Source of the DNA: Crocinitomicaceae bacterium
GTDB lineage: Bacteria > Bacteroidota > Bacteroidia > Flavobacteriales_G > Salibacteraceae
DNA: 64,000 nt
Direction of reading: 5' to 3'
Assembly: GCA_002713215.1 (NCBI GenBank)
Contig: PAVO01000007.1
Coordinates: forward strand, 124,001-188,000
Shown here: positions 1-64,000 of the stretch, piece after piece
Layout of the letters: each line of letters begins with the position of its first letter
Numbering within the stretch: position 1 is the stretch's first letter
Notes under the pieces: generated by a model
Told to the model about the DNA's origin: nothing
The model's input: only the letters and a program-made list of their open reading frames with translations
Databases searched by the model: none
Program-made: the position numbers and the translations under genes

Positions 1-675
1 TACAATCTTCTCTCCTGTCGCCAGCAGACGTTTCCATTGTTCAGCGGATGCACCTGATTTTAAAGCGTAAGCATAGAGAATAATGATTACACTTTCATCT
101 TCCTTTAACCATGAGTGGTCGAGTGAAAGATTGTTAAGAGCATCATCCTTAAACTCTACAGCATTCAGCAATGCGCCGTACATTGATACATATTTGTACC
201 AAGACAGCTCGCGCGTTTTGCCTTTACCATAAGCACTAACCTTAGGGAAAGAGACTGGCGTTTGATCCATGATGCCATCGGATGCTTTGTTAAGTAAAAG
301 CTTGATAGCAGGATCTCCACAGAACTTAGCTTTAAGTGATAACAGGCTTGAGTATAGCTCTCGCAACGGTAAGTGGTGTTGCTTGGTCGGCGGATACGAC
401 ACATGCTTGATAATGTGTGAATCCAACAACATAATCGCTTGCTGCAAATCAGCCAAACTTAGTTTTTTATCAGTCTGCCGCTTGGGGATCCGTGGGCCGG
501 ACAACCAGGCTCCATCATGAAGTATATTTGCCAACAGCAATCGAGCTTCAACAGCTTCGATAGTCATCATCCATAAACCAGTTCTCAAACGGTCTTTTCG
601 AATATCTTCAATATCAGGGTCGTTACCAAACAGTAAGTTACTGATTGTGACAAGCTCTGCCTTTCCTTCTGCCAT
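1..675 (-). CDS. Unknown protein, 3' end outside window
   Basis: An open frame runs leftward from an ATG at 675 to the window edge without a stop, about 225 codons. The start MAEGKAELVTISNLLFG follows AAGGTG at a fair ribosome-binding distance. The visible part is soluble, rich in leucine and helix-forming residues, with no signal peptide or clear motif; I do not recognise the family. It lies 24 bases after icmJ, where Legionella has icmB/dotO (an ATPase) and IncI plasmids have traU. The visible part shows no Walker motif, so I do not call it IcmB. It may be a type IVB accessory gene by position only. A TATAACCAAG motif lies about 70 bases upstream, inside the end of icmJ. Confidence 0.75.
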   Translation of the reverse strand, partial: MAEGKAELVTISNLLFGNDPDIEDIRKDRLRTGLWMMTIEAVEARLLLANILHDGAWLSGPRIPKRQTDKKLSLADLQQAIMLLDSHIIKHVSYPPTKQHHLPLRELYSSLLSLKAKFCGDPAIKLLLNKASDGIMDQTPVSFPKVSAYGKGKTRELSWYKYVSMYGALLNAVEFKDDALNNLSLDHSWLKEDESVIIILYAYALKSGASAEQWKRLLATGEKIV

Positions 676-699
676 CAAATTCACCTTTCTAACTCAATG

Positions 700-1407
700 T
701 TATTCTTTGATTGTAAAATCTGGAGCATATTTTGACATAAACTTGGTTATATTGGAAGTAATCTTTTGCGGATGAAGACCGTTATAGTCTTTTGATGCCC
801 AAAAAGGTAGTTCATCTTCAAAGATTTGTCTCTGCGGTAACCAACGGAAATCAGCAAACAAAGCACCACGTTTTTCATACTCTTCATTGGTCAGAAGGAA
901 GAGTGTACTCGATACAACATCAACGTCTGAAAACTTGAAATACTCTTCCGTCACACGTGGTCTGAGATCAAGTAGCGAGGTTATTTCTTCAAGTGTATTC
1001 AGCATCTCTTTGTATTCATGATCATCTGAATTAACACCGCTTAGCGACTTAGCTGCCCAGAGCCCACGAAGCACGGCGTTAAGACGTGCTTGTGACATAT
1101 AAGGGAACCAAACCACATGTCCACGTTCAAAATGCGGGATACGATCCAAATTTGATGCGCAGTAGCACATTCCACACACATTAAACCATCGTTCTTGCTC
1201 AAAGTGATGGTGTACCATTTCCTTTGTCAACGTTGCACCGCATGCAGAGCAACGTTTACCTTCAGATTTGAACGAAGCTTTAAGAAGCTTTAACTCTTCT
1301 TCACTGGGGATCCTTTGGTGAATTGAAATCCCAAGCTCCATTTTGGGTCGAACAGGATACGTTCTGACCTCTTTTTCATTAACCGGTTGAGTCGGAGATA
1401 ATGTCAT
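700..1407 (-). CDS. icmJ: IcmJ/DotN-like type IVB coupling-complex protein
   Basis: About 235 residues. IcmJ/DotN is a zinc-binding part of the type IV coupling complex, with DotL and DotM at the cytoplasmic face in Legionella. Visible here are two CxxC pairs (CSAC near residue 55 and CGMC near 80) separated by a His-rich stretch, followed by WFPYMSQARLNAVLRGLW, which matches the IcmJ pattern of 'LPE-(I/M)SQA-LN'. A longer frame opens at 1476, but the ATG at 1407 has AGGA seven bases upstream and overlaps the previous gene by only 29 bases, so I prefer it. Its place after DotH-DotG-DotF and an IcmC-like gene repeats the icmK-E-G-C-D-J order of Legionella and supports the call. Confidence 0.75.
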   Translation of the reverse strand: MTLSPTQPVNEKEVRTYPVRPKMELGISIHQRIPSEEELKLLKASFKSEGKRCSACGATLTKEMVHHHFEQERWFNVCGMCYCASNLDRIPHFERGHVVWFPYMSQARLNAVLRGLWAAKSLSGVNSDDHEYKEMLNTLEEITSLLDLRPRVTEEYFKFSDVDVVSSTLFLLTNEEYEKRGALFADFRWLPQRQIFEDELPFWASKDYNGLHPQKITSNITKFMSKYAPDFTIKE

Positions 1408-2101
1408 TGTCTGATCCTGATATGTCGTTCCAGTAGTCCACAAGCATTGGAGCGGAGAATAGTACACCACAAGCAAACATGGCCATGACTACCTGCCCTT
1501 TGGTGTACTTAAGATTGCGATATCCCAGCATGTGTTTACCAAGAACAGTCCCTGAAACAACAAAGAAAAATACGGCCACTGCCTGAATAACTTTAAACAG
1601 CAAAGGGAGGTTCGCCGCTTCAAAGTGGTCTTCGTTCAGGTGGTTAGCCAAGTCCTGAATTTTCTGCTCCATTCGTTCGATACACTGATCAGCAGATGCC
1701 GTCCATTCATAATGGCTAATCGTAATGTTATTGGCCACACATATACTCATGCTGGCTTTATCACTTGGGTTAAGGCCGGTGATATCATTTATCATGATAA
1801 AGCTACTAATCGGCGAGAACAGAATTGAAGCCAAACAGATAATGCCAAGAAAGCTCAAAATCGACATTGGCTTAAGATCACGCTTAGCTAAAGCATCCTT
1901 ATCAAGAACCTGAGCGGCATAAAAAACACCGCCAAAGATCAGCAGGATGATTGAGACCAAAACACCAAGCAAAAGGCCAATATTGAAAATTTTCTCAACG
2001 AGTAATTCCCAATAAGCAACCTGCCTACTATCGTCTGTTCCACTCGCCAACGCCAGCGATGAAAACGCTAGCGCAGGCAAGACAAATAGAAACTTCTTCA
2101 T
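1379..2101 (-). CDS. IcmC/DotE-like inner membrane protein of type IVB system
   Basis: 240 residues with a Sec signal peptide (cut near ALASGTDD) and about four hydrophobic segments: two near residues 35-60 and 75-105, two near 165-190 and 205-220, with a polar loop holding two cysteines between them. IcmC/DotE, IcmD/DotP and IcmV/DotV are small multi-pass type IVB proteins whose sequences diverge widely. The position between dotF and icmJ is that of icmC/icmD. Its ATG shares one base with the dotF stop (TAATG), suggesting translational coupling. It is longer than IcmC or IcmD (about 130-195 residues), so it could be TraQ-like or a fusion. Family placement rests mainly on context. Confidence 0.5.
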   Translation of the reverse strand: MKKFLFVLPALAFSSLALASGTDDSRQVAYWELLVEKIFNIGLLLGVLVSIILLIFGGVFYAAQVLDKDALAKRDLKPMSILSFLGIICLASILFSPISSFIMINDITGLNPSDKASMSICVANNITISHYEWTASADQCIERMEQKIQDLANHLNEDHFEAANLPLLFKVIQAVAVFFFVVSGTVLGKHMLGYRNLKYTKGQVVMAMFACGVLFSAPMLVDYWNDISGSDNDIISDSTG

Positions 2102-4842
2102 TAGCCCTTCTTACGACTGACAAGTGTTCCTTTCTCGGTTATCACCTTGTAAGGAATACGTGCGTTGCCGCCATTTAACTCTACTACATCGGTGATACGG
2201 CCATAGCCAGGTACCGAACTTGCGCCAGTTGGAGTAAACGTATATTTCTCCACGCTCATTCTTCCGTTACCAACGGTTGGCTCCAAGAAGATATCCCATG
2301 AACGAGGACCCCGTTTAATAACGCTCACTAACCGATAACCAGCCTGAACCTTATCCTGCTTTACATGAGTTGCCGTTTGAGCCTTCTGCTTATTCTCTTC
2401 AACGAATACACAGCAAACCTCATCAGTTTTAGGCTCCACCTTTGGAACCTCAACCTGTTTAGGGCGCTTCTTAGGCTCTGATGGCATCAATAGATTAGTG
2501 TTTGGGCCAGTGTTCTTATCTCGAATAGTTTCAACAGTCTCTCGAATGTAATCTTGTTCATCTTCGATAATTGAAACAACTCGACGCTGCGCCTGAAGAG
2601 CTGCATCAATTTGTGCCGTTTTCACTGACTGTTTTCGTAGAGCTTCCGCTAACTCAGTCAACTTGCCCGCATCATCGTTTGAAGCATTCGCTTTAATATA
2701 AGCAACAAGCTCTTTGTAGAGAGAATCACGCATGATTGCTTGTCGTTCATTGCCACCCGTCTCAACAGATTTTACGTAAAGGGCAAGTTTCTCTAAACGA
2801 GAAATCATCTCCCCTTCGTATTTCTTAGCGGACGATTTAAGCTCAGTGATCATCGCTAATTGCTTTGACTGAGATTCAGATAATTCAGATTGCAAACCGA
2901 CTAAACGCTGGTATTCAGCCAAAGTAGAATCTGCGTCAGATTTAATCTGAGTTACCTCACTTGATAAGGCTTCAACCTTTTTGCGTAACGCATCAATCTC
3001 TTTGGTGACATTTGGGTTTACAGCCGCATTATTAGAAGATGTCGAGAATGATGGGATCAGTGAAGTCACGTCACTAGGTAAACCATTTTGACTTACATAC
3101 ATGCCACCAACACCCAAACCACCAACTAGACCGACTGCAACAAAGATTCGACTAATCTTACCGATTAACCCCGGTTTCTTTTTCTCGGCATTTTCAGTCT
3201 TCTCAGTCTTTTCAGCTTTTGAAGTCTTAGGTTCTTCTTTTGGCTCTGTTGCCTTATTTTCCGGTGCGACATCAGGAACATCTTCCTGAGTGGCAATGCT
3301 TGTCAGAAAGTCTTTATCTGCTTTAGATTCATCTGGCTCTGGTGCAGCATCAATACCTTCAAGGAAGTCGTCGACGTCTTCGTCTTTCGACATTGTCGGA
3401 GCAAATGTATCTAGCATGTCGGCCACGCCATCATCCAACCCCTGTTCGTCTTCATCTTCTATGTCGTTACCTGAATTATCAGGCATGAACCCACTGAGAA
3501 GCTCGTCGTCATCATCAAGGTCATCTTCGTCATCCTTTTCCCAATCGGAAATAGGATCTGGCTGCTCTTCATCTGACGATTCATCATCTGAATTCATCAA
3601 CAAATCGAAATCGTCATCTGGATTAGATTCAGGCTGAGAAGGTGAGGTGTCATCTTCGTCGTCACCGCCCATAAGCAGATCCATACCATCATCTAAATCA
3701 TCACCACTCGGTTCCGGCTCGCTAGTCGCAGGCTCATCGTCACTCACTGGAAATTCAAAATCACTAGCGTCAGTGATATCTTCCTCATTGCTTTCATCAC
3801 TCGAATCATCGCCACCCATAAGTAAGTCAAAATCATCATCCGGTGACGATTCATCCTCGGTTACACCTTCATCTTGAGTAGGTACTGAGTCCAGCTCGGG
3901 CAGGCCAAGTTCATCTTCAGATGGCAGTTCTTCATCAGATTCCGGTAAGCTATCATCGGAACCACCGTCAATTTCAGAAAGCTCATCATTGCCAGGTGAT
4001 TCAATTTCAGGTTCTTCGTCAGAATTCTCTTCTGGGCTCACAGCTTCAGGTTGAGTAACTGTCGCTTCAAAATCCGAATCAAGCTCATCTAATGGGGCGT
4101 CTAAAACGTCCTCATCATCAACTGGGAGAGGTGATTCTTCTTTTCTTAATACATCAGTCGAGCTAGCAGCATTATCGCCACCCTGAGCGTCTGAAGCATC
4201 ATCTTCTGATGAGCCCGGAAGCATTTGTTCAAGATCGTCGATACCTACATCGAGCACATCTTCATCATCTACAGGTAGCGGCTGTGTTTCTTTTGCCGGC
4301 GCTTCTAATAAATCAAGTTCACTGTCATCTTGTGATTCAACTGAAGTATCGTTATCCGGAGACTCAGGCAACATTTGACCAAGATCGTCGAGCTCATCAT
4401 CCAGCACGTCTTCATCATCAACAGGTAGCTCCGTTGTCGATTCTGGCTGCTCATCTTCCGGAAGGCCAAATTGTTCGATGTCATCATCCACTTCATCGTT
4501 TGGTGAAGGTAATGTCATGTCATCAAGTGACGGAAGAACGTCGCTGGACTCTTCCGCTTGCGGTAGGTCGATGTCGGTTGATGGCAAATCTGCCTGCGCA
4601 GCATCTTCGCTTAATGTCACATCCGTTGGCAGGTTGTCTTCTGCCAACGTGTCATCAAGCAAGATCGCATCATCATCGAATGCACCCTCGCCACCCTGCT
4701 CGATATCTGGGAGGTCTAAACCATCATCCATCAAGACGCTGCTCGACGGTGATGATTTAGTTTGTGGTTCATCAAGGCTGTCTAAGGCATCCTCCAAAAA
4801 GGGTACCTTTGACTGTCCTTTTTCATTCGCTTCCTGCGTCAT
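2101..4842 (-). CDS. dotF: DotF/IcmG-like protein with giant acidic N-terminus
   Basis: 913 residues against about 270 for Legionella DotF. Order: an acidic Ser/Asp/Glu-rich region over residues 1-540 with imperfect repeats (LPVDDEDVLD several times; DDDFDLLMGGDD several times); a short Lys-rich stretch; one membrane segment near 555-580; a predicted coiled coil near 600-780; and a C-terminal domain from about 835 to 913 that contains GYRLVSVIKRGPRSWDIFLEP and a GYGRITDVVEL segment. The bitopic plan (acidic cytosolic part, single membrane pass, periplasmic coiled coil) is that of DotF, a type IVB core-associated protein. It sits directly after dotG. Start chosen for AAGGAG eight bases upstream. 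The long acidic arm is not a known DotF part and may recruit basic partners or DNA-bound substrates; that is inference. Confidence 0.7.
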   Translation of the reverse strand: MTQEANEKGQSKVPFLEDALDSLDEPQTKSSPSSSVLMDDGLDLPDIEQGGEGAFDDDAILLDDTLAEDNLPTDVTLSEDAAQADLPSTDIDLPQAEESSDVLPSLDDMTLPSPNDEVDDDIEQFGLPEDEQPESTTELPVDDEDVLDDELDDLGQMLPESPDNDTSVESQDDSELDLLEAPAKETQPLPVDDEDVLDVGIDDLEQMLPGSSEDDASDAQGGDNAASSTDVLRKEESPLPVDDEDVLDAPLDELDSDFEATVTQPEAVSPEENSDEEPEIESPGNDELSEIDGGSDDSLPESDEELPSEDELGLPELDSVPTQDEGVTEDESSPDDDFDLLMGGDDSSDESNEEDITDASDFEFPVSDDEPATSEPEPSGDDLDDGMDLLMGGDDEDDTSPSQPESNPDDDFDLLMNSDDESSDEEQPDPISDWEKDDEDDLDDDDELLSGFMPDNSGNDIEDEDEQGLDDGVADMLDTFAPTMSKDEDVDDFLEGIDAAPEPDESKADKDFLTSIATQEDVPDVAPENKATEPKEEPKTSKAEKTEKTENAEKKKPGLIGKISRIFVAVGLVGGLGVGGMYVSQNGLPSDVTSLIPSFSTSSNNAAVNPNVTKEIDALRKKVEALSSEVTQIKSDADSTLAEYQRLVGLQSELSESQSKQLAMITELKSSAKKYEGEMISRLEKLALYVKSVETGGNERQAIMRDSLYKELVAYIKANASNDDAGKLTELAEALRKQSVKTAQIDAALQAQRRVVSIIEDEQDYIRETVETIRDKNTGPNTNLLMPSEPKKRPKQVEVPKVEPKTDEVCCVFVEENKQKAQTATHVKQDKVQAGYRLVSVIKRGPRSWDIFLEPTVGNGRMSVEKYTFTPTGASSVPGYGRITDVVELNGGNARIPYKVITEKGTLVSRKKG

Positions 4843-4874
4843 CCAGCTAACTCCTTTTAACTGTCTTTACCGTA

Positions 4875-7800
4875 TTATTCCAACTCGCTGAAAAGCATTG
4901 GTAACTCATCGTTATCAACTTCTTGACGGAAGATGATGATATGTTGACCTGTACCTTCTTCGATTGTTGGTCTACGTGTGAACTGCTCTTTTGCTAAATC
5001 TGAAATGTGACTTGTAGCAATCTGCAAGTTTTGCTTCGTGAGATTTAGCGTATTATCTCCATATAGCTGGCTATATAGTAACGCATTTTGCTCAGTCTGG
5101 TCGCTAAGAAGTTGCTGTTCTTGCGAATCCAAGAAACTTGCGTCCAATGCCTGTACCGCAGAAGCGATAACTAAGCCGCCATAACGCTGCCAACGATGGT
5201 AATCAACATCGTCAGCTGAAACCATTCCAGAGTTATCACCCACGTTAAGGCTAATCGCATCGATTGGGTACGATTTACGATTCCAAACAATCGACGTAAA
5301 CACATAACGGAACTTATCGCGCGGCATTACAGGATCATCGATATAAGGAACTTCAATTGTCCCCTTTAAGGTTGCGCCATCCATCGCCGTGCCTAACAGG
5401 GTCGCATAAACGTCCTGCGAATAGTCAGAATTGATCGGCGTCTTAACGTGCACCAATGCCATCAAGCCAACAGGAATTTCAATTTGGCCATTACCGGTTG
5501 CTGCACCACCGTCACCAGACTGATTGCCACCAGGTTGATTACCACCTGCACCCTGATTGTTTTGCAGGCCAACAAGTTCAATTGGCTGAGCCTGAACTTC
5601 CTCAGTTTCTGGTTCAACATACGTGTAAGTACCCGCACCAATATCTGTTGGCTGCACTTCCATTTGCTTCAACCAGTCATCAACGACTTTGCGCTGCTCA
5701 GTTAGGTATTCACCATCTTCAACCGTTAAAGCCAGATCTTGGTGTGCACCACAACGTTTACCGTCTTTGTCCATGTTGTTGCGGTCGCACCCGTCAGCAT
5801 CCAGTCCATCAGGACCATAGCCCTCGGCATCTAGCAGGTTTTTATTGTAACCTAGCTGACTGAAGCCGTCGTCTCCGTAAATAGCAGGAGCATCTTCAAC
5901 ACCACAAGGAGTGCCATCTGCTTTGTAACCAAACAAGTTACATCCCTTGTCATTTACCTTGTCAGCATTCAAACCAAATTGGTCTTTCCCTTTGCCGTCG
6001 AGCCAATGCGTAAGATCACTTGGGTCACAAGGTGTACCGTCCGCTTTTAGTCCGTCAAGCGAACACCCAGACTCATTGATAGCATTTTCATCAAGACCTA
6101 ACTGATCCAACCCTGTTTTCGGGTCGATAATACGAGTGATCTCATCATGCTCACATCGAGTACCATCTTTACGAAGACCATTGATATCACAGCCGTTCTC
6201 GTTAACACCATCCACAAATCCGAATTGATCTTTACCGTCTGCTGTTTTGAATTTAACTTGAAGAGCAGGTTTACAAATTTTTCCAAATTTGTTTCTTCCG
6301 TCTAAGCCGCACCCATTTTCGTTAGTATTGGTCTTTTTGTCGACGCCGAATTGGTCTTTACCTTTTTTGTCGAATACACGGGTCAACTTATCAGCTGAGC
6401 AAAGCTCACCATCTTTGTCGTATCCGTAGTAGTCACATCCTGCGGCATTGAAACCAGCATCAGAAAAGCCCATTTGGTCAAAACCGTCAATACCCACGAT
6501 TCGAGGAATATCTTCAGGTGCACAAAGCTCGCCATCACGATTTACGCCTTCAAGCGAACATCCCGCAGCATTGAAACCATCTTTATCTAGTCCGAACTGA
6601 TCAAGACCTGTCACTGGATCATAGATGCGCGTGATATTTTCTGGTGCACAAGCTTTACCCTCACGGTCAAGACCGTTGATATCACAATTGTTCTCATTGT
6701 ACCCATCAGCAAAGAAACCGAACTGATCTTTACCATCTTGGCCAACCACTTTAGGGATGTCTTCAAACGCACATCGCTTACCATCAGGGGTAAAACCATC
6801 GACTCCGCACCCTTTATCATTGCGACGCAATGGCGTTAAACCAAATTGGTCAAGGTTGTTTTTGTCATAGATGCGAGTGATCTGGTTATCCGGGCACTGC
6901 GAACCGTCAGGGCGCTTACCCTCTAAGTTACAATTGAATCGGTTATAACCATCTTCATTCAGCCCGAATTGATCAAAGCCGTCACTACCAAAGGCACGAG
7001 GGATATCTTCCAACGCACATCGGTTACCTAAGCGGTCAAGTCCGTCGAGTCCACAACCTTTGTCGTTAAAGCCGTTTACAAGACCAAGGCGATCTTTGCC
7101 GTCTTTAGACTTGTGGAATTGATCCACGCCGGCACCATCGTACAGTTTGTTGGCATGACCTTCAGAGCAGCCTTCACCACCACCCATTGCGTCACAACCG
7201 AGCGCGTTTTTACCTTCATCGTTCAGGCCATTTTCACCGAAGCCTGCTTCGTCGTTTCCGAACTGGTCTCGACCCTTAGCGTCGAAGATGCGAGTGATAT
7301 GCTCATCTTTACAGGCATTGCCTTGGCGGTCTTTGCCATCAATGTCACAGCCATAGATATTATAGCCATCTTTGAAGCCAAACTGGTCAAATCCAGTTTC
7401 AGGATCAATCAGCTTAGGAATATCGTCATAATCGCAAAGCTCACCTTGTCTATTTAGACCATTCAGCCCACATCCTGCCTCGTTATAACCGAACTCATCA
7501 AGTCCTAGCGCCTTACGTTGAGCATCTGTAAGCTTAGATGCAGCCGCTAATGCCGCCAGTTCATGCTCTGACATAGGTTCGCCGGCAACAAATGCTCCAT
7601 CCATTTTCTCGCCATTCGCATCAGTAAATGCAGATGGAGGGATAACTTGGCCAGACTCAGTTACCACCTGACCGTATTCGTTAACACGCAAAGGTTTACC
7701 ATCAGGGCCCAGGATGAAGTTGCCATCTTTATCTTTCAGTCGACCCATTTCATCAACGAACACCTGCTCACCATCGAAATAAACTGGCTCACCATTTTCA

Positions 7801-10800
7801 CCTAACAACGGACGTTTTTTGTCTGCATCAGATTCGGCTTTAGTAAATGGGCCTTTCTTGTACACACCATCCTTTGTGGCTAAGTTACCATTTTCATCCA
7901 AGAAAATTGGGTTACCGTCTTTGTCAGTAATGATTTCGCCGGTCTCAAGGTCTCTCAAATTGCCATCTTCATCAACATACGCTGGCTTACCATCTACCAT
8001 GACGATATTGCCGTTTTCATCAAGGAGAGGCGTCAATAAATCTCCTTGAGTGAATGGACCTTCTTTAATTACTCCTGCATCAGAAACAAGGTTTCCATTC
8101 TCATCAAGACGAATAGGGTTACCCTCTTCATCAAGCAATAGCTCACCCGTGATAGGGTCACGTGCGAACCCATTCTCATCTACGTAAACCGGCTTGCCAT
8201 CAATCATTACAGGCTTGCCGTTCTCATCGAGAAGCTGACGAAGCTTAGGCTTAGTAACATCGCTTGGCTTAAATGGGCCTTTCTTGAAGATTTTGTCACC
8301 AGCAACGATGTTACCATCCTTGTCTAGTTTCAGCGGAGTACCGTCTTCAGTTGTAACGATTTCACCCGTCTCAAGGTCACGAATGTTACCGAACTCATCA
8401 ACGTAAACTTTTTTACCATTAATCAATACGGGCTTACCGTTTTCATCAAGCAATGGCGCCGCAGATGTTGCAGGCTTAAATGGCCCTTTCTTGATAACAC
8501 CTGATGCTGAAACAAGGTCGCCGTTTTTATCAAGACGAATCGGATTGCCGTTTTCATCAAGCATAACTTTGCCTGTCAGTGGATCACGAACAAAACCGTT
8601 TTCATCAACATAGACAGGTTTGCCATCAAGCATAACTGGGTTGCCATTAGCATCTACAAGAGGCTTAATTTTTTGACCTTTGCTGAACGGACCTTTTTTA
8701 ACAAGCCCAGAATCTGACACCAGGTTACCATTCTCATCAAGACGGATAGGATTGCCGTTTTCATCAAGCAATAGTTCACCCGTGATAGGGTCACGTGCAA
8801 ACCCATTCTCATCTACGTAAACCGGCTTGCCATCAATCATTACAGGCTTACCATTCTTATCGAGAAGTGGAGTGAGTGATTTACCTTTCGCAAACGGGCC
8901 TTTCTTAACGATTCCAGCATCCGAAACTAAGTTGCCATTCTCATCAAGACGAATTGGGTTGCCCTCTTCATCAAGAATAAGTTCACCAGTCAGTGGGTCG
9001 CGAGCAAAGCCGTTTTCATCCACGTAGACTGGCTTACCGTCAATCATGACCTGTTCACCGTTCTCATCAAGGAGAGGTGTCAGTGCTTTCGATTGGCTGA
9101 AAGGGCCTTTCTTAATGATTCCAGAATCCGAAACTAAGTTACCATTCTCATCAAGACGAATCGGATTACCCTTTTCATCAAGCAACAACTCGCCCGTAAC
9201 TGGATCACGAGCAAAGCCATCTTCATCCACGTACACTGGCTTACCATCGATCATCACTGGGTTGCCGTTCTCATCTAGCAGCGGAGTTAACGCTGAAGTG
9301 TCCAACAATGGAGTGATAGTCTCCCCTTTTTCGAAAGGGCCTTTCTTAATGATTCCAGAATCCGAAACCAGGTTGCCATTCTCATCAAGGCGAATCGGGT
9401 CACCGTTTTCATCAAGCAACAACTCACCGGTAAGCGGGTCACGAGCAAAGCCGTCTTCATCCACATATACAGCCTTACCATTTAACATCACTGGCTTGCC
9501 ATCTTTATCAAGAAGCTGAGTAAGTTTCGCTTTGCTCGCAGTACCAGACTTGAATGGACCTTTTTTAACGATACCGCCATCAGTAACAAGATCACCTTGG
9601 CTATTCAGTCTTACAACGTTTCCATTTTCATCAGTCAGAAGAAGGCCCGTTTCCGGGTCGCGTAGACGCCCCTGTTCATCCACATAAACAGGTTTTCCAT
9701 TGAAAAGAACAGGATTGCCGTTTTCATCAAGTAAAGGTTTCAAATCAGAAATTGGAACGGCACCTTTTGCCCATGCATCATCATCCAGCTCTGAAATATG
9801 CTGACCAAGCTGATCAACACCATCAGCGCCAAAGATACGAGGAACGAGAGCAGGGTCACACTTTTCGCCATTGCGGTTTAGGCCTTCAAGCGAGCATCCG
9901 TACTCATTAAAACCATCCTTGTCGAGTCCGAATTGGTCTAGCCCTGTCTCCGCGTCAAATACACGAGTAATTTCATCAATCGAACAAACTGTTCCATCTG
10001 GCTTAAGGCCGTTAATGTCACAATTATGCTCATTGAAACCAAGATCATTGAAACCAAGACGCCCAAAACCTTCCTTGTTCTTGTGGAAAGGGCTCATGCC
10101 AGCATCGTCGTACCAAACAGTCATTTCTTCTTCGGTACACATTGAGCCGTCTTCCTTACGCCCTGCTAGGTCACAACCATTCGCATTTCTCTGATCTTTA
10201 TCCATGCCCAACTGGTTGATACCATTGGCGCTCCAGATTTTTGGAATGTCGTCATAATCACAGCGAGAACCGTCACGGCGGAAACCTTTAAGATCACATC
10301 CTGTTTCGATAGAGAAACCATCTTTATCAAGGCCAAACTGGTCTGCTCCCGTAATTGGGTCATAAATTCGTGTTACATCTTCTGCTGGACACAGAGAGCC
10401 GTCAGGTCGACGTCCGTTGATGTCACAATTTTTCTCATTAAAACCTTTTTTATCGAAGCCGAATTGATCTCGACCTGTTTCTGGATCATAGATTTTTGGA
10501 ATGTCATCAAAATCACACTGAGTACCATCTGGACGCAGTCCTTCAACGTTACAGTTATGCTCATTGAAACCATCTTTATTTAGGCCGAATTGATCCAGTC
10601 CTGTAACTGGGTCGAAAATGCGAGGAATATCTTCAACGTCACAGCGTGAACCGTCACGTCGGAAACCTTCAATGTTACATCCGTTAGCCGCGTATCCATC
10701 AGCATCCAGGTTGTTAATGTCCAAACCTGTTTTTGGGTTAACAAGTGATGTGCGCTGATCTTTAGGACAAAGTGAGCCATCAGGCTTAAGTCCGTTCATA

Positions 10801-12029
10801 TCACAGTCGAATTGGTTTCTGCCATTTTCGAAGAAACCAAATTGGTCTTTGCCCGTATAAGGAGAGAAGATTCGCGTTAACTCGTCGATTGGGCACAATG
10901 AACCGTCTGGCTTAAGGCCTTCCAAGTCACAGTTATGTTCATTTCGATTGTTTTTACGCAATCCGAATTGGTCAATACCGTCCTTGCCAAAAATGCGAGG
11001 AATATCTTCGATATCACACAGGTTGCCATTACGGTCAACGCCCTCTAATGAGCATCCCGCCGCATTGAAACCGTCTTTGTCTAGCCCGAACTGATCTAGC
11101 CCTGTTTCCGGGTCGAAGATGCGAGTGATGTCTTCTACAGCGCAAACAGTACCATCAGGCTTTAATCCATCGATATTACAATTATTCTCGTTAAAACCGT
11201 TAACGTCGAATCCAAACTGGTCACGTTTGTTTTTGTCATATACACGTGTGATTTCATCGATTGAACACTTTGTGCCATCTTCACGATTTCCTCGAATGTC
11301 ACAGCCGTGCTCATTGAAACCATGGCGATCGAATCCCAGCTGGTCTCTGCCGCTGTCGTCATAAATACGCGTAATATACTCGGCAGGACACATGTCGCCG
11401 TTTTTGTCTCGGCCTTGACGATCACATCCGAACTCATTGAAGCCATCAGGGCCGAACATACGTTCTTCCTGACAACCCTGAAGGATGTCACACACATTTT
11501 CAGGCAATGCACCAGAGAATGGGTCTTTGGCAACTTCAACGGACTCAGGCTGACAAGATTGACCATCTTCTGTCATACCTGCACGGTTACAACCGTCTTT
11601 GTTGAAGCCAGTAAAGCAGTGATAGCCTTGACTGTCATATTCGGTCTCGAAACACGTAGGCTCATCGCGAAGCATTTCTTCGATCTCGTCAGATGTCATT
11701 AATGGCAACCAATTCTTGGCAACACTATCAAGCACACAAAGGTCACGGATGTTCGCGCCTTCACCAACTTTGGTTCGCGTTTGCTTGATGTCTTCACAGT
11801 ATTGCTTCACTGCGTCTGGATCTGCGTCGTTAATTTTGCTTCCATCAAACGCGGTGTCTTTGACCTGTGTAACGGCCGCTTGTCCAGCGCCGCCACCATT
11901 GTCTTTATTCATGACCGCATTGAACACAAATACACCAAGGAGAACGAGTAATGCAGCTGCCACTACAGCACCCGCCATTATCAGAGGCTTTTTAGGTAGG
12001 CCTTTTTTTTGATTTGCTTTTTCTAACAT
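4875..12029 (-). CDS. dotG: Giant DotG/IcmE-like core-channel protein
   Basis: About 2,384 residues; Legionella DotG has about 1,050. A short cytosolic tail is followed by one membrane segment (residues 15-40). Residues 145-745 and 1490-2090 hold about 14 repeats each of 34-38 residues with paired cysteines: GCxxxGxxxDGxxC with C-x11-C spacing, then IPRI/ITRI and DQFG. Residues 746-1470 hold ten 60-70 residue repeats (PLLDENGNPV, GKPVYVDE, RDPxTGELLLDE, KKGPF). The last 200 residues, with VGLMALVHVKTPINS, GTIEVPY and an SLNVGDNSG segment, are the conserved TrbI/DotG domain that forms the channel in the outer-membrane core. The ATG at 12029 is preferred to 12035 because AAGGA then lies seven bases away. 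Neighbours dotH and dotF confirm it. Confidence 0.88.
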   Translation of the reverse strand: MLEKANQKKGLPKKPLIMAGAVVAAALLVLLGVFVFNAVMNKDNGGGAGQAAVTQVKDTAFDGSKINDADPDAVKQYCEDIKQTRTKVGEGANIRDLCVLDSVAKNWLPLMTSDEIEEMLRDEPTCFETEYDSQGYHCFTGFNKDGCNRAGMTEDGQSCQPESVEVAKDPFSGALPENVCDILQGCQEERMFGPDGFNEFGCDRQGRDKNGDMCPAEYITRIYDDSGRDQLGFDRHGFNEHGCDIRGNREDGTKCSIDEITRVYDKNKRDQFGFDVNGFNENNCNIDGLKPDGTVCAVEDITRIFDPETGLDQFGLDKDGFNAAGCSLEGVDRNGNLCDIEDIPRIFGKDGIDQFGLRKNNRNEHNCDLEGLKPDGSLCPIDELTRIFSPYTGKDQFGFFENGRNQFDCDMNGLKPDGSLCPKDQRTSLVNPKTGLDINNLDADGYAANGCNIEGFRRDGSRCDVEDIPRIFDPVTGLDQFGLNKDGFNEHNCNVEGLRPDGTQCDFDDIPKIYDPETGRDQFGFDKKGFNEKNCDINGRRPDGSLCPAEDVTRIYDPITGADQFGLDKDGFSIETGCDLKGFRRDGSRCDYDDIPKIWSANGINQLGMDKDQRNANGCDLAGRKEDGSMCTEEEMTVWYDDAGMSPFHKNKEGFGRLGFNDLGFNEHNCDINGLKPDGTVCSIDEITRVFDAETGLDQFGLDKDGFNEYGCSLEGLNRNGEKCDPALVPRIFGADGVDQLGQHISELDDDAWAKGAVPISDLKPLLDENGNPVLFNGKPVYVDEQGRLRDPETGLLLTDENGNVVRLNSQGDLVTDGGIVKKGPFKSGTASKAKLTQLLDKDGKPVMLNGKAVYVDEDGFARDPLTGELLLDENGDPIRLDENGNLVSDSGIIKKGPFEKGETITPLLDTSALTPLLDENGNPVMIDGKPVYVDEDGFARDPVTGELLLDEKGNPIRLDENGNLVSDSGIIKKGPFSQSKALTPLLDENGEQVMIDGKPVYVDENGFARDPLTGELILDEEGNPIRLDENGNLVSDAGIVKKGPFAKGKSLTPLLDKNGKPVMIDGKPVYVDENGFARDPITGELLLDENGNPIRLDENGNLVSDSGLVKKGPFSKGQKIKPLVDANGNPVMLDGKPVYVDENGFVRDPLTGKVMLDENGNPIRLDKNGDLVSASGVIKKGPFKPATSAAPLLDENGKPVLINGKKVYVDEFGNIRDLETGEIVTTEDGTPLKLDKDGNIVAGDKIFKKGPFKPSDVTKPKLRQLLDENGKPVMIDGKPVYVDENGFARDPITGELLLDEEGNPIRLDENGNLVSDAGVIKEGPFTQGDLLTPLLDENGNIVMVDGKPAYVDEDGNLRDLETGEIITDKDGNPIFLDENGNLATKDGVYKKGPFTKAESDADKKRPLLGENGEPVYFDGEQVFVDEMGRLKDKDGNFILGPDGKPLRVNEYGQVVTESGQVIPPSAFTDANGEKMDGAFVAGEPMSEHELAALAAASKLTDAQRKALGLDEFGYNEAGCGLNGLNRQGELCDYDDIPKLIDPETGFDQFGFKDGYNIYGCDIDGKDRQGNACKDEHITRIFDAKGRDQFGNDEAGFGENGLNDEGKNALGCDAMGGGEGCSEGHANKLYDGAGVDQFHKSKDGKDRLGLVNGFNDKGCGLDGLDRLGNRCALEDIPRAFGSDGFDQFGLNEDGYNRFNCNLEGKRPDGSQCPDNQITRIYDKNNLDQFGLTPLRRNDKGCGVDGFTPDGKRCAFEDIPKVVGQDGKDQFGFFADGYNENNCDINGLDREGKACAPENITRIYDPVTGLDQFGLDKDGFNAAGCSLEGVNRDGELCAPEDIPRIVGIDGFDQMGFSDAGFNAAGCDYYGYDKDGELCSADKLTRVFDKKGKDQFGVDKKTNTNENGCGLDGRNKFGKICKPALQVKFKTADGKDQFGFVDGVNENGCDINGLRKDGTRCEHDEITRIIDPKTGLDQLGLDENAINESGCSLDGLKADGTPCDPSDLTHWLDGKGKDQFGLNADKVNDKGCNLFGYKADGTPCGVEDAPAIYGDDGFSQLGYNKNLLDAEGYGPDGLDADGCDRNNMDKDGKRCGAHQDLALTVEDGEYLTEQRKVVDDWLKQMEVQPTDIGAGTYTYVEPETEEVQAQPIELVGLQNNQGAGGNQPGGNQSGDGGAATGNGQIEIPVGLMALVHVKTPINSDYSQDVYATLLGTAMDGATLKGTIEVPYIDDPVMPRDKFRYVFTSIVWNRKSYPIDAISLNVGDNSGMVSADDVDYHRWQRYGGLVIASAVQALDASFLDSQEQQLLSDQTEQNALLYSQLYGDNTLNLTKQNLQIATSHISDLAKEQFTRRPTIEEGTGQHIIIFRQEVDNDELPMLFSELE
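7620..9790 (-). repeat. Tandem ~190-210 bp in-frame repeats inside dotG
   Basis: Ten tandem coding units of roughly 60-70 codons, each ending in KKGPF, KEGPF or a degenerate form. At DNA level, phrases equivalent to 'ccattctcatcaagacgaat' and 'cgtgcgaacccattctcatc' recur nearly unchanged, so recent duplication or gene conversion is likely. Two units near 8090-8230 and 8720-8850 are almost identical. The block splits the cysteine-paired repeats into two halves. Confidence 0.85.
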
Positions 12030-12048
12030 GAACATTCCTTGTTACTTG

Positions 12049-12990
12049 TTATTCAATGTGAAGCCAGTGGATTTGAGAGTCTTTCTTCATTGCTAATAGT
12101 GGTATTTTCTTAAACACTAAAAGCTTGTAGCGGCCATCATTGGCTGCGACAACATCAATCGGGTCAGGGTTGTAGGCATCGTGTGGAGTAAGAACAAACA
12201 TCTCATCCCCCTTAGTCCAAACAACAAAGTCACGCTCATCTACAGGCTCTCTGTAGTCATCAAAAACGCGTTTCTGTTCGTACCCATCCGGAGTCATAAA
12301 TTGCAGCATCAACTGCTTTGCTGGATCACGATTCAGTTTTGGGGCTACACGCAATCCCTGCGAATAGTTATTTAATGCAAGTGCTCTTTGTGACGCAGAA
12401 CTATCACCAAATCCGTCCACTTCAACATTTACGTCGAAGTAAACTTCATCATCTGTAATATCGAAAAGGAACGTAACGGGGCGTTGCTCGCCTTTGAGCT
12501 TTACTGGTAAGTTCGTTTTGCCAGCACGCTTCTTCGGACGCACAGTGATCATATTAGGTTTTTTCACTTCAACGCTAACGACTTCTTTATTCGAGATATC
12601 GGTTAACGTATCCACTTCCCATGGATGACCTAACACGTCAGTAAAGATAAGCGTTGTATTAAAAGTGTGAGAAAGTTTAATTACTGGGATACCAGGTTCT
12701 TTTAAACTTACGTGAACGGTCTTATTGGTGATTTGCAAGCCATCGTTCGGCTCGTAACGAAACAAGTCGTTCTTTCGCAGGTACTGACGAAACTCTTCGT
12801 GTTCTTCAACAGTCAGGGGAGATGTCTTGTTACCTGCTTCGTCAACGACCAAAGAGTTCAGCATCTGCTGAACCTTTTCTTTATATACCTTTGGCGGCTC
12901 TGGCTCTTTGTCGCCTCTGCGCGAAGCTGCTGCTGTACTCGACACAGCAACCATCACTAGCGCGGCTAACACGTTCGTCATCCTTGACAC
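12049..12990 (-). CDS. dotH: DotH/IcmK-like outer-membrane core protein
   Basis: About 313 residues. DotH/IcmK (TraN in IncI plasmids) forms the outer-membrane ring of type IVB systems with DotC and DotD and surrounds DotG. The sequence starts with a signal peptide (TNVLAALVMVAVSSTAAA), then an N-terminal region with VQQMLNSL-type helices, a central beta-rich domain (IPVIKLSHTFNTTLIFTDVLG, HPWEVDTLT) and a beta-rich C-terminal part. IPVIKLS and TLIFTDxxGxPW are typical of DotH. The frame opens at 13020, but a GTG at 12990 has GAGAGGG about five bases upstream, making it the best start. It is first of the dotH-dotG-dotF run; dotI, usually upstream, is not here. Confidence 0.8.
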   Translation of the reverse strand: MSRMTNVLAALVMVAVSSTAAASRRGDKEPEPPKVYKEKVQQMLNSLVVDEAGNKTSPLTVEEHEEFRQYLRKNDLFRYEPNDGLQITNKTVHVSLKEPGIPVIKLSHTFNTTLIFTDVLGHPWEVDTLTDISNKEVVSVEVKKPNMITVRPKKRAGKTNLPVKLKGEQRPVTFLFDITDDEVYFDVNVEVDGFGDSSASQRALALNNYSQGLRVAPKLNRDPAKQLMLQFMTPDGYEQKRVFDDYREPVDERDFVVWTKGDEMFVLTPHDAYNPDPIDVVAANDGRYKLLVFKKIPLLAMKKDSQIHWLHIE

Positions 12991-13093
12991 ATTACCCTCT
13001 CTTTGTCGAACTAACGACAACTCAAAAATCCCTTTAATCCAACGCCTATTCTAATCGATTTTCGCCAACCTGTACGCAAAAAACTGAAAAAAA

Positions 13094-14152
13094 CTAAGCG
13101 TTTCTCTTGTCGTTACTTGCGCTGGGGGATGCTGGAGATGTGCTTTGCGTCGGTGCCGGCGTGCGAGATGGCTTCTTCATTGCCGGATCCTGAATTAGAT
13201 CCAACACTGCTTTATTGGCCACCTCCGGTGTAAGGCCTTTACTACCACTTCTCTTTCTTCCATAACGTTCACGAGAGGTTTTAGTCGTCTTATGCCCCAT
13301 CAAAGCAGCACGTTCTTTCTCACTGACGTTAGGATCCGCCTTTGCATTGGAAGAAAATTGGTGACGACCAGTATAAAGCGTAATGTTTGCCTTTCTACGA
13401 GGCCACAGGCGCTTATTTATTCGATTCAAAAGGTATGAACACCCTGAGTAATGACGTTCATTTAGCCCCTCTTCCTCGGCTTCAGCAAAGCTTTTTACAT
13501 AAAGCATGTGCTTGCGAATAGCTGACATCCAGTATTCATCTGTTTCAGTCAGATCAATATCTCGAAATGCAGCATAGGAACGCTTTTCATTATGCTTAAA
13601 ATTAGGGGACCGCAACACTACTCGCCCTGCTTCTTCGATAAGCTCTGCCTCTTGCCATTCGTTTGGGCGCAAACCTGTCGCTACTGATGCTTTTAACCAA
13701 AGCACCAAAGCTTCAGACCAAGCCGCGTCTAGCGCCTCAGCACACTCAATGATTTGGTTAAGCTGAGCTTCGGTAACGTTCTTTTTACGCAAGCCACTTG
13801 TACGTTTAGGGCGCTGAGATTTCGGCAATCCTTTGGCAGCCGCCATTTTATCTTCGAGCTTTAATCGAGCATCTTTCGTTATTGAAGGATCTACATTTTG
13901 GTCCAGTAACAAACGATAACCTGCACGTGTCATTCGCCAGGTAGAGGATGCCCATGTTGGCACATGAAAATGAAGACACCATGTTATTGCTGCCTGCAAA
14001 GCCATGACCTCTGTCACTTCTTTTGTTTTTGGGTCTTTTATTTTTATAACGTGCTTACCGTAAACGTGCGCCTGCTCCCTTGCTTCTTTCAGGCAGCGGC
14101 GCGCGTTTTCAAATGCTTTACGGTAATACGTCTGCTCTTTCGTTTCACGCAT
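13094..14152 (-). CDS. Tyrosine recombinase / phage-type integrase
   Basis: 352 residues. The C-terminal catalytic domain shows the arginine of box I in ATGLRPNEW (near residue 168), a box II segment LYTGRHQFSSNAK (near 275), LMGHKTTKTS (near 298) and the tyrosine in SRERYGRKR (near 308). The usual box II is HxLRH; here the first histidine is replaced by tyrosine (YTGRH), a substitution tolerated in some family members. The N-terminus is helical and core-binding-like; the last 40 residues are a Pro/Ser tail. It follows the ankyrin gene with a 13-base gap, probably one transcript. It could integrate the element, resolve dimers or act in plasmid recombination; no attachment site was found beside it. 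Confidence 0.85.
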   Translation of the reverse strand: MRETKEQTYYRKAFENARRCLKEAREQAHVYGKHVIKIKDPKTKEVTEVMALQAAITWCLHFHVPTWASSTWRMTRAGYRLLLDQNVDPSITKDARLKLEDKMAAAKGLPKSQRPKRTSGLRKKNVTEAQLNQIIECAEALDAAWSEALVLWLKASVATGLRPNEWQEAELIEEAGRVVLRSPNFKHNEKRSYAAFRDIDLTETDEYWMSAIRKHMLYVKSFAEAEEEGLNERHYSGCSYLLNRINKRLWPRRKANITLYTGRHQFSSNAKADPNVSEKERAALMGHKTTKTSRERYGRKRSGSKGLTPEVANKAVLDLIQDPAMKKPSRTPAPTQSTSPASPSASNDKRNA

Positions 14153-14165
14153 TCAGCAGGCTCTC

Positions 14166-15434
14166 TTAAGACTCAGGGTTTTCCTTCATCGACTGCATAA
14201 TTGCTTGACGAATCATTTCAGCCGATTTGAACGCTTTTTGCTCCATTGCGGAATGCAGCATCAACAACTCATCAGAACCCGGGAGGAATAAGAAATCCAC
14301 ACCACTAACAATCAGAAGGCCTACAACTTTGTAGTTGTCTTTTTCTAGCGCAAGCTGAATCAAGTTGATCTTAATCGGTTCTTCTTCACCAGGAATACCC
14401 TGAACATTAATTAGAACCGTTGGATCTGCACCAAGGTCAATTAGCTTCTTAGCGTATTCAACATTACCGCCATAAACTTCACTCAGTGTCGCAGCCATCA
14501 AACCAGAAAGACCACCATTATCTCTGTAATCAATAGAGAATTTAGGGTATGTCGTTAGTTTTTCATACATCAAATCGGCAGCAATATTGTAGCCTTTCAG
14601 AATCATTTGAATCCAAATTTCGTGAAGTTTGGCAAACTGATACTTACTACCATTTTTGGTTTCATCTTCAATCCATGCATCAACGATAGCCTGCATTTCA
14701 ATCATTTGAGCCTGACTTAACGGCGTGTTTGTGAAAAGGCCTTTTTTACCCTCAGTTTGCTCTGCAATATGAGCCTGAGCCACACGTACAAACTTCATAT
14801 TATTGCTCGCACTGGCAATAACCATTGGCGTCATGCCATTAGGCAGAGGTTGATGAGGGTTTGCGCCCGCTTTAAGCAAAAGGCGAAGTACCAGTTCGTA
14901 GTAGTCTTTATCAATATACTTGTCCGTGGCAAGTAAACTGATAGGCGTCACTTCATCGCCGGCAGTTGTCAGCGTAAATGGCGTATTTATACCGTTTGGA
15001 TTTGTTTCGATAAGCGCTTTGACGTACTTAATATTGCCAGTATCCAGCGCCATGACAAAGTCGTTAAATACACCACCTTGAAAAGAGTAGCTCAACCAAC
15101 CTTCAACATCTCTGTTCTTCAGTAGATTGACAGCCTCTTGCTCTCGTTTGGTCTGGATAAGGTAACTGGTAATGTGAATTTTTGCCTGCATTCCCGTAGC
15201 ACCAATGGTAACCCATGGCCCGTGAGCCTTAACCATAGAGGCCAGAGACAGGTAACGTGCGCTCTCTTCTTTGCCATCAAGCAAACGCTCGATATACATA
15301 GAGTCAACAACAACATCATCGTTAGATTCAACAGACATGGGATCGAACACCACACTGTTCGCAGATGCGACATGTGGCATTAGCAAGCTACTTGCAGCAA
15401 GAATGAGCGGCGCCAGGCGCGTGATGTATGACAT
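14166..15434 (-). CDS. Exported ankyrin-repeat protein
   Basis: About 422 residues. A signal peptide (LAPLILAASSLLMPHVASA) is followed by degenerate ankyrin repeats: VKALIETNPNGINTPF, LVLRLLLKAGANPHQPLPNG-MTPMVIAS and AKKLIDLGADPTVLIN are the clearest. Ankyrin repeats bind proteins; exported forms are usually periplasmic. The ATG at 15434 is preferred to 15440 because ACAAGGA is then about six bases upstream, the same leader arrangement as dotG. It is probably cotranscribed with the recombinase. Partner and role are unknown; association with the secretion system is possible. Confidence 0.7.
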   Translation of the reverse strand: MSYITRLAPLILAASSLLMPHVASANSVVFDPMSVESNDDVVVDSMYIERLLDGKEESARYLSLASMVKAHGPWVTIGATGMQAKIHITSYLIQTKREQEAVNLLKNRDVEGWLSYSFQGGVFNDFVMALDTGNIKYVKALIETNPNGINTPFTLTTAGDEVTPISLLATDKYIDKDYYELVLRLLLKAGANPHQPLPNGMTPMVIASASNNMKFVRVAQAHIAEQTEGKKGLFTNTPLSQAQMIEMQAIVDAWIEDETKNGSKYQFAKLHEIWIQMILKGYNIAADLMYEKLTTYPKFSIDYRDNGGLSGLMAATLSEVYGGNVEYAKKLIDLGADPTVLINVQGIPGEEEPIKINLIQLALEKDNYKVVGLLIVSGVDFLFLPGSDELLMLHSAMEQKAFKSAEMIRQAIMQSMKENPES

Positions 15435-15523
15435 AAACATTCCTTGTTTAATTTTCCCGACTGAGCGAGAGCGTAAAATTTCCTTATTTCACGACTATAA
15501 TAACACAATCAAGACTAATTGTA

Positions 15524-18500
15524 TTAGCGTTTCTTGACCTTAGGTACCACATGAAGCTTTTCATCTTCGGATGGGTAATATCGTTTAATGGCTTCCACAC
15601 TTAACGTGATACCAAAGTTGTTGCAAGAAACTTCACCGGCAACCAACATCACCGCACCGTCTTCAATCAATTTACCATTAAACTCTTTAACAGGCTTATT
15701 GCCGAAGATCATACAACTGACATTATCAGCGCCATTCTCTAAGTTAAAGAACAGCATATTTTCACCAAACCAAACACTATCTTCGCGCTTAACTGTCTTT
15801 TGAACAACATTACGAACAATACCATAGGTTGTAACGCGCTGTTCATTGTAACTATCATCAATCAAGCCCACGGTAACGGGGCAACCATCAATAATCGAGC
15901 TCGGAGGTTCACGCTCCACCTTATCAGCAACTTTAAGCACTTTAATTGGGTTCGACGTTAGATAAATACCTGCATAGTGGCGCTCTGCATTCAGTGTTTC
16001 GATAACACTCTTGCTTAATACTTCATCGAAATGCGCATCCCAATTCTCTTTAGCTGATTCAGAATGTTTAACATGGTAATACGCTCGAACAAACTCCAGC
16101 TCAAACGGCGTTAGATCTCTTTGCAATGTCTTCGCCATCAGCTTGTTCATTACGCTCTTTTCTTCAAGACCACTGTTCAAAATGTCGCTAACCCAAGGGA
16201 TAGAGTTTTCTTTGGTCACCTTCTTTCGATAGAAAGCCTGATCTTCTTCTGGCATAACCGAGAATTTTTTGATGTACGAAGCACCTGCAATTGCACTAAC
16301 GTAAGCGTAGAACTCTGTTTCGTTCATGAAGCCAATATGATCATGCAAAGGGCTTTTCTCTTCGCTGTTCTTGTAGGCCTTCGACGGGATAATTCTATCT
16401 CGTAACCAGACCATAAATTCACGACCATTCCAACCTTCATGCGAGGAAACTCGACGAGGGATGAAGCTATCAAACGCACCTGTCGTTGATAATGACTTGA
16501 TTGAGTCAGAGCCAGGTTTGTGCTGGTAAGATTTTAAACGATACAAGAAATCGAATACCGACAAGTAACGACCGTTTTTCTCTCGCTCACTTACAATATC
16601 AGCGGCACTCTTACCCATATCCCTCAGTTTACCCAGACCGTAACGAATACTTTGAATTCCGCCTGACTTAAAGCGCACATCCGATTCATTGATGTTAGGT
16701 GCAAGAACCTTAATCCCCATCGCCTGAGAAGCTTCAAACACAGTTCCACTGATCTGATCTAAGTTTCGGAAACTCATTGCAGCACTATAGAACTCAACTG
16801 GGTAATGCGTTTTCAAATAGGCCGTTTTATAGGTGATGATTGAGTAAGCAACAGCATGACTCTTGTTGAACCCATAACCAGCAAATTTCTCTACTTTTAG
16901 GAACACCTGATTGAAACGCACATATTGAGTTAAAGCGAAATAAAGGCGATTCATCACTTCTTCTACTTTAGCGTCATCCAGATCGGACAAGCCAACCTTC
17001 ACAGCTGTAAAGATACCGCTTTGGTAATGCTGCTTAAACAAACGAACAACATAGTTAAAGTCATTTAGGCGCTTTTCCAGTATATCTCTCTGGTCTTCTT
17101 TTAACTTCAAAAGGACAACAAGACCATCGATCACCTTGTCATGCTCAGCCAGGTACCCCTTTTCATCGATACAACTTTCTATACCAAGGGCCTCTAACTC
17201 CGCACGAATATCGTTCAGGCATACATCAAGTTTAAAGTCGAAGTTTTGTTTTTCACCAATCTCGTAGTAATGCTCACGCCAGAAATCTTGCGCTCGACCG
17301 TTATAAACTTTTTTCTGCCGAGCCATTTCTTCAACTTTTTTCTTACCCATTGCGCGACGCAGTATATCCGCCTCACCTAATGAATAACCTGCAAGTTCTC
17401 GAACGATACTCATAACCTGCTCTTGATATACGATACAACCAAAGGTGTCTTTGGTTACCGTTTCAAGGGCTGGGTGGTCGTAGGTTGGCGCTTTACGGTC
17501 GAATTTAACATCAACATATTCTTCCACCATGCCGCTATCAAGTGCACCCGGTCGATATAACGCAGACAATACTGCAATCTCACCAATACTTCGCGGCTGC
17601 AAGTTGCCAACGAGTTTTCGCATCCCCTCACTTTCAAGCTGAAACACGTCACTCAGAATTTGATCGCAAATCAGGTTAAACACTTTCTCATCATGTTTAT
17701 CTAGTTTACGGGGATCAAGAGTCACCCCATGGTTTTGTTCGATTTGCAACACGGCCTCATCAACGATAGATAGATTTCTTAAACCTAAAACGTCGAATTT
17801 AACCAAACCAGCGCTTTCAATATCATCTTTATCGTAGATACTGAAAAAATTGCCTTTATCATCACATTCAATTGCTGAGTGATCGGTAATAGTCGTCGGT
17901 GCAATTACAACACCGCCAGCATGCACACCATATGTTGATTTCTTACCTGTTAGCGCACGAGCATGCTGGAAAATCTGCCTAAATACAGGCTGGGTATTCA
18001 ACAACGGACGAATTAAATCGTGTTCAACCAACTGATCCCACTTCACACTTGCTACAGCACTATTAATACCAAGTGAAGACTCAACCTGACTAATGAGAAA
18101 CTTCAAGTGATTCTCATAAGTCATACTAAGCCCCATCGCCTTACGCACTGAACTAATAGCAGACTTCAACTGATAGTGGTTCATGTTCGCGATTTGCGAA
18201 GATGAAGGGAAGCGAGAGCCCGGTTGTTGGTACTTTTCACTGATGTATTCGAGCACACTGTTACGATCGGCGTTTCTCCCTGCACCGAAGTCAACATCAA
18301 TATCAGGCATACTTACACGTTCAGGATTCAAAAATCGTTCAAATTGAAGATCATATTCAATAGGATCAACATCTGTGATTTCCATACCGTAAACTATCAA
18401 AGAACCTGCACCTGAGCCTCGACCGTCACCAACTGGAACACCCATATCTCGCGCGGTGCTCACAATGTCGTATTCAATCAAGAAGTAACCAGAAAAGCCC

Positions 18501-19921
18501 ATGCCTTCGATGACGCCATATTCCATTTCATGGCGTGCTAGATACTCAGGCATAAACTTATCAATATCTTCCGGATCGAATGTCTCGTGAACTTTTCTCT
18601 TAACCCCTTCCAGAGAGATTTTATGCATACAAAAATCATTCATACGGCGTTGATAAAACGCAGCCTCAGAAATCTTCTCTGGACGATCTGGCGCAATCCA
18701 TTCCTTGAATGCTAAAACCGCTGTATCTTCATCGTCAAAACGTTCTTCTTTACCTTTTAATTCGAACGCGTAATTGATCACTTCAAGAACTGGCATGTCA
18801 TAGTTAGGTAAATCAATATTACCTAAAGGAACGTGGGTGTCTGCTATGTTGTCCCAAAAACCAACATCAAGCGCGATATTGCTCGCTGATTCATCCATAT
18901 AGGTGAATACATCACTTGATTGATGAATGTGCTTTGTTTTATTCGGTGGGATAAAATCCATGTCATGGATAGACACGCCACGGTGAACAGCCACTTTTAT
19001 CGTGTATGATGTGTAATCTTCTTTTCGAGCAAACTGGGCTGTCGGCATTGGAATGAACTTTTTGTCAGAAAAATTCTCAGCCAAACGTTCAACCCATGAA
19101 GACTGCTTCTTGTTGAGTGGGTAATCCAACCCAATATTGCTAATATGCGGGATGCTACCAAGCTCAGCCAATACAGAGTCATCTACGTCATCAATTTCCG
19201 CGAATGCACCAAGAACACTAAAATCTGAAAGTGGGTCAACCAACAATACATCTTTAGCTTCCTGTTCAAAGTCATCCCACGTCATCGCAAGAGGCTTCTC
19301 AGAAGCTCCTTGATGGATGTTATGGTGTTTGTTTAAGCTTCGGATTGACATAAGGCGAAGAACGCTCTGGTAACCCTCTGTGCTCTTTGCAACAACTGTC
19401 ACCGTGCCGTATGTAAGTTCCATGTTCACGTACTTCGCTTCGATTGATGCAGACTTAATTTCTGCGTCGCTCATACGCTTAAAAGGAACATCGCCGCTAT
19501 TCCGCTGCGAAAATATTTCTGTCAGCCTTTCATTGAGTACATCATGCTTATTTTTCGCTTTCGAACGCTGACCAGCAGCAACAGCTTTAGTAAGCTGCTC
19601 TATTTCATCATAGGTTTCGCTTGGGGCTGGTGGCACAGCTTCGAGATGAGCATAAAATTGTTCGATGGCACGCTTGTTTTTCAGTGCCCAAAGCATTTTA
19701 TCTCGACTGGGGATAGATACTTCTAATGTCGCACCAACAATTGCACCAATCTCAAGATCACTGCACTTTCTAATAAATTTGATGACGGAGCTTGCGCTAT
19801 TTACGTCGATAATACCAACACGCTTAAAGCCGGCTTCCTTTGCCTGCTCAACCATAGTTTGCGCGGTGTCATTCGCAACTTCAAAAGATGCGTCTGTGTA
19901 TACGAATAGAGGTGACTGCAT
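15524..19921 (-). CDS. dnaE: DNA polymerase III alpha subunit (DnaE-like)
   Basis: 1,465 residues, a C-family replicative polymerase. Catalytic features are present: GDGRGSGAGSL (near 502), ERFLNPERVSMPDIDVDF (near 525-544, two catalytic aspartates), VKFDVLGL (near 707, third aspartate), then QEQVMSIVRELAGYSLGEAD and FNKSHAVAYSIITYKTAYLK, followed by an OB-fold region (about 1360-1440). The N-terminal PHP domain is degenerate: the metal-binding HxH and TDH are replaced by YTDAS and IIDVNS, so the domain is probably inactive. No exonuclease domain is present. The region after PDIDVDF, normally VAQI-TF, is altered (SSSQIANMNHYQ). It is likely a second polymerase for element replication or repair, and is too diverged to be the host copy. 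AAAGGA lies unusually far (19 bases) from the ATG. Confidence 0.92.
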   Translation of the reverse strand: MQSPLFVYTDASFEVANDTAQTMVEQAKEAGFKRVGIIDVNSASSVIKFIRKCSDLEIGAIVGATLEVSIPSRDKMLWALKNKRAIEQFYAHLEAVPPAPSETYDEIEQLTKAVAAGQRSKAKNKHDVLNERLTEIFSQRNSGDVPFKRMSDAEIKSASIEAKYVNMELTYGTVTVVAKSTEGYQSVLRLMSIRSLNKHHNIHQGASEKPLAMTWDDFEQEAKDVLLVDPLSDFSVLGAFAEIDDVDDSVLAELGSIPHISNIGLDYPLNKKQSSWVERLAENFSDKKFIPMPTAQFARKEDYTSYTIKVAVHRGVSIHDMDFIPPNKTKHIHQSSDVFTYMDESASNIALDVGFWDNIADTHVPLGNIDLPNYDMPVLEVINYAFELKGKEERFDDEDTAVLAFKEWIAPDRPEKISEAAFYQRRMNDFCMHKISLEGVKRKVHETFDPEDIDKFMPEYLARHEMEYGVIEGMGFSGYFLIEYDIVSTARDMGVPVGDGRGSGAGSLIVYGMEITDVDPIEYDLQFERFLNPERVSMPDIDVDFGAGRNADRNSVLEYISEKYQQPGSRFPSSSQIANMNHYQLKSAISSVRKAMGLSMTYENHLKFLISQVESSLGINSAVASVKWDQLVEHDLIRPLLNTQPVFRQIFQHARALTGKKSTYGVHAGGVVIAPTTITDHSAIECDDKGNFFSIYDKDDIESAGLVKFDVLGLRNLSIVDEAVLQIEQNHGVTLDPRKLDKHDEKVFNLICDQILSDVFQLESEGMRKLVGNLQPRSIGEIAVLSALYRPGALDSGMVEEYVDVKFDRKAPTYDHPALETVTKDTFGCIVYQEQVMSIVRELAGYSLGEADILRRAMGKKKVEEMARQKKVYNGRAQDFWREHYYEIGEKQNFDFKLDVCLNDIRAELEALGIESCIDEKGYLAEHDKVIDGLVVLLKLKEDQRDILEKRLNDFNYVVRLFKQHYQSGIFTAVKVGLSDLDDAKVEEVMNRLYFALTQYVRFNQVFLKVEKFAGYGFNKSHAVAYSIITYKTAYLKTHYPVEFYSAAMSFRNLDQISGTVFEASQAMGIKVLAPNINESDVRFKSGGIQSIRYGLGKLRDMGKSAADIVSEREKNGRYLSVFDFLYRLKSYQHKPGSDSIKSLSTTGAFDSFIPRRVSSHEGWNGREFMVWLRDRIIPSKAYKNSEEKSPLHDHIGFMNETEFYAYVSAIAGASYIKKFSVMPEEDQAFYRKKVTKENSIPWVSDILNSGLEEKSVMNKLMAKTLQRDLTPFELEFVRAYYHVKHSESAKENWDAHFDEVLSKSVIETLNAERHYAGIYLTSNPIKVLKVADKVEREPPSSIIDGCPVTVGLIDDSYNEQRVTTYGIVRNVVQKTVKREDSVWFGENMLFFNLENGADNVSCMIFGNKPVKEFNGKLIEDGAVMLVAGEVSCNNFGITLSVEAIKRYYPSEDEKLHVVPKVKKR

Positions 19922-19993
19922 GGTCGCTCTGCAAAAATTCCTTTAATTGATGAACTAATATTACCATACTTTTAACAAAGTACGAAATGGTAA

Positions 19994-20668
19994 TTAGAAG
20001 TTTTGCCAAAGCTTTTTGCGGATCTTCCTTACTTCCTGTCTCGCAGCAGAGTCCATTTCTTTCTCCAGCTCCTTGTCAGAAAGTAGCATTTTGATATTGT
20101 CATCAGCATTATCAAGTGCATCATCGGCCATATCATCTGCAAAGGACTTTAACCGAAGATTACGGGCTGACGTGCCAAACTTTTCGTTCGCCGCATCCAG
20201 TGCGATTTCTTTCAGGTTGTCAGTTGATAGCGCATCACAAATGTCTTCGCCGATAGACTCAAGTGCATCAGTTACCATTTCGCGAGCTTTTTCTTTAAGC
20301 TTATCTAGGGCTGCTTTGATGACGGCACCATCGATACTGTTAAAGCTAAAATCGATTTCTAAGTTACGAATATTATCGACAACTTCTTTCCAGTCGTCTT
20401 TTAGCTTGGGATCAGTGAAAATGGTTACACAGCCGCCAGCTTCATCATCGCCACCGGCCGCTTCTTCCATCTTTTTCTCAATGTAAGCTTTCTCAAACTC
20501 TTTTGGGGTTGGTACAGTTGTAGGGGCAAACAGTGCGTGAGTCACAGAGAGTAAGTGATCGCGTGTTTCTGTCGCGGTACAGTCATATTTAGGATCAGTC
20601 GATTCTTCAGCGATTGCGCCGGCACTTAAAACTAAACCTAATGATAAAGCAACGATTTTCAGTTTCAC
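19994..20668 (-). CDS. Secreted helical protein, paralogue of 36554-37198
   Basis: 224 residues with a signal peptide (LSLGLVLSAGAIA). The mature part is almost wholly helical and charged, with three cysteines: YDCTATETRD, GGCVTIFTDP and GEDICDALS. It shares its layout with the product of 36554-37198: FEKAYIEKK against WEKAYQQKQ, a cysteine 30 residues later, (I/V)C near the middle, and NEKFGTSA against NKHFGKKA. It resembles the helical secreted proteins of conjugation systems (VirB5-like) in plan only. The start is GTG with GGGAG seven bases upstream. It lies between the transglycosylase and polymerase genes. Function unknown; periplasmic transfer component is an inference. Confidence 0.6.
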   Translation of the reverse strand: MKLKIVALSLGLVLSAGAIAEESTDPKYDCTATETRDHLLSVTHALFAPTTVPTPKEFEKAYIEKKMEEAAGGDDEAGGCVTIFTDPKLKDDWKEVVDNIRNLEIDFSFNSIDGAVIKAALDKLKEKAREMVTDALESIGEDICDALSTDNLKEIALDAANEKFGTSARNLRLKSFADDMADDALDNADDNIKMLLSDKELEKEMDSAARQEVRKIRKKLWQNF

Positions 20669-20690
20669 GACAAACTCCCTTTTTCGTACA

Positions 20691-21368
20691 CTATTGGCAT
20701 CCGTGCCCCATCAAGGTCACAGTGTAGGAATAGTATTTTAACAGATAATCTTGAGATGGCCGCTTTTCACTGGCAATTTGAGATAAATACCATGGATTAC
20801 TGAGCCCTGTAGAGGCCATTGTTGTTGTTAGCTTCCCGATACCAACGTGGAATGCCAGAACAGCAAGGTCGTGATTACCTTCAAACTTTTTTTCTAACCA
20901 TTGAAGATATTTAAGGCCTGCTCTCGTCGACTTCTCTGCATCTAGTCGTTCATCCACTCTATCATTTACGACGAGCCCCATGTCACGTGCTGTCGCAGGC
21001 TTAAACTGCCAAAACCCCTTCGCAGCATTTTTGTAGTTTCCAGCGCTAGCCTGAGGGTTAAGGCTGGATTCCATAATTGGCACAATGGCAACTGTCACTG
21101 GAAGGTTATAATCCGACGATAAGTTCACCACCTGCTTAATAGCTGCCAACTTATCTGGTTGTTTCAAGATCACGTCTCGCTCATGGCAAAAGCGATCTCT
21201 GTTAGGAATGAAATATTTGTAAAAGACCTGATAATCACACCCTGCTTTTTGACAGAATGAGTGTAAACGTTCGTCAGGTATAACCGAGCTTGACGCTCCA
21301 TACGCTTTCATTACTAAAGCAGGGGCGATTAAAGCCCCTGCTAGAACACTTAAAAAGCGCTTAGCCAT
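20691..21368 (-). CDS. Lytic transglycosylase, SLT/MltD type
   Basis: 225 residues. It has a signal peptide and a single SLT domain: LPVTVAIVPIMESSLNPQAS holds the catalytic glutamate, followed by AAKGFWQFKPATARDMGL and a YLQWLEKKFEGNHDLAVLAFHVGIGKL segment, which fit MltD/family 1 transglycosylases. Such enzymes cleave peptidoglycan in the periplasm to let a secretion apparatus through (VirB1 role). No LysM domain is present, unlike MltD itself. It sits five bases after the YbaB-like gene and 22 before the helical secreted protein. Confidence 0.85.
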   Translation of the reverse strand: MAKRFLSVLAGALIAPALVMKAYGASSSVIPDERLHSFCQKAGCDYQVFYKYFIPNRDRFCHERDVILKQPDKLAAIKQVVNLSSDYNLPVTVAIVPIMESSLNPQASAGNYKNAAKGFWQFKPATARDMGLVVNDRVDERLDAEKSTRAGLKYLQWLEKKFEGNHDLAVLAFHVGIGKLTTTMASTGLSNPWYLSQIASEKRPSQDYLLKYYSYTVTLMGHGCQ

Positions 21369-21373
21369 AACGG

Positions 21374-21736
21374 TTAGCTCGCTTTTTTACTCAGTGCGTC
21401 TTTATACGCAATCGCTTTTGCAACATCATCAGAATGAGCAGCCAGATCAATGCGGTGCTTTTTCAAAATGGTATTGCGAACCTTAACGAATGCAAGATGA
21501 CGCTCGTGCGTTGCCAGGCCTAACGCAGCTTTGTATGCAGCATCAACATTAGCAATTGATACTGACTCACCCTCACCGAAAGACTTAACAGTCAAGTCGC
21601 CTTTTACAGTAACAGTCACCGAACCTTCAGTGGCTGTGAATTCTTGTTGCTCAAAGTCATTGACCATCTTTTCCACCAAAGGGCGGGCGTGGGCTAATGC
21701 TTGAACATTTTTTAATTGGGCGTTTTGTGAAAACAT
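21374..21736 (-). CDS. YbaB/EbfC-like nucleoid-associated protein
   Basis: 120 residues without a signal peptide. An N-terminal amphipathic helix (ALAHARPLVEKMVNDFEQQ) leads into TEGSVTVTVKGDLTVKSF, then a helix-rich end (NVDAAYKAALGLATH). Helix, then 'G-VxVxxxGdxxvxx', then an acidic alpha-helix is the YbaB/EbfC plan, a small DNA-binding dimer often encoded beside dnaX. Here it is in the same neighbourhood as a dnaE-like gene. The match is by pattern only, so another alpha/beta protein is possible. Confidence 0.45.
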   Translation of the reverse strand: MFSQNAQLKNVQALAHARPLVEKMVNDFEQQEFTATEGSVTVTVKGDLTVKSFGEGESVSIANVDAAYKAALGLATHERHLAFVKVRNTILKKHRIDLAAHSDDVAKAIAYKDALSKKAS

Positions 21737-21783
21737 GCTTCATCCTTGAATCATTTAAAAACAGGTTCTGCGAGGGAAATTAA

Positions 21784-21812
21784 AGGCCGCGCAGTCGCAG
21801 TGCTACGCGGCC
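21784..21812 (-). terminator. Hairpin after 21827-22234
   Basis: Stem GGCCGCG/CGCGGCC on the minus strand with a 14-base loop and a short TTTAATTT tract. It separates the IcmD-like gene from the YbaB-like gene, so it may terminate or attenuate. Confidence 0.5.
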
Positions 21813-21826
21813 CTATATCAGCAGTA

Positions 21827-22234
21827 TTATTCGCCGTCTTTACGCTCGAAGTCATCCTGCTTGATTGATGCGCCACCAGTGTTGTCGGCACCAACTGTCA
21901 AGTCTTGACCAAGCAAATACGCACCTGACTGATAGCCAAGGAAGCTTGCAACAACGATTGCCGCAAACAGCGTACCCGGCGTGAACTTCTTCTCGTGATC
22001 TGATTTCGCCATCACGTAATCGCGAATAAAGAACCAGCCACCAACCAGAAGCACAACAACCGATGCTAGAAATGACAATCCATTGAATGCAATGATCAAG
22101 AATTCGATCACTGACCCCAGGTAATCAGCCTGACCCGCAGCCAAACGATCCGAATCAGCAAATGCTGAAGGGGCCGCTAGCAACGCCGATAAGCCAATAA
22201 GGGCTACGCCCTTCATCTTTGTTCCGATAGACAT
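21827..22234 (-). CDS. IcmD/DotP or TraR-like small membrane protein
   Basis: 135 residues from the ATG at 22234, chosen over 22270 because AAGGAG lies five bases upstream. A signal peptide (cut near AFADSDRL) is followed by two membrane segments: LIIAFNGLSFLASVVVLLVGGWFF and LFAAIVVASFLGYQ, joined by a basic loop (AKSDHEKKFTP). This plan of leader plus two or three membrane passes with a short hydrophilic loop matches IcmD/DotP and IncI TraR and also VirB2-like pilins. It is probably a type IVB inner-membrane part, with the exact member not decidable from sequence. It starts a run of genes ending at 19994 or later. Confidence 0.5.
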   Translation of the reverse strand: MSIGTKMKGVALIGLSALLAAPSAFADSDRLAAGQADYLGSVIEFLIIAFNGLSFLASVVVLLVGGWFFIRDYVMAKSDHEKKFTPGTLFAAIVVASFLGYQSGAYLLGQDLTVGADNTGGASIKQDDFERKDGE

Positions 22235-22351
22235 AGTAACTCCTTGTAAAGTAGATTCGTCCGTGAACAAAGAGGATAATAACGGATTTTGGGAAAGTGG
22301 TTATTTTTGGGGTTAAAAAAAATAAAATAAAACTAAAGACAAAGTTGAAAA

Positions 22352-22380
22352 ACAAATAAAGCGCCCTCACAAGCGCTTTG
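22352..22380 (-). terminator. Rho-independent terminator after the SecY operon
   Basis: Minus-strand stem AAAGCGC/GCGCTTT (plus 22358-22364 and 22373-22379), followed by TATTTGTTTTT. It lies 32 bases beyond the stop of 22412-22840 and ends the Sel1-SecY operon. Confidence 0.7.
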
Positions 22381-22411
22381 TTTGTTCAATTAATAACAAC
22401 CATTTAGGCTG

Positions 22412-22840
22412 TTAGAGATCAGACACTGAGAAGACGATTCCAAGGCAACATTTTTCACCGTCTTTAAGCAACTCAAACGTTACATGAGGGATCTCTGTGT
22501 CGTAAGACCATTTATAATCGCCACGATACCAAAAAGCTTCAATGACTTTTGCTTCAGGCTTCTTTGAATAGTAGTCTTGCAACTCTTCATCTGATTCGAG
22601 ATTATCGCGATCTTCCAGCACCGCATCTCGATGCACCAGGACTTCACCACCATCATAAACATCACCTTCACCCGTCAATGCACCATTGATAGACATAATG
22701 TCGTCCGAAGCTCCAGTAACAATAACCAATCCGGACGCCTTTGCCGAATCAAGCAACTCCTTGCTTAGTGATAACGGATAGTTCATACCATGTAATTTAT
22801 TAGCTAATTCAACAGCTGTCATAAAATCCCTCTCTGACAA
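22412..22840 (-). CDS. Unknown acidic protein, last gene of SecY operon
   Basis: 142 residues, acidic and soluble, with no signal peptide or membrane segment. The first half is helical (ELANKLHGMNYPLSLSKELL), the second half beta-rich (EAFWYRGDYKWSYDTEIPHVTFELL), ending in CCLGIVFSVSDL. I recognise no family. It starts five bases after the preceding stop and is followed by a terminator, so it closes the Sel1-SecY operon. It could be a cytosolic partner of the SecY-like protein; this is context only. Confidence 0.65.
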   Translation of the reverse strand: MSERDFMTAVELANKLHGMNYPLSLSKELLDSAKASGLVIVTGASDDIMSINGALTGEGDVYDGGEVLVHRDAVLEDRDNLESDEELQDYYSKKPEAKVIEAFWYRGDYKWSYDTEIPHVTFELLKDGEKCCLGIVFSVSDL

Positions 22841-22845
22841 AAGAA

Positions 22846-23247
22846 TTATCGTGTTAATTTCAAAGAGCGCGGCGCATAGTCCGTCTCAACTTCTTTGGGT
22901 GACATCACCCCGTTTTTCTTAATCTTCTCGACGATCATATCGTCGGTAACCGGCCGATGATTACCAGTAGTAACCGCATCCTTATTTAAGGCCCTATTGA
23001 CCTGTAAAAAGGATTTTGCAATAGAAAAGGCTACATGCGGACGAAGGTCATCCCAAAGGAATAGGTTTCTCCCCTCGTTTGTTGGGAACATCTCCCGAAA
23101 CGACAAGTCCAGCAATAGACGAGCAGCTTGCGGATCCCACACTCCACCACGAAGTACGTCACGCTCAAAATCAAACGATTCTGGGACCACTTCCTGCAAA
23201 TCGTACTGAAGGCCAGTTCCCTTAACGATTACCTTAATCCCATCCAT
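22846..23247 (-). CDS. Unknown protein of SecY operon
   Basis: 133 residues, soluble and basic at its C-terminus. Visible segments are LLLDLSFREMFPTNEGRNLF and DDMIVEKIKKNGVMSPKEVE, with no signal peptide or known motif. It is two bases from the preceding gene and five from the next, so it belongs to one transcript with the SecY-like gene. Function is not assigned. Confidence 0.65.
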   Translation of the reverse strand: MDGIKVIVKGTGLQYDLQEVVPESFDFERDVLRGGVWDPQAARLLLDLSFREMFPTNEGRNLFLWDDLRPHVAFSIAKSFLQVNRALNKDAVTTGNHRPVTDDMIVEKIKKNGVMSPKEVETDYAPRSLKLTR

Positions 23248-23249
23248 GG

Positions 23250-23828
23250 CTAAGCTCCCACTATCTTTGTTGGGGTGAACGTGCGATCCAAGCCACTCTT
23301 AGCTAGAATCTTACGCGATTCTTCAGCTTCTTCGTCCGTGCTCAATTCGTGACATGTGCCAATTTCCTGAAGCGGTATACCAATCACTTCATGGTGATCA
23401 GCAAAATATACCTGCTTAGGATTCTGCTCATCTTTTTCAAACACTTTCATATTGAGCGACATCATATCGACATCTTCATGACCATCAATGGCGAAGACAT
23501 TTAGTCGCTTCGAACGAACCCTAATACCAAATGCAATCAACATTGTCTGCGTCCGAGGGTCGCGACCTTCAAGGTATAGATACCCTTCTTTTCTACACAA
23601 TGATGCACCTGTCCAGTCAATCTGAGTGAACCAAGGCATCATTTCTGCCGGCACCCCCAGGAAAGGTTCATCATTATCATCGCGACCACACAAGAAGTAA
23701 GCCGATGGCAAATTGCCCAACCGCATAATGCGTGGATCTCGCTCATCTAGCTCAATCATCTGATCTCGAATAAGGCGGTTGATGAACATGAAAAACATCA
23801 AACCATGGTTTTGAATACGACTAGACAT
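23250..23828 (-). CDS. Unknown protein overlapping the SecY-like gene
   Basis: 192 residues, soluble, with a mixed alpha/beta look (AYFLCGRDDNDEPFLGVPAEM, SLCRKEGYLYLEGRDPRTQT) and no signal peptide. Its start overlaps the end of the SecY-like gene by eight bases, so the two are probably translationally coupled and may work together. It shows no SecA, SecE, SecG or YidC feature. Family unknown. Confidence 0.7.
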   Translation of the reverse strand: MSSRIQNHGLMFFMFINRLIRDQMIELDERDPRIMRLGNLPSAYFLCGRDDNDEPFLGVPAEMMPWFTQIDWTGASLCRKEGYLYLEGRDPRTQTMLIAFGIRVRSKRLNVFAIDGHEDVDMMSLNMKVFEKDEQNPKQVYFADHHEVIGIPLQEIGTCHELSTDEEAEESRKILAKSGLDRTFTPTKIVGA

Positions 23829-24993
23829 ACCGTACCTCTTCCTTGAGTTTTAAATAATGCTTCGCAACATCACGAGAAGCACCAACCAATATCACTATCC
23901 CAATACCACCTACGAACCCTAATTTTGTAAATGTATCTGGCGCAATCACTTGCCATACAGCCTCAGCAAACAGAACTAAGCTAAACCAACACGTCGCTGT
24001 GAGCGCATGACGTTTAACCATGCGTTCCAGTGTGCTTTTCAGCTTCTCATGTTCTGCGTCACCACCGACCATATACACAGCCTCCTGTCTCGAAAATTGG
24101 ACAATATTATCCACAGGAGTATGCAACGAAAGCAGCGCCTTAGTGAGTATGTATACCAAACCAACTAAGATAGGCGCGTAGTACCAAGTAGAAAGAAGAA
24201 CTTGCCCGGTTGTAGCGCCTTTCCAAGATGAAATCATCATCATAATTGGATAAAACACAAACCCTGCGTAGATCACCGGCATCATTCCAACCCGCATAAC
24301 TTTCACTGGCACTACATGGGCCATAGGTGAAGATGTTGTGTTAACAGCTTTCGCAAACGCAAGCATACCTCTCCACCGTTCAACACGAATGGCCAGTACA
24401 ACAAACAAAAGACCAATCACAACACCGCCGGCGAAAATCAGCATTTCCACTTGACTGATACCAGACCATTCAATGCCTGTTAATTGTCCTGCTATACCCC
24501 CAAGAACATTAAGGCCAAGAAATAACGTTATCGGATTCCCAACCACTTTTAATGGCTTAATCATGTCAAATAGCGTTTCAAGGCAGTAGACAGTTAAAAC
24601 AAACTCTGCCCACGTAACCAATGGATGATAACTAAACCACCCTGACTCCATCTGACTCACTTGAAATGCAGCTGCACCAGAAGCAAACAAGTAGGTTAAT
24701 ACTCGTTTGGTTCTCTCTGATGATATCGGATCTCCAGCGAACCGATCATGAATAGGTTTTAATTGCCACTGCATCAACTGCATAAATAGGCCGGAGAATA
24801 TGAATGGCATCAGGCCAATAGTCAGGTAGTGGTAAGGGTGAGGGCTGTATCCTGATAGCCATGACAATGCGGACAATGCCGATGCTTTTACAGCACCGTC
24901 AGGTACATCGACTGACATAATTGGGATGAAAGCTTGTAAGTAATAAAACGCTACTGCAATTAGCAGTAGCGCATAACGTTGACCCATAGGCAT
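23821..24993 (-). CDS. secY: Divergent SecY-family translocon protein
   Basis: 390 residues with about ten hydrophobic segments; E. coli SecY has 443. Aligning by eye with SecY: FIPIMSVD (residues 23-30) matches FIPIPGID of helix 1; LTIGLMPFIFSGLFMQLMQW matches the LGIMPYISASIIxQLL helix; an IRVERWRG segment matches the VFVERGQRR loop; VPVKVMRVGMMPVIYAGFVFYP matches LPLKVNMAGVIPAIFAS; and GGIGIVILVGASRD near the end matches GGTSLLIVVVVIMD. The cytosolic loops that bind SecA and ribosomes are reduced and the plug region is not recognisable. It lies between a Sel1-repeat gene (3-base gap) and an overlapping unknown gene. It may form an alternative export channel for element proteins. Whether host SecE/SecG/SecA serve it is unknown. 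Confidence 0.85.
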   Translation of the reverse strand: MPMGQRYALLLIAVAFYYLQAFIPIMSVDVPDGAVKASALSALSWLSGYSPHPYHYLTIGLMPFIFSGLFMQLMQWQLKPIHDRFAGDPISSERTKRVLTYLFASGAAAFQVSQMESGWFSYHPLVTWAEFVLTVYCLETLFDMIKPLKVVGNPITLFLGLNVLGGIAGQLTGIEWSGISQVEMLIFAGGVVIGLLFVVLAIRVERWRGMLAFAKAVNTTSSPMAHVVPVKVMRVGMMPVIYAGFVFYPIMMMISSWKGATTGQVLLSTWYYAPILVGLVYILTKALLSLHTPVDNIVQFSRQEAVYMVGGDAEHEKLKSTLERMVKRHALTATCWFSLVLFAEAVWQVIAPDTFTKLGFVGGIGIVILVGASRDVAKHYLKLKEEVRYV

Positions 24994-24996
24994 ATT

Positions 24997-26319
24997 TTAG
25001 TACCCAGGGAATTTAAACAGCTCGTAACCTTTGTAGGCTTTCGGATCAACTTGTGGAACGTACGTTTCCGCTAACAGTTTATGCATACGAGACATGTATT
25101 GCGTGAAACGACGTTCGTCTCGATCTAAATCGCCATCCATTCCGCGTGCATAAGCATGAGCTACATGCTGGTATACCGATGCAAACTTCTGATGAACATC
25201 AAGAGGGAGCGTTTCAAGGTATTTAATTGCTTGCGCATACCACTTGATAGATTCACGCAACGATTCAGACTCAGACTTTTTGCCCTTCCACATGATCGCT
25301 CGAATCATAGACTCATTCGGCTCTTGTTCACCATGTGAAATAGCCAAGCTCATTTGCTTGTCCGCTAATGATTCGTCCATAAATGGAACGTAATTAGCTC
25401 GGATCATACCTAAGCGATATGCCGCTTCCGACTTCTCTGCGTGAGTCGCTACGATACTTGTCAGAACCCCTTCGTAAAGTTCAACAGCGTTACCCATGCG
25501 AACTTCTTCACCTTTATCAGTGATAACGCCACGCTCAAGGTTTTTTGCCAGAGCAATCATTGCTGCTGGGTGGCCTTGTGCACTCGACTTTTCAAACCAG
25601 CCGGTTGCTTTAACTTCGTCTTTAGGTACCCAGTAACCTTCTTGGTATGCTGCACCGATGATGTATGCTACATGTTCATTACCACTGTCAGCCAGAGGTT
25701 TCAACCAATCAAGACCCAACGGCACATTACGAGGGACACCTTGACCTAACAGATGCATCATACCCACGTTGAAGCGAGCAAATTCATGACCTTGTTTAGC
25801 GGCGCCTTCATAGTAGAAGTAGCTGCGTTGCAAATCGTTACCAGCAACAGGAGAGTCAGCATTGTCACCTACTGCGCATTCTGAATTTGTGCCTTTAAAC
25901 CATACGCACTCTTCACCACGGAAGTAATCCGCCAGGTAAAGTTGAGCAAACAGGTCAGCAGGCTCTTCGCCTTTTGGCTTAGCATGATATGAAAGGAATG
26001 CGATTACTTCTTCGCGGTTTTCGAATGTACCCATGTTTTTCTGGATCAACTCTTTCGCGTTCTTAATCGCCGCAGGATGGTTGAATTTCGCAGCTTCAAG
26101 AACCCAACGCAACGCTTCATCGTCTTGCCCTTTGCGGAAAGCTTGGTCAGCGTAATAAAGCAAAACATTAGGGTCGTTCATAGCATCCTGAAACACCGAT
26201 TCAAACGGCACAGGAAGAGATTGGCTGTCCATCACGTCATGCTTCTCGTGCGCTAACGATGAAAGTGATACAACAGACATGGAAAGCGCTACAATCGCGC
26301 CAATTCGTGACTTCTTCAT
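24997..26319 (-). CDS. Exported Sel1-repeat (TPR-like) protein
   Basis: 440 residues with a signal peptide (GAIVALSMSVVSLSSLAH). It contains several Sel1-like repeats: EFARFNVGMMHLLGQGVPRN, ALGLDWLKPLADSGNEHVAY, IIGAAYQEGYWVPKDEVKAT and SAQGHPAAMIALAKNLERGV. Sel1 repeats are solenoid protein-binding modules, common in periplasmic scaffolds. Start follows AAGGGA nine bases upstream. It is first in the operon with the SecY-like gene, so it may be a periplasmic partner for exported products. A promoter/operator candidate lies upstream at 26375-26388. Confidence 0.8.
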   Translation of the reverse strand: MKKSRIGAIVALSMSVVSLSSLAHEKHDVMDSQSLPVPFESVFQDAMNDPNVLLYYADQAFRKGQDDEALRWVLEAAKFNHPAAIKNAKELIQKNMGTFENREEVIAFLSYHAKPKGEEPADLFAQLYLADYFRGEECVWFKGTNSECAVGDNADSPVAGNDLQRSYFYYEGAAKQGHEFARFNVGMMHLLGQGVPRNVPLGLDWLKPLADSGNEHVAYIIGAAYQEGYWVPKDEVKATGWFEKSSAQGHPAAMIALAKNLERGVITDKGEEVRMGNAVELYEGVLTSIVATHAEKSEAAYRLGMIRANYVPFMDESLADKQMSLAISHGEQEPNESMIRAIMWKGKKSESESLRESIKWYAQAIKYLETLPLDVHQKFASVYQHVAHAYARGMDGDLDRDERRFTQYMSRMHKLLAETYVPQVDPKAYKGYELFKFPGY

Positions 26320-26374
26320 TTAAAAATTCCCTTTTCTACTGGCGATGAAATCCATTTACATCGAGTATCATAGC

Positions 26375-26388
26375 ACAATTAAAATTGT
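26375..26388. promoter_or_regulatory. Inverted repeat, candidate operator
   Basis: Perfect inverted repeat ACAATT-AA-AATTGT, 56 bases before the Sel1-SecY operon. On the minus strand it is followed by a -10-like TATGAT, so a repressor could sit over the promoter. The function is inferred. Confidence 0.35.
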
Positions 26389-26404
26389 CGGTACTTCGGA
26401 CCTA

Positions 26405-26851
26405 TCATTTCATTGAGCTCTCACGACAAAACCGCGAATCAAACAACACTTCTTTCTCACCATCTGAGAAGTCACCGAGCGCTTGACCAGAACGCAGCGA
26501 AGCGCGTTCCATAGAAAGACCGAGTTCAGTTGCGACTTTTGCTGGAAGCGTACATTCGTATTGCCAATTGGCTTCTCGCAAATAAACAAAACGACATCCA
26601 TTTCTACTTTGAGAAACCGAAAGCAAACTTTGTCTCATTATAAGGGGATTGGTCAGTGTTCTGCGCTTGCTTTGGCATTGCTGTAGTGCGCGACCTATAT
26701 CTCGGATCCCCAAAATGTAGTCATCCGTTGCCTGCTTAGGCAATGTGTGTGTGATGTCCCCCACTTTATAATCCGCAAACTCTCCCTCGGCTGAAAGTGC
26801 TGAAGATGATATCCCCAGCGCCAACAACAAACTCAACATAACTCGAAACAT
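26405..26851 (-). CDS. Small exported cysteine-containing protein, unknown
   Basis: 148 residues. A signal peptide (VMLSLLLALGISSSALSA) precedes a basic mature domain with five cysteines, including QQCQSKRR, NGCRFVY, YECTLPAK and RFCRESS. A start with AAGGAG five bases upstream is clear. It is nine bases after the annealing-protein gene and probably shares its transcript, which is odd for a periplasmic protein. I do not recognise it. Confidence 0.65.
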   Translation of the reverse strand: MFRVMLSLLLALGISSSALSAEGEFADYKVGDITHTLPKQATDDYILGIRDIGRALQQCQSKRRTLTNPLIMRQSLLSVSQSRNGCRFVYLREANWQYECTLPAKVATELGLSMERASLRSGQALGDFSDGEKEVLFDSRFCRESSMK

Positions 26852-26860
26852 CCTGTCTCC

Positions 26861-27604
26861 TTAATGCGAATTGTGCATTACTAATTTCTTAACAACATCC
26901 AAGCTCAAATCCTTTTGCTCAATTACCTTGTCGTTCATCATGTATTCTTCAGCCAATATCTTATCAGTTTTATTGGCTGTGTCGTTGTACAGCTTTAATA
27001 ATGTTTTCAAGCCATCACGACCATTCTTAGAAACCAGCTCTGAAAGACGGTTGCGAAGTGAAGAATCTTCCATCGTTTCCATTTCTTCGCCAGGATCATC
27101 ACCTAAGCCTAACGAAACAAGGATGCGCTTCGTTGCAGACGCTTCAGCAGCTGCACTAAGACCATCGGGGTGATTGTCATCACGTGCACCCACACCGATT
27201 ACAGAAAACCATGGAACCTGATTATGCTTTGGCACTCGAATGTAGACAGTACCAACAACAATGCGCTGTTCTGAGTTAGAGTATTTACCAACATCATTGT
27301 AGGTAATGCTCAAAAGCGAACCGAAATGTTGATAGAACAAATCTTCACGTACTGACAAAGGAATATATTTGTCTGTATCACCAAATTTTGAATCTTCCGG
27401 CACAAGTTCATCGTACGCTTCCAGCATGGCCAATAAGCGTCCCTGAAAATTATCGCTGACAATCACATCATGAATTTCAGGCGTCATGCTTGGCGTCACT
27501 GGCGTCCAGTTTGAATCGTAACCAGCAGTATATACATCAGCGAAGTCTGCATTCATACCCATGGCTGTATCTCTCGTAATGTGTCGGTTTTGTGTTGCGT
27601 TCAT
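26861..27604 (-). CDS. Candidate Rad52-superfamily ssDNA annealing protein
   Basis: 247 residues, cytosolic. The middle resembles the Rad52/Sak fold pattern: YIPLSVREDLFYQHFG (small domain entry), a strand pair IVVGTVYIRVPKH, then SVIGVGARDDNHPDGL and an alanine-rich helix AAAEASATKRILVSLGLG, corresponding to the 'A-E-x-A-x-KRa-xxLG' helix of Rad52-type annealing proteins. Such proteins anneal complementary single strands during recombination and are common on phages and large plasmids. The next gene upstream carries a similar helix. This is pattern-based; a structure or profile comparison would decide it. Confidence 0.45.
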   Translation of the reverse strand: MNATQNRHITRDTAMGMNADFADVYTAGYDSNWTPVTPSMTPEIHDVIVSDNFQGRLLAMLEAYDELVPEDSKFGDTDKYIPLSVREDLFYQHFGSLLSITYNDVGKYSNSEQRIVVGTVYIRVPKHNQVPWFSVIGVGARDDNHPDGLSAAAEASATKRILVSLGLGDDPGEEMETMEDSSLRNRLSELVSKNGRDGLKTLLKLYNDTANKTDKILAEEYMMNDKVIEQKDLSLDVVKKLVMHNSH

Positions 27605-27618
27605 ATTCTATACTCCAG

Positions 27619-28626
27619 TTACAGTGGGCAATCTTCGTTAGCTACATAGTGCTCGTACAGTTTTTCAAGCTCTACCATAGGCATGTTTCTGAAAGAGTTC
27701 GGACCTCTGTCACCCACAACTCGCTTAATGAACGCGGCAACCTTGACCGATTTATGGTTTCTTTCTTTGGCCTCTTTAACCAATTTCAGTAGGTTTTCCC
27801 TGAAATTGATGTCATCACGATTTACGTCTTCCAGTGGGACACCGAAACCAGGTTTGCCTTCTTCAACGTCAGCAGGGGCTGGTTTTACTGGCGTCGCCGG
27901 ACGAGACTTTTTCTGACTCTTAGCGCGATTAGGCTTCACAGCAGGAGCCTTGCTCTTATCTTTACCTTTAGGCTGCGTCTCCAAAGGGAGTGACGCTTGC
28001 GTTTCTGTCACTTGCTCTTTGTCCGCACTTTCAGCATATTTGGCTGAGCTGTCATCCTTGGTGTCGACTGCTACCTGCTTTTCTACTTTGGCATCGTTAG
28101 GCGCTTTATCTTTGGCCTCTTCGCGCTGCGCTTGAACATTCTTGTTTGCTGACGCAAGAGCGCGCTCAATTGCTTGATCTGAAAACAAACGGAATCGGCG
28201 AAGAACGCGTCGTTTAGCACGGCTTTCTGCTTCCAGTAATTGCTTTGAGATCATGCTTTGAGGACCAACATCTGCACGAGCCGTGGCTAAAAGGTGATAA
28301 CCCTCTTTAGTCAACATCCATAGTTCGGCCTGAACCTCATGTTCAACAGCATTTGCGATGTGTGAATGTACAATAAGGCGACCACCACAAACCTGCATCA
28401 AAATGCGAGTCATCTGTGCGTAAGTAACAATACGCGCCAAATTGAACGTATTGGTTTCAGGGTCGAACACTTCCTTTTGTGGCAACGATGCGATGCGCTC
28501 TTGAACAACACGAAGTGATGGTTCTAATGCTTTGAACGCTTCATCAACGGCTTCAAAGCTTGGGCTGTTATCGTAACAACCCGGGCGCGGATTTAAAAAT
28601 ATCTTTTGTGGCTGCATATGTTCCAT
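27619..28626 (-). CDS. Unknown protein, possibly Rad52-like with linker
   Basis: 335 residues, soluble. The N-terminal 170 residues contain ARIVTYAQMTRILMQVCGG, a beta segment EVQAELWMLTKEGYHLLA and a helix LLEAESRAKRRVLRRFRLF, which parallels the AAEASATKRILVSLGL helix of the next gene. A long Lys/Ala/Pro-rich linker (about 175-265) joins a C-terminal domain (NFRENLLKLVKEAKERNHKS). The pair may be partners or related annealing proteins, with the tail giving DNA or partner contact. A CTTTGTTATA motif lies just upstream at 28643. Confidence 0.5.
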   Translation of the reverse strand: MEHMQPQKIFLNPRPGCYDNSPSFEAVDEAFKALEPSLRVVQERIASLPQKEVFDPETNTFNLARIVTYAQMTRILMQVCGGRLIVHSHIANAVEHEVQAELWMLTKEGYHLLATARADVGPQSMISKQLLEAESRAKRRVLRRFRLFSDQAIERALASANKNVQAQREEAKDKAPNDAKVEKQVAVDTKDDSSAKYAESADKEQVTETQASLPLETQPKGKDKSKAPAVKPNRAKSQKKSRPATPVKPAPADVEEGKPGFGVPLEDVNRDDINFRENLLKLVKEAKERNHKSVKVAAFIKRVVGDRGPNSFRNMPMVELEKLYEHYVANEDCPL

Positions 28627-28739
28627 TGAGCTAACCTCTCAACTTTGTTATATGCTTTATTATATTAGATTATGAGACAGATGCAACAACTATCTCGAAA
28701 TAATTGATATATTTCAATGTAAGCAAATTTGACGTTGAT

Positions 28740-29303
28740 TTATTTCAATCTTTTGTCGCAGGCTCTTGCGAGAAGTGACGAGCATGACTCCATGCTTTCA
28801 GTATCAAGGCACTGATTATCTAAAAGGATAAGTGATGAACTTATTGCGGGTTCTGACTTAAACCACTCCGCCAGATCTAGTACGCTCTGGTATAGTGTTG
28901 CGTCATCATTTCGAATTGCGGTCACAGGAAGTAAAACAAACAGGTCAAATTCCCCTTGTAAGGAATTAACCATTGCCTTGAATATTTCTACATTCTCGAC
29001 ATAAAAACATTCATGCGGCTCTACCAGGTGTTCGTTCTCCCACCCAGTAAAGCTAATGAAGCAAACTCTGCTGGCGCTATCTTTATTGACAGTGATTGCC
29101 GAGTTCACTTTGTTCAGATCTTTTTCAGAAAGCCCGTATATGCCACGTTCAAAAAGTTCAACGCCGTTATAGTAAAGCCCATTGGATTTAGGCTTTAACT
29201 CTCCACTAACGTTGTTCATTTCAGCACCCCATTCTCCCATTCCAATACCGGAAAAGAAGTCGGAGGCGCTTCCTTGTGGCTCTACGAACTTTCTGCGGGT
29301 CAC
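28740..29303 (-). CDS. Unknown cytosolic protein
   Basis: 187 residues. The second half alternates strands and helices (SRVCFISFTGWENEHLV, EFDLFVLLPVTAIRNDDA, SSSLILLDNQCLDT), which suggests a Rossmann-like fold without a Walker motif. It directly abuts the stop of the membrane-protein gene that precedes it (29304). The first gene of this three-gene set, 30073-30522, has a similar alternating pattern, so both may be soluble partners of the membrane protein. No family recognised. Confidence 0.65.
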   Translation of the reverse strand: MTRRKFVEPQGSASDFFSGIGMGEWGAEMNNVSGELKPKSNGLYYNGVELFERGIYGLSEKDLNKVNSAITVNKDSASRVCFISFTGWENEHLVEPHECFYVENVEIFKAMVNSLQGEFDLFVLLPVTAIRNDDATLYQSVLDLAEWFKSEPAISSSLILLDNQCLDTESMESCSSLLARACDKRLK

Positions 29304-30089
29304 TTATTTCACCTCACCTTCTTGGCCATCAACTGCACGCTGGATTAACACTCTGATCATTACACCAGCACCAAACATAAGAAGAGTCATTTTAACGGCA
29401 TTGATAATGACCGTAAGAAAAGCAATATCTTCACGTGAAAGGAACACTGTGAATGCGCTTAGTAAAATGTAAGCCACACCCAGAGCTAAAGCCATCGGCT
29501 GCTCAACAAGCATAAGGATTGAGCGAAATGGGATCGCATAATCATTTCTATAAAGTGGAAATGACTTCGCAGAAATACCAGCGGCCTTGCAGTTTTTGCG
29601 CACTCCACTGTTATATACATGCTGAACAAAAGCCACAAGAGCAGTTGATACAACAAGTGCTACGCCAGCAAGCAATAAGAAATACTGGAATTCGCTGATA
29701 ACCAAATCCTCAAGCTTTTGCCCGGGTTGCAATTCTGGAGCAGTAATGCCGACGATCATTAAAACGACAATCATGGTAAACATAAAGGTCACCATCGCCT
29801 TACCGATACTCCACAATGTACTGAAAAAAGAAACGTCAGCCAGATTTTTCACCGCTCGTTTTGCTATCAGCCCGCCGAACAATAAGAATGCCGACATTCT
29901 CAACACTTCGTTGAGCATAGACTTGGCCAAGATCCCCTCTAAAACCAAATCAGAGGCATACTGGGCTTTCAGCGAATACTCAAAGGTGTATATCCCCATG
30001 AACGTCGCGAAAGCAAAGAGAAGCAGCATCTTGGACTGCCTCATGAAGTCACTCGCAATTATCTTTTGCACGTTAAAGCTCCTTTTCAT
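29304..30089 (-). CDS. Multi-pass membrane protein, unknown
   Basis: 261 residues with about six membrane segments: MLLLFAFATFMGIYTF, MSAFLLFGGLIAK, FMFTMIVVLMIVGI, FLLLAGVALVVSTALVAF, LALGVAYILLSAFTVFL and FLTVIINAVKMTLLMFGAGV. No family is recognisable. Its start overlaps the end of 30073-30522 by 17 bases, and it abuts 28740-29303, making a tight three-gene operon. It lies near dotA, so a transfer-related role is possible, but this is only neighbourhood. Confidence 0.75.
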   Translation of the reverse strand: MKRSFNVQKIIASDFMRQSKMLLLFAFATFMGIYTFEYSLKAQYASDLVLEGILAKSMLNEVLRMSAFLLFGGLIAKRAVKNLADVSFFSTLWSIGKAMVTFMFTMIVVLMIVGITAPELQPGQKLEDLVISEFQYFLLLAGVALVVSTALVAFVQHVYNSGVRKNCKAAGISAKSFPLYRNDYAIPFRSILMLVEQPMALALGVAYILLSAFTVFLSREDIAFLTVIINAVKMTLLMFGAGVMIRVLIQRAVDGQEGEVK

Positions 30090-30522
30090 GCATTTTTGCC
30101 TTGAGCTCTCCTATTTCAAGGCATTCAACATCAAGCTCTGCGCTTAATGCTTCGTGTAATTCATTTGCACCATTGATCTTAGAAAAGTCTTTAATAATGA
30201 TGATTTTCTTATTATCCACAGCCATGCTTCTGATCACAGCTACAACGGAAGGTAACTCATCCCCCTCCCACGCATCATCGCAACCAATGCAAACCAATGA
30301 GTTATAACCAGATGGAATTGGGTAAACAGTAGAGCGCTCAAATGTACCATTGATTGAACGGCTTAAGAGCGTCTCACGAACACGCAACCCTTTAAACAAC
30401 CCGTACAGCTTGGCATGCTCATGAGTCTCCATCATAGGGTACTCTGCTGTCAGAACACCTGACGATAAAAAATCACCAGTATTATCTTTGGTTGGGATTG
30501 GATTAATTATAATTGCGGCCAT
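30073..30522 (-). CDS. Unknown protein, first of a three-gene operon
   Basis: 149 residues, soluble. A central part alternates strand and helix (YNSLVCIGCDDAWEGDELP, KKIIIIKDFSKINGANELHE). It has no signal peptide, membrane segment or nucleotide-binding motif that I recognise. A strong -35/-10 pair lies 37-66 bases upstream, and it overlaps the downstream membrane-protein gene by 17 bases. Confidence 0.65.
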   Translation of the reverse strand: MAAIIINPIPTKDNTGDFLSSGVLTAEYPMMETHEHAKLYGLFKGLRVRETLLSRSINGTFERSTVYPIPSGYNSLVCIGCDDAWEGDELPSVVAVIRSMAVDNKKIIIIKDFSKINGANELHEALSAELDVECLEIGELKAKMHEKEL

Positions 30523-30558
30523 AACGGCGGACTTTCCATGTTTGTTAATTACTTGGTT

Positions 30559-30588
30559 ATAATACCATTAACTATTACCCACAGTCAA
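30559..30588 (-). promoter_or_regulatory. Sigma70 promoter of 30522 operon
   Basis: Minus strand: -35 TTGACT (plus 30583-30588), 18-base spacer, -10 TATTAT (plus 30559-30564), followed by the recurring TATAACCAAG motif (plus 30552-30561). Start codon about 37 bases on. Confidence 0.65.
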
Positions 30589-30604
30589 CGGCGGTGACAG
30601 CCTA

Positions 30605-33600
30605 TTAGCTATCACCGCTGCTACCACCATCCCCGCCATCTGGGCCGCCTAGCGGGAAGTTATCGTCTTCATCCGCATTGTCTTTGGCTTGCTTATTTCT
30701 AAATTCAACAACGGTTTGAATGAATGCTTCTTTAGAACCAAATTCTGCATCAATACGGTTCATCATATCTTCGTTTTCTTCTGTGGCCTGACGCATTTGA
30801 GTTTTGCTCATCCCCTTATTGGCGTCATGGTTAGCTGCCCATTTTGCAGCCAGCGCATTAGGAATTGATGCCGCTTGTTTCATTAACTCCGCTTGAACAT
30901 AATTTTCGAAACCAAGGCCATCAATCTTCTGCTCATCATTACTCTTTTGAAGGCGCAATTTCTCATTCATTGCATCTGGGAAGCTCTTCATGAAACCAAG
31001 CGCTTGTTTGAACATAACGAACAAGACAACGAAATAAGTTACAAACATCATTACACGGAACACCAACGCACCGATTGAATATGAGCTGCCGGCAGATACA
31101 TCTAATCCCGAATAAATTAAGGCAAAGATTGTATTTACGAGGAACAGTGCAATCGACACCATTGTCCAGGCGATCACCGCACCTATACCGAAGAAGAATG
31201 GCTTGATGTAATTACCAAGAAAACCTTCGTAGAACTCTTGGAACCCACGTTCATAATTCTTTTCGACATCCTTAAGCTTCAACAATGCATATAGCGGGAT
31301 AACGAACGCAACCACGGAAATACCAAGCAACCACAGCAAGAACACACTAATGCTGTAAATGAAAGCCAACATAGGGATGATGTATGCGAAGAAAACACCG
31401 ACCATAAATAACGTAAGAACAAATGGCATCATTGTGTCCAGCACCGTTTCCGCAGGAATACTGATTGCAGAAATAACAGCAAAAACAGTTCGAGCAGCAC
31501 CCTTCATAAATTTCAGAATAGGTCCACTTAACTTGCTAGACATTTTCTTTAACTTAGCTTTAGTGCGATCCCATATCCCAGCTTTCTTTTTCTTACTGTC
31601 AGCATCTGCCTCACCACCTATAGAACCAGCTTCAGAGTCAACACCAGCGAACATAGTGCGGTTTAACACTTTAACGAAAGCACTGGTACCAACGATAGCC
31701 AGCATGTTGTTCATCATATCGTGACCCATGCTTGATAACGCGACGATTGGATGCTTTTGCCCTGACAAACATTGATCGTACGAGCCGTCATAACATGCCT
31801 TGAAACCTTGACTCAAACTCGCATTAGGAGACATACCTGATGCTGATTTTATGTGCTCGATAGGTTCGAAGAACATGTAGGTAACGAACGACATCAATAT
31901 GTTCATCGACTGCTCTGTTTCCTTGTCCGGAGAAACCCCTCCAGGCCCCGGGTACTTGCCGACACCTGCCACACCAGGCATTAATAAAGCAGTGCCATCA
32001 AGTGGTGTGAATGTCTTTTCTTGAAGACGATTAAGGATTGTTTCTGAGTCTTGTGTAAAAGCTTCTGTCGCGACGAAGTATTCGTTATCACCACCACCAG
32101 AAAACGATACCGCATTTTCGATCGAGTCAACCATATGCTTCGCATTGCTGTAATGCTTAGACATGTAAAGTAAACTGCCACCAAATGTAGTCCAACCTTT
32201 CAGGCGTAAATTGACGTCCTTTTCACGTTCTATATTCGCTTCATTTAATGCTTTGCTAAGGGCGTGTGATGTTCCCAGTTTTACCGACATCGTGTATCCC
32301 GTGATAAGCATTTGGCTAACACGCATCTGCTTGAAGTATTCTTCCGCAATTTCGGTTTCCATCTTTGCTTGCTTGGAAAGGTTCAATTGCTGTTGCGGAG
32401 AATTGTCTGGCGCTGGCTTAGGGAGCCACTCACCACCTACTTCATGAATATCAGTGTTGGGCTCACCCAATAAGGTAGGGTAACGAAGGTATCTATCATG
32501 CGGCCCAGAGCCTCGTTCTTCTTCAGCCAAGAACTCTACGCACTCAAGGCCAGCAGCTTGTGCAGCAAAAAGGTCCTCAAGGTCAGATGATGAACTTTCA
32601 TTGTATTTGGCAATAAACAAGCGATCTTCTTGGTGACTTGCCCAGTTAATCGCGCAGTGGTAACGCTGGAACGTTTTAGCGACTTCGCGTGCTTCATCGA
32701 GCAAGTAGTCGATACCAAAATAATGTTCCCTATTTTCGTTTACGCCATAATATCGATTGAAGAATGCCCAGCCAAAAAGTCCATCACTAAGCGCATCTGG
32801 CTCTTCTAAAACCACACCACCAAGCATTGCGTTGGTAGCGACAAGGTGCTTCAACTGAATTTCATCGTTACTACCTTCACCCATTTCTGCATCACTAGAA
32901 AGGCGGGACTCAATTACCGTTCTGGCTTTTTCTATGAATAGATCTTCAAGCTTTTTGTAACGTTCGTCATCGGTTAGATCTGACTGATTTAATATCCGCT
33001 CAACACCTGCTCTGGTGGCTCGTCTGAATGAAGGGTAAATCTGACTCGCTGAATATGCGTCTTGGATATCCTCAGTAACATCTTCCAGATCCCGACTAAA
33101 CCAAGCATCCGATTCTTCGTATAACGCATCGAATTTGTTGATGCCGTTATCGTAAGTGATCTTGCCACATGAATGACTGTGACCATACAAGTCAGGATCA
33201 TAGTTCATCGCATCTGTTAAGCCCCAGTCAACAGGGCACTTTCGTTCCCATGCAGGTCTCTTTTCAAACTTAACCGTAAGAATGCTATCCCGCTCACCGG
33301 CCTCCACTTCACCGACATAACCCAAGCACGCACTGTATCTATCAACAATGGTACTTTGGTCTTCCCCCACAAACGGCAAAGCCTGCATAACGCTGTTTGA
33401 GAAAAAGTGACTACCAGCATTGGCGTTCAAACTCATAATCGCCTGACGCGTACGCGCCTGACAGAGTTCGCTTTCTATCATCTCATTGGCAAAGACCTGA
33501 CTATCCTTGAGTAGCGTCCCTTCACTCAATTCAACATCCGTACTGGCCGTCTCGGAAGCAGCCAAGAATGTACTGTAGATGTAGTTACCACCCATAATGG

Positions 33601-34150
33601 AAGGCAATCCGCCGATAACCGCAGCGCCCTGTCCGAACGTTATGCCCCCAACAGGTAAAATGAGCAATATTAGGAAGCTGAAATACGAAACAAAACGTAC
33701 GGTGTCACCTTTGGAATCTGAAAACTCAAGGCTTCCCGTCTTGCGGATCATCGTTACATAGGTGTAAAACTTGTAGGAAACAATAGGTGTCGATACTGCC
33801 CAGCAAAAAACAGCAACAGCAGACATAAGTGCATAAATTATTGATGACAGGTCAATCGTGTCGGCAGCAAACTTTGTAAAATCACTATCAAGGGTATCTT
33901 CTGATACAAAAAGCAGTGACAACTCACGCCAAAATGGTTGCTCGAATATATCCTGATAAAATAGATACAAGGACTGGAAGGCGACGTCTTGTGGGCAGAT
34001 TTCACCATTAAGTGGTTTTACATCTTCACCACCTGTTACTGACACCATGCCGCAGGTAGTTGCAACACCTTCTTGTGCTGAAGCTGATCCACTGAACATA
34101 GTCAGTAGCGCCATGATAAGCAATGAAACAGCTATAATAGAGCGATTCAC
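30605..34150 (-). CDS. dotA: DotA/TraY-like integral membrane protein
   Basis: 1,181 residues. DotA (TraY in IncI plasmids) is a large polytopic inner-membrane protein required for type IVB transfer. A signal peptide (SLLIMALLTMFSGSASA) is followed by hydrophobic segments near 90-185, a long periplasmic region with paired cysteines, and a C-terminal cluster near 900-1070: GVFFAYIIPMLAFIYSISVF, FLLWLLGISVVAF, then GNYIKPFFFGIGAVIAWTMV, which matches the DotA 'YxxPlxxxIxW...RP...iG' signature. Size and layout fit DotA (about 1,050). Start is GTG with AAGGA nine bases upstream. A second, shorter DotA-like gene lies at the right edge. A GC-rich hairpin overlaps the stop. Confidence 0.8.
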   Translation of the reverse strand: MNRSIIAVSLLIMALLTMFSGSASAQEGVATTCGMVSVTGGEDVKPLNGEICPQDVAFQSLYLFYQDIFEQPFWRELSLLFVSEDTLDSDFTKFAADTIDLSSIIYALMSAVAVFCWAVSTPIVSYKFYTYVTMIRKTGSLEFSDSKGDTVRFVSYFSFLILLILPVGGITFGQGAAVIGGLPSIMGGNYIYSTFLAASETASTDVELSEGTLLKDSQVFANEMIESELCQARTRQAIMSLNANAGSHFFSNSVMQALPFVGEDQSTIVDRYSACLGYVGEVEAGERDSILTVKFEKRPAWERKCPVDWGLTDAMNYDPDLYGHSHSCGKITYDNGINKFDALYEESDAWFSRDLEDVTEDIQDAYSASQIYPSFRRATRAGVERILNQSDLTDDERYKKLEDLFIEKARTVIESRLSSDAEMGEGSNDEIQLKHLVATNAMLGGVVLEEPDALSDGLFGWAFFNRYYGVNENREHYFGIDYLLDEAREVAKTFQRYHCAINWASHQEDRLFIAKYNESSSSDLEDLFAAQAAGLECVEFLAEEERGSGPHDRYLRYPTLLGEPNTDIHEVGGEWLPKPAPDNSPQQQLNLSKQAKMETEIAEEYFKQMRVSQMLITGYTMSVKLGTSHALSKALNEANIEREKDVNLRLKGWTTFGGSLLYMSKHYSNAKHMVDSIENAVSFSGGGDNEYFVATEAFTQDSETILNRLQEKTFTPLDGTALLMPGVAGVGKYPGPGGVSPDKETEQSMNILMSFVTYMFFEPIEHIKSASGMSPNASLSQGFKACYDGSYDQCLSGQKHPIVALSSMGHDMMNNMLAIVGTSAFVKVLNRTMFAGVDSEAGSIGGEADADSKKKKAGIWDRTKAKLKKMSSKLSGPILKFMKGAARTVFAVISAISIPAETVLDTMMPFVLTLFMVGVFFAYIIPMLAFIYSISVFLLWLLGISVVAFVIPLYALLKLKDVEKNYERGFQEFYEGFLGNYIKPFFFGIGAVIAWTMVSIALFLVNTIFALIYSGLDVSAGSSYSIGALVFRVMMFVTYFVVLFVMFKQALGFMKSFPDAMNEKLRLQKSNDEQKIDGLGFENYVQAELMKQAASIPNALAAKWAANHDANKGMSKTQMRQATEENEDMMNRIDAEFGSKEAFIQTVVEFRNKQAKDNADEDDNFPLGGPDGGDGGSSGDS

Positions 34151-34212
34151 GTGACAACATCCTTGTTACTAAAGCGACCAACCTTCCTGTCGGACTGCCT
34201 ATAATCATAACA

Positions 34213-34240
34213 TAAAACGCCAACTCCAATCAGTTGGCGC
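34213..34240 (-). terminator. Rho-independent terminator after 34256-35266
   Basis: Minus-strand stem CGCCAACT/AGTTGGCG (plus 34219-34226 and 34232-34239), followed by TTTTATG. It separates the SLT-LysM gene from dotA. Confidence 0.7.
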
Positions 34241-34255
34241 TTAATTTGTTGTCAG

Positions 34256-35266
34256 CTAAATTCTGGTAGGTATTTTTATAATGTCACCAAAATACAAAGT
34301 ATCTCGCGTCCCCATACCATTGGCCTTCTTAATAAGGTCTATCCCTACTCCGGTACCAGACTGAAGTTGATACAAGCTCATCCCCTTCTTAACAAGAAGG
34401 CTAGACATACCTGTTTGGGGATCTGGTAGTGAAAGGATTGTGTGGGCTCTTAGACCTCTGTCGTCCGTGATGTTCGGGTTACCACGCAATAATTCGTCCG
34501 TATGAACACCTGTTCGTTTTGCAATTTTTTCAATTGTATCGCCAGGGTAAACCCACGCTGCCTCATTTTTAGCCAGCGCTTCGATATCATGGACATACTC
34601 AATGGTTTCCGAAAAATTAGGAATTCGAACACGGCCAGAGCGCTTTACATTGCCATGCCCGGCATTGAATGCAGCTAATGAATAGCGAAGCTGCTCCCAA
34701 TCACTTGGATTTGCATCTTCACCAAAAATAAGAGTGGTCAACCACACAAGATATCTTGCAGACGCCTCAGCACTGGCGTAGGGATTACCACGAAAGTCAC
34801 CTTGGTCATTCAGTAGGCCGAATTCTCTTGCTGTGTGATCAAGAAATTGAAAACATCCAACGGCGCCAGCTCTGTTCGCTCTCATGGTGCACTTACCACG
34901 CGATTCTTTCATAAGCTGGTTATAAAGCACATCTGCCGGCAGCCCGTAGTAATCCTCAATAACATCATAGATACCAAGGATCAATTCGCCATGGACCTTT
35001 TCCGTCTCATAAAAGTCAGCAAAATTTTCAGCTGGCTTCTTAAGCTTTTCCATCCGAGCAAACAATTCACTTTTGCTCAATTTGGTATTCTCACCATCGG
35101 CGATTTCGGTATTAGGCAATGCTTCGACCACGGAAGGAGCGTTTTCAATACTTCCTTCTTCTTTGTTGCCACCAGTCATCAGCAATAACGCCGCAAACAA
35201 AACAAAGACGACTACCAAATGTGTCGCCTTCATCTCTTTTATAGATATAAGTTTTATACTTTTCAT
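34256..35266 (-). CDS. SLT-domain lytic transglycosylase with two LysM
   Basis: 336 residues. A membrane anchor/leader (LVVVFVLFAALLLM) precedes an SLT domain with catalytic glutamate in NQLMKESRGKCTM and GAVGCFQFLDHTAREFGL, plus YSLAAFNAGHGNVKRSG. The C-terminal third holds two LysM-like modules: WVYPGDTIEKIAKRTGVHTD and LVKKGMSLYQLQSGTGVGID. It should bind and cleave peptidoglycan in the periplasm to help assemble the transfer channel. It is distinct from the LysM-free transglycosylase at 20691-21368, so the element carries two. Confidence 0.9.
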   Translation of the reverse strand: MKSIKLISIKEMKATHLVVVFVLFAALLLMTGGNKEEGSIENAPSVVEALPNTEIADGENTKLSKSELFARMEKLKKPAENFADFYETEKVHGELILGIYDVIEDYYGLPADVLYNQLMKESRGKCTMRANRAGAVGCFQFLDHTAREFGLLNDQGDFRGNPYASAEASARYLVWLTTLIFGEDANPSDWEQLRYSLAAFNAGHGNVKRSGRVRIPNFSETIEYVHDIEALAKNEAAWVYPGDTIEKIAKRTGVHTDELLRGNPNITDDRGLRAHTILSLPDPQTGMSSLLVKKGMSLYQLQSGTGVGIDLIKKANGMGTRDTLYFGDIIKIPTRI

Positions 35267-35349
35267 AGCCTTTAAGTTACACGCTAAACAATAAAGTAGG
35301 GTTATATTATACTACATTTTTGTTGTTACGTGCAACTCAGGCAAAAGTG

Positions 35350-36510
35350 CTAACAGTTGACTTGGTCTAACACCATTTTTGCTCGCGTCTCTTTGGCTTC
35401 GTACAGTTTTTTGTCAGCTAACTTAGTAACCATACCTGCATTCATCGTATAAATATCATCAGTAGGGACAAGGCAACCACCTGCACTTAGAGTGACCTGA
35501 CCAAATTCTGAAACCTTATGTTCGCGAGGTAGCGTCAATTCACCTTTTAACCATTCATCGATAAGTTCATCTTCTTGAATGGTGCACCAGTCATCATTAT
35601 TCATGGGGGCGACAAGCAAGAATTCTTCACCGCCATATCGGAACGCTTCCCAGCCCTGCCTTTCATCGGCCACATCCTGAAGGAAGTTAGAGACATCCTG
35701 CAAACAGTCATCACCCATTTCGTGGCCATAGTGGTCGTTGTAAGCCTTAAAGTGATCAATGTCGACAAAGATAACCATCAACCCGCTATAACCAAACTCG
35801 CGCATCTTGTTACCTTCACGAACGCGGTCGTAGTATTCGTAAAATGCTTTTCGATTCTTAATCCCAGTTAGCGGATCCGTATAAATTTCGATATACATCT
35901 TACCCATCAGTTTTTCCATGTGGCGTTTACGAATAAACTTCAGGAAATACGGACCAATCAAGATAACTCCGTTAGACACAAGACCTAAATACGCTTCATT
36001 TACGTAAAGGAGGTAAAGGGTTGATAGTGACCAATACACAACAATTAACAGCAATGCCCATTCCATGAAACCATAAATTCCAACAAATTCGCGATGGCGC
36101 TTGTTCCACGTAAGCGGGGATATGAGAATAAACAGCATGGTTGGCAGGAAGGTATACAGTAACAACAACGTCTGTCCACCTACTCCGCTTGATTGAATAG
36201 CATTCATCACAGTGAATGTTGCGGCCACATTAATGAAAGTGAGGATAAGCTCTAGTTGCTCTTCTTTAATGAGCTTCTCTACGCCACGAAAGTAGCTCAC
36301 TGCGAGCTTAAACAAGCCGGACGCCGAAAGAAGTACCGCTGTCGCAATCATCCAGACATCCATTTTCACAGAGACTGTTTGAATTTGCAGGTACTGAGAG
36401 AACAGCGCCAGCACCACAAGTCCAATGAAATAGACAGTATTCACCACATGCATGGATGCCGCCTGCTTCACGAACTCTTGAATCTTGTCACTTCCTTGTG
36501 TACTAAACAT
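35350..36510 (-). CDS. Membrane diguanylate cyclase (GGEEF)
   Basis: 386 residues. About six membrane helices fill residues 15-200 (YFIGLVVLALFSQYLQI to YLGLVSNGVILIGPYFL), followed by a GGDEF-family domain: DPLTGIKNRKAFYEY, VDIDHFKAYNDHYGHEMGDD and RYGGEEFLLV. All substrate- and metal-binding positions look intact, so it should make c-di-GMP. No RxxD inhibitory site lies before GGEEF (the residues there are RQGWEAFRY). The N-terminal sensor is not a recognised MHYT or MASE type by eye. Likely controls transfer, adhesion or motility of the host. Confidence 0.9.
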   Translation of the reverse strand: MFSTQGSDKIQEFVKQAASMHVVNTVYFIGLVVLALFSQYLQIQTVSVKMDVWMIATAVLLSASGLFKLAVSYFRGVEKLIKEEQLELILTFINVAATFTVMNAIQSSGVGGQTLLLLYTFLPTMLFILISPLTWNKRHREFVGIYGFMEWALLLIVVYWSLSTLYLLYVNEAYLGLVSNGVILIGPYFLKFIRKRHMEKLMGKMYIEIYTDPLTGIKNRKAFYEYYDRVREGNKMREFGYSGLMVIFVDIDHFKAYNDHYGHEMGDDCLQDVSNFLQDVADERQGWEAFRYGGEEFLLVAPMNNDDWCTIQEDELIDEWLKGELTLPREHKVSEFGQVTLSAGGCLVPTDDIYTMNAGMVTKLADKKLYEAKETRAKMVLDQVNC

Positions 36511-36553
36511 GGATACCTCTTTGCCTTCCTTGGCGCTTTATATCTAACGATAA

Positions 36554-37198
36554 CTATAAATTGTCTTTGGCGTTGTCTTTCAGCTCATCCAGGTGGTCAC
36601 GCCAACGACTTTTGACGTTATTTCTAAACCTTTCTGTCTGTAAAGTTCCATTGCGGTATTTCAATCCCATCGATTGATACTCTGGCGGCACCATGGCATC
36701 AGTCGCGTATCGCTCTAGCGCCTTTTTTCCGAAGTGTTTATTTGCCTTTTGCCTTGCTTCTTTTTCAATTTTCTCTTGCGCTGCAAGAAGTTCTTCGCCG
36801 GCATTATCCACCACAGTCTGCATTCGACTACAAACAGAACCCATGAACTTCTCCATGGCCTGATTGATAACTGTACTCATCGTTGGCAGCGTCATACTAC
36901 CTAACGCCAACACCTTTTCTTTCAACTTCGAGCCCATTGCACTCAAGTCACCATAAAGGGCTGCGGCACAAACTGCCGGATCGTTTTCACTACGAATGAT
37001 TTGCTTTTGTTGATAGGCTTTTTCCCAGACGTCATAGTCTGGAACCTGTGCGGCTGCTGGATCTGGTCGCTGCAAATATGCTATTACTTCATCGCGCGAG
37101 CACTCCATGACATTCATTCGGCCATCCAGTGCCTCGTCAGCTATTGCTGTAGACGTAACAAACATAAGCGCCAGCAATGATAAAAGCTGTTTTTTCAT
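36554..37198 (-). CDS. Secreted helical protein, paralogue of 19994-20668
   Basis: 214 residues with a signal peptide (LLSLLALMFVTSTAIA). The mature part is helical, with three cysteines: MECSRDEVIAYL, AVCAAALYGDL and SVCSRMQTVV. Against 19994-20668 it shares WEKAYQQKQ/FEKAYIEKK, a cysteine about 27 residues on, a (V/I)C in a long helix and NKHFGKK/NEKFGTS, and both end in basic residues. The start follows AGGGACGTCACC. It neighbours the cyclase and a group of small genes. The role is unknown; a periplasmic transfer part is possible. Confidence 0.65.
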   Translation of the reverse strand: MKKQLLSLLALMFVTSTAIADEALDGRMNVMECSRDEVIAYLQRPDPAAAQVPDYDVWEKAYQQKQIIRSENDPAVCAAALYGDLSAMGSKLKEKVLALGSMTLPTMSTVINQAMEKFMGSVCSRMQTVVDNAGEELLAAQEKIEKEARQKANKHFGKKALERYATDAMVPPEYQSMGLKYRNGTLQTERFRNNVKSRWRDHLDELKDNAKDNL

Positions 37199-37336
37199 GG
37201 TGACGTCCCTGTTACCTGTTCAACTAGCCAAGGATTATGACAGATAATTATAAACCGGGCACAAAAGTGTCGAAATATTTATCACTCCTGATATCCTATA
37301 GCCGAGTGCCACGATAATAATGAATAGAAAAGTAAA

Positions 37337-37687
37337 ATGAACCAATTTTCCGAAGAGGCGCACTGCAATAGCATATTCTTTTGCATGTATGGCTCTGAGA
37401 ATATTTCAGAAGAAGAAAAGCTGGAATCGCAAACTTACGTTGAGCGAGAGCTATTTTCGAGATTTTTATCTACCCATAAAGCTCGAAATGGGAACCGAAA
37501 AATCCCTTCATTCATATTCGAACCCGAAGAGCTGTCCGGTCTAGCTAAATCAGCTATGTTTTTTATGAACACTCAAAATCAAGTAGAAAACATTCGCTCA
37601 ATCGCGCGAGTAATTAGGATGGCCACACAAAAAGGGCAACCTGTTTGTTGGTTGCCCTGTCGAAGTGAAGGTGTAATTCGAATTTAA
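37337..37687 (+). CDS. Possible small protein, unknown
   Basis: 116 residues on the plus strand between two leftward genes. The sequence (SIFFCMYGSENISEEEKLES, ELSGLAKSAMFFMNTQNQVE) looks protein-like and amphipathic, with four cysteines, but no family is seen. The start has a poor ribosome site (AAAAGTAAA). Its last 60 bases contain the terminator hairpin of the convergent gene 37684-38178, and its stop overlaps that gene by four bases. It may be real with the terminator embedded, or a chance frame. Confidence 0.45.
   Translation: MNQFSEEAHCNSIFFCMYGSENISEEEKLESQTYVERELFSRFLSTHKARNGNRKIPSFIFEPEELSGLAKSAMFFMNTQNQVENIRSIARVIRMATQKGQPVCWLPCRSEGVIRI
37627..37657 (-). terminator. Terminator of 37684-38178
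   Basis: Minus-strand perfect stem GGGCAACC/GGTTGCCC (plus 37634-37641 and 37650-37657), 8-base loop, then TTTTTGTG. It overlaps the possible plus-strand gene. Confidence 0.8.
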
Positions 37688-38178
37688 CGTCGTGCGATGC
37701 TGCGACTTACATGCTGATCTTCATCTTGCGTGTTTATCGTTGGCGCTGGATTTTGTTCCGGCGCAGATGTCGCATATTTACTAACGATACTATCGATATC
37801 TGGAGCCACATCAGGTGACGAGATCACCAATCTCTGTGCTTCTCGAATCATTTCAGCAGCTGGAGAACGGCCGTGCGCCGTCAGCTTACCTTGCTTCAAG
37901 CCGTCCATCGAAAGCATTTCAGACAGGGTAATGTTATCAGAACCAAACTTATCTGCTCCACGAGTAACATCAAAGGATGTTGGATCGTCCTCACGTTGGA
38001 CTAGCGTCAAAATAATTGTCGCATCCACTGTCGGCCGCGTACGCAAGATAACTTCCATTTCAGAAGGGGTGTACGCCGCACGTAACTCTCTTGAAACGTG
38101 TCGATCTATTTGATGAAGAGCTTTAGCCATATAAATTGGTTTTTTGGCTTTAATCGCTTCTAACTCTGATCGTTCCAT
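37684..38178 (-). CDS. Unknown soluble protein
   Basis: 164 residues, no signal peptide. The N-terminal half has a basic helix (KALHQIDRHVSRELRAAY), then EVILRTRPTVDATIILTLVQ; the C-terminal 50 residues are disordered-looking (APEQNPAPTINTQ). It ends at a strong terminator. A promoter with TTTAAA/GATACAATCATG lies upstream near 38200. No family recognised. Confidence 0.7.
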   Translation of the reverse strand: MERSELEAIKAKKPIYMAKALHQIDRHVSRELRAAYTPSEMEVILRTRPTVDATIILTLVQREDDPTSFDVTRGADKFGSDNITLSEMLSMDGLKQGKLTAHGRSPAAEMIREAQRLVISSPDVAPDIDSIVSKYATSAPEQNPAPTINTQDEDQHVSRSIARR

Positions 38179-38253
38179 GATTCTTTTTACTTCCCTAATT
38201 TCGCCTTACACATGATTGTATCATGTTTTTAAACGCGCACGCTCAAACGGACA

Positions 38254-38940
38254 TCAAATACAGTAAAGCTCTCTCACCTTAAAGTGAAAACCAGGTGTTA
38301 GCATATCTCTGAAGCGCTCATAAACCGACTTGCGATCATTGGCCACATACGACTCTTCAGTTTGAATTTTTCGCTGACACTCTTCAGAAGTCAGAGAAAT
38401 GTTCAACTCTTCAAGACGCGCCGTCGCCTCTTTACGAAGAATACGATTCAATAATGGAAGCATGTCCACAAATTCTTTATCGCTTTCTGATAATGCTTGG
38501 TAATCCGGCGTATCTCGGTGAGCATCACACACACGCTTATGGAAGTTCAGCGCAGCAAGCCAGGCAGTCAGATGAGAAACCTCATCACCTTTGGCCCACT
38601 TTCGACGTGTAGCCCAATAACGTTCAGTGTTTACCAATGGATTTTCCATTAAGTCCGTTGGCATACCTTTCATTGTTGCCCAGTGCCAAATAGCTGAAAA
38701 TTCAGAAACCCCTAAAGGCCCTTCTTTACCACATGAACACTCAACACGGTGTCTTTCACCTTGTTTAGTCGTCACCTGTTTTACAGCAATCTGACCACCC
38801 TGACATTTAGGGCAAAAGTTTGGTAGATCTGGGTTGGTTACCCGATCAATTGATTCCTGCTTAGGCATAAAGTTGGCGAGGTCACGAAACAGTCGTGGGT
38901 ACGCCTCAAACTCAACTTTTAAGTAGTTTATTACGTTCAA
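38254..38940 (-). CDS. Protein with Lar-like zinc ribbon
   Basis: 228 residues. Residues 40-95 hold NFCPKCQGGQ, then VECSCGKEGPLGVSEF and AIWHWATM. The order CPxC, VxCxCGxxGP, then an 'A-xxxW' helix matches the Lar restriction-alleviation zinc ribbon (in Lar: CPFCG, C-x2-CG, GP, eAixxWN). Lar proteins dampen host type I restriction in phages. The rest (about 100-228) is helical and has no match to Lar, which is usually about 60 residues. So this may be a counter-defence protein or a DNA-binding protein with this module. It lies 29 bases after 38970-39362. Confidence 0.55.
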   Translation of the reverse strand: MNVINYLKVEFEAYPRLFRDLANFMPKQESIDRVTNPDLPNFCPKCQGGQIAVKQVTTKQGERHRVECSCGKEGPLGVSEFSAIWHWATMKGMPTDLMENPLVNTERYWATRRKWAKGDEVSHLTAWLAALNFHKRVCDAHRDTPDYQALSESDKEFVDMLPLLNRILRKEATARLEELNISLTSEECQRKIQTEESYVANDRKSVYERFRDMLTPGFHFKVRELYCI

Positions 38941-38969
38941 CTGTCATACTCTCTATATCATATCCATTC

Positions 38970-39362
38970 CTATGTACGTCCGACAGTTCGTCTGGACACA
39001 CTGCTTTTTCCCCTGACAACTTTTATCTTTGCCAGCAGCGGCGTGTCGGTTAACCCTTTGCTTGTGGAGAAACTATTCCACTCGCTACTCAATAAATCAA
39101 AGTCCACTAAATCATTTGGAAATAGGTACCCCTCAGCACCTTCCAATGCCCCACTTAAAATTGCCTTTTCGCTTCCCGGGCGATCAGACAGTGGCTCCAC
39201 TGGATATCCAAAATCTGCAAGAAACACCCCTAATGTGTTCTGCATGGACTCATCCCCAGTCAACAGTACATGATAAACTTTTCCAGCATCTTGATGCCGT
39301 GGTTTACTGCGCCCTCGACTCCCATGTGAATGAGCTCGTTTATTGTTATTTTCTTTTCTCAA
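38970..39362 (-). CDS. Small basic protein, unknown
   Basis: 130 residues. The N-terminus is very basic and His/Arg-rich (NNNKRAHSHGSRGRSKPRHQ), which suggests nucleic-acid binding. The core (VYHVLLTGDESMQNTLGVFL) may be alpha/beta, and the C-terminus is basic again (VRGKSSVSRRTVGRT). Family unknown. It is directly upstream of the zinc-ribbon gene and probably cotranscribed. Confidence 0.6.
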   Translation of the reverse strand: MRKENNNKRAHSHGSRGRSKPRHQDAGKVYHVLLTGDESMQNTLGVFLADFGYPVEPLSDRPGSEKAILSGALEGAEGYLFPNDLVDFDLLSSEWNSFSTSKGLTDTPLLAKIKVVRGKSSVSRRTVGRT

Positions 39363-39380
39363 GTTCTTAAACCTAATAAC

Positions 39381-39420
39381 AAAAAACGGGGGATTGAGTA
39401 ATCTTACCCAATTCCCCCGC
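39381..39420 (-). terminator. Terminator of outer-membrane barrel gene
   Basis: Minus-strand stem CGGGGGAATTGGGTAAG with GATTACTCAATCCCCCG, followed by TTTTTT, 38 bases after the stop of 39458-40276. Confidence 0.75.
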
Positions 39421-39457
39421 TTATTTCAACTAATATAACAAAGTTTTTATCAAACTT

Positions 39458-40276
39458 TTAGAAGTTCAGACGAATACCCATTTCTGCTCGCGGCTCACCC
39501 ATTTGATCTTTGGTGTCAACACCAATGGTGAAGCCAAGATTGTCAGGGCGGTATTCGTATCGTAAGTATCCCGATGTGCTGTCATCACCTATCTCAAGAT
39601 CTTCCCACGCATCATCAACCATGTAACTTACAACACCTAACGTCACCATATGCGCGCCATCCCAGGCGATCTCAATACCTGTATCGATCTTCATCGTATT
39701 CATAGAGTCGAATGATAGTTCAAGGCACTGGTTGTCGCTCGTTGACGATGAGCTATTTGAGTCACTATCATTGTTGTTGCTACTGCTAGAGCCGCAAGCG
39801 CCACCCGGGCTTTCACCGTCAGGAACAATTTCAAGGTCAATATCGGGAGTTCGCAGTTGAGAGAAGCCAAGCCCAATGAAAGGGCGGAATGTTGTGTTAT
39901 CAACATCGAACGGGTAGCCGACTTTCGCATTCAGTGAAATATCATTGAATCGAGGCGTTACATGCTGAGGGCTAAGGTAGTGCGAGTCCGCAACCTCGTC
40001 AGACAGTTGGTACTCGAAGATATCCGCATCATAAGATTCGCCGCTGCGAACAGAGACGACGTTGATACCTACTTGGAAGTAACGATTTAGGCGACCTTCC
40101 AAATCGAGACTATAGCCAGTTCCCGATGAACCCGAGGCCACACCGACACCGATTGTGATACCTGAACCAATCAGGTTCTCGTTAGGTGATTTTTCATCAT
40201 ACTTAACATCAGCCAATGCGGCGCCAGAGGTTAAGGCCAAACCAACAGCCATCGCTGCCAACTTCTTAATACCCAT
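39458..40276 (-). CDS. Outer-membrane beta-barrel protein
   Basis: 272 residues with a signal peptide (LAAMAVGLALTSGAALA). The mature sequence alternates hydrophobic and polar residues in eight or so strands (GSGITIGVGVASGSSG, YFQVGINVVSVRSG, FRPFIGLGFSQLRT, MVTLGVVSYMVDDAWE) and ends in the barrel-type GEPRAEMGIRLNF with C-terminal phenylalanine. One long Ser/Asn-rich loop (near 165-185) with two cysteines flanks. It resembles OmpW/OprF-type small barrels. Its expression from a clear promoter/SD (AAGGAG) and own terminator suggests an independent unit. A surface role such as mating-pair stability or exclusion is inference. Confidence 0.8.
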   Translation of the reverse strand: MGIKKLAAMAVGLALTSGAALADVKYDEKSPNENLIGSGITIGVGVASGSSGTGYSLDLEGRLNRYFQVGINVVSVRSGESYDADIFEYQLSDEVADSHYLSPQHVTPRFNDISLNAKVGYPFDVDNTTFRPFIGLGFSQLRTPDIDLEIVPDGESPGGACGSSSSNNNDSDSNSSSSTSDNQCLELSFDSMNTMKIDTGIEIAWDGAHMVTLGVVSYMVDDAWEDLEIGDDSTSGYLRYEYRPDNLGFTIGVDTKDQMGEPRAEMGIRLNF

Positions 40277-40320
40277 ATCAACTCTCCTTGTTAGTGGGTG
40301 TCGAGCTTCTTGCTCAATTT

Positions 40321-40803
40321 TTACTGTGGTGGTGGAACTTCTTCGTCGTCTTCACGTTCACAGCAAGTTAAACCTTTCGCTTCTTCAGTTCCGCATACTG
40401 GTGTAGGTTCAGTAAGCGGTCGCTGGTGTTTTAGGTTGTTAATGTGGCGACATGTTTCCTCATCAGAAAGAATTCCTTCAATACGCCCTTCCTCTTCATC
40501 AACGAGCCATTCTTCAATAAGGTTATTGCTGTTACCAACATTTTCACGAAGAAGTCGTTTTTCCTTTAGGTATAAGAAAGGTTCTTCCCCTTGAGTAACA
40601 TCGCCAAAGTCAACCTCACCATCACCATAAGCTGTGGCATAACTACCAATAGCAGTTTCAACAGCGCGAGTTTCTTCAATGGCACGCTCAGCTTTCGCTT
40701 TCGAATCAAAGACAAAATAACCGTCACCCCAGTTATAAACGGCAACGCCTCCAACGGCGACAGCTAAGATTAGCCCGAGTACGATTTTTAAAACGATTGG
40801 CAT
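40321..40803 (-). CDS. Membrane-anchored pilin-like protein, unknown
   Basis: 160 residues: one N-terminal membrane segment (VLKIVLGLILAVAVGGVAVY), a helix with AIEETRAVETAIGSYATAYG, and a cysteine-rich C-terminus (PVCGTEEAKG, LTCCEREDDEE) ending in PPPQ. The long N-terminal helix with an 'AxxEExxAIxxY' pattern recalls type IV pilins, but no prepilin peptidase site (G-F/M-T-E) precedes it. It lies 44 bases upstream of the barrel gene in the same direction. I rate the pilin similarity as weak. Confidence 0.55.
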   Translation of the reverse strand: MPIVLKIVLGLILAVAVGGVAVYNWGDGYFVFDSKAKAERAIEETRAVETAIGSYATAYGDGEVDFGDVTQGEEPFLYLKEKRLLRENVGNSNNLIEEWLVDEEEGRIEGILSDEETCRHINNLKHQRPLTEPTPVCGTEEAKGLTCCEREDDEEVPPPQ

Positions 40804-40968
40804 GACATCCCTTCCTTAAATTTCATCCATGAATAATTTGCGCTCAAATCTTTGAAGCATTATAACCGATTTTGGTTGACTCGATTGATAACGCCTTGAA
40901 AAGTTTTGATTCCGCTTTTGCTCCCTGTGATAACATCAATGAAATATAAATCGTGATAAGGAAATCAC

Positions 40969-41433
40969 ATGGAATTTGAACGCCCGACCGTTAAAGCGGC
41001 TTTTCCTATCGGTGACTCTGGACTCGTCCCCGTCCCTAAAGAACATAACATCTCCGAATTAGTCCGCCAGGAAGCGTTGTACTTATACAACCCCTTTGAA
41101 ACAGGCTTAGCCATCAAACGCGAATACATGAGTGCCATTAATTTTGGTAAATTGGCCAACTCTTTTATTGTTGATGGCCCAGACATGATTGAAATTGCAC
41201 CACGTTCTCGCGAAGCGCAACGAATGCAAAGAAACCTTCATCTTGCAGCCAACACAACTTGGCCAGTGTCAGTGAATATTTTTATTCGTCAAGTTCAGAC
41301 TCCTAAGCGCGATATGGATATGCGCCCAGAGATCACGCCTGACATGGGGCTGGTGGTTAGTCCACCAAACCGTAAAATTGAAGGCCCTAAACTCACAAGG
41401 CGCCCCGGCAAACCAAAGCCAGGTGGAAGATAA
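40969..41433 (+). CDS. Unknown soluble protein
   Basis: 154 residues, no signal peptide. The first two-thirds are mixed (VKAAFPIGDSGLVPVPKEHN, REYMSAINFGKLANSFIVDG), and the C-terminus is basic and Pro-rich (RRPGKPKPGGR). A start with ATAAGGAA and a terminator right after the stop mark it as a single-gene unit between two leftward genes. A -35 TTGATT at 40906 and TGATAA near 40928 could be its promoter. Family unknown. Confidence 0.7.
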   Translation: MEFERPTVKAAFPIGDSGLVPVPKEHNISELVRQEALYLYNPFETGLAIKREYMSAINFGKLANSFIVDGPDMIEIAPRSREAQRMQRNLHLAANTTWPVSVNIFIRQVQTPKRDMDMRPEITPDMGLVVSPPNRKIEGPKLTRRPGKPKPGGR

Positions 41434-41463
41434 AAAAAAACCCCGCACATGCGGGGTTTTTTA
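41432..41463. terminator. Bidirectional terminator
   Basis: Stem CCCCGCA/TGCGGGG with A9 before and T6 after, so it works both ways: for the plus gene ending 41433 and dsbC ending 41493. Confidence 0.9.
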
Positions 41464-41492
41464 TTGATTTAATTGCTTAACCTACAGGGGTA

Positions 41493-42341
41493 TTAAAAAG
41501 CACCTGTATTTCGAATCACAACACCAAGTGAAGCTGCAACGTTTTGAACAGGGTCATAACCGCTACGCTGCATTTTAATACTACCATCGGCAGACTTACC
41601 ATAGATGAACGGAGTACCAGATACGCCAACATCAACGCCAAAGCTGTAACCTTCGCTCACGATCTTAACGCATTCTGCATTGTAATCTGCTGGCGCGGCA
41701 TAATTCGTAGCTTCTGGTTTACCCATCATGATGTGGTGGTATGCGTCAGCTGGATTTTCTGCGCAAGCAGCTTTTGCCCAATTAAGGAACCCAGGGTTGC
41801 TTGGACTAATACCGCCGCGAGGGAATGGGATGTAGTGCATCTGAATACCGTTTGCTCGATACACCTCTAACTCTTGATCAACCTTTTTACAGTAACCACA
41901 AGTAGGGTCTGTGAATACATAAAGGTCACCTTTTTTCTCAACACCTTCATCAAGAGGTTTGGTGATCCAGTTGGTGGTCATGTTATCGAAGTGGTACTCA
42001 ACCAACACTTCGTTCGCTCGGGCAATACGATCACCCTCCGCGACAATCAGTGCGGCAGGTTCAATAATTGCTGACCCTTCAGCATCTGTGAAATATTGAC
42101 GGCCGGTAATTGTTAAAGGAACGTAGTTTGTCCCCGTCTTGTCAGAGAATACCTTGTGCTTTTCCGCGTCGTATTCAAAACTTTCCGCATCCAGGTTAGG
42201 TGAGATTTTTGAAATACGTTCAGCTGCAAGTTTAACAGCAGCTTGCCCCTTCGCAACCAACGCGCCATCGTCTTGCGCAGATGCTGACATTGCGAAAGTC
42301 ACAGACGCAGCAATTAAACCGATAGATACAAGTTTTTTCAT
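41493..42341 (-). CDS. dsbC: DsbC-like disulfide isomerase
   Basis: About 282 residues with a signal peptide (LVSIGLIAASVTFAMSASA). An N-terminal dimerisation-type domain (residues 25-130) leads to a thioredoxin domain with VFTDPTCGYCKKVDQEL: the CGYC active site of DsbC. A cis-proline region, GVDVGVSGTPFI, follows near residue 255. DsbC reshuffles wrong disulfides in the periplasm; several conjugative elements carry one for their transfer proteins. The ATG at 42341 has AAAGGA six bases upstream. It may act on DotG, whose many cysteine pairs need correct pairing. Confidence 0.93.
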   Translation of the reverse strand: MKKLVSIGLIAASVTFAMSASAQDDGALVAKGQAAVKLAAERISKISPNLDAESFEYDAEKHKVFSDKTGTNYVPLTITGRQYFTDAEGSAIIEPAALIVAEGDRIARANEVLVEYHFDNMTTNWITKPLDEGVEKKGDLYVFTDPTCGYCKKVDQELEVYRANGIQMHYIPFPRGGISPSNPGFLNWAKAACAENPADAYHHIMMGKPEATNYAAPADYNAECVKIVSEGYSFGVDVGVSGTPFIYGKSADGSIKMQRSGYDPVQNVAASLGVVIRNTGAF

Positions 42342-42385
42342 TATCAAGTCCTTTTGATTGATTAAGTTAAATTCTTCCGTGAAGA

Positions 42386-42859
42386 TCAGCTATTTTGCTT
42401 TTGCAGCCTGATAGCTCGATCCAATCTTTGAGTTGAATAAACGTTTGGATACTGCTTCATACGATACGCCATCAAGATTCGTTCTCGTACGTTCTGAGCC
42501 CCTCTTTGCAAAGACTCACCAGCATCCTTGTTATCAGCTACCCAGTTCAACAGATTAATGAATCGATTCTGCCTAGCAGGATTCAATCGACCAATTTGAT
42601 CAATCAAAGCAATACTATCTTGAGTCGACAAGTGCTGAATTAGTTCAATAAGAATGTCATCATCGAGGCTTTTTGACTTCAACGCTGACTCCAGGCGGCG
42701 TAAAAACTGCCTCCAGTCTGCTTGAATCACAGGGGTCGATAGATTAGCTGCCCAGTTTTCTTGTTCGTACTGTGCAATCTTACCTTTCAGCTCGTTATCA
42801 AGAGATAACGCAGCTTCAAGTTCGCCGGCACCGACAGTGCCTTGGGTGTGTTTGCTCAT
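42386..42859 (-). CDS. Unknown helical protein
   Basis: About 157 residues, helical and soluble (LSLDNELKGKIAQYEQENW, ILIELIQHLSTQDSIALIDQ, RIQLQKQ end). A longer frame starts at 42892, but a promoter (TTGAAC, 18 bases, TATCAT at 42904-42933) would leave only five bases before that codon, so the ATG at 42859 is preferred, though its ribosome site is weak (TTGAG). It is just upstream of dsbC in the same direction with a 44-base gap. Family unknown. Confidence 0.6.
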   Translation of the reverse strand: MSKHTQGTVGAGELEAALSLDNELKGKIAQYEQENWAANLSTPVIQADWRQFLRRLESALKSKSLDDDILIELIQHLSTQDSIALIDQIGRLNPARQNRFINLLNWVADNKDAGESLQRGAQNVRERILMAYRMKQYPNVYSTQRLDRAIRLQKQNS

Positions 42860-42903
42860 ATTCTCAAGTCCGTGAGTAAGCTTAATATCCATATAACGAG
42901 AGT

Positions 42904-42933
42904 ATGATAACGCATAATCAGGAAGATGTTCAA
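42904..42933 (-). promoter_or_regulatory. Promoter of 42386-42859
   Basis: Minus strand -35 TTGAAC (plus 42928-42933), 18-base spacer, -10 TATCAT (plus 42904-42909). The motif TATAACCAAG lies 27 bases further upstream at 42960. Confidence 0.55.
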
Positions 42934-44542
42934 TGTTTTTTTATTTTTCTTGTTTTTAGCTTGGTTATATTGCTATTATAGATGCATGAAAACAATATTA
43001 AACAACATCAAGTTCCAATACTTCATTGTCGCACTGACAGCTTTGTACATGGGTATAGAGACACAGTCACTACTGATGGTTTGGGACATAACAAACCATG
43101 CTCCAAGCGCTGAATTAATGGAGCGATATGAACGATTTGGATATGCAGCATCTGGCTTGGGCATAACGCTTTTGGCTGCGCGTTTACTTTTAAGAGCAAA
43201 ACTCAATTCTCTTTTGGTTTTATTTCTTGTTCCGATCATTTACTTCACATCCGTCTGGTCTGTTTATGAGGCGGTATCAAGAGCGCCAGAACTAATACCT
43301 CAAAATAAAAAGCCCCAAGCGCTTGCTTCAAGCTTGTCAATTGTAACCAGGCCAGATGTTACATCTATGTTTTCATTCTATATCGACCAGAATGTAGATA
43401 AAGAAGGTTTGGCTACGGCGTTTAATGAACGACACCCTATGCCAGCAAGGGCTATTCAAGCTACATACTTGAATGGGTTGACTTCTGTTAAGCTTATTAC
43501 GCAGCTATTCAACGGAAGTTGGAAACAGTTGGACAAATCTATATATGATCAGGTTGTCAAAGGGAGCGATTTTGCTCTCGGTTTTGAAAGTCACAAAGCA
43601 AACAACATGGGTGTCGCTGTAACAGAATTGCGCTCAATGAATAACCTGCTCGAAAAAGCGAGTCCGCTCAATTATCTGTTTTTAGCGAACCCTGAGTACA
43701 TTCGAAGCCTTCTTGAGCGTCAAGCGTCTCACGAGTTGCAGGCCAAGACACTTATTGCCATAACATACGACATGTTACCTTTTGGCAATGCCCCCGTTGA
43801 GGGCGACGGTATGGTGCGACGGTGGAACCCTGCCAAATACAGAATGAATCTTAATTCTGAAGCGGTTGAATTAGCGAACCAGAAATACTGGGATATGTTT
43901 CGTGAAAACCTAACTTTCCTCAATGAAAAAGCCCCAATTCTTGATGGCTGGGATATTGATTGGGACTTAGCAATTAGGAAGCAGTTTACTGAACATGTTT
44001 TTTCAAAACACATTGGAGGCGCCGAAGTTCCGGTTCTTCGTTGGTATGACGCCACTGAGGATTATTCGAAAAACGAAACATATTTGGCCATGCTTAATCA
44101 TGCCACCCCATTCTTCTTTGACAAAAATGGGGAACCGCTACTCAGCTTCAGAGAACTTGTTAACCCTGGAGTAAGCGAAAAAATGAGAAACGCTTTGCGT
44201 ATGGGGCTGAACGATAGCTTACAATCGCACTATGATCAGTACAGAGAATCATCGTTAGATTCTCTTATGGACTCCGCAAAAAAATGGGAAAACTTTACTG
44301 ATAATGCGACATTTTCACCGTTACTTCGCATTGGGGTTATACTCCCCGTTCTTTTTCTATTGAGCATAGCTTTGATTGTAGCCAATGCTGTATCACTATC
44401 TAAATCATCCCTATTGGCTTTAGGAGCTGGGGTGATGTCATCTGTCGTCGTTATATGCATACAGGGGACACCAGGTAGTGAGTTCCTAACAGATTTAATG
44501 CTGCATATCTCTGTACAGAAGCCAGCTATCACTCTCTTTTAA
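42926..44542 (+). CDS. Large membrane-anchored protein, unknown
   Basis: 538 residues. Four hydrophobic segments near residues 3-17, 28-48, 70-88 and 95-115 are followed by a large soluble region (125-470), then two membrane segments near 470-490 and 495-515. The soluble part includes LRWYDATEDYSKNETYLAML and helical segments. It could face the periplasm. No family seen. The ATG at 42926 has AGGAAG immediately before it, an awkward spacing; ATG at 42986 is an alternative. It ends before the repeat region. Confidence 0.7.
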   Translation: MFNVFLFFLFLAWLYCYYRCMKTILNNIKFQYFIVALTALYMGIETQSLLMVWDITNHAPSAELMERYERFGYAASGLGITLLAARLLLRAKLNSLLVLFLVPIIYFTSVWSVYEAVSRAPELIPQNKKPQALASSLSIVTRPDVTSMFSFYIDQNVDKEGLATAFNERHPMPARAIQATYLNGLTSVKLITQLFNGSWKQLDKSIYDQVVKGSDFALGFESHKANNMGVAVTELRSMNNLLEKASPLNYLFLANPEYIRSLLERQASHELQAKTLIAITYDMLPFGNAPVEGDGMVRRWNPAKYRMNLNSEAVELANQKYWDMFRENLTFLNEKAPILDGWDIDWDLAIRKQFTEHVFSKHIGGAEVPVLRWYDATEDYSKNETYLAMLNHATPFFFDKNGEPLLSFRELVNPGVSEKMRNALRMGLNDSLQSHYDQYRESSLDSLMDSAKKWENFTDNATFSPLLRIGVILPVLFLLSIALIVANAVSLSKSSLLALGAGVMSSVVVICIQGTPGSEFLTDLMLHISVQKPAITLF

Positions 44543-44545
44543 AAA

Positions 44546-44572
44546 GGGGGCAACCTCGCCCCTTCTTCCTGA
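44546..44572 (+). terminator. Weak terminator after 42926-44542
   Basis: Five-pair stem GGGGC/GCCCC (44547-44551 and 44558-44562) with TTCTTCCT, four bases after the stop. Confidence 0.5.
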
Positions 44573-45063
44573 TAAACCTTTCCACAGTTCTTATTGCGAG
44601 AGCTGTCTATGAATATTTCTTCGATGATGAACGGAAGCGCCGCGCGCGCGAAGCGTGCGCAACCATATAACAAATCCGACTTTGGAAAACCTTTATTGGA
44701 TAAATGTTTTGGCGAGGGATCATCTAAATATATGAGCCTGACAAGGCATAGCCCCTATTCCTTTTTGGTCGACCTTTAGCAGTCCTTGTTGCGATAGATG
44801 TCGATAAACATATCTCGATGGTAAACAGAAGCGCCGCGCGCGCGAAGCGTGCGCAACAACACCAAAAAATCCGACTTAGGAAAAACTTGAAAGCGCAGAG
44901 AATTGAACTGTAGCTCGCCCGTAGAAATAAAGGTCTTGTTGAGGGGGTTAAGCGATTTGGCTGATTGAAATTCACATATGAAATTAGCCGGCTACATTCT
45001 ACAAATTCCGACTATAGAAAAACTATATGGGTTCGAATAATCCGAATAGATAATTAGATGTAT

Positions 45064-45087
45064 AAAAAACCCCGCGACTGCGGGGTT
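45064..45087 (-). terminator. Terminator of 45092-45610
   Basis: Stem CCCCGC/GCGGGG (plus 45070-45075 and 45080-45085) with a 6-base T-run on the minus strand, five bases after the stop. Confidence 0.85.
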
Positions 45088-45091
45088 AATA

Positions 45092-45610
45092 TCACTTGGC
45101 CTTTGCCATCACATACGTTTCAAAGAACCTGCCAATGAGATTCTCCATGAACCTTACGACATAGTGATAATGAGCCCGCCCATCCTCACCTACTTCTGCG
45201 TAATGGTCAAAAAACCCCTCGCGAGTAACCTCTTGAGGGACCATGTTTGCAACACAGGCTTCGATAATGAAACACATGGCCCATGGTGAAACGAAATGAG
45301 ATTCCGTCAAGTGCGAAATCCCTTTGTAAAGGGGTTGGTAGTATTGGGCATGCTGGGAAAGCGCGGTGCTCTGTTCACTGACCCATTGATGGATCCAAAC
45401 TGGATCCTTTTCATTATGATCAACGACATCTTGAAAGTCTAAAAGAAAGCGTTCTGCTGTTTTCATTAGAACTTCAAGCGTTTCATCTTCACCATTGCTC
45501 TTCAGATCATCCTGCAAGATATAGCTACGAAGTTCATTCGCAGCTAATGTCGTATACTCTTCAGGTAAGTCACGACTTCCCTTTCGCTCTAACGAACCAT
45601 ATATGTCCAT
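45092..45610 (-). CDS. Unknown helical protein downstream of dsbA
   Basis: 172 residues, soluble and helical (LAANELRSYILQDDLKSNG, LMKTAERFLLDFQDVVDHNE, WVSEQSTALSQHAQYYQPLY). One Trp/His-rich stretch, DPVWIHQWV, and two cysteines in PWAMCFIIEACVANMV stand out. No signal peptide. It is 20 bases after the dsbA stop and ends at a strong terminator. Not recognised. Confidence 0.75.
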   Translation of the reverse strand: MDIYGSLERKGSRDLPEEYTTLAANELRSYILQDDLKSNGEDETLEVLMKTAERFLLDFQDVVDHNEKDPVWIHQWVSEQSTALSQHAQYYQPLYKGISHLTESHFVSPWAMCFIIEACVANMVPQEVTREGFFDHYAEVGEDGRAHYHYVVRFMENLIGRFFETYVMAKAK

Positions 45611-45630
45611 TACCTCTCCTTCACTGCCAA

Positions 45631-46314
45631 TTACAGCAATGTTAAATAGTTAATCAATTCAGTTAACTGTGACATGAACTCTTCGCCAGTGTTTGCTTTG
45701 ATACCTGACAGTTCAACTCGATATTTACCATTAACAATAAGTGTTGGTACACCTTTAATGTCACCTGACTTTGCCCAGGCATCCTGCATAGAAGCTAACT
45801 TCTCTTGCTCGCTTGCTACATCTTTATTTTCCCAAATCGATTTTACTTCAGTTTCTGGAACACCAAGCGTAACAAGTAGGTTTTCCAACCCTGCTCGCTC
45901 TGGGAGTTGTCTATGCTGGTGAATAGCAGTGAACGTGAAACCAATCAAATCTTCACTAACACCGTGTCGTTCAGCGAGCAAAATCGCCTTTGTTACGTCA
46001 ACCTGCTCTTCTTTTTTTGCTGAACGCAAAAAATCGACATGGTGTCGTTTTACTTTAACGTAATCGTTAAGGCCGGGTTTTATTGTCTGGATAATTGGTT
46101 CTAACTTGAAGCAGTGAGGGCAGTAGACAGAAAACACTTCGCGCACTGTCGTTTCTTCAGGGAATTGTTCTTTCAGTGTTGTGTAGTGGGTACCTTCACT
46201 AAATGGTGTTAGGTACTGCGACGGACCATTTTGTGAATCCGTTTTGGCGTGGGCTGTTGCTACAATCATAGTTAGGCTCAACGCCGTAGCCAATTTAATC
46301 AAAATCCGTTTCAT
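45631..46314 (-). CDS. dsbA: DsbA-like thiol:disulfide oxidoreductase
   Basis: About 227 residues from an ATG at 46314 with GGAG seven bases upstream; a longer frame to 46410 has no such site and would hide the signal peptide (ILIKLATALSLTMIVATAHA). Active site CPHC occurs in VFSVYCPHCFKLEP, with cis-proline in GVPTLIVNGKY. The helical insert is of normal DsbA length. It introduces disulfides in the periplasm, and is likely to serve exported element proteins such as DotG and DotA. It pairs functionally with the DsbC-like protein 4 kb away. Confidence 0.95.
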   Translation of the reverse strand: MKRILIKLATALSLTMIVATAHAKTDSQNGPSQYLTPFSEGTHYTTLKEQFPEETTVREVFSVYCPHCFKLEPIIQTIKPGLNDYVKVKRHHVDFLRSAKKEEQVDVTKAILLAERHGVSEDLIGFTFTAIHQHRQLPERAGLENLLVTLGVPETEVKSIWENKDVASEQEKLASMQDAWAKSGDIKGVPTLIVNGKYRVELSGIKANTGEEFMSQLTELINYLTLL

Positions 46315-46366
46315 CGTGTTACTCCATGTATTAAAAATAAGGTGGCTTTGTTGCAAAGCGAGGTCA

Positions 46367-46714
46367 TTATAACATGCCTCGCTTGTTTGCGGACCTTGTT
46401 CGCCATTCATCGAACTGCATTTCCATCATTTTTACCTTGCCTTTTAACAAGGTTCTCTTGGCGACGATGCCCGCTTTCGCGCGGATTGCAGCGTTGTATC
46501 GAGAGTCAGCTTTAGCTTCTCTGCGTTGTAGGTATTCTGGCAGTCGCTTTCCATCTATATGATACTGACGTTCATCAACTTCCTTCATGAGCTTCTTCTC
46601 TAACGCACTCAAGCCTTCTGTGTATATCGTCAGATCATGCTCAACTATGGCGAGGTCTTCAATAAGAGTTTCCATCTCTTGCCAAAACTGTGGCGTAATT
46701 TCAATAGCAGACAT
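46367..46714 (-). CDS. Small coiled-coil protein, unknown
   Basis: 115 residues, highly helical and charged (MEVTLIEDLAIVEHDLTIY-type heptads, then RREAKADSRYNAAIRAKAGI and VKMMEMQFDEWRTR). It has a basic C-terminus, no signal peptide. It lies upstream of dsbA with a 52-base gap and shares the divergent promoter region 46715-46945 with the small gene at 46946. Family unknown. Confidence 0.65.
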   Translation of the reverse strand: MSAIEITPQFWQEMETLIEDLAIVEHDLTIYTEGLSALEKKLMKEVDERQYHIDGKRLPEYLQRREAKADSRYNAAIRAKAGIVAKRTLLKGKVKMMEMQFDEWRTRSANKRGML

Positions 46715-46784
46715 TCGCTTATGTTTCTCCCTTTAAATTAAGGCAGTATCAGCCTTAAACTATACACATAAAGTTTATCATTAA

Positions 46785-46827
46785 CTTGGTTATATTTCTA
46801 CATCATTTTGTTATTTGTTTGGTTATA
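46785..46827. promoter_or_regulatory. Paired TTGGTTATA motifs in divergent region
   Basis: CTTGGTTATA at 46785-46794 and TTTGGTTATA at 46818-46827, between genes transcribed left (46714) and right (46946). The same element appears at 742, 30552 and 42960, with CTTTGTTATA variants at 28643, 49890 and 55376. It contains a -10-like TATAAC/TATAAT, so it may be a promoter core or a regulator site specific to the element. Confidence 0.45.
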
Positions 46828-46839
46828 ATAAAGTAACAA

Positions 46840-46868
46840 TTGAATGTATTTATTTTTCCCTGTATAGT
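46840..46868 (+). promoter_or_regulatory. Sigma70 promoter of the 50-codon gene
   Basis: -35 TTGAAT (46840-46845), exactly 17 bases, -10 TATAGT (46863-46868) with a TG just before it (extended -10). Confidence 0.7.
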
Positions 46869-46879
46869 ATTTCGACCAC

Positions 46880-46911
46880 TTAGAGCAAAGTTGGTCTTCG
46901 TTTAGAGCAAA
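46880..46911 (+). repeat. Two direct TTAGAGCAAA repeats in leader
   Basis: Ten-base identical repeats at 46880-46889 and 46902-46911, start-to-start 22 bases (two helical turns), just downstream of the promoter and upstream of the small gene. They may bind a regulator or act in the mRNA leader. Confidence 0.6.
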
Positions 46912-46945
46912 ACGACGAGAAACATGTTATCGCAATGAGGTTTTT

Positions 46946-47098
46946 ATGAACCGTATTAAACATGTGGCGCCTATGGCGGCGCTAGGCTTAGCGGCCTTGG
47001 TAGGAGTGCTCTTTCATTTAACAATGAGCTCACCTGCAAAAGTGATTAGCGCAGATGTAACTCAAAACGGAATGGTTATGACGTACATCAAGAGCTAG
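46946..47098 (+). CDS. 50-residue membrane peptide
   Basis: Small gene with AGG seven bases before the ATG. The product has a basic start (MNRIKHVAPM), one membrane helix (AALGLAALVGVLFHLTM) and a short polar tail ending in VMTYIKS. It has its own promoter (46840-46868), leader repeats and a perfect terminator ten bases after the stop, so it is a dedicated unit. Size and layout fit small membrane peptides such as type I toxins, entry-exclusion peptides or membrane regulators. No antisense RNA was identified, and the family is unknown. Confidence 0.75.
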   Translation: MNRIKHVAPMAALGLAALVGVLFHLTMSSPAKVISADVTQNGMVMTYIKS

Positions 47099-47106
47099 GA
47101 GAAACA

Positions 47107-47128
47107 AGGCGGCCAATGGCCGCCTTTT
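47107..47128 (+). terminator. Terminator of the 50-codon gene
   Basis: Stem GGCGGCC/GGCCGCC (47108-47114, 47118-47124), loop AAT, then TTTTCTTT. Confidence 0.9.
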
Positions 47129-47130
47129 CT

Positions 47131-49302
47131 TTACGCCATTCTTCTCGGCGAGAAACTTCGCTCTTGCTCAACATCAACATGAGGCGCAATTACCTGCTCA
47201 GGTTGGTAATTGATAGTAAACATTTGACCATTATTAAGCTCTGGGCTTGTGTTAAGTGCATCGATAAGCTCAGGAGAATAAGTGTTCATGTAAGGGTCGG
47301 CGTCAATCCCGTTTTTCGCGTCTTGAAGCTGTTCTGGTGACATAACTTCTGTTGGTTGAGGCAGTGAACCCAAATCAATTTCTTGGCCTGCCATAATGAC
47401 ATTAGGATCACTTATACCACTATTTGCAGACACCAATTCGACATAGTCACTAATCAAATCGTAGTTGTATGGAACTCCAGCTGCTTGCAGTCGTTCTTCT
47501 ACAATTTCAGATAATGTATCGCCAGGCTCTACCGTGTAAGAGTTAGGGAATAACTCGGCATCACTGGCAGAGAGAGCTTGAACTACATCTGCTGGTGATG
47601 CGTCATTAACCACCTCAGGTACTTCTGGTTCCACTGGCACATCTGGAGTTTCTGGCTCCACTGGCATATCTGGAGTTTCTGGCTCCACTGGCACATCTGG
47701 AGTTTCTGGCTCCACTGGCACATCTGGAGTTTCTGGTTCCACTGGTGCATCTGGAATTTCTGGTTCCGCAGCCAAGCTGTCAATTAGTGAAATTTGCTTA
47801 GTCGGATCAGGACTGGCTGCAACGCCTTCCGGCTCAACAAAGAAATCTTGAATATCATCAAACATACCTCCAACTTTATTTTGAAGGTCGGCAAACATGT
47901 ATTCCTCACCATTAGGATCCAAGTCGGTGTCAATTTCTGGGTCAGTGTTAGTAGCCAATTCTGCATCAGTTGGCCCTGGACCAGATGTTGCGAACTGTTC
48001 TTTTACGGAATCAACTGCATCGCCAATTTTTTGGGAAACGGTGTCCAATATGCCGTCAGTATTTTCCGGCACTGGATCAGTGTTAGCAGCTAACTCTGCA
48101 TCAGTTGGTCCCGGGCCTGAGTCCGCAAAGTAGTCTTGAACTGCGTCAATCGTTTCGCTCATAGTTTCTGATGCGGAATCAACAACTCCGCCAATCTTCT
48201 GAGAAACACCATCTAAAAACGTTAATTCAGAATCTGGGGCAGGACTCGCCATTACTTGTTCTGGCTCACTGAAGAAATCTCTTGTTGCGTCCATCGCATT
48301 ATCAAATCCTTCAGTAACCGGGGCGAAATCAATACCATCTACAAAAGCCAATGCAGACTCTTTTAGTTTGAGAACATCTTCAGCCTCAACTACCCCTAAT
48401 CCAATCAGTGTCACAGATGCCGCCAAAGAAGCACCTACTGTCACTTTTTTAAGAGTATCCTTTGGTACTTTGGCGCACTGTCGCTTAAACCAGTCCCCTA
48501 GACCCGTTTTGTTTACAACACGACTAATCCCAACAGCAGCCTTTTCTCTTAGAGGGCTAAATGTCTTGGTCTTTAAGATTCCCGCTACCGCTTGTGAAAC
48601 GAAAAAACCAGTTGGATTTAGCATTACACTGCCGGCTTTCAACATCCCCATTGCACAGGCGCCAAGCATTGAAGTTGATTTGTCTTTGCTCGACTTTAAC
48701 TTACCTAACTCTGATTCAAGACCGGGGTACTTTTTGTTAAATAGCGCCACTGTTGCTGGCATGTGTCTTGTTTTAGGATTTACGCTTTCAAACCCTTCAC
48801 TGGCCACCGCTTTAATTTCAGCAGAAAGCTCTTTTTCGATTTCAGGGTAATCACGCTTAAATTTCTTAACCGTATCTGCATCAAATAAGCGTTGGGTTGC
48901 ATACGCTTCTGGGCCGAGTTCAACCTGCACGTTTAACAAAGTTAACTGCTCTTTTTCAGGCTTACTTAACGATTTTCCGCTCTTTGCTAACTCAGCTTCT
49001 TTTTCAAGGAGGGGCAGGCGTTTCTCGTCCAGCTTGCTAAACTCTGCCATGGCATCATATTCAGGGCCATAGAAATTTCGCGTAAAGTGTTCTTCAAGCT
49101 TTTCCTTATCAGGGCCACTTAAATCGGGGTGCAAACGCTTCTTTTCTTTAAGAAAAGCTTTTAGTTCTGCCTCATAACGTTTATTTCTTTCCGCAAGAAC
49201 ACGATCAAGCAGCATGATGTTACGCAGCGAACGCGCGTACTGTGGTGACGTTTTGCTTGGTTTGGCGTCCACTGTTTCCGGTGTAGCATCATCCTTTGCC
49301 AT
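47131..49302 (-). CDS. Large LysM-containing protein with PEPT repeats
   Basis: 723 residues. N-terminal 200 residues are basic and helical (LRNIMLLDRVLAERNKRYEA). Two hydrophobic segments (about 220-245, GMLKAGSVMLNPTGFFVSQA; 275-290, GASLAASVTLIGLGVVEA) may be membrane anchors. Residues 300-515 are acidic, with repeated ATSGPGPTDAEL and DSxSET motifs; residues 510-565 hold five VEPETPDVP-type repeats that make a stiff Pro-Glu rod; LysM-like TVEPGDTLSEIVEE (near 588) follows, then a C-terminal tail. The plan suggests a cytosol-anchored protein spanning the periplasm to peptidoglycan. It could scaffold the transfer machine. No family is recognised beyond LysM. Confidence 0.75.
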   Translation of the reverse strand: MAKDDATPETVDAKPSKTSPQYARSLRNIMLLDRVLAERNKRYEAELKAFLKEKKRLHPDLSGPDKEKLEEHFTRNFYGPEYDAMAEFSKLDEKRLPLLEKEAELAKSGKSLSKPEKEQLTLLNVQVELGPEAYATQRLFDADTVKKFKRDYPEIEKELSAEIKAVASEGFESVNPKTRHMPATVALFNKKYPGLESELGKLKSSKDKSTSMLGACAMGMLKAGSVMLNPTGFFVSQAVAGILKTKTFSPLREKAAVGISRVVNKTGLGDWFKRQCAKVPKDTLKKVTVGASLAASVTLIGLGVVEAEDVLKLKESALAFVDGIDFAPVTEGFDNAMDATRDFFSEPEQVMASPAPDSELTFLDGVSQKIGGVVDSASETMSETIDAVQDYFADSGPGPTDAELAANTDPVPENTDGILDTVSQKIGDAVDSVKEQFATSGPGPTDAELATNTDPEIDTDLDPNGEEYMFADLQNKVGGMFDDIQDFFVEPEGVAASPDPTKQISLIDSLAAEPEIPDAPVEPETPDVPVEPETPDVPVEPETPDMPVEPETPDVPVEPEVPEVVNDASPADVVQALSASDAELFPNSYTVEPGDTLSEIVEERLQAAGVPYNYDLISDYVELVSANSGISDPNVIMAGQEIDLGSLPQPTEVMSPEQLQDAKNGIDADPYMNTYSPELIDALNTSPELNNGQMFTINYQPEQVIAPHVDVEQERSFSPRRMA

Positions 49303-49372
49303 GATAAATTCCTTTTACTATCCAAACTGTATGGACTGATTTTATCATAATTTAGGAATGGCAACCGAAAAC

Positions 49373-49395
49373 AAAAAAGGTGCCGAAGCACCTTT
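49373..49395 (-). terminator. Terminator of 49428-49760
   Basis: Minus-strand stem AGGTGC/GCACCT with TTCG tetraloop, then T6. Confidence 0.85.
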
Positions 49396-49427
49396 AATGA
49401 ATCAACACCACATGTATCATGGGTATT

Positions 49428-49760
49428 CTACAGATTGCCAAGCTTACACCCACCATCCACAGACTGAACCATCTTTGAATTGTTCACCATGCATGATTTC
49501 TTCGCCTCTGAAATGTCAGAGCGAATTGAATCATTCATAGTAACAAGATGAGCAACTGAAGAGCTTTGCACCCATGTAAGCTCTGTGTGAGCTGATGCTT
49601 GATAGCCATCAACAACAGAGCCTGATGCAGCAAATACAACTTGGGGTTGGCCTTGGCCAATGGAGGATAGTTCGTACTTAATTCCGAATGGATCGGTTTT
49701 AGTTCCAAACAATAAAAAAGCGACGCCGAGAACGGCGACAACGGCAGACAATAATTTCAT
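49428..49760 (-). CDS. Small exported or anchored protein, unknown
   Basis: 110 residues with a hydrophobic N-terminus (LLSAVVAVLGVAFLLFG) that may be a signal peptide or anchor. The rest is a polar mix (ELSSIGQGQPQVVFAASGSV) with two cysteines (KKSCMVNN, GGCKLGNL). It has its own terminator and a CTTTGTTATA motif upstream (49890). Family unknown. Confidence 0.65.
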   Translation of the reverse strand: MKLLSAVVAVLGVAFLLFGTKTDPFGIKYELSSIGQGQPQVVFAASGSVVDGYQASAHTELTWVQSSSVAHLVTMNDSIRSDISEAKKSCMVNNSKMVQSVDGGCKLGNL

Positions 49761-49912
49761 ATCATTACCTTATGGTTAATGGTTTAACGGTTTGCTTTTT
49801 CAGGGATAAATCCCACTCCCTTTATTATTGTTGTTGGGAGTTTTATTATCATAGCGATAATGAAACACGAAATCAATGTTTTTGTTTTGCTTTGTTATAT
49901 TAACTTATAAAC

Positions 49913-50602
49913 CTATGAAGGCCTCATTCCCGGTGACATTTTAGGTCGATTGTCGTACATCAATTGATCTGGTACGACCTGTTTATGACCGAATTCCATC
50001 GACATCGCCCTATCCAAAATTGGCTCCGGCACATCAACGGCCCCAGAAAACTCTTGTAGATGATGAACGATTTTTTGGGCAATTTGGAGGTCATTGCTAT
50101 TTTCAAGTTTCCCATCATCATTTGCCATGAATGGAAGCAAACTCAATACATCTGGATTAAATGCATAAGGTTCAGTTTCCAGATTAAGGGATGCGATATC
50201 CATCATTCGATCCTCGAAGCCAGCAAGAATACCTTCTTTATCTTTGGCGCCGATAGGTAGCATATTGACAAATCCAGCATGCCGACCATCCTCAAGTTCA
50301 AAAAAGAACCCCCCCATATCGTGAAGCTTATCGATTTGTTCAGGCGTAGTATTTCGAGAAAGAGTCATATGCATAAATGAATTAGAAAGCCCGCTGCTAT
50401 GCATGCAAGCTATTGCTTTAAAGTCATTTGGCAACAACTCACCTGTAACGCCGCCATCTTTAACCATGACTATGTCTGGATTAAAAGAATCAAAGTTGCC
50501 ATTCTGCTTACCATCTTTATAAGCACCACTATTAGCCATCTGGAACCCCTGACCAGCCAGTGTCATGATGTCAGCATCCAGCTCTTTTAAACCGTATTCC
50601 AT
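49913..50602 (-). CDS. Unknown cytosolic protein
   Basis: 229 residues, no signal peptide. Segments include PDIVMVKDGGVTGELLPNDF, FFFELEDGRHAGFVNMLPIG and HHLQEFSGAVDVPEPILDRA. Start has AGAGG seven bases upstream. It reads as a compact alpha/beta protein with no motif I recognise. It is divergently arranged with 50795, with 190 bases between them. Confidence 0.7.
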   Translation of the reverse strand: MEYGLKELDADIMTLAGQGFQMANSGAYKDGKQNGNFDSFNPDIVMVKDGGVTGELLPNDFKAIACMHSSGLSNSFMHMTLSRNTTPEQIDKLHDMGGFFFELEDGRHAGFVNMLPIGAKDKEGILAGFEDRMMDIASLNLETEPYAFNPDVLSLLPFMANDDGKLENSNDLQIAQKIVHHLQEFSGAVDVPEPILDRAMSMEFGHKQVVPDQLMYDNRPKMSPGMRPS

Positions 50603-50794
50603 TACAGATACCTCTTTTTGTTCACACTGAACAATAATTATGAAACTTCAAATAACAACAAAGATGATATTATCATAGTTACGCCGCATCAATTCGCTGG
50701 CAAGTCGAGTAATTGTGAATTTCCTTGTATTTAGGAAGTTTTTCGCGTAAATTATTCGGGCATAAGGATATACATAACTCGTAAAGGATTACGG

Positions 50795-52195
50795 ATGAAT
50801 AACGAACAGATCACGTATCACCTCAAACCTCTTGTTTCCGCAGTAAAGTCGTTTTACTCAGTATTCGCGGTAGAAATCCCAGGGATCGAAGAACAGGATG
50901 TTGTTAAACAGCGCGTAAAATCAATAGTTGACCTTATCGATCAGCTTGGTCAATTATCAATCAAACATGAAATCGACTTCGATACACAAGAGCTTCGCGC
51001 ATACACTACTAGCCCTAACGAAAAAGAGTCTGAATACTTTGCATTCGAACCTCACATTTCAACAGGCTATTCACCAGTCATCAGCTATGGTTCTGAATCG
51101 AATGTGCGCGGCGTTTTTGTTCGACTAAAACATGTCAGTCATGTTTATTGCAACAAAACGATGGACAAGCTTGCTAAGGCCCTTTACGAGCAGCACATGA
51201 AAGAAGACGATCCTATCTGGATGAAAGAAGCTAAAAAGGCTATTCGTGAGCGTACTCGTGAACAAAACAACCCTGATAACGTCCCTCTTCTAAAGAAAGA
51301 GAACAGTGTATATGTCTACTTGGACGCAGAAAACCAGTGTTTCTTGGCCAAGAACGGTAAACGTTCACAGGATGCGATCAGACTCATGCTGCACCTTCTC
51401 AACAGCTTGCCAGAGAAAATTGATGCTGAGTTTGAAACAAACCTAAGCGAACTAAAAAACTTCGCCTTCGAATCAAACGTATACTCTCAGGCTTACACTA
51501 ATTACTCTATGTCTCGTGGTATTGCTTTTGGTGCATACAACATTACGAACTTAGTTGATTTCTACGCTCGCGACGAAAGCGATGAAGCATGTCCGGTTGA
51601 ACCAACAATGACGGCCGAAATGAAAAACAAGGAAGATTCATCTCAAATCATTGCGTTCAAAAATTCTGTGAATATCTTCATGGAAAGTGAAACTGGCTCA
51701 TCAGTTTTTGTTTCGTTGAAAGGGTTTTCTGAAGAAAAGAATCTTGATTTCAAATCGATTCGAGTTTCATCTGACATGCAACACTCGGCTCAGATTAAAC
51801 AATATATCGAAAAGTTCCCAGAAAGTGTTGGTGAAGATTTAAGTGGTGATTTCTTAAACATTCAATATGACACCAAGAGCATTGACGGGAACATTGGCTT
51901 CAAGATTGCCGATGCCATCAAATATCACGTAGAAGCAACACGTAAGATGTCTATGGATGCATTTGAAGACAGGCACTACTCGTTCAAAGAAATGGAACCT
52001 GTGGTACTGGAAAACTTCTCTGGGCTGATGTCCGTTCTGCATGACAGCTCAAGCCTATTCATTGAGCTCTACCTTCGCGCCAGCAAGGCCAATGACGAGT
52101 TCGGCAGCCCTATTACTGAGGCGCTCGAAAAGGCAACTGATCAATCACCGTCCGATGATGAATCTGAGACGGAAACGTCGGCAGAGGCAGCATAG
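50795..52195 (+). CDS. Unknown 466-residue protein
   Basis: 466 residues, soluble, no signal peptide. Segments such as LIDQLGQLSIKHEIDFDTQE, NSVYVYLDAENQCFLAKNGK, DAIRLMLHLLNSLPEKIDAE and VSHVYCNKTMDKLAKALYEQ suggest a structured alpha/beta protein; the last 25 residues are acidic and disordered (SPSDDESETETS). A clear start follows AAAGGATTACGG, and a strong terminator follows the stop. I do not recognise a family. The nearest neighbours are unknown genes and a diguanylate cyclase. Confidence 0.8.
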   Translation: MNNEQITYHLKPLVSAVKSFYSVFAVEIPGIEEQDVVKQRVKSIVDLIDQLGQLSIKHEIDFDTQELRAYTTSPNEKESEYFAFEPHISTGYSPVISYGSESNVRGVFVRLKHVSHVYCNKTMDKLAKALYEQHMKEDDPIWMKEAKKAIRERTREQNNPDNVPLLKKENSVYVYLDAENQCFLAKNGKRSQDAIRLMLHLLNSLPEKIDAEFETNLSELKNFAFESNVYSQAYTNYSMSRGIAFGAYNITNLVDFYARDESDEACPVEPTMTAEMKNKEDSSQIIAFKNSVNIFMESETGSSVFVSLKGFSEEKNLDFKSIRVSSDMQHSAQIKQYIEKFPESVGEDLSGDFLNIQYDTKSIDGNIGFKIADAIKYHVEATRKMSMDAFEDRHYSFKEMEPVVLENFSGLMSVLHDSSSLFIELYLRASKANDEFGSPITEALEKATDQSPSDDESETETSAEAA

Positions 52196-52206
52196 CAACA
52201 ATGATT

Positions 52207-52229
52207 AAGGCGCTTTAAGCGCCTTTTTT
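52207..52229 (+). terminator. Terminator of 50795-52195
   Basis: Stem GGCGCTT/AAGCGCC (52209-52215, 52217-52223), then T6. Confidence 0.9.
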
Positions 52230-52355
52230 ACACCCACACATTTGACTTTTATTACCTTTGCTAATTTACTTCTTATAATTTACCTTGTTCTAATGGATTA
52301 TCTTTATGATAATTTCATTGAACTAAAATATTCTAAAACATAGTAAGTAATAGTT

Positions 52356-53333
52356 ATGCTGAAAGCAGTGTGGAATGGTTTATTAAGAAAACTAATGTTT
52401 GATGAGCCATCAGCAAACAATCAGATAAGCTTTATCGGAAAAGACCTATCATCTACTCTCGACGCTATCCCTGATCTAATGTTTGAATTGGATGCCAGTG
52501 GACGCTATTGGGACTTTAGAGCACTAAGGCCTGAGTTGCTATCCGCGCCAGGTGAGACAATAATTGGCAAAACTCTTACCGATATAATGTCTGAAGAATC
52601 AGCTAAATCCATCCTATCAGTTATAGATGAAGCTATAAGAACAGGTCACTCTCATGGAACTCAACATTACCTAAAAACACCAGTAGGTAATCGATGGTTT
52701 GAGTTTTCAGTAGCAAGAAAAGAAGACTCTACAGATGAAGACCCTCGGGTAATACTCCTTTCAAGGGACATTACAGCTCGCAAGGAAAAACACTTAGAGA
52801 TCGTCAAACTTGCATTTACTGATCCAGTGACCCTACTCCCGAACAGAAATATGTTCACTAAACGGATGCATCTTGCAATTGAAAAATCCGCAAGCAGTGG
52901 AGAATACGCCGCACTCATCTTCTTTGACTTAGATGACTTCAAAATAATCAACGATAAGTTCGGTCATGAAATGGGTGATTTAATGTTAAAAAGCTTTGCT
53001 GAACGATTAAAGAACAGCTTAAGACCCAACGACCTCGTAGCAAGGTGGGGAGGTGACGAGTTTTCTGTGATCATTGAGGATTTGGGCAGTGATATTCATG
53101 CATCTTTGCTGGCAACCGAGAAAATATGCAAGAAACTGGTTAACAAACTAACTGAACCCCATATTCTTAACGGGAAGAAATTTGATTGTCACGTAAGTAT
53201 CGGTGCTTGCCTTTTCAACTCAGAGCAAGGAGATATTGAGTCGATTTTAAAAAATGCGGATATCGAAATGTATCGTGCAAAAAAAGAGGATAAAACACAC
53301 TTCAGCATTTCATCCCCTCGTTCAAAATCTTAA
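52356..53333 (+). CDS. PAS-GGDEF diguanylate cyclase
   Basis: 325 residues, cytosolic. A PAS sensor occupies about residues 40-140 (TLDAIPDLMFELDASGRYWD, FSVARKEDS), then the GGDEF domain: DPVTLLPNRNMFTKR, FFDLDDFKIINDKFGHEMGD, ARWGGDEFSVII. RPND, five residues before GGDEF, is a standard RxxD inhibitory site, so the cyclase should be product-inhibited by c-di-GMP. Unlike the membrane enzyme at 35350-36510, it lacks membrane segments and keeps the I-site. It ends one base before the convergent gene, 53334. Confidence 0.92.
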   Translation: MLKAVWNGLLRKLMFDEPSANNQISFIGKDLSSTLDAIPDLMFELDASGRYWDFRALRPELLSAPGETIIGKTLTDIMSEESAKSILSVIDEAIRTGHSHGTQHYLKTPVGNRWFEFSVARKEDSTDEDPRVILLSRDITARKEKHLEIVKLAFTDPVTLLPNRNMFTKRMHLAIEKSASSGEYAALIFFDLDDFKIINDKFGHEMGDLMLKSFAERLKNSLRPNDLVARWGGDEFSVIIEDLGSDIHASLLATEKICKKLVNKLTEPHILNGKKFDCHVSIGACLFNSEQGDIESILKNADIEMYRAKKEDKTHFSISSPRSKS

Positions 53334-54158
53334 TTAACTGATCCCGTCATTTTTAGCATTTGCCTCAGCCTCTTCACTGGATAATGGGTCGACGAAATCC
53401 TCACGCCCCTTCAATCCTTGCAGTATATCCAACCAAACAGGTGAAAGATTGTTTTTGCTATCTCTGCGGGCCTTGACACTAAAGACCGGGTTTTTCCCCA
53501 ATCTAGTTCGCATAACTTCAGGGTTTAAATTCGCTGAAGCAAACTGCGCATCTTCCCATCGTAGCGCATCAGCAAATATATCCAAAATAATGTTCTCTCT
53601 TGGCTCTGTGTTGGAGCCATCAAAAACACCTGCAACAATGATGTCAAAAGCACCTTTGCCAACAACCTTCGTCTCAAGCAACCACTCGTTAAATTTCTTG
53701 GTCAAGTTTTCTTCGGTATTGGGATCTTTCATGTAGTGCTTAATAGGAATAGGGTAAAGAAGACACATCCACATCAGAATTTTCAGTACGTTATCTCGAT
53801 CAGACTCATACAATCTAAGCTCTGGAACCACCTCTTCTTCACCAACGTCACCAGACATGAGAGCTTCGTTTGTGCTAATTTCGACATCCAAGATATTTCG
53901 ACAAAGGTTTAACAGGCGCCCAGATTTTCTTGAGCCCCACATAACACATAGATAGTTATGAAATTCGCATAGTGTATTGAATGTATCCGTTGGGATCCAC
54001 TCTGCATACATTGCTGCCGTTTCAATCGAATCTTGACGATAGACCTTTCTTCTAGCACTAGTCATCGCTTCGATTTTTTTACGAACTTCTTCTGGTAGGA
54101 CAGCTTCGACTTTCTCTGGCTTCTCAAATACAAAGCCGAGCTTCTTGAGTAGGCTCAA
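53334..54158 (-). CDS. Unknown cytosolic protein
   Basis: 274 residues, soluble and helical (LPEEVRKKIEAMTSARRKVY, TFNTLCEFHNYLCVMWGSRK, RDNVLKILMWMCLLYPIPIK). The start is TTG with GGAGGT about five bases before it. It is arranged divergently to 54228. No signal peptide or known motif. The distribution of Trp and basic residues could suggest an RNA- or DNA-linked protein, but I cannot assign it. Confidence 0.7.
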   Translation of the reverse strand: MSLLKKLGFVFEKPEKVEAVLPEEVRKKIEAMTSARRKVYRQDSIETAAMYAEWIPTDTFNTLCEFHNYLCVMWGSRKSGRLLNLCRNILDVEISTNEALMSGDVGEEEVVPELRLYESDRDNVLKILMWMCLLYPIPIKHYMKDPNTEENLTKKFNEWLLETKVVGKGAFDIIVAGVFDGSNTEPRENIILDIFADALRWEDAQFASANLNPEVMRTRLGKNPVFSVKARRDSKNNLSPVWLDILQGLKGREDFVDPLSSEEAEANAKNDGIS

Positions 54159-54227
54159 TACACACCTCCATATGTGTTACAATCATTCCTTTGACAGTGG
54201 ACGTCTAAATAAAATTAGAGCAATTGT

Positions 54228-55355
54228 ATGTTACATGGAACGTTAGTAAAAATCAAAGACATCGACGAGGACGATTTCCAAACCACACCCGTCGAATGGG
54301 AAACTCACGCCATGGGGCTACCACCGGTTGAACTCCCGATAGAAGTTGAAATCGTACAAGCTAGAACTTTCAAATCACAGGCTGAAGCCATTGGAGTGAT
54401 GCAAGGGCTAATTGGGTCAAAGTGGAACACTAAGTACCCAGGCACTCTCGGTTTATTTTTACACAACAAGCCAAATGTGCGTTTTGCACGAGAAGTCGAC
54501 TTTTTGCGCCTTACCCCAACGGATAAAATAGAACATAGGTACATAAGAAACCCCCTATGGAGGCTGAAGCAGGGAGTCTATCGACACAAGGTATCAACAG
54601 ATGCGGGGATGTTGGTAACCCCAGCTCTCCAAAGTCAATTGTACGCACTTCTGGATATTGGTCACGACAAACACTGGATGCAAAGCTTTCAGCTTGAAGA
54701 TCCTCAAGCGAAACCGTTATACAAGTGGCAAAGCGACAACTCGAAAAGAACAGATCAGCTTACACATTCTCCAGAGCAGTTACTGAGGCTAATGCACAAC
54801 ATACTAAACTACACCAAGCTACCTCCTATTGCACTTGAATTTAAAGAAACTGGGGACGCATGTATGTTCTCAGTTCAAACCAAGAAAAAGGGGCGCGATA
54901 CCGATGGAGGTGACGGTGGTGAAAAGCCGAATTTCAACTGGTTGCATGATATCGGCCAAAGCGAATACGAGAAGCTCGGCGATATCAACACCGCTCCCCG
55001 TATCGTATTCACTGGTATGAAAATAACGATGATCATGTCTTGGGCAATGAATGCGCGCATTCTTATTCATGAATTAGCGCACTATTTCACCTTCTGCATT
55101 CCAACATCCTATCGTTTAAATAAAGGCGAGATCTCGCTGTCATTTAAACAATATCAAGAGCTATTCTGCGGACATGGACTTCTATATATGGGCGTTTATG
55201 CTCGGATGCTGGTTAAGTTTTATCACGTAAAGGAGGACTGGCTTCTCAGTAGTTGGGATGAAGCCGGATTAAAATACATTGCTATTGATGATCTTAATCT
55301 TGAATCTGTAGAGCGCGCAATTACTGGCCACTACAAAGCGCAAAGCCAAGATTGA
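54228..55355 (+). CDS. HELAH zinc metalloprotein-like protein
   Basis: 375 residues, no signal peptide. Near residue 280 is NARILIHELAHYFTF, an HExxH zinc-binding motif with glutamate, followed about 30 residues later by FCGHGLLYMGVYARML, where the histidine of GHG could be the third ligand. HELAH plus a downstream H-G with a helix is typical of SprT-like and other minigluzincin-type proteases. The first 250 residues are unassigned (alternating strands, MQGLIGSKWNTKYPGTLGLF). It could process an element protein or act on host proteins; its substrate is unknown. Confidence 0.65.
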   Translation: MLHGTLVKIKDIDEDDFQTTPVEWETHAMGLPPVELPIEVEIVQARTFKSQAEAIGVMQGLIGSKWNTKYPGTLGLFLHNKPNVRFAREVDFLRLTPTDKIEHRYIRNPLWRLKQGVYRHKVSTDAGMLVTPALQSQLYALLDIGHDKHWMQSFQLEDPQAKPLYKWQSDNSKRTDQLTHSPEQLLRLMHNILNYTKLPPIALEFKETGDACMFSVQTKKKGRDTDGGDGGEKPNFNWLHDIGQSEYEKLGDINTAPRIVFTGMKITMIMSWAMNARILIHELAHYFTFCIPTSYRLNKGEISLSFKQYQELFCGHGLLYMGVYARMLVKFYHVKEDWLLSSWDEAGLKYIAIDDLNLESVERAITGHYKAQSQD

Positions 55356-55359
55356 GGAT

Positions 55360-55387
55360 TGACTTCCTTTTTAGCTTTGTTATAATA
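55360..55387 (+). promoter_or_regulatory. Promoter of signal peptidase gene, distal
   Basis: -35 TTGACT (55360-55365), 16-base spacer, -10 TATAAT (55382-55387) within CTTTGTTATAAT. It lies 110 bases before the start. Confidence 0.7.
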
Positions 55388-55429
55388 GAGACAAATCTAA
55401 GTTACAAGGCGTATAGAGCAATACCCGGG

Positions 55430-55457
55430 TGACGACTTTTTCGGCGTGTGTATAATT
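55430..55457 (+). promoter_or_regulatory. Promoter of signal peptidase gene, proximal
   Basis: -35 GTGACG (55430-55435), 16-base spacer, -10 TATAAT (55452-55457); the GTG start codon is 40 bases on, after AAGGAA. Confidence 0.6.
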
Positions 55458-55497
55458 GCACTTTCGCTGAATCCTAGTTGTTAATAAGGAAACCATT

Positions 55498-56220
55498 GTG
55501 TTTACTCGTGCATTGCAAAAACTACAGTCTCGTAAGAAATGGCTTATCTGGCCATCCGCTATTGTCGCGACGTTCTTCGCTGCGATATACGGTTCTGCAC
55601 ACTTCTACCCGGCCGCGATCGTTTACGGCGCATCAATGACTCCAGGTTTAGTTCCTCAAGAGAGAATTATTGGTGAGCGATACTTCGATGCTCCACAGCG
55701 CCATCAAATCTTCGTAATTGATCAAAACCAAGTTAAGCATGATAAGGTAACCCATGTTAACGGACCTTACATTAAACGATTGGTTGGGGTTCCAGGCGAT
55801 AAATTGGTTTTCCGTCTTGACGATGGTGAGCTTCTATCTATCAATGGCGAAGCAGTAAAAACAATACCTGCACCTGAATACGATGCATTCGAGCTGGCTA
55901 GCACCTTAAAAGAAACTAAGGGAGCTAAGTTTACCGGTTTTGCTCGTCATTTAAGTGTGAGCGGGGTTAGTTACACTGTTTACCAGGCCGCGCTGGACAC
56001 CCTTACGGGACCAGGTAAAAACTTGTTTAAGAAACAGGCATTCAACTACCCGTTCCTTAATGAGAAGACATCAGACGGAAAGTACGCATCAGTAATCATC
56101 CCAGATGGCATGTACTTCGCTTTATCTGATAACCGACCTGTAGGTATCGATAGCCGTCACTTTGGACTAGTTCCAGAGAGTGCGCTGAAGTACAAATTAA
56201 ATTCTGAAACACAAAAATAG
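55498..56220 (+). CDS. lepB: Signal peptidase I (S26, LepB/TraF-like)
   Basis: 240 residues. One membrane anchor (LIWPSAIVATFFAAIYGSAH) is followed by GASMTPGLVPQERI with the catalytic serine, then YIKRLVGVPGDKLVF with the catalytic lysine, then SDNRPVGIDSRHFGLV (box E). All residues for Ser/Lys leader peptidase activity are present. It has a single anchor and is shorter than E. coli LepB (324), closer to TraF-type plasmid peptidases. Start is GTG with AAGGAA six bases before it. It processes exported preproteins and is cotranscribed with the HU-like gene (stop and start overlap). Confidence 0.95.
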   Translation: MFTRALQKLQSRKKWLIWPSAIVATFFAAIYGSAHFYPAAIVYGASMTPGLVPQERIIGERYFDAPQRHQIFVIDQNQVKHDKVTHVNGPYIKRLVGVPGDKLVFRLDDGELLSINGEAVKTIPAPEYDAFELASTLKETKGAKFTGFARHLSVSGVSYTVYQAALDTLTGPGKNLFKKQAFNYPFLNEKTSDGKYASVIIPDGMYFALSDNRPVGIDSRHFGLVPESALKYKLNSETQK

Positions 56221-56861
56221 TGCGTAACGAAATGACTGATAATAAAAAAACAATGAAGGATAAGGACTTTTGCACCGCTGTTGCCGAGCGCTTCAGCGGT
56301 GACGCAACTGCAACGAAGCTTGCCCCATTGGTTGCAGAGTTCCTTGAATTGCTCGGAACGGAACACTTCACGCCAATGATGGAGTTGTCCGTAAAGAATG
56401 GTGAAAGCCCCGTGGTTTTCCTTAACTTCTGGAAAATTAATTGGCGAAAGGAAAAAGCAACTCGTGAACTTATCGTCAACGCGACATGCAGTACCAAAAC
56501 CGCTGGAAGAAAGCTTACAGAGCATTTTGTAAGCGGTGGTAACAAAGTTACGCCTGCTATGTGTGACTACCTGTACAGCGTCATTGGTCACCCAGGCTCA
56601 TTCCCTAAATTAATCCAGATGCTAAGTAAACGAGCGAAACAGAAAAGTTCGTTTTACGATCGTAACCTTATTATTGGAAAGAACCTGACGCTTTTATTCC
56701 GCATGGTATTCGATACGCTGTTACACGAAACTTTTGACAATGGAGCCGTTGTTCACTTATCGGACCTTGGCACCTTTGAGAACTCTTACAAGATTGGACG
56801 AAAAAACGCGACCAATGACCGCCCCCCGGGCTATTTCCAGTTCACGCCAAATTTCCCCTAA
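56220..56861 (+). CDS. HU/IHF-like protein with extra N-terminal domain
   Basis: 213 residues. The last 75 residues follow the HU/IHF pattern: LFRMVFDTLLHETFDNGAVV, then HLSDLGTFENSYKIGRKN (HU has GFGTFeVreRaaRkgrN), then RPPGYFQFTPNF. So the C-terminal part should bind DNA as a dimer. The N-terminal 130 residues are unassigned, though FLNFWKINWRKEKATREL may be a second diverged copy of the same fold. Its GTG start overlaps the final base of the signal peptidase stop; an ATG at 56232 is an alternative. It ends at a bidirectional terminator. Confidence 0.65.
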   Translation: MRNEMTDNKKTMKDKDFCTAVAERFSGDATATKLAPLVAEFLELLGTEHFTPMMELSVKNGESPVVFLNFWKINWRKEKATRELIVNATCSTKTAGRKLTEHFVSGGNKVTPAMCDYLYSVIGHPGSFPKLIQMLSKRAKQKSSFYDRNLIIGKNLTLLFRMVFDTLLHETFDNGAVVHLSDLGTFENSYKIGRKNATNDRPPGYFQFTPNFP

Positions 56862-56862
56862 C

Positions 56863-56887
56863 AAAAACCCCGCTATTGCGGGGTTTT
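56863..56887. terminator. Bidirectional terminator
   Basis: Stem CCCCGC/GCGGGG (56868-56873, 56878-56883), A5 before and T4 after, between convergent genes 56861 and 56890. Confidence 0.85.
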
Positions 56888-56889
56888 GC

Positions 56890-57444
56890 TTACTTAGCCT
56901 GCGCCGGATAATAATGTTTCACCAAACCAAAAAGTCCGATAATAAAACCAATAGTCTCACCAGCTAAAACTGAATATTGATTAACCATTACAAGGTGCGG
57001 GATAAGCAAGATAAAACCGATCGAACACCACCAAATATAATCAATGTTGCTAAATCTTTTTGCCGCAAGTAACGCATATGCCAGTATGTATATTGATGTT
57101 ACCGAAAAACCTGCAAGATCATAATCTTTGACACAAACAGCCAACACGCCAACCAGCAATGATAACCATAGAAGCCTAGTGCTTATACCAAGTATTTTTT
57201 CGTTAACCTTAAGATCTGAGGCGTACAAGAAACCATAAAAAGCTATCAAGCCCCACCCCACATTCAACGCTATAACTGGCCAGCTCGAAAGCAAATACGA
57301 ACCTACAACAATTAAAACGCAGCTTACAAGGTAAAACCCGTGACCTTTTCTGATTTGTTGAGAAAAACTAATGTAGGCATGAGCCATTAAACCAAAGAAT
57401 ACGCCAACCGCATTAATGGCGTTTGCAAAAAACACGACATCCAT
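56890..57444 (-). CDS. Multi-pass membrane protein, CBU_0592/YgjV-like
   Basis: 184 residues with about six membrane helices: AVGVFFGLMAHAYISF, FYLVSCVLIVVGSYLL, LNVGWGLIAFYGFLYA, RLLWLSLLVGVLAVCV, SIYILAYALLA and LLIPHLVMV. Helix spacing and the GWGLIAFYGF helix recall CBU_0592/YgjV-type small membrane proteins of unknown role. It lies 12 bases after the Cys/His protein gene in the same direction. Function not known. Confidence 0.6.
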   Translation of the reverse strand: MDVVFFANAINAVGVFFGLMAHAYISFSQQIRKGHGFYLVSCVLIVVGSYLLSSWPVIALNVGWGLIAFYGFLYASDLKVNEKILGISTRLLWLSLLVGVLAVCVKDYDLAGFSVTSIYILAYALLAAKRFSNIDYIWWCSIGFILLIPHLVMVNQYSVLAGETIGFIIGLFGLVKHYYPAQAK

Positions 57445-57456
57445 GTCAACTCGCTT

Positions 57457-57774
57457 TTAATTTCTTGAACCAGAAAGAACTAACCGAGCCCCAATTCCCG
57501 TCTCAAAACCTTCTATGAGAAGCTTTGCACGGTGATGAGGACATACACCATGTCCATTGCTAGTTCCGTGGCTAAGACAATTGCCAGCGCCATCAATACT
57601 GCACTTGTCCGGACCAACAAGCTCCTTGATAGCCGACACAAGTTTATCGACATCTTCCTGCTTGGTGTTCGAGTAAGCATTAATCAGAGTTAATGCCTTC
57701 TCTTCTTTTTCGGCGTCGCCATCAAGTAGCGCGACAATCCCTTGTCTAAAATGTGGTTTGCTCAAACGATCCAT
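57457..57774 (-). CDS. Small Cys/His protein, unknown
   Basis: About 105 residues from an ATG at 57774, which has AAGGAGG six bases upstream; a longer frame to 57810 lacks this. The N-terminal 60 residues are helical; the second half carries a possible metal site: DKCSIDGAGNCLSHGTSNGH followed by GVCPHHRAKLL, giving C-x6-C, H, H, C-x-H-H. No named zinc finger fits. It lies 18 bases downstream of a hairpin that separates it from the giant nuclease gene, so a regulatory role for the cluster is possible. Confidence 0.65.
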   Translation of the reverse strand: MDRLSKPHFRQGIVALLDGDAEKEEKALTLINAYSNTKQEDVDKLVSAIKELVGPDKCSIDGAGNCLSHGTSNGHGVCPHHRAKLLIEGFETGIGARLVLSGSRN

Positions 57775-57797
57775 CAATCCTCCTTGTAGATGGAAAT

Positions 57798-57818
57798 CGG
57801 GTGCCGTCACGACACCCG
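57798..57818 (-). terminator. Hairpin between 57827-62779 and 57774
   Basis: Minus-strand stem CGGGTG/CACCCG with a nine-base loop but no T-run; may attenuate rather than terminate. Confidence 0.4.
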
Positions 57819-57826
57819 AGAAACGA

Positions 57827-60800
57827 CTATCCGAGACGTAATTTAAACTCCACGTCTTGCTCCAACTCTGGATTATCCATATCCAATGTACGTTTAGGCG
57901 CCAAACCTTCTGACATGTAGCGCATTAGCGGGCTCTTAATAACAAAACTCATTGGATCTTCTTTTGTCGTTACCATTGAACGAGTAAGTTCTGGCATGAT
58001 ACTCAAGTGATCTTCCATATTGTTATCCAAAGCCTTAATCATCGCTGTCTGTTGTGCTTTTGCATATCTGTCCAGCGGTTCATATGGGCTCGGAGCCTCT
58101 GCCTTATGACCCGTTTGACGGACTTCTTCAAACGCCAGGTATTGCCCTTTGGCAACATCGATAGCTTCCTCAAACTCTTCCGGCGTCACTTGGCTTTCGA
58201 AGTTCTGCTGAGTTTTAAGGCGCTCAATCGATGATTTAAGACCATGCAAACACACATCTAAATCCGATAGATTAAGTTCCTTATTGATAGGGAACTTCAA
58301 CGACTCATTACCAAGGATTGCTTCACTACCATTTTTAAGAAGTGCCTTGATTTGATCTTCGCGACGTGAAGCAAACATCATTCCGAACTTATCCCTTACA
58401 TCTTCCATGTTCTTTAACAGATCAGGATGGGTTACTAAGCCTTCAATTTGGGAAATTTCTTCGTGTGAAAGCCCCGCTTTACCACTGTTCCGACTAGAAG
58501 CCAGTACAAGGGTAGTCATGGCCAATTCCAGTTTTTGCTCCCATTCTTGACGCTCATCCGTTGGCATGTTTCGGAATTCTTCTGGTGAAAATTCCATAAG
58601 TTCAACAGAGACAGATGCTTTATCTCCGCTCAGGGTTTTCAACTTCATTACCGGCAAGGTGCCAACCACGCCCTTAATCGAAATACCCTGATCTGAAAAC
58701 TGTTCAATCTGCTTTGCTGAATATGTATTAAACACATCATCATCAAGCGCAATGTTCGTAGTCATACGGATCGTTTGTGCCATCGTACTTGATGCACACT
58801 GCTTCTTAACCACATCAATCAGCGGCTGCAACGGGTTAATCTTGCGCTGGAACGCATACTTACCAGACAGATAAGGGTTTTTCACCTTATTGTTAAGCAT
58901 ATACATCACGGCATTAACTTCTTGGAACACGTCACCTTCAAGGCCGATGTTATTGTGAGTCTCATGCACCTTGTAAGATTTAATCCCACGGAAATCACGA
59001 TATCGATATGCTTCTTGATAAATTTGCTTAACCAATGCTGGATTTACACCGGTCGAGTTTGCGACACCTTCAATCAACCCCTGATTAGGAGTCTTTGCTG
59101 TACTCTCATAGTGATCTAGCACTAAATCGTACACCCAGGCCATTGCAAAGCGATCAGCATTCTCATGGTTGTTATTAACGAAGTTAAGGATATTAGCCAT
59201 TAACACATCACGACCATTGAATGCAGACAAAGTATCTGACTGAGCTCCAACTTCTTTAGTCATTTTAGTGACCTTGGCCTTAAGGCTCTTGAGCTGCTTT
59301 TTAGTTGCATCATCAGGATTATCCATACCCTGCAAGGTTTCGAGCTCCATCTTAAACATATGAAGCTGTTCCTTCTTATTCTCCAATGAAGTAGGGTTCA
59401 TCTCCGCCCCATTTCCTAACATTCGAGCATCAACGACACCCTTAGGAACGTCGGCAAGATCACCTACTTTAAATTCTTGACCCATAAGTTCTGCCACTTC
59501 GGGAAGCAACATGAAACGCGTCAAGTTTTCACTTGGGTTCAGGTCATAAGCATAATTGTCTTGGAAGTGCTCCCAAAGCTCTGCCGGCATCTCCATTGCA
59601 CCAAACGAGTCGAAGTCGACCTTTTTGGTTTCCTTGATTGGTTGCTGTGAAATCATGTCGTAGATCGTCGACATACGCATGATTTTTTCGATGCTATATC
59701 GAGGCATTGACATTGGACGCAATTTAGAACTCAAGCCGTTTAACAATTCTTGTCGTGATTCAGGAAGCATCGATGTTAGTCGACTCTTAGGGTCGAACAT
59801 ATGAATTTCGTCACCTCGAACCTTAAGAATTTTATCGCCCTTAACAGATGGGTAATCAAATTCTTCCAAGCTTTCGTCAGCCAGTAGCGAAGACAGGTTG
59901 TAACCTTTATGTGCGCCATCAGCAAAATCAACGGCACCGCGCCCTTGACCAATAGGAACCGTCATCAAGTTAACATAAGCGATCTGTTTTTCTTTCGCAG
60001 GCTTAGCAGTATCAAGGTGGATGCTTTCCGCAAATCGCTCATAAACTTCCGGGAAGTTAACTCGAATAATGTTGTTGTCATATGGAAGGTTGTGCGCTTG
60101 AACTACCAACTGACCACACTCATTAAGAATGTTCATCATGTGTTCTTGCGCTTCGTCAGATGAGCAGCCAAACTCCACAAGCTCGTTACGAGTTAAGTTT
60201 GTTAGGTTTTGGGCTTTGATTGAAACACGGATGCTTTCGCCACCATCGGTGCCTATCAATTGAGAAGACAGTTTAATTTGTGCCTCTTCGTTAACAAGGA
60301 TATTTCCATCTTCAAGTTCAACGAAGTTTCGGATCTCATCAGGTTTTGATTCTGCCATCTTGATAAAATCAGCTTCAGACATGATCTGACCAGAACCTTC
60401 AAGAGCCTGATATACTGCCAATCCAACGTTAAAACACTGGGCATTACCTGCCCCATCCGCTTCAACGTCCAATACAACGTAGCTTTTAGACCCAGTCTCA
60501 CGGAGAACACCTAAAATCGCGGACTCAGTCACGTTATGAACCGATTTACCATCATGAGTGAACTGCAAGGCATTCTCCGCCACTTCACGTGTAACATCCA
60601 CGATAGGCAAGTCCTTCCCTTGGAAGTGCTCTTTATAGTATTCCATCATTTCCGCACGCTCGCGTTCCAGCGGCATCTTGATTTCTGGAACATCTTCCCG
60701 GGCCAGGCGCTCACCGCTAACTACCTCGCTCGCAATGAACGAGCCGTTAGACAGGAGTTTTAAACCTAGTGCACTTTCGAAATCATCATTCGCTACAGCT

Positions 60801-62779
60801 TTCAGAGCTTGGTTTGGAAGCAACAGAGCAGTGTCTCCACCAAAATCCAAACCTTCTGGGGTAATAACCCACTCATCATCTGCAATGAGTTCTCTTACTG
60901 TTTGCTTCTTCAATGAGTATTTATCTTCAATCGTCATGTCATTGTCGATATTCAGAATGAACGTTGGCGCACTATTCGTATCCAAGTGCAAACGCATCTT
61001 AGACATGATCTCTTTGATAAGGGGAAGTTGTGCCGGGTTTACCTTAATAACTTGCGGGAGTGGCTTGGCGTCAAGAATTTCCTTGGCAACAACCGCGCTG
61101 TCGTCGGCAATCTTCTTAAGGAATGGATCTAACTCCGTTCTCGGTGGTGGAGTGATTGTAAGACCACCAACGTGGTTGTGACCTCGGAATTCAAATGTCG
61201 AATTCGGGTTCGACTTCGCCAGCTCTGAAACGACTTGGCGAACATTAACATCCCCTTGGACATTCATCACTATGCGACCATTGGCCGTACTAGAGATAGA
61301 CATATCCACGGCTTTGCTTTGGCTATGGTAAGCTCGCTTCAGCTGATTTGTGGTAAATACACGTTCAACATTGCTCGAAGCTGATCGTGTGATCATAGCA
61401 AAGTCATTTGAAATTTCGCGAACCAATGAATACTCACGTACAGTTTCGAGAATGCTGCGCTCAATACGCCCCGCATTACGGAATACATTTTTGGCGAATG
61501 CTAGCCACCCATCTTTAAGACCAGAATCGAACTGATTTTCGTAGTTAAAGTTGTATAAATACGGTCTCAACTTCTCAAAATAGTTAACATCTTCACTGCC
61601 CAAAGGGTCATTTTTGGTGATTTTCTCAGCGACCACTGAGCTAAGCGAATTACTCAGTTTCTCGCCACCAAGCAGGCTTGGAAGGATTTCATACAATGCA
61701 CGTGCGTAATGATTCTGCTCAACAGCTTCCTGACGCAACTTAGCAAAACGGTCTGCACCTTCTTGACCGATATTGGCGGAAAGTTCTTTGATACGCCCAG
61801 GCTGACGTGAATCCAACCATTTCCCGAGCGCACGACCATTTCGAGCCAGTGAAGCAATATCCACAGCTTTCTCGACATCCGCCTCTTTCAAAGGCTTTAA
61901 GCGAATGTCAGAATCTACGTTATCCAGTAAGTTTGCTGCTTTAGCCATTTGTTTCAATGGCTCCATTCGCGTTTTGAAAGTAACTTCATCCACCGGCAGT
62001 TGACCAGCCAAACGAAGTTTATCCAACGAGGTTCGAAGCAGCTCATAAAGCATATAACCACCAGCGACACCACCACCCTTTCGAACTGATAAGTGGAATG
62101 CACCCGCAGAAAATGGTGACACTAACCAGCTTCTATCCATGCTTTCTTCTACACGAACATCTGGCTCTGGTTTATGGTGATCACAGATAATGAGGTTGGC
62201 ATTTGGAAACGTTGCTAAAAACTTAGCTTGCGTCTCGCGCTGGTTGGTACCTAAGTCAGCAACCAAAACGGTGAATTCATCTTCAAAACTAATACCGCGT
62301 TCTTCGGCCCATAATTCAATCTGAGCAACACTAAAACCGTGGTTTGATGGGTCGTAATCACGTGACTGGACGCTCACAGGATGCTTCTCACCTTCCTGAA
62401 GATCCATTACACGTTTCGCTTCCATGCCGATAGCCTGAGCTAAAGAACCATCGTTATCAACGTCTGAAATTAGAAGGATTGGGTGTCGTTCGTTGATTGC
62501 ATAGGCCAACTGATTCGATGCTGGCTCAAGAGTCTCAATTTTTCTGACTTCTTTTTCTGGTGCCAAGTCGATAGAATCATCCACTCGTTCCAGCATTACA
62601 TCACGGGCCAACTTCAGATCGTTCTGAAACACATCTGAAAATGCCTTCTCAAACATGGAAAGCGGCAAGCCTCGCATTACCCGTTGCTCTTTTAGTGTTA
62701 CTAAACTAGGGCAAGCAAGCGTCACCGCCGCTCTAAATTTTTTGACTAATTCTTCTTTAGCCGGATCGTTGATTTCCAT
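57827..62779 (-). CDS. DHH (RecJ-like) phosphoesterase-DnaQ-like exonuclease fusion
   Basis: 1,650 residues. Residues 90-560 hold a RecJ-type DHH module: SDVDNDGSLAQ (near 107), VLVADLGTNQ (near 168), CDHHKPEPD (near 198), GGGVAGGYMLYEL and a DHHA1-like RGHNHVGGLTI (near 533; RecJ has GGHxxAAG). Residues 760-960 hold a DEDD exonuclease: VVLDVEADGAGNAQCFNVGL (DxE of motif I near 770), VVQAHNLPYDNNII (HNxxxxD of motif II near 890); I could not fix the third motif. The last 650 residues are unassigned. RecJ degrades single strands 5'-3'; DnaQ-type proofreads 3'-5'. Fused, it could supply the proofreading the DnaE-like protein lacks. The start follows a promoter-like TATTATATC. Confidence 0.85.
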   Translation of the reverse strand: MEINDPAKEELVKKFRAAVTLACPSLVTLKEQRVMRGLPLSMFEKAFSDVFQNDLKLARDVMLERVDDSIDLAPEKEVRKIETLEPASNQLAYAINERHPILLISDVDNDGSLAQAIGMEAKRVMDLQEGEKHPVSVQSRDYDPSNHGFSVAQIELWAEERGISFEDEFTVLVADLGTNQRETQAKFLATFPNANLIICDHHKPEPDVRVEESMDRSWLVSPFSAGAFHLSVRKGGGVAGGYMLYELLRTSLDKLRLAGQLPVDEVTFKTRMEPLKQMAKAANLLDNVDSDIRLKPLKEADVEKAVDIASLARNGRALGKWLDSRQPGRIKELSANIGQEGADRFAKLRQEAVEQNHYARALYEILPSLLGGEKLSNSLSSVVAEKITKNDPLGSEDVNYFEKLRPYLYNFNYENQFDSGLKDGWLAFAKNVFRNAGRIERSILETVREYSLVREISNDFAMITRSASSNVERVFTTNQLKRAYHSQSKAVDMSISSTANGRIVMNVQGDVNVRQVVSELAKSNPNSTFEFRGHNHVGGLTITPPPRTELDPFLKKIADDSAVVAKEILDAKPLPQVIKVNPAQLPLIKEIMSKMRLHLDTNSAPTFILNIDNDMTIEDKYSLKKQTVRELIADDEWVITPEGLDFGGDTALLLPNQALKAVANDDFESALGLKLLSNGSFIASEVVSGERLAREDVPEIKMPLERERAEMMEYYKEHFQGKDLPIVDVTREVAENALQFTHDGKSVHNVTESAILGVLRETGSKSYVVLDVEADGAGNAQCFNVGLAVYQALEGSGQIMSEADFIKMAESKPDEIRNFVELEDGNILVNEEAQIKLSSQLIGTDGGESIRVSIKAQNLTNLTRNELVEFGCSSDEAQEHMMNILNECGQLVVQAHNLPYDNNIIRVNFPEVYERFAESIHLDTAKPAKEKQIAYVNLMTVPIGQGRGAVDFADGAHKGYNLSSLLADESLEEFDYPSVKGDKILKVRGDEIHMFDPKSRLTSMLPESRQELLNGLSSKLRPMSMPRYSIEKIMRMSTIYDMISQQPIKETKKVDFDSFGAMEMPAELWEHFQDNYAYDLNPSENLTRFMLLPEVAELMGQEFKVGDLADVPKGVVDARMLGNGAEMNPTSLENKKEQLHMFKMELETLQGMDNPDDATKKQLKSLKAKVTKMTKEVGAQSDTLSAFNGRDVLMANILNFVNNNHENADRFAMAWVYDLVLDHYESTAKTPNQGLIEGVANSTGVNPALVKQIYQEAYRYRDFRGIKSYKVHETHNNIGLEGDVFQEVNAVMYMLNNKVKNPYLSGKYAFQRKINPLQPLIDVVKKQCASSTMAQTIRMTTNIALDDDVFNTYSAKQIEQFSDQGISIKGVVGTLPVMKLKTLSGDKASVSVELMEFSPEEFRNMPTDERQEWEQKLELAMTTLVLASSRNSGKAGLSHEEISQIEGLVTHPDLLKNMEDVRDKFGMMFASRREDQIKALLKNGSEAILGNESLKFPINKELNLSDLDVCLHGLKSSIERLKTQQNFESQVTPEEFEEAIDVAKGQYLAFEEVRQTGHKAEAPSPYEPLDRYAKAQQTAMIKALDNNMEDHLSIMPELTRSMVTTKEDPMSFVIKSPLMRYMSEGLAPKRTLDMDNPELEQDVEFKLRLG

Positions 62780-62855
62780 GTTCAGTCCTTTGATATAATA
62801 TCCATTAGACTGATTGTATCACAACATCATAAATGTTGTTATTGATGTTTCCTTA

Positions 62856-64000
62856 TTACTTGAATAAACCTGAGATAAAGGAAGGAGACGATGCAAGTGC
62901 ATTACCGACCCCCGGCATCACATTATCCCTCAGTCGAGACAGCATATTTTCAAACGCTGAATTGTCTGGTGTAACTGCTAAACCGAAATGTTGAGCCATC
63001 CCTTGAGGCAGCTTCTCCAATAGCTTGCTGCACTCTCTGGCCTCCAAGTACAGTATAATAACAATGAAGATATCAAAGATTGTTCGATACACCATTGACT
63101 CAATACTGTGGACTGCATCACCCAGACCTGTTGCATAGGCCAATGCGCCAACGATTAGGACGTTTACAGCGAATAAAAATGAAAAACTGACAAACGATAG
63201 AATAATTGCTATCACAACGAATAAGAAGTACAGAGACAACCCCATCATTCTATGAAATGCCAATTTCAGATCAGATTGAAACATTCCCTGGCTCATTGCG
63301 CTAAGTGGCGAGAAAGCCAAAACGAGCTGAAGTCCCATCAGTTCTTTTAACATGTCGTAAAGCCAGCTAAATAAAATAGAAACCAGCTTCAAGACAAACA
63401 CTAGTGGGATGAAGAAAGATAACGTCAATCCAATGATCAGATACAAAAGAGATACTTCCGCATACACATCAGCCAACATCAGCCTAGATTTACCGTAAAT
63501 AATCTGAAACTTTTTAGCTATTCTCTCAAGGCCAGTCGATGTTATATATCCAATAACGCTGTGGAAAATCAAATCCACCCCGGTTCTTGACATATACGTG
63601 AACGGGTTCAGTGTGCTTGCTGAACAATCCGCTTGAGAAACCCAGCAGTCGATTTGGTCCCAGTAAAGACCAACCGATGGCAAAATGAAGAAGTTGTTTG
63701 CACCATCATCTCGCAACTTTTTGGGGAAAAATATTTCGTTAAAATCACTGTAATTTAATGCACCAGTGATTATTGTCGAAGTTGGGATCGTACCCGTCAC
63801 AGAATACGCCGTGCTTAAGTAATCTATCACTTCTTGGTTTTCAGCATCATCATCAATGCTACCAAAATAAAGACCACCAGCCATCCAAGCCCCTCGTCTA
63901 ATGCGACCAACAGTGCGATCTACATCATCTTCCCCAGCTTCAATATCACCACCCGCCTTTTTCTCAAAGGTGTTTTTTGCCAATTGAAATACAGCCTGAG
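62856..64000 (-). CDS. Second DotA/TraY-like membrane protein, 5' end outside window
   Basis: The frame is open to the right edge: upstream of a TTG at 63983 come QAVFQL with no stop, so the true start lies beyond 64000. Visible is about 380 residues: a polar N-terminal part with WDQIDCWVSQADCSAS, then a run of membrane segments (LIIGLTLSFFIPLVFVLKLV, LMGLQLVLAFSPLSAMSQGM, MGLSLYFLFVVIAIILSF, LFAVNVLIVGALAYATGLG and TIFDIFIVIILYLEA). The SFFIPLVFVL-xx-LFSWLYD pattern repeats the DotA C-terminus, so a paralogue of 30605-34150 is likely. A TrbL/VirB6-like protein is an alternative. Confidence 0.6.
   Translation of the reverse strand, partial: QAVFQLAKNTFEKKAGGDIEAGEDDVDRTVGRIRRGAWMAGGLYFGSIDDDAENQEVIDYLSTAYSVTGTIPTSTIITGALNYSDFNEIFFPKKLRDDGANNFFILPSVGLYWDQIDCWVSQADCSASTLNPFTYMSRTGVDLIFHSVIGYITSTGLERIAKKFQIIYGKSRLMLADVYAEVSLLYLIIGLTLSFFIPLVFVLKLVSILFSWLYDMLKELMGLQLVLAFSPLSAMSQGMFQSDLKLAFHRMMGLSLYFLFVVIAIILSFVSFSFLFAVNVLIVGALAYATGLGDAVHSIESMVYRTIFDIFIVIILYLEARECSKLLEKLPQGMAQHFGLAVTPDNSAFENMLSRLRDNVMPGVGNALASSPSFISGLFK

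Follow-up and report, generated by a model that had tools for sequence, protein, structure and literature searches.

The plasmid described here can be compared with several known systems. Its closest relative is the Alteromonas mediterranea plasmid pAMCP48-600 (NZ_CP018025.1; 603,655 bp), which has the same gene order and lacks the repeat family, the motif, the recombinase, the 197-aa ORF197 and the Rep genes present here. Cre/loxP and plasmid multimer-resolution systems provide a second comparison, in that one of the two repeat loci lies with a gene for a Cre-like recombinase, close to a probable replication origin; the sites here, however, are six direct repeats without a lox-like inverted repeat. 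Duplicated, hairpin-forming noncoding elements on conjugation-type plasmids are represented by the Frpo/ssi elements of F and ColIb-P9, F carrying two homologous hairpin promoters, Frpo1 and Frpo2 (PMC9849209), whereas the units described below rebuild no -10/-35 by folding and, in the window, are not upstream of leading genes. Each window unit also contains d(GCGAAGC), a DNA mini-hairpin for which extraordinary stability is described (Hirao 1994, as cited in PMC9547003), as a sequence-only reading of the region had also stated.

The carrier replicon

The window, a 64,000-nucleotide stretch of DNA that was analysed as a whole, is part of contig C7 (372,442 bases) in an assembly of 56 contigs and 5.03 Mb, and lies on a conjugation-type megaplasmid with a T4BSS (Dot/Icm-type). 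Genes in the neighbourhood include those for IcmW, DotH/IcmK, DsbC- and DsbA-like proteins, the DNA polymerase III alpha subunit, SecY and signal peptidase. The C7 backbone is collinear with pAMCP48-600, the closest known carrier replicon, which has homologues of 158 of the 353 C7 ORFs and of 49 of the 236 ORFs on a second contig, C4. The two contigs share a G+C content of 43.8%, are opposite in GC skew and probably constitute one megaplasmid, as judged from composition, gene content and the repeat rather than from the assembly.

The T4BSS megaplasmid contigs have gammaproteobacterial affinity and share their bin (4.39% contamination) with Bacteroidota-like contigs; their mis-binning is probable. 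A lipoprotein-like gene on contig C19 is presumed, from general knowledge of such proteins, to mark a Bacteroidota genome in the bin. Among the megaplasmid's own genes are those for RecA, gyrase B, NAD-dependent ligase, DnaE, SecY and signal peptidase (C7:335618-359723; window 15524-19921, 23821-24993 and 55498-56220). A region conserved in pAMCP48-600 (C4:2414-7814), with genes for a Cas6-like protein and a DinG-like helicase and three more genes, looks like a type IV-A CRISPR-Cas locus. Many small genes in C7:1-46 kb and across all of C4 are preceded, at a distance of some dozens of bases, by the palindrome AACAACAAAAGTGTTGTT or a variant of it, a replicon-wide promoter/operator family; the C7 copies have a conserved cassette of ~100 nt and a -10-like box, and no copy is listed within the window. 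Tandem repeats also occur inside genes of the window, namely ~207/234-nt repeats in a 2386-aa gene next to DotH (8529-9521) and 27-nt repeats in a LysM-protein gene (47623-47767).

The repeat array in the window

Two ~109-nt direct repeats (44585-44693 and 44780-44888; 83% identity over 109 nt, spacing 195) are present in the window, bearing out the pair of ~105-base repeats with an identical 30-base core that the sequence-only reading had described. Borders drawn from alignment and profile (about 44560-44700 for unit W1 and 44756-44896 for unit W2) run somewhat beyond the extent stated earlier. The array and its surroundings, in window coordinates, comprise the following features.

42926-44542, plus strand: 538-aa gene, the left neighbour; homologue in pAMCP48-600 with 28% identity over 524 aa
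44547-44562, no strand assigned: terminator-like hairpin separating the 538-aa gene from the array; its U-run tail was scored for the minus strand
44560-44700, plus strand: repeat unit W1 (nhmmer C7:168561-168698)
44634-44663, plus strand: 30-nt core GAAGCGCCGCGCGCGCGAAGCGTGCGCAAC, copy 1, with the GC hairpin insert, which is absent in both C4 copies
44642-44660, plus strand: 8-bp stem closed by GAA (GCGCGCGC-GAA-GCGTGCGC), copy 1
44675-44689, plus strand: motif site 1, TCCGACTTTGGAAAA
44756-44896, plus strand: repeat unit W2 (nhmmer C7:168758-168894)
44828-44857, plus strand: 30-nt core GAAGCGCCGCGCGCGCGAAGCGTGCGCAAC, copy 2, with the GC hairpin insert
44836-44854, plus strand: 8-bp stem closed by GAA, copy 2
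44870-44884, plus strand: motif site 2, TCCGACTTAGGAAAA
45007-45021, plus strand: motif site 3, TCCGACTATAGAAAA, with one mismatch and no GC hairpin
45068-45087, minus strand: terminator-like hairpin of the 172-aa gene, the right border of the array
45092-45610, minus strand: 172-aa gene, the right neighbour; homologous to the pAMCP48-600 gene across the slot

The core is identical in W1 and W2, with 0 expected from shuffles, and both of its copies in the whole 5.03-Mb assembly are those in the window. The two units differ by mismatch or gap in 37 columns of a 137-column alignment, and with that number of differing columns an identical 30-nt run was obtained in 0.07% of permutations (p = 0.0007). 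The half-copy reported at 45008, CCGACTATAGAAAA, is present as a third CCGACT copy. The stretch is noncoding, and the flanking genes are convergent, as described.

The pAMCP48-600 homologues of the two flanking genes have a 364-aa gene between them and no repeats; a homologue of that gene lies here at C4:78502-80091. Because the content of the slot differs between the two plasmids, the repeats are to be regarded as an accessory occupant of a variable slot rather than as backbone. The position of the array between two terminator-like hairpins implies that little read-through transcription is to be expected, and favours a DNA-level role or an independent RNA over a read-through 3' end.

The stem of eight pairs, one of them G-T, with its GAA closure was found in both core copies as described. 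The 7-mer GCGAAGC occurs 11 times in the window and so is not special alone; other 8-pair GAA-closed hairpins are present in C7 and C4, those listed on the plus strand not being GC-rich. Folding of the two GC hairpins is no better than that of shuffles of the same composition (z -0.03 and z -0.62), and the folding energies of units and hairpin are approximately what base composition gives. The proposal that the G-T pair favours RNA or plus-strand DNA held for DNA (-9.5 kcal/mol on the plus strand versus -7.9 on the minus) but not for RNA, where the minus strand is slightly better (-16.1 versus -15.0). The view of the hairpin as the conserved part of the element is contradicted by the second locus of the family, on C4, which is without it, and by a 20-nt motif outside the hairpin that is kept at six sites. 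As judged by sequence comparison, the GC hairpin is a window-specific insert of 24 nt, a variable rather than a conserved part of the element.

The conserved motif and the second locus

The 20-nt motif common to both loci is AAATCCGACTNWGGAAAAMC. When TCCGACTNNGGAAAA was searched for with one mismatch allowed, six sites were found in the 570 kb of C7 and C4, three per locus and each on the plus strand of its contig; the Markov expectation for both strands is 0.68, and the largest count in 40 simulations was 2. Sites without the hairpin also exist (window 45007 and C4:191326). The half-sites hardly vary, whereas the dinucleotide between them does, a pattern like that of a double-stranded recognition site. 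A search of the whole assembly for AATCCGACTTTGGAAAA with up to two mismatches gave four convincing matches, two in the window and two in C4 (173 nt apart), and two further matches, each isolated; a backwards-reading control of the pattern gave 0 matches in the assembly. The motif match at C19:159674 was rejected, since the contig is Bacteroidota-like and the match falls in coding sequence. When one unit pair was made into a profile, the other pair gave its best matches outside itself in the 570 kb (E 0.0005 to 0.06).

The repeat family has two loci in the 5.03-Mb assembly, with a tandem pair at each. A REP/MITE-type mobile repeat, which would have many dispersed copies, is rejected on this count, and the scattering of the core as a mobile repeat, named beforehand as evidence against a special role, was not seen. 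The second locus is at C4:190.4-190.7 kb; its units, A and B, are homologous to the window units by alignment, are preceded by a GTTACATGTAAC-type palindrome in place of the GC hairpin, and have diverged from the window copies outside the motif. No true copy was found among plasmids, phages, viral contigs and 84,980 species genomes (one scan), the matches being chance-like at most, single motifs without the surrounding unit and mostly in apparent coding sequence; the GC hairpin sequence was absent from the viral contigs searched. As far as these collections reach, the family is new.

An acetyltransferase-like gene precedes the C4 pair, which is followed by ORF197 and a gene for a tyrosine recombinase (337 aa). 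Two of the C4 motif sites are upstream of these last two genes and the sixth copy of the motif is found at the ORF197 3' end, in the ribosome-binding region of the recombinase gene; one copy starts 20 nt ahead of the recombinase start codon. The recombinase belongs to the Phage_integrase family, matches XerC/XerD models below their cut-offs and has Cre as its closest solved structure. ORF197 has no recognisable protein family, and single-sequence structure prediction gave no fold (pLDDT 41). Relatives of the recombinase, ORF197 and DnaE were not found in viral contigs. An ORF197 match on a Catenovulum plasmid, weak and in a cellulose-synthesis region without repeats, was rejected, and in the 17-kb stretch read of a Vibrio plasmid that encodes a related Rep, no recombinase adjoins it.

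AAA_25/DnaB-like and rep-like genes follow near the C4 array, and beside them, at the contig end, are about ten 107-bp tandem repeats (CGATCAGAATGAAGCCTT...; C4:195849-197284), a probable iteron origin of the megaplasmid about 5 kb from the C4 units. Unit B contains a promoter-like site, TTGATG-16-TATAAT, in which the TCC of the motif is three bases past the -10 box. TATAAA at C4:191326 and TATAAC in W1 are in the same register, and the other three sites are without such a box; an operator overlapping a promoter would fit some of the motif sites, not all.

Putative recognition sites and alternative readings

The reading tentatively favoured here, with a confidence that falls short of even, is that the window array consists of orphan recognition or regulatory sites of the ORF197-recombinase module, with AAATCCGACTNWGGAAAAMC as the putative binding site. 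C4-encoded ORF197 and the Cre-like recombinase would form a plasmid maintenance module and the array its cis-acting sites. The recognition unit would be the directly repeated 20-nt motif, its two half-sites flanking the variable dinucleotide, with the fold-back sequence ahead of it serving as a variable helper, where the window copies may have gained the GC hairpin. Binding at the C4 sites would control the module, and the sites in the window would form an additional, orphan set in a variable backbone slot, acting as a distant partner or titration site; alternatively, it may be the leftover of an earlier copy of the module. The family, its two loci, the strand bias, the recombinase association and the absence from pAMCP48-600 are observed; that a protein binds the motif, which one does so and what the window copies do are inferred. 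A tyrosine recombinase adjoins the C4 array, and neither a recombinase nor an ORF197 gene lies beside the window array, so the association of motif and recombinase is one adjacency among two loci.

No lox-like inverted repeat was found in either array; the best scores are 6-7, with imperfect arms, and neither array has what was taken to define a lox/dif site, a 4-8-nt spacer flanked by two inverted arms of about 11-15 bp. Lox-like sites beside the genes of three related recombinases score 9-15, with arms of 12-15 bp and spacers of 4-6, and are upstream. The arrays are therefore not ordinary lox-type crossover sites.

It is unlikely that each unit is instead the core of a plus-strand small RNA or leader, whose parts would be an outer stem, an inner hairpin and, at the 3' end, a conserved single-stranded tail. 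RNAalifold gave z -5.2 for the plus strand (0/200 column shuffles) under one MAFFT setting out of three, and in that one alignment the outer stem reads TTGCG/CGCAA in the window and GGCGCG/CGCGTC on C4; A, B and W2 form an outer stem around an inner hairpin as single strands, and the promoter-like site of unit B is also in keeping with an RNA. Against this, the other two settings give no stem at the outer-stem position in an alignment of four sequences, single copies fold no better than shuffles, and the GC hairpin competes with the outer stem in the window. The noncoding stretch of the window has one weak promoter-like site, the number expected by chance, and the most conserved part of the unit is unpaired or nearly so. 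The earlier suggestion of a structured RNA thus retains modest covariation among four copies, but no Rfam covariance model matched and a known Rfam family is rejected.

That the array is a relic, the decayed control region of a C4-type module whose genes have been lost and which has no present function, is considered slightly less likely still. The isolation of the window copy from recombinase and ORF197 genes, the different gene in the pAMCP48-600 slot and the divergence of window and C4 copies outside the motif are consistent with decay, but all three window sites preserve the motif, and the core is identical despite the many differing columns around it, although recent exchange between the copies could equally explain the latter.

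A conjugation single-strand DNA element (ssi, Frpo-like promoter or oriT hairpin) active on plus-strand transfer is a little more doubtful again. The replicon carries T4BSS genes and the units, duplicated like the hairpin promoters of F, fold as single DNA strands, the window copies better on the plus strand. However, W1, W2 and A have no -35/-10 pair and the -10 of B is outside the stem, so folding rebuilds no promoter, and an Frpo-like promoter, in which the stem-loop rebuilds -35/-10 in a duplex arm, is rejected; DNA folding of the units is no better than that of shuffles, and no leading-region gene lies ahead of the window copy. Relaxases of the three families searched (PF03432, PF08751 and PF07514) are absent from the assembly, which is compatible with an oriT served by a relaxase of another family. 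Related megaplasmids are typed as non-mobilizable despite their T4BSS genes, which, together with this absence, suggests that the relaxase of these megaplasmids may be of an unrecognised kind.

An iteron-type origin of vegetative replication at the window array, for which the direct repeats in a noncoding stretch and a DnaA box upstream of the C4 array might speak, is highly improbable and was rejected, as the mean GC skew is negative to either side of it with no sign switch, there is no DnaA box within about 10 kb, and the iteron-like array next to rep-like genes is elsewhere (C4:195.9-197.3 kb). What stands of the sequence-only reading overall is a noncoding, duplicated element on a mobile-type replicon with possible single-strand structure; the hairpin is not its conserved part and the oriV is unsupported.

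The recognition-site reading can be extended to a new plasmid cis-element, a direct-repeat motif with a fold-back strand at two distant loci, putatively used by a Cre-like recombinase module, although this is a speculative and quite improbable extension. Such an element would recombine or tether folded or distant DNA in transfer or segregation, for example, instead of a lox-type site. The locus illustrates that the most conspicuous feature of an element, here a hairpin, can be variable while the conserved core sits elsewhere. For giant T4BSS plasmids the searches made here turned up no relaxase of the three families tested and no lox-like resolution site; if AAATCCGACTNWGGAAAAMC is the target of the module, it would offer a handle on the maintenance and movement of such plasmids.
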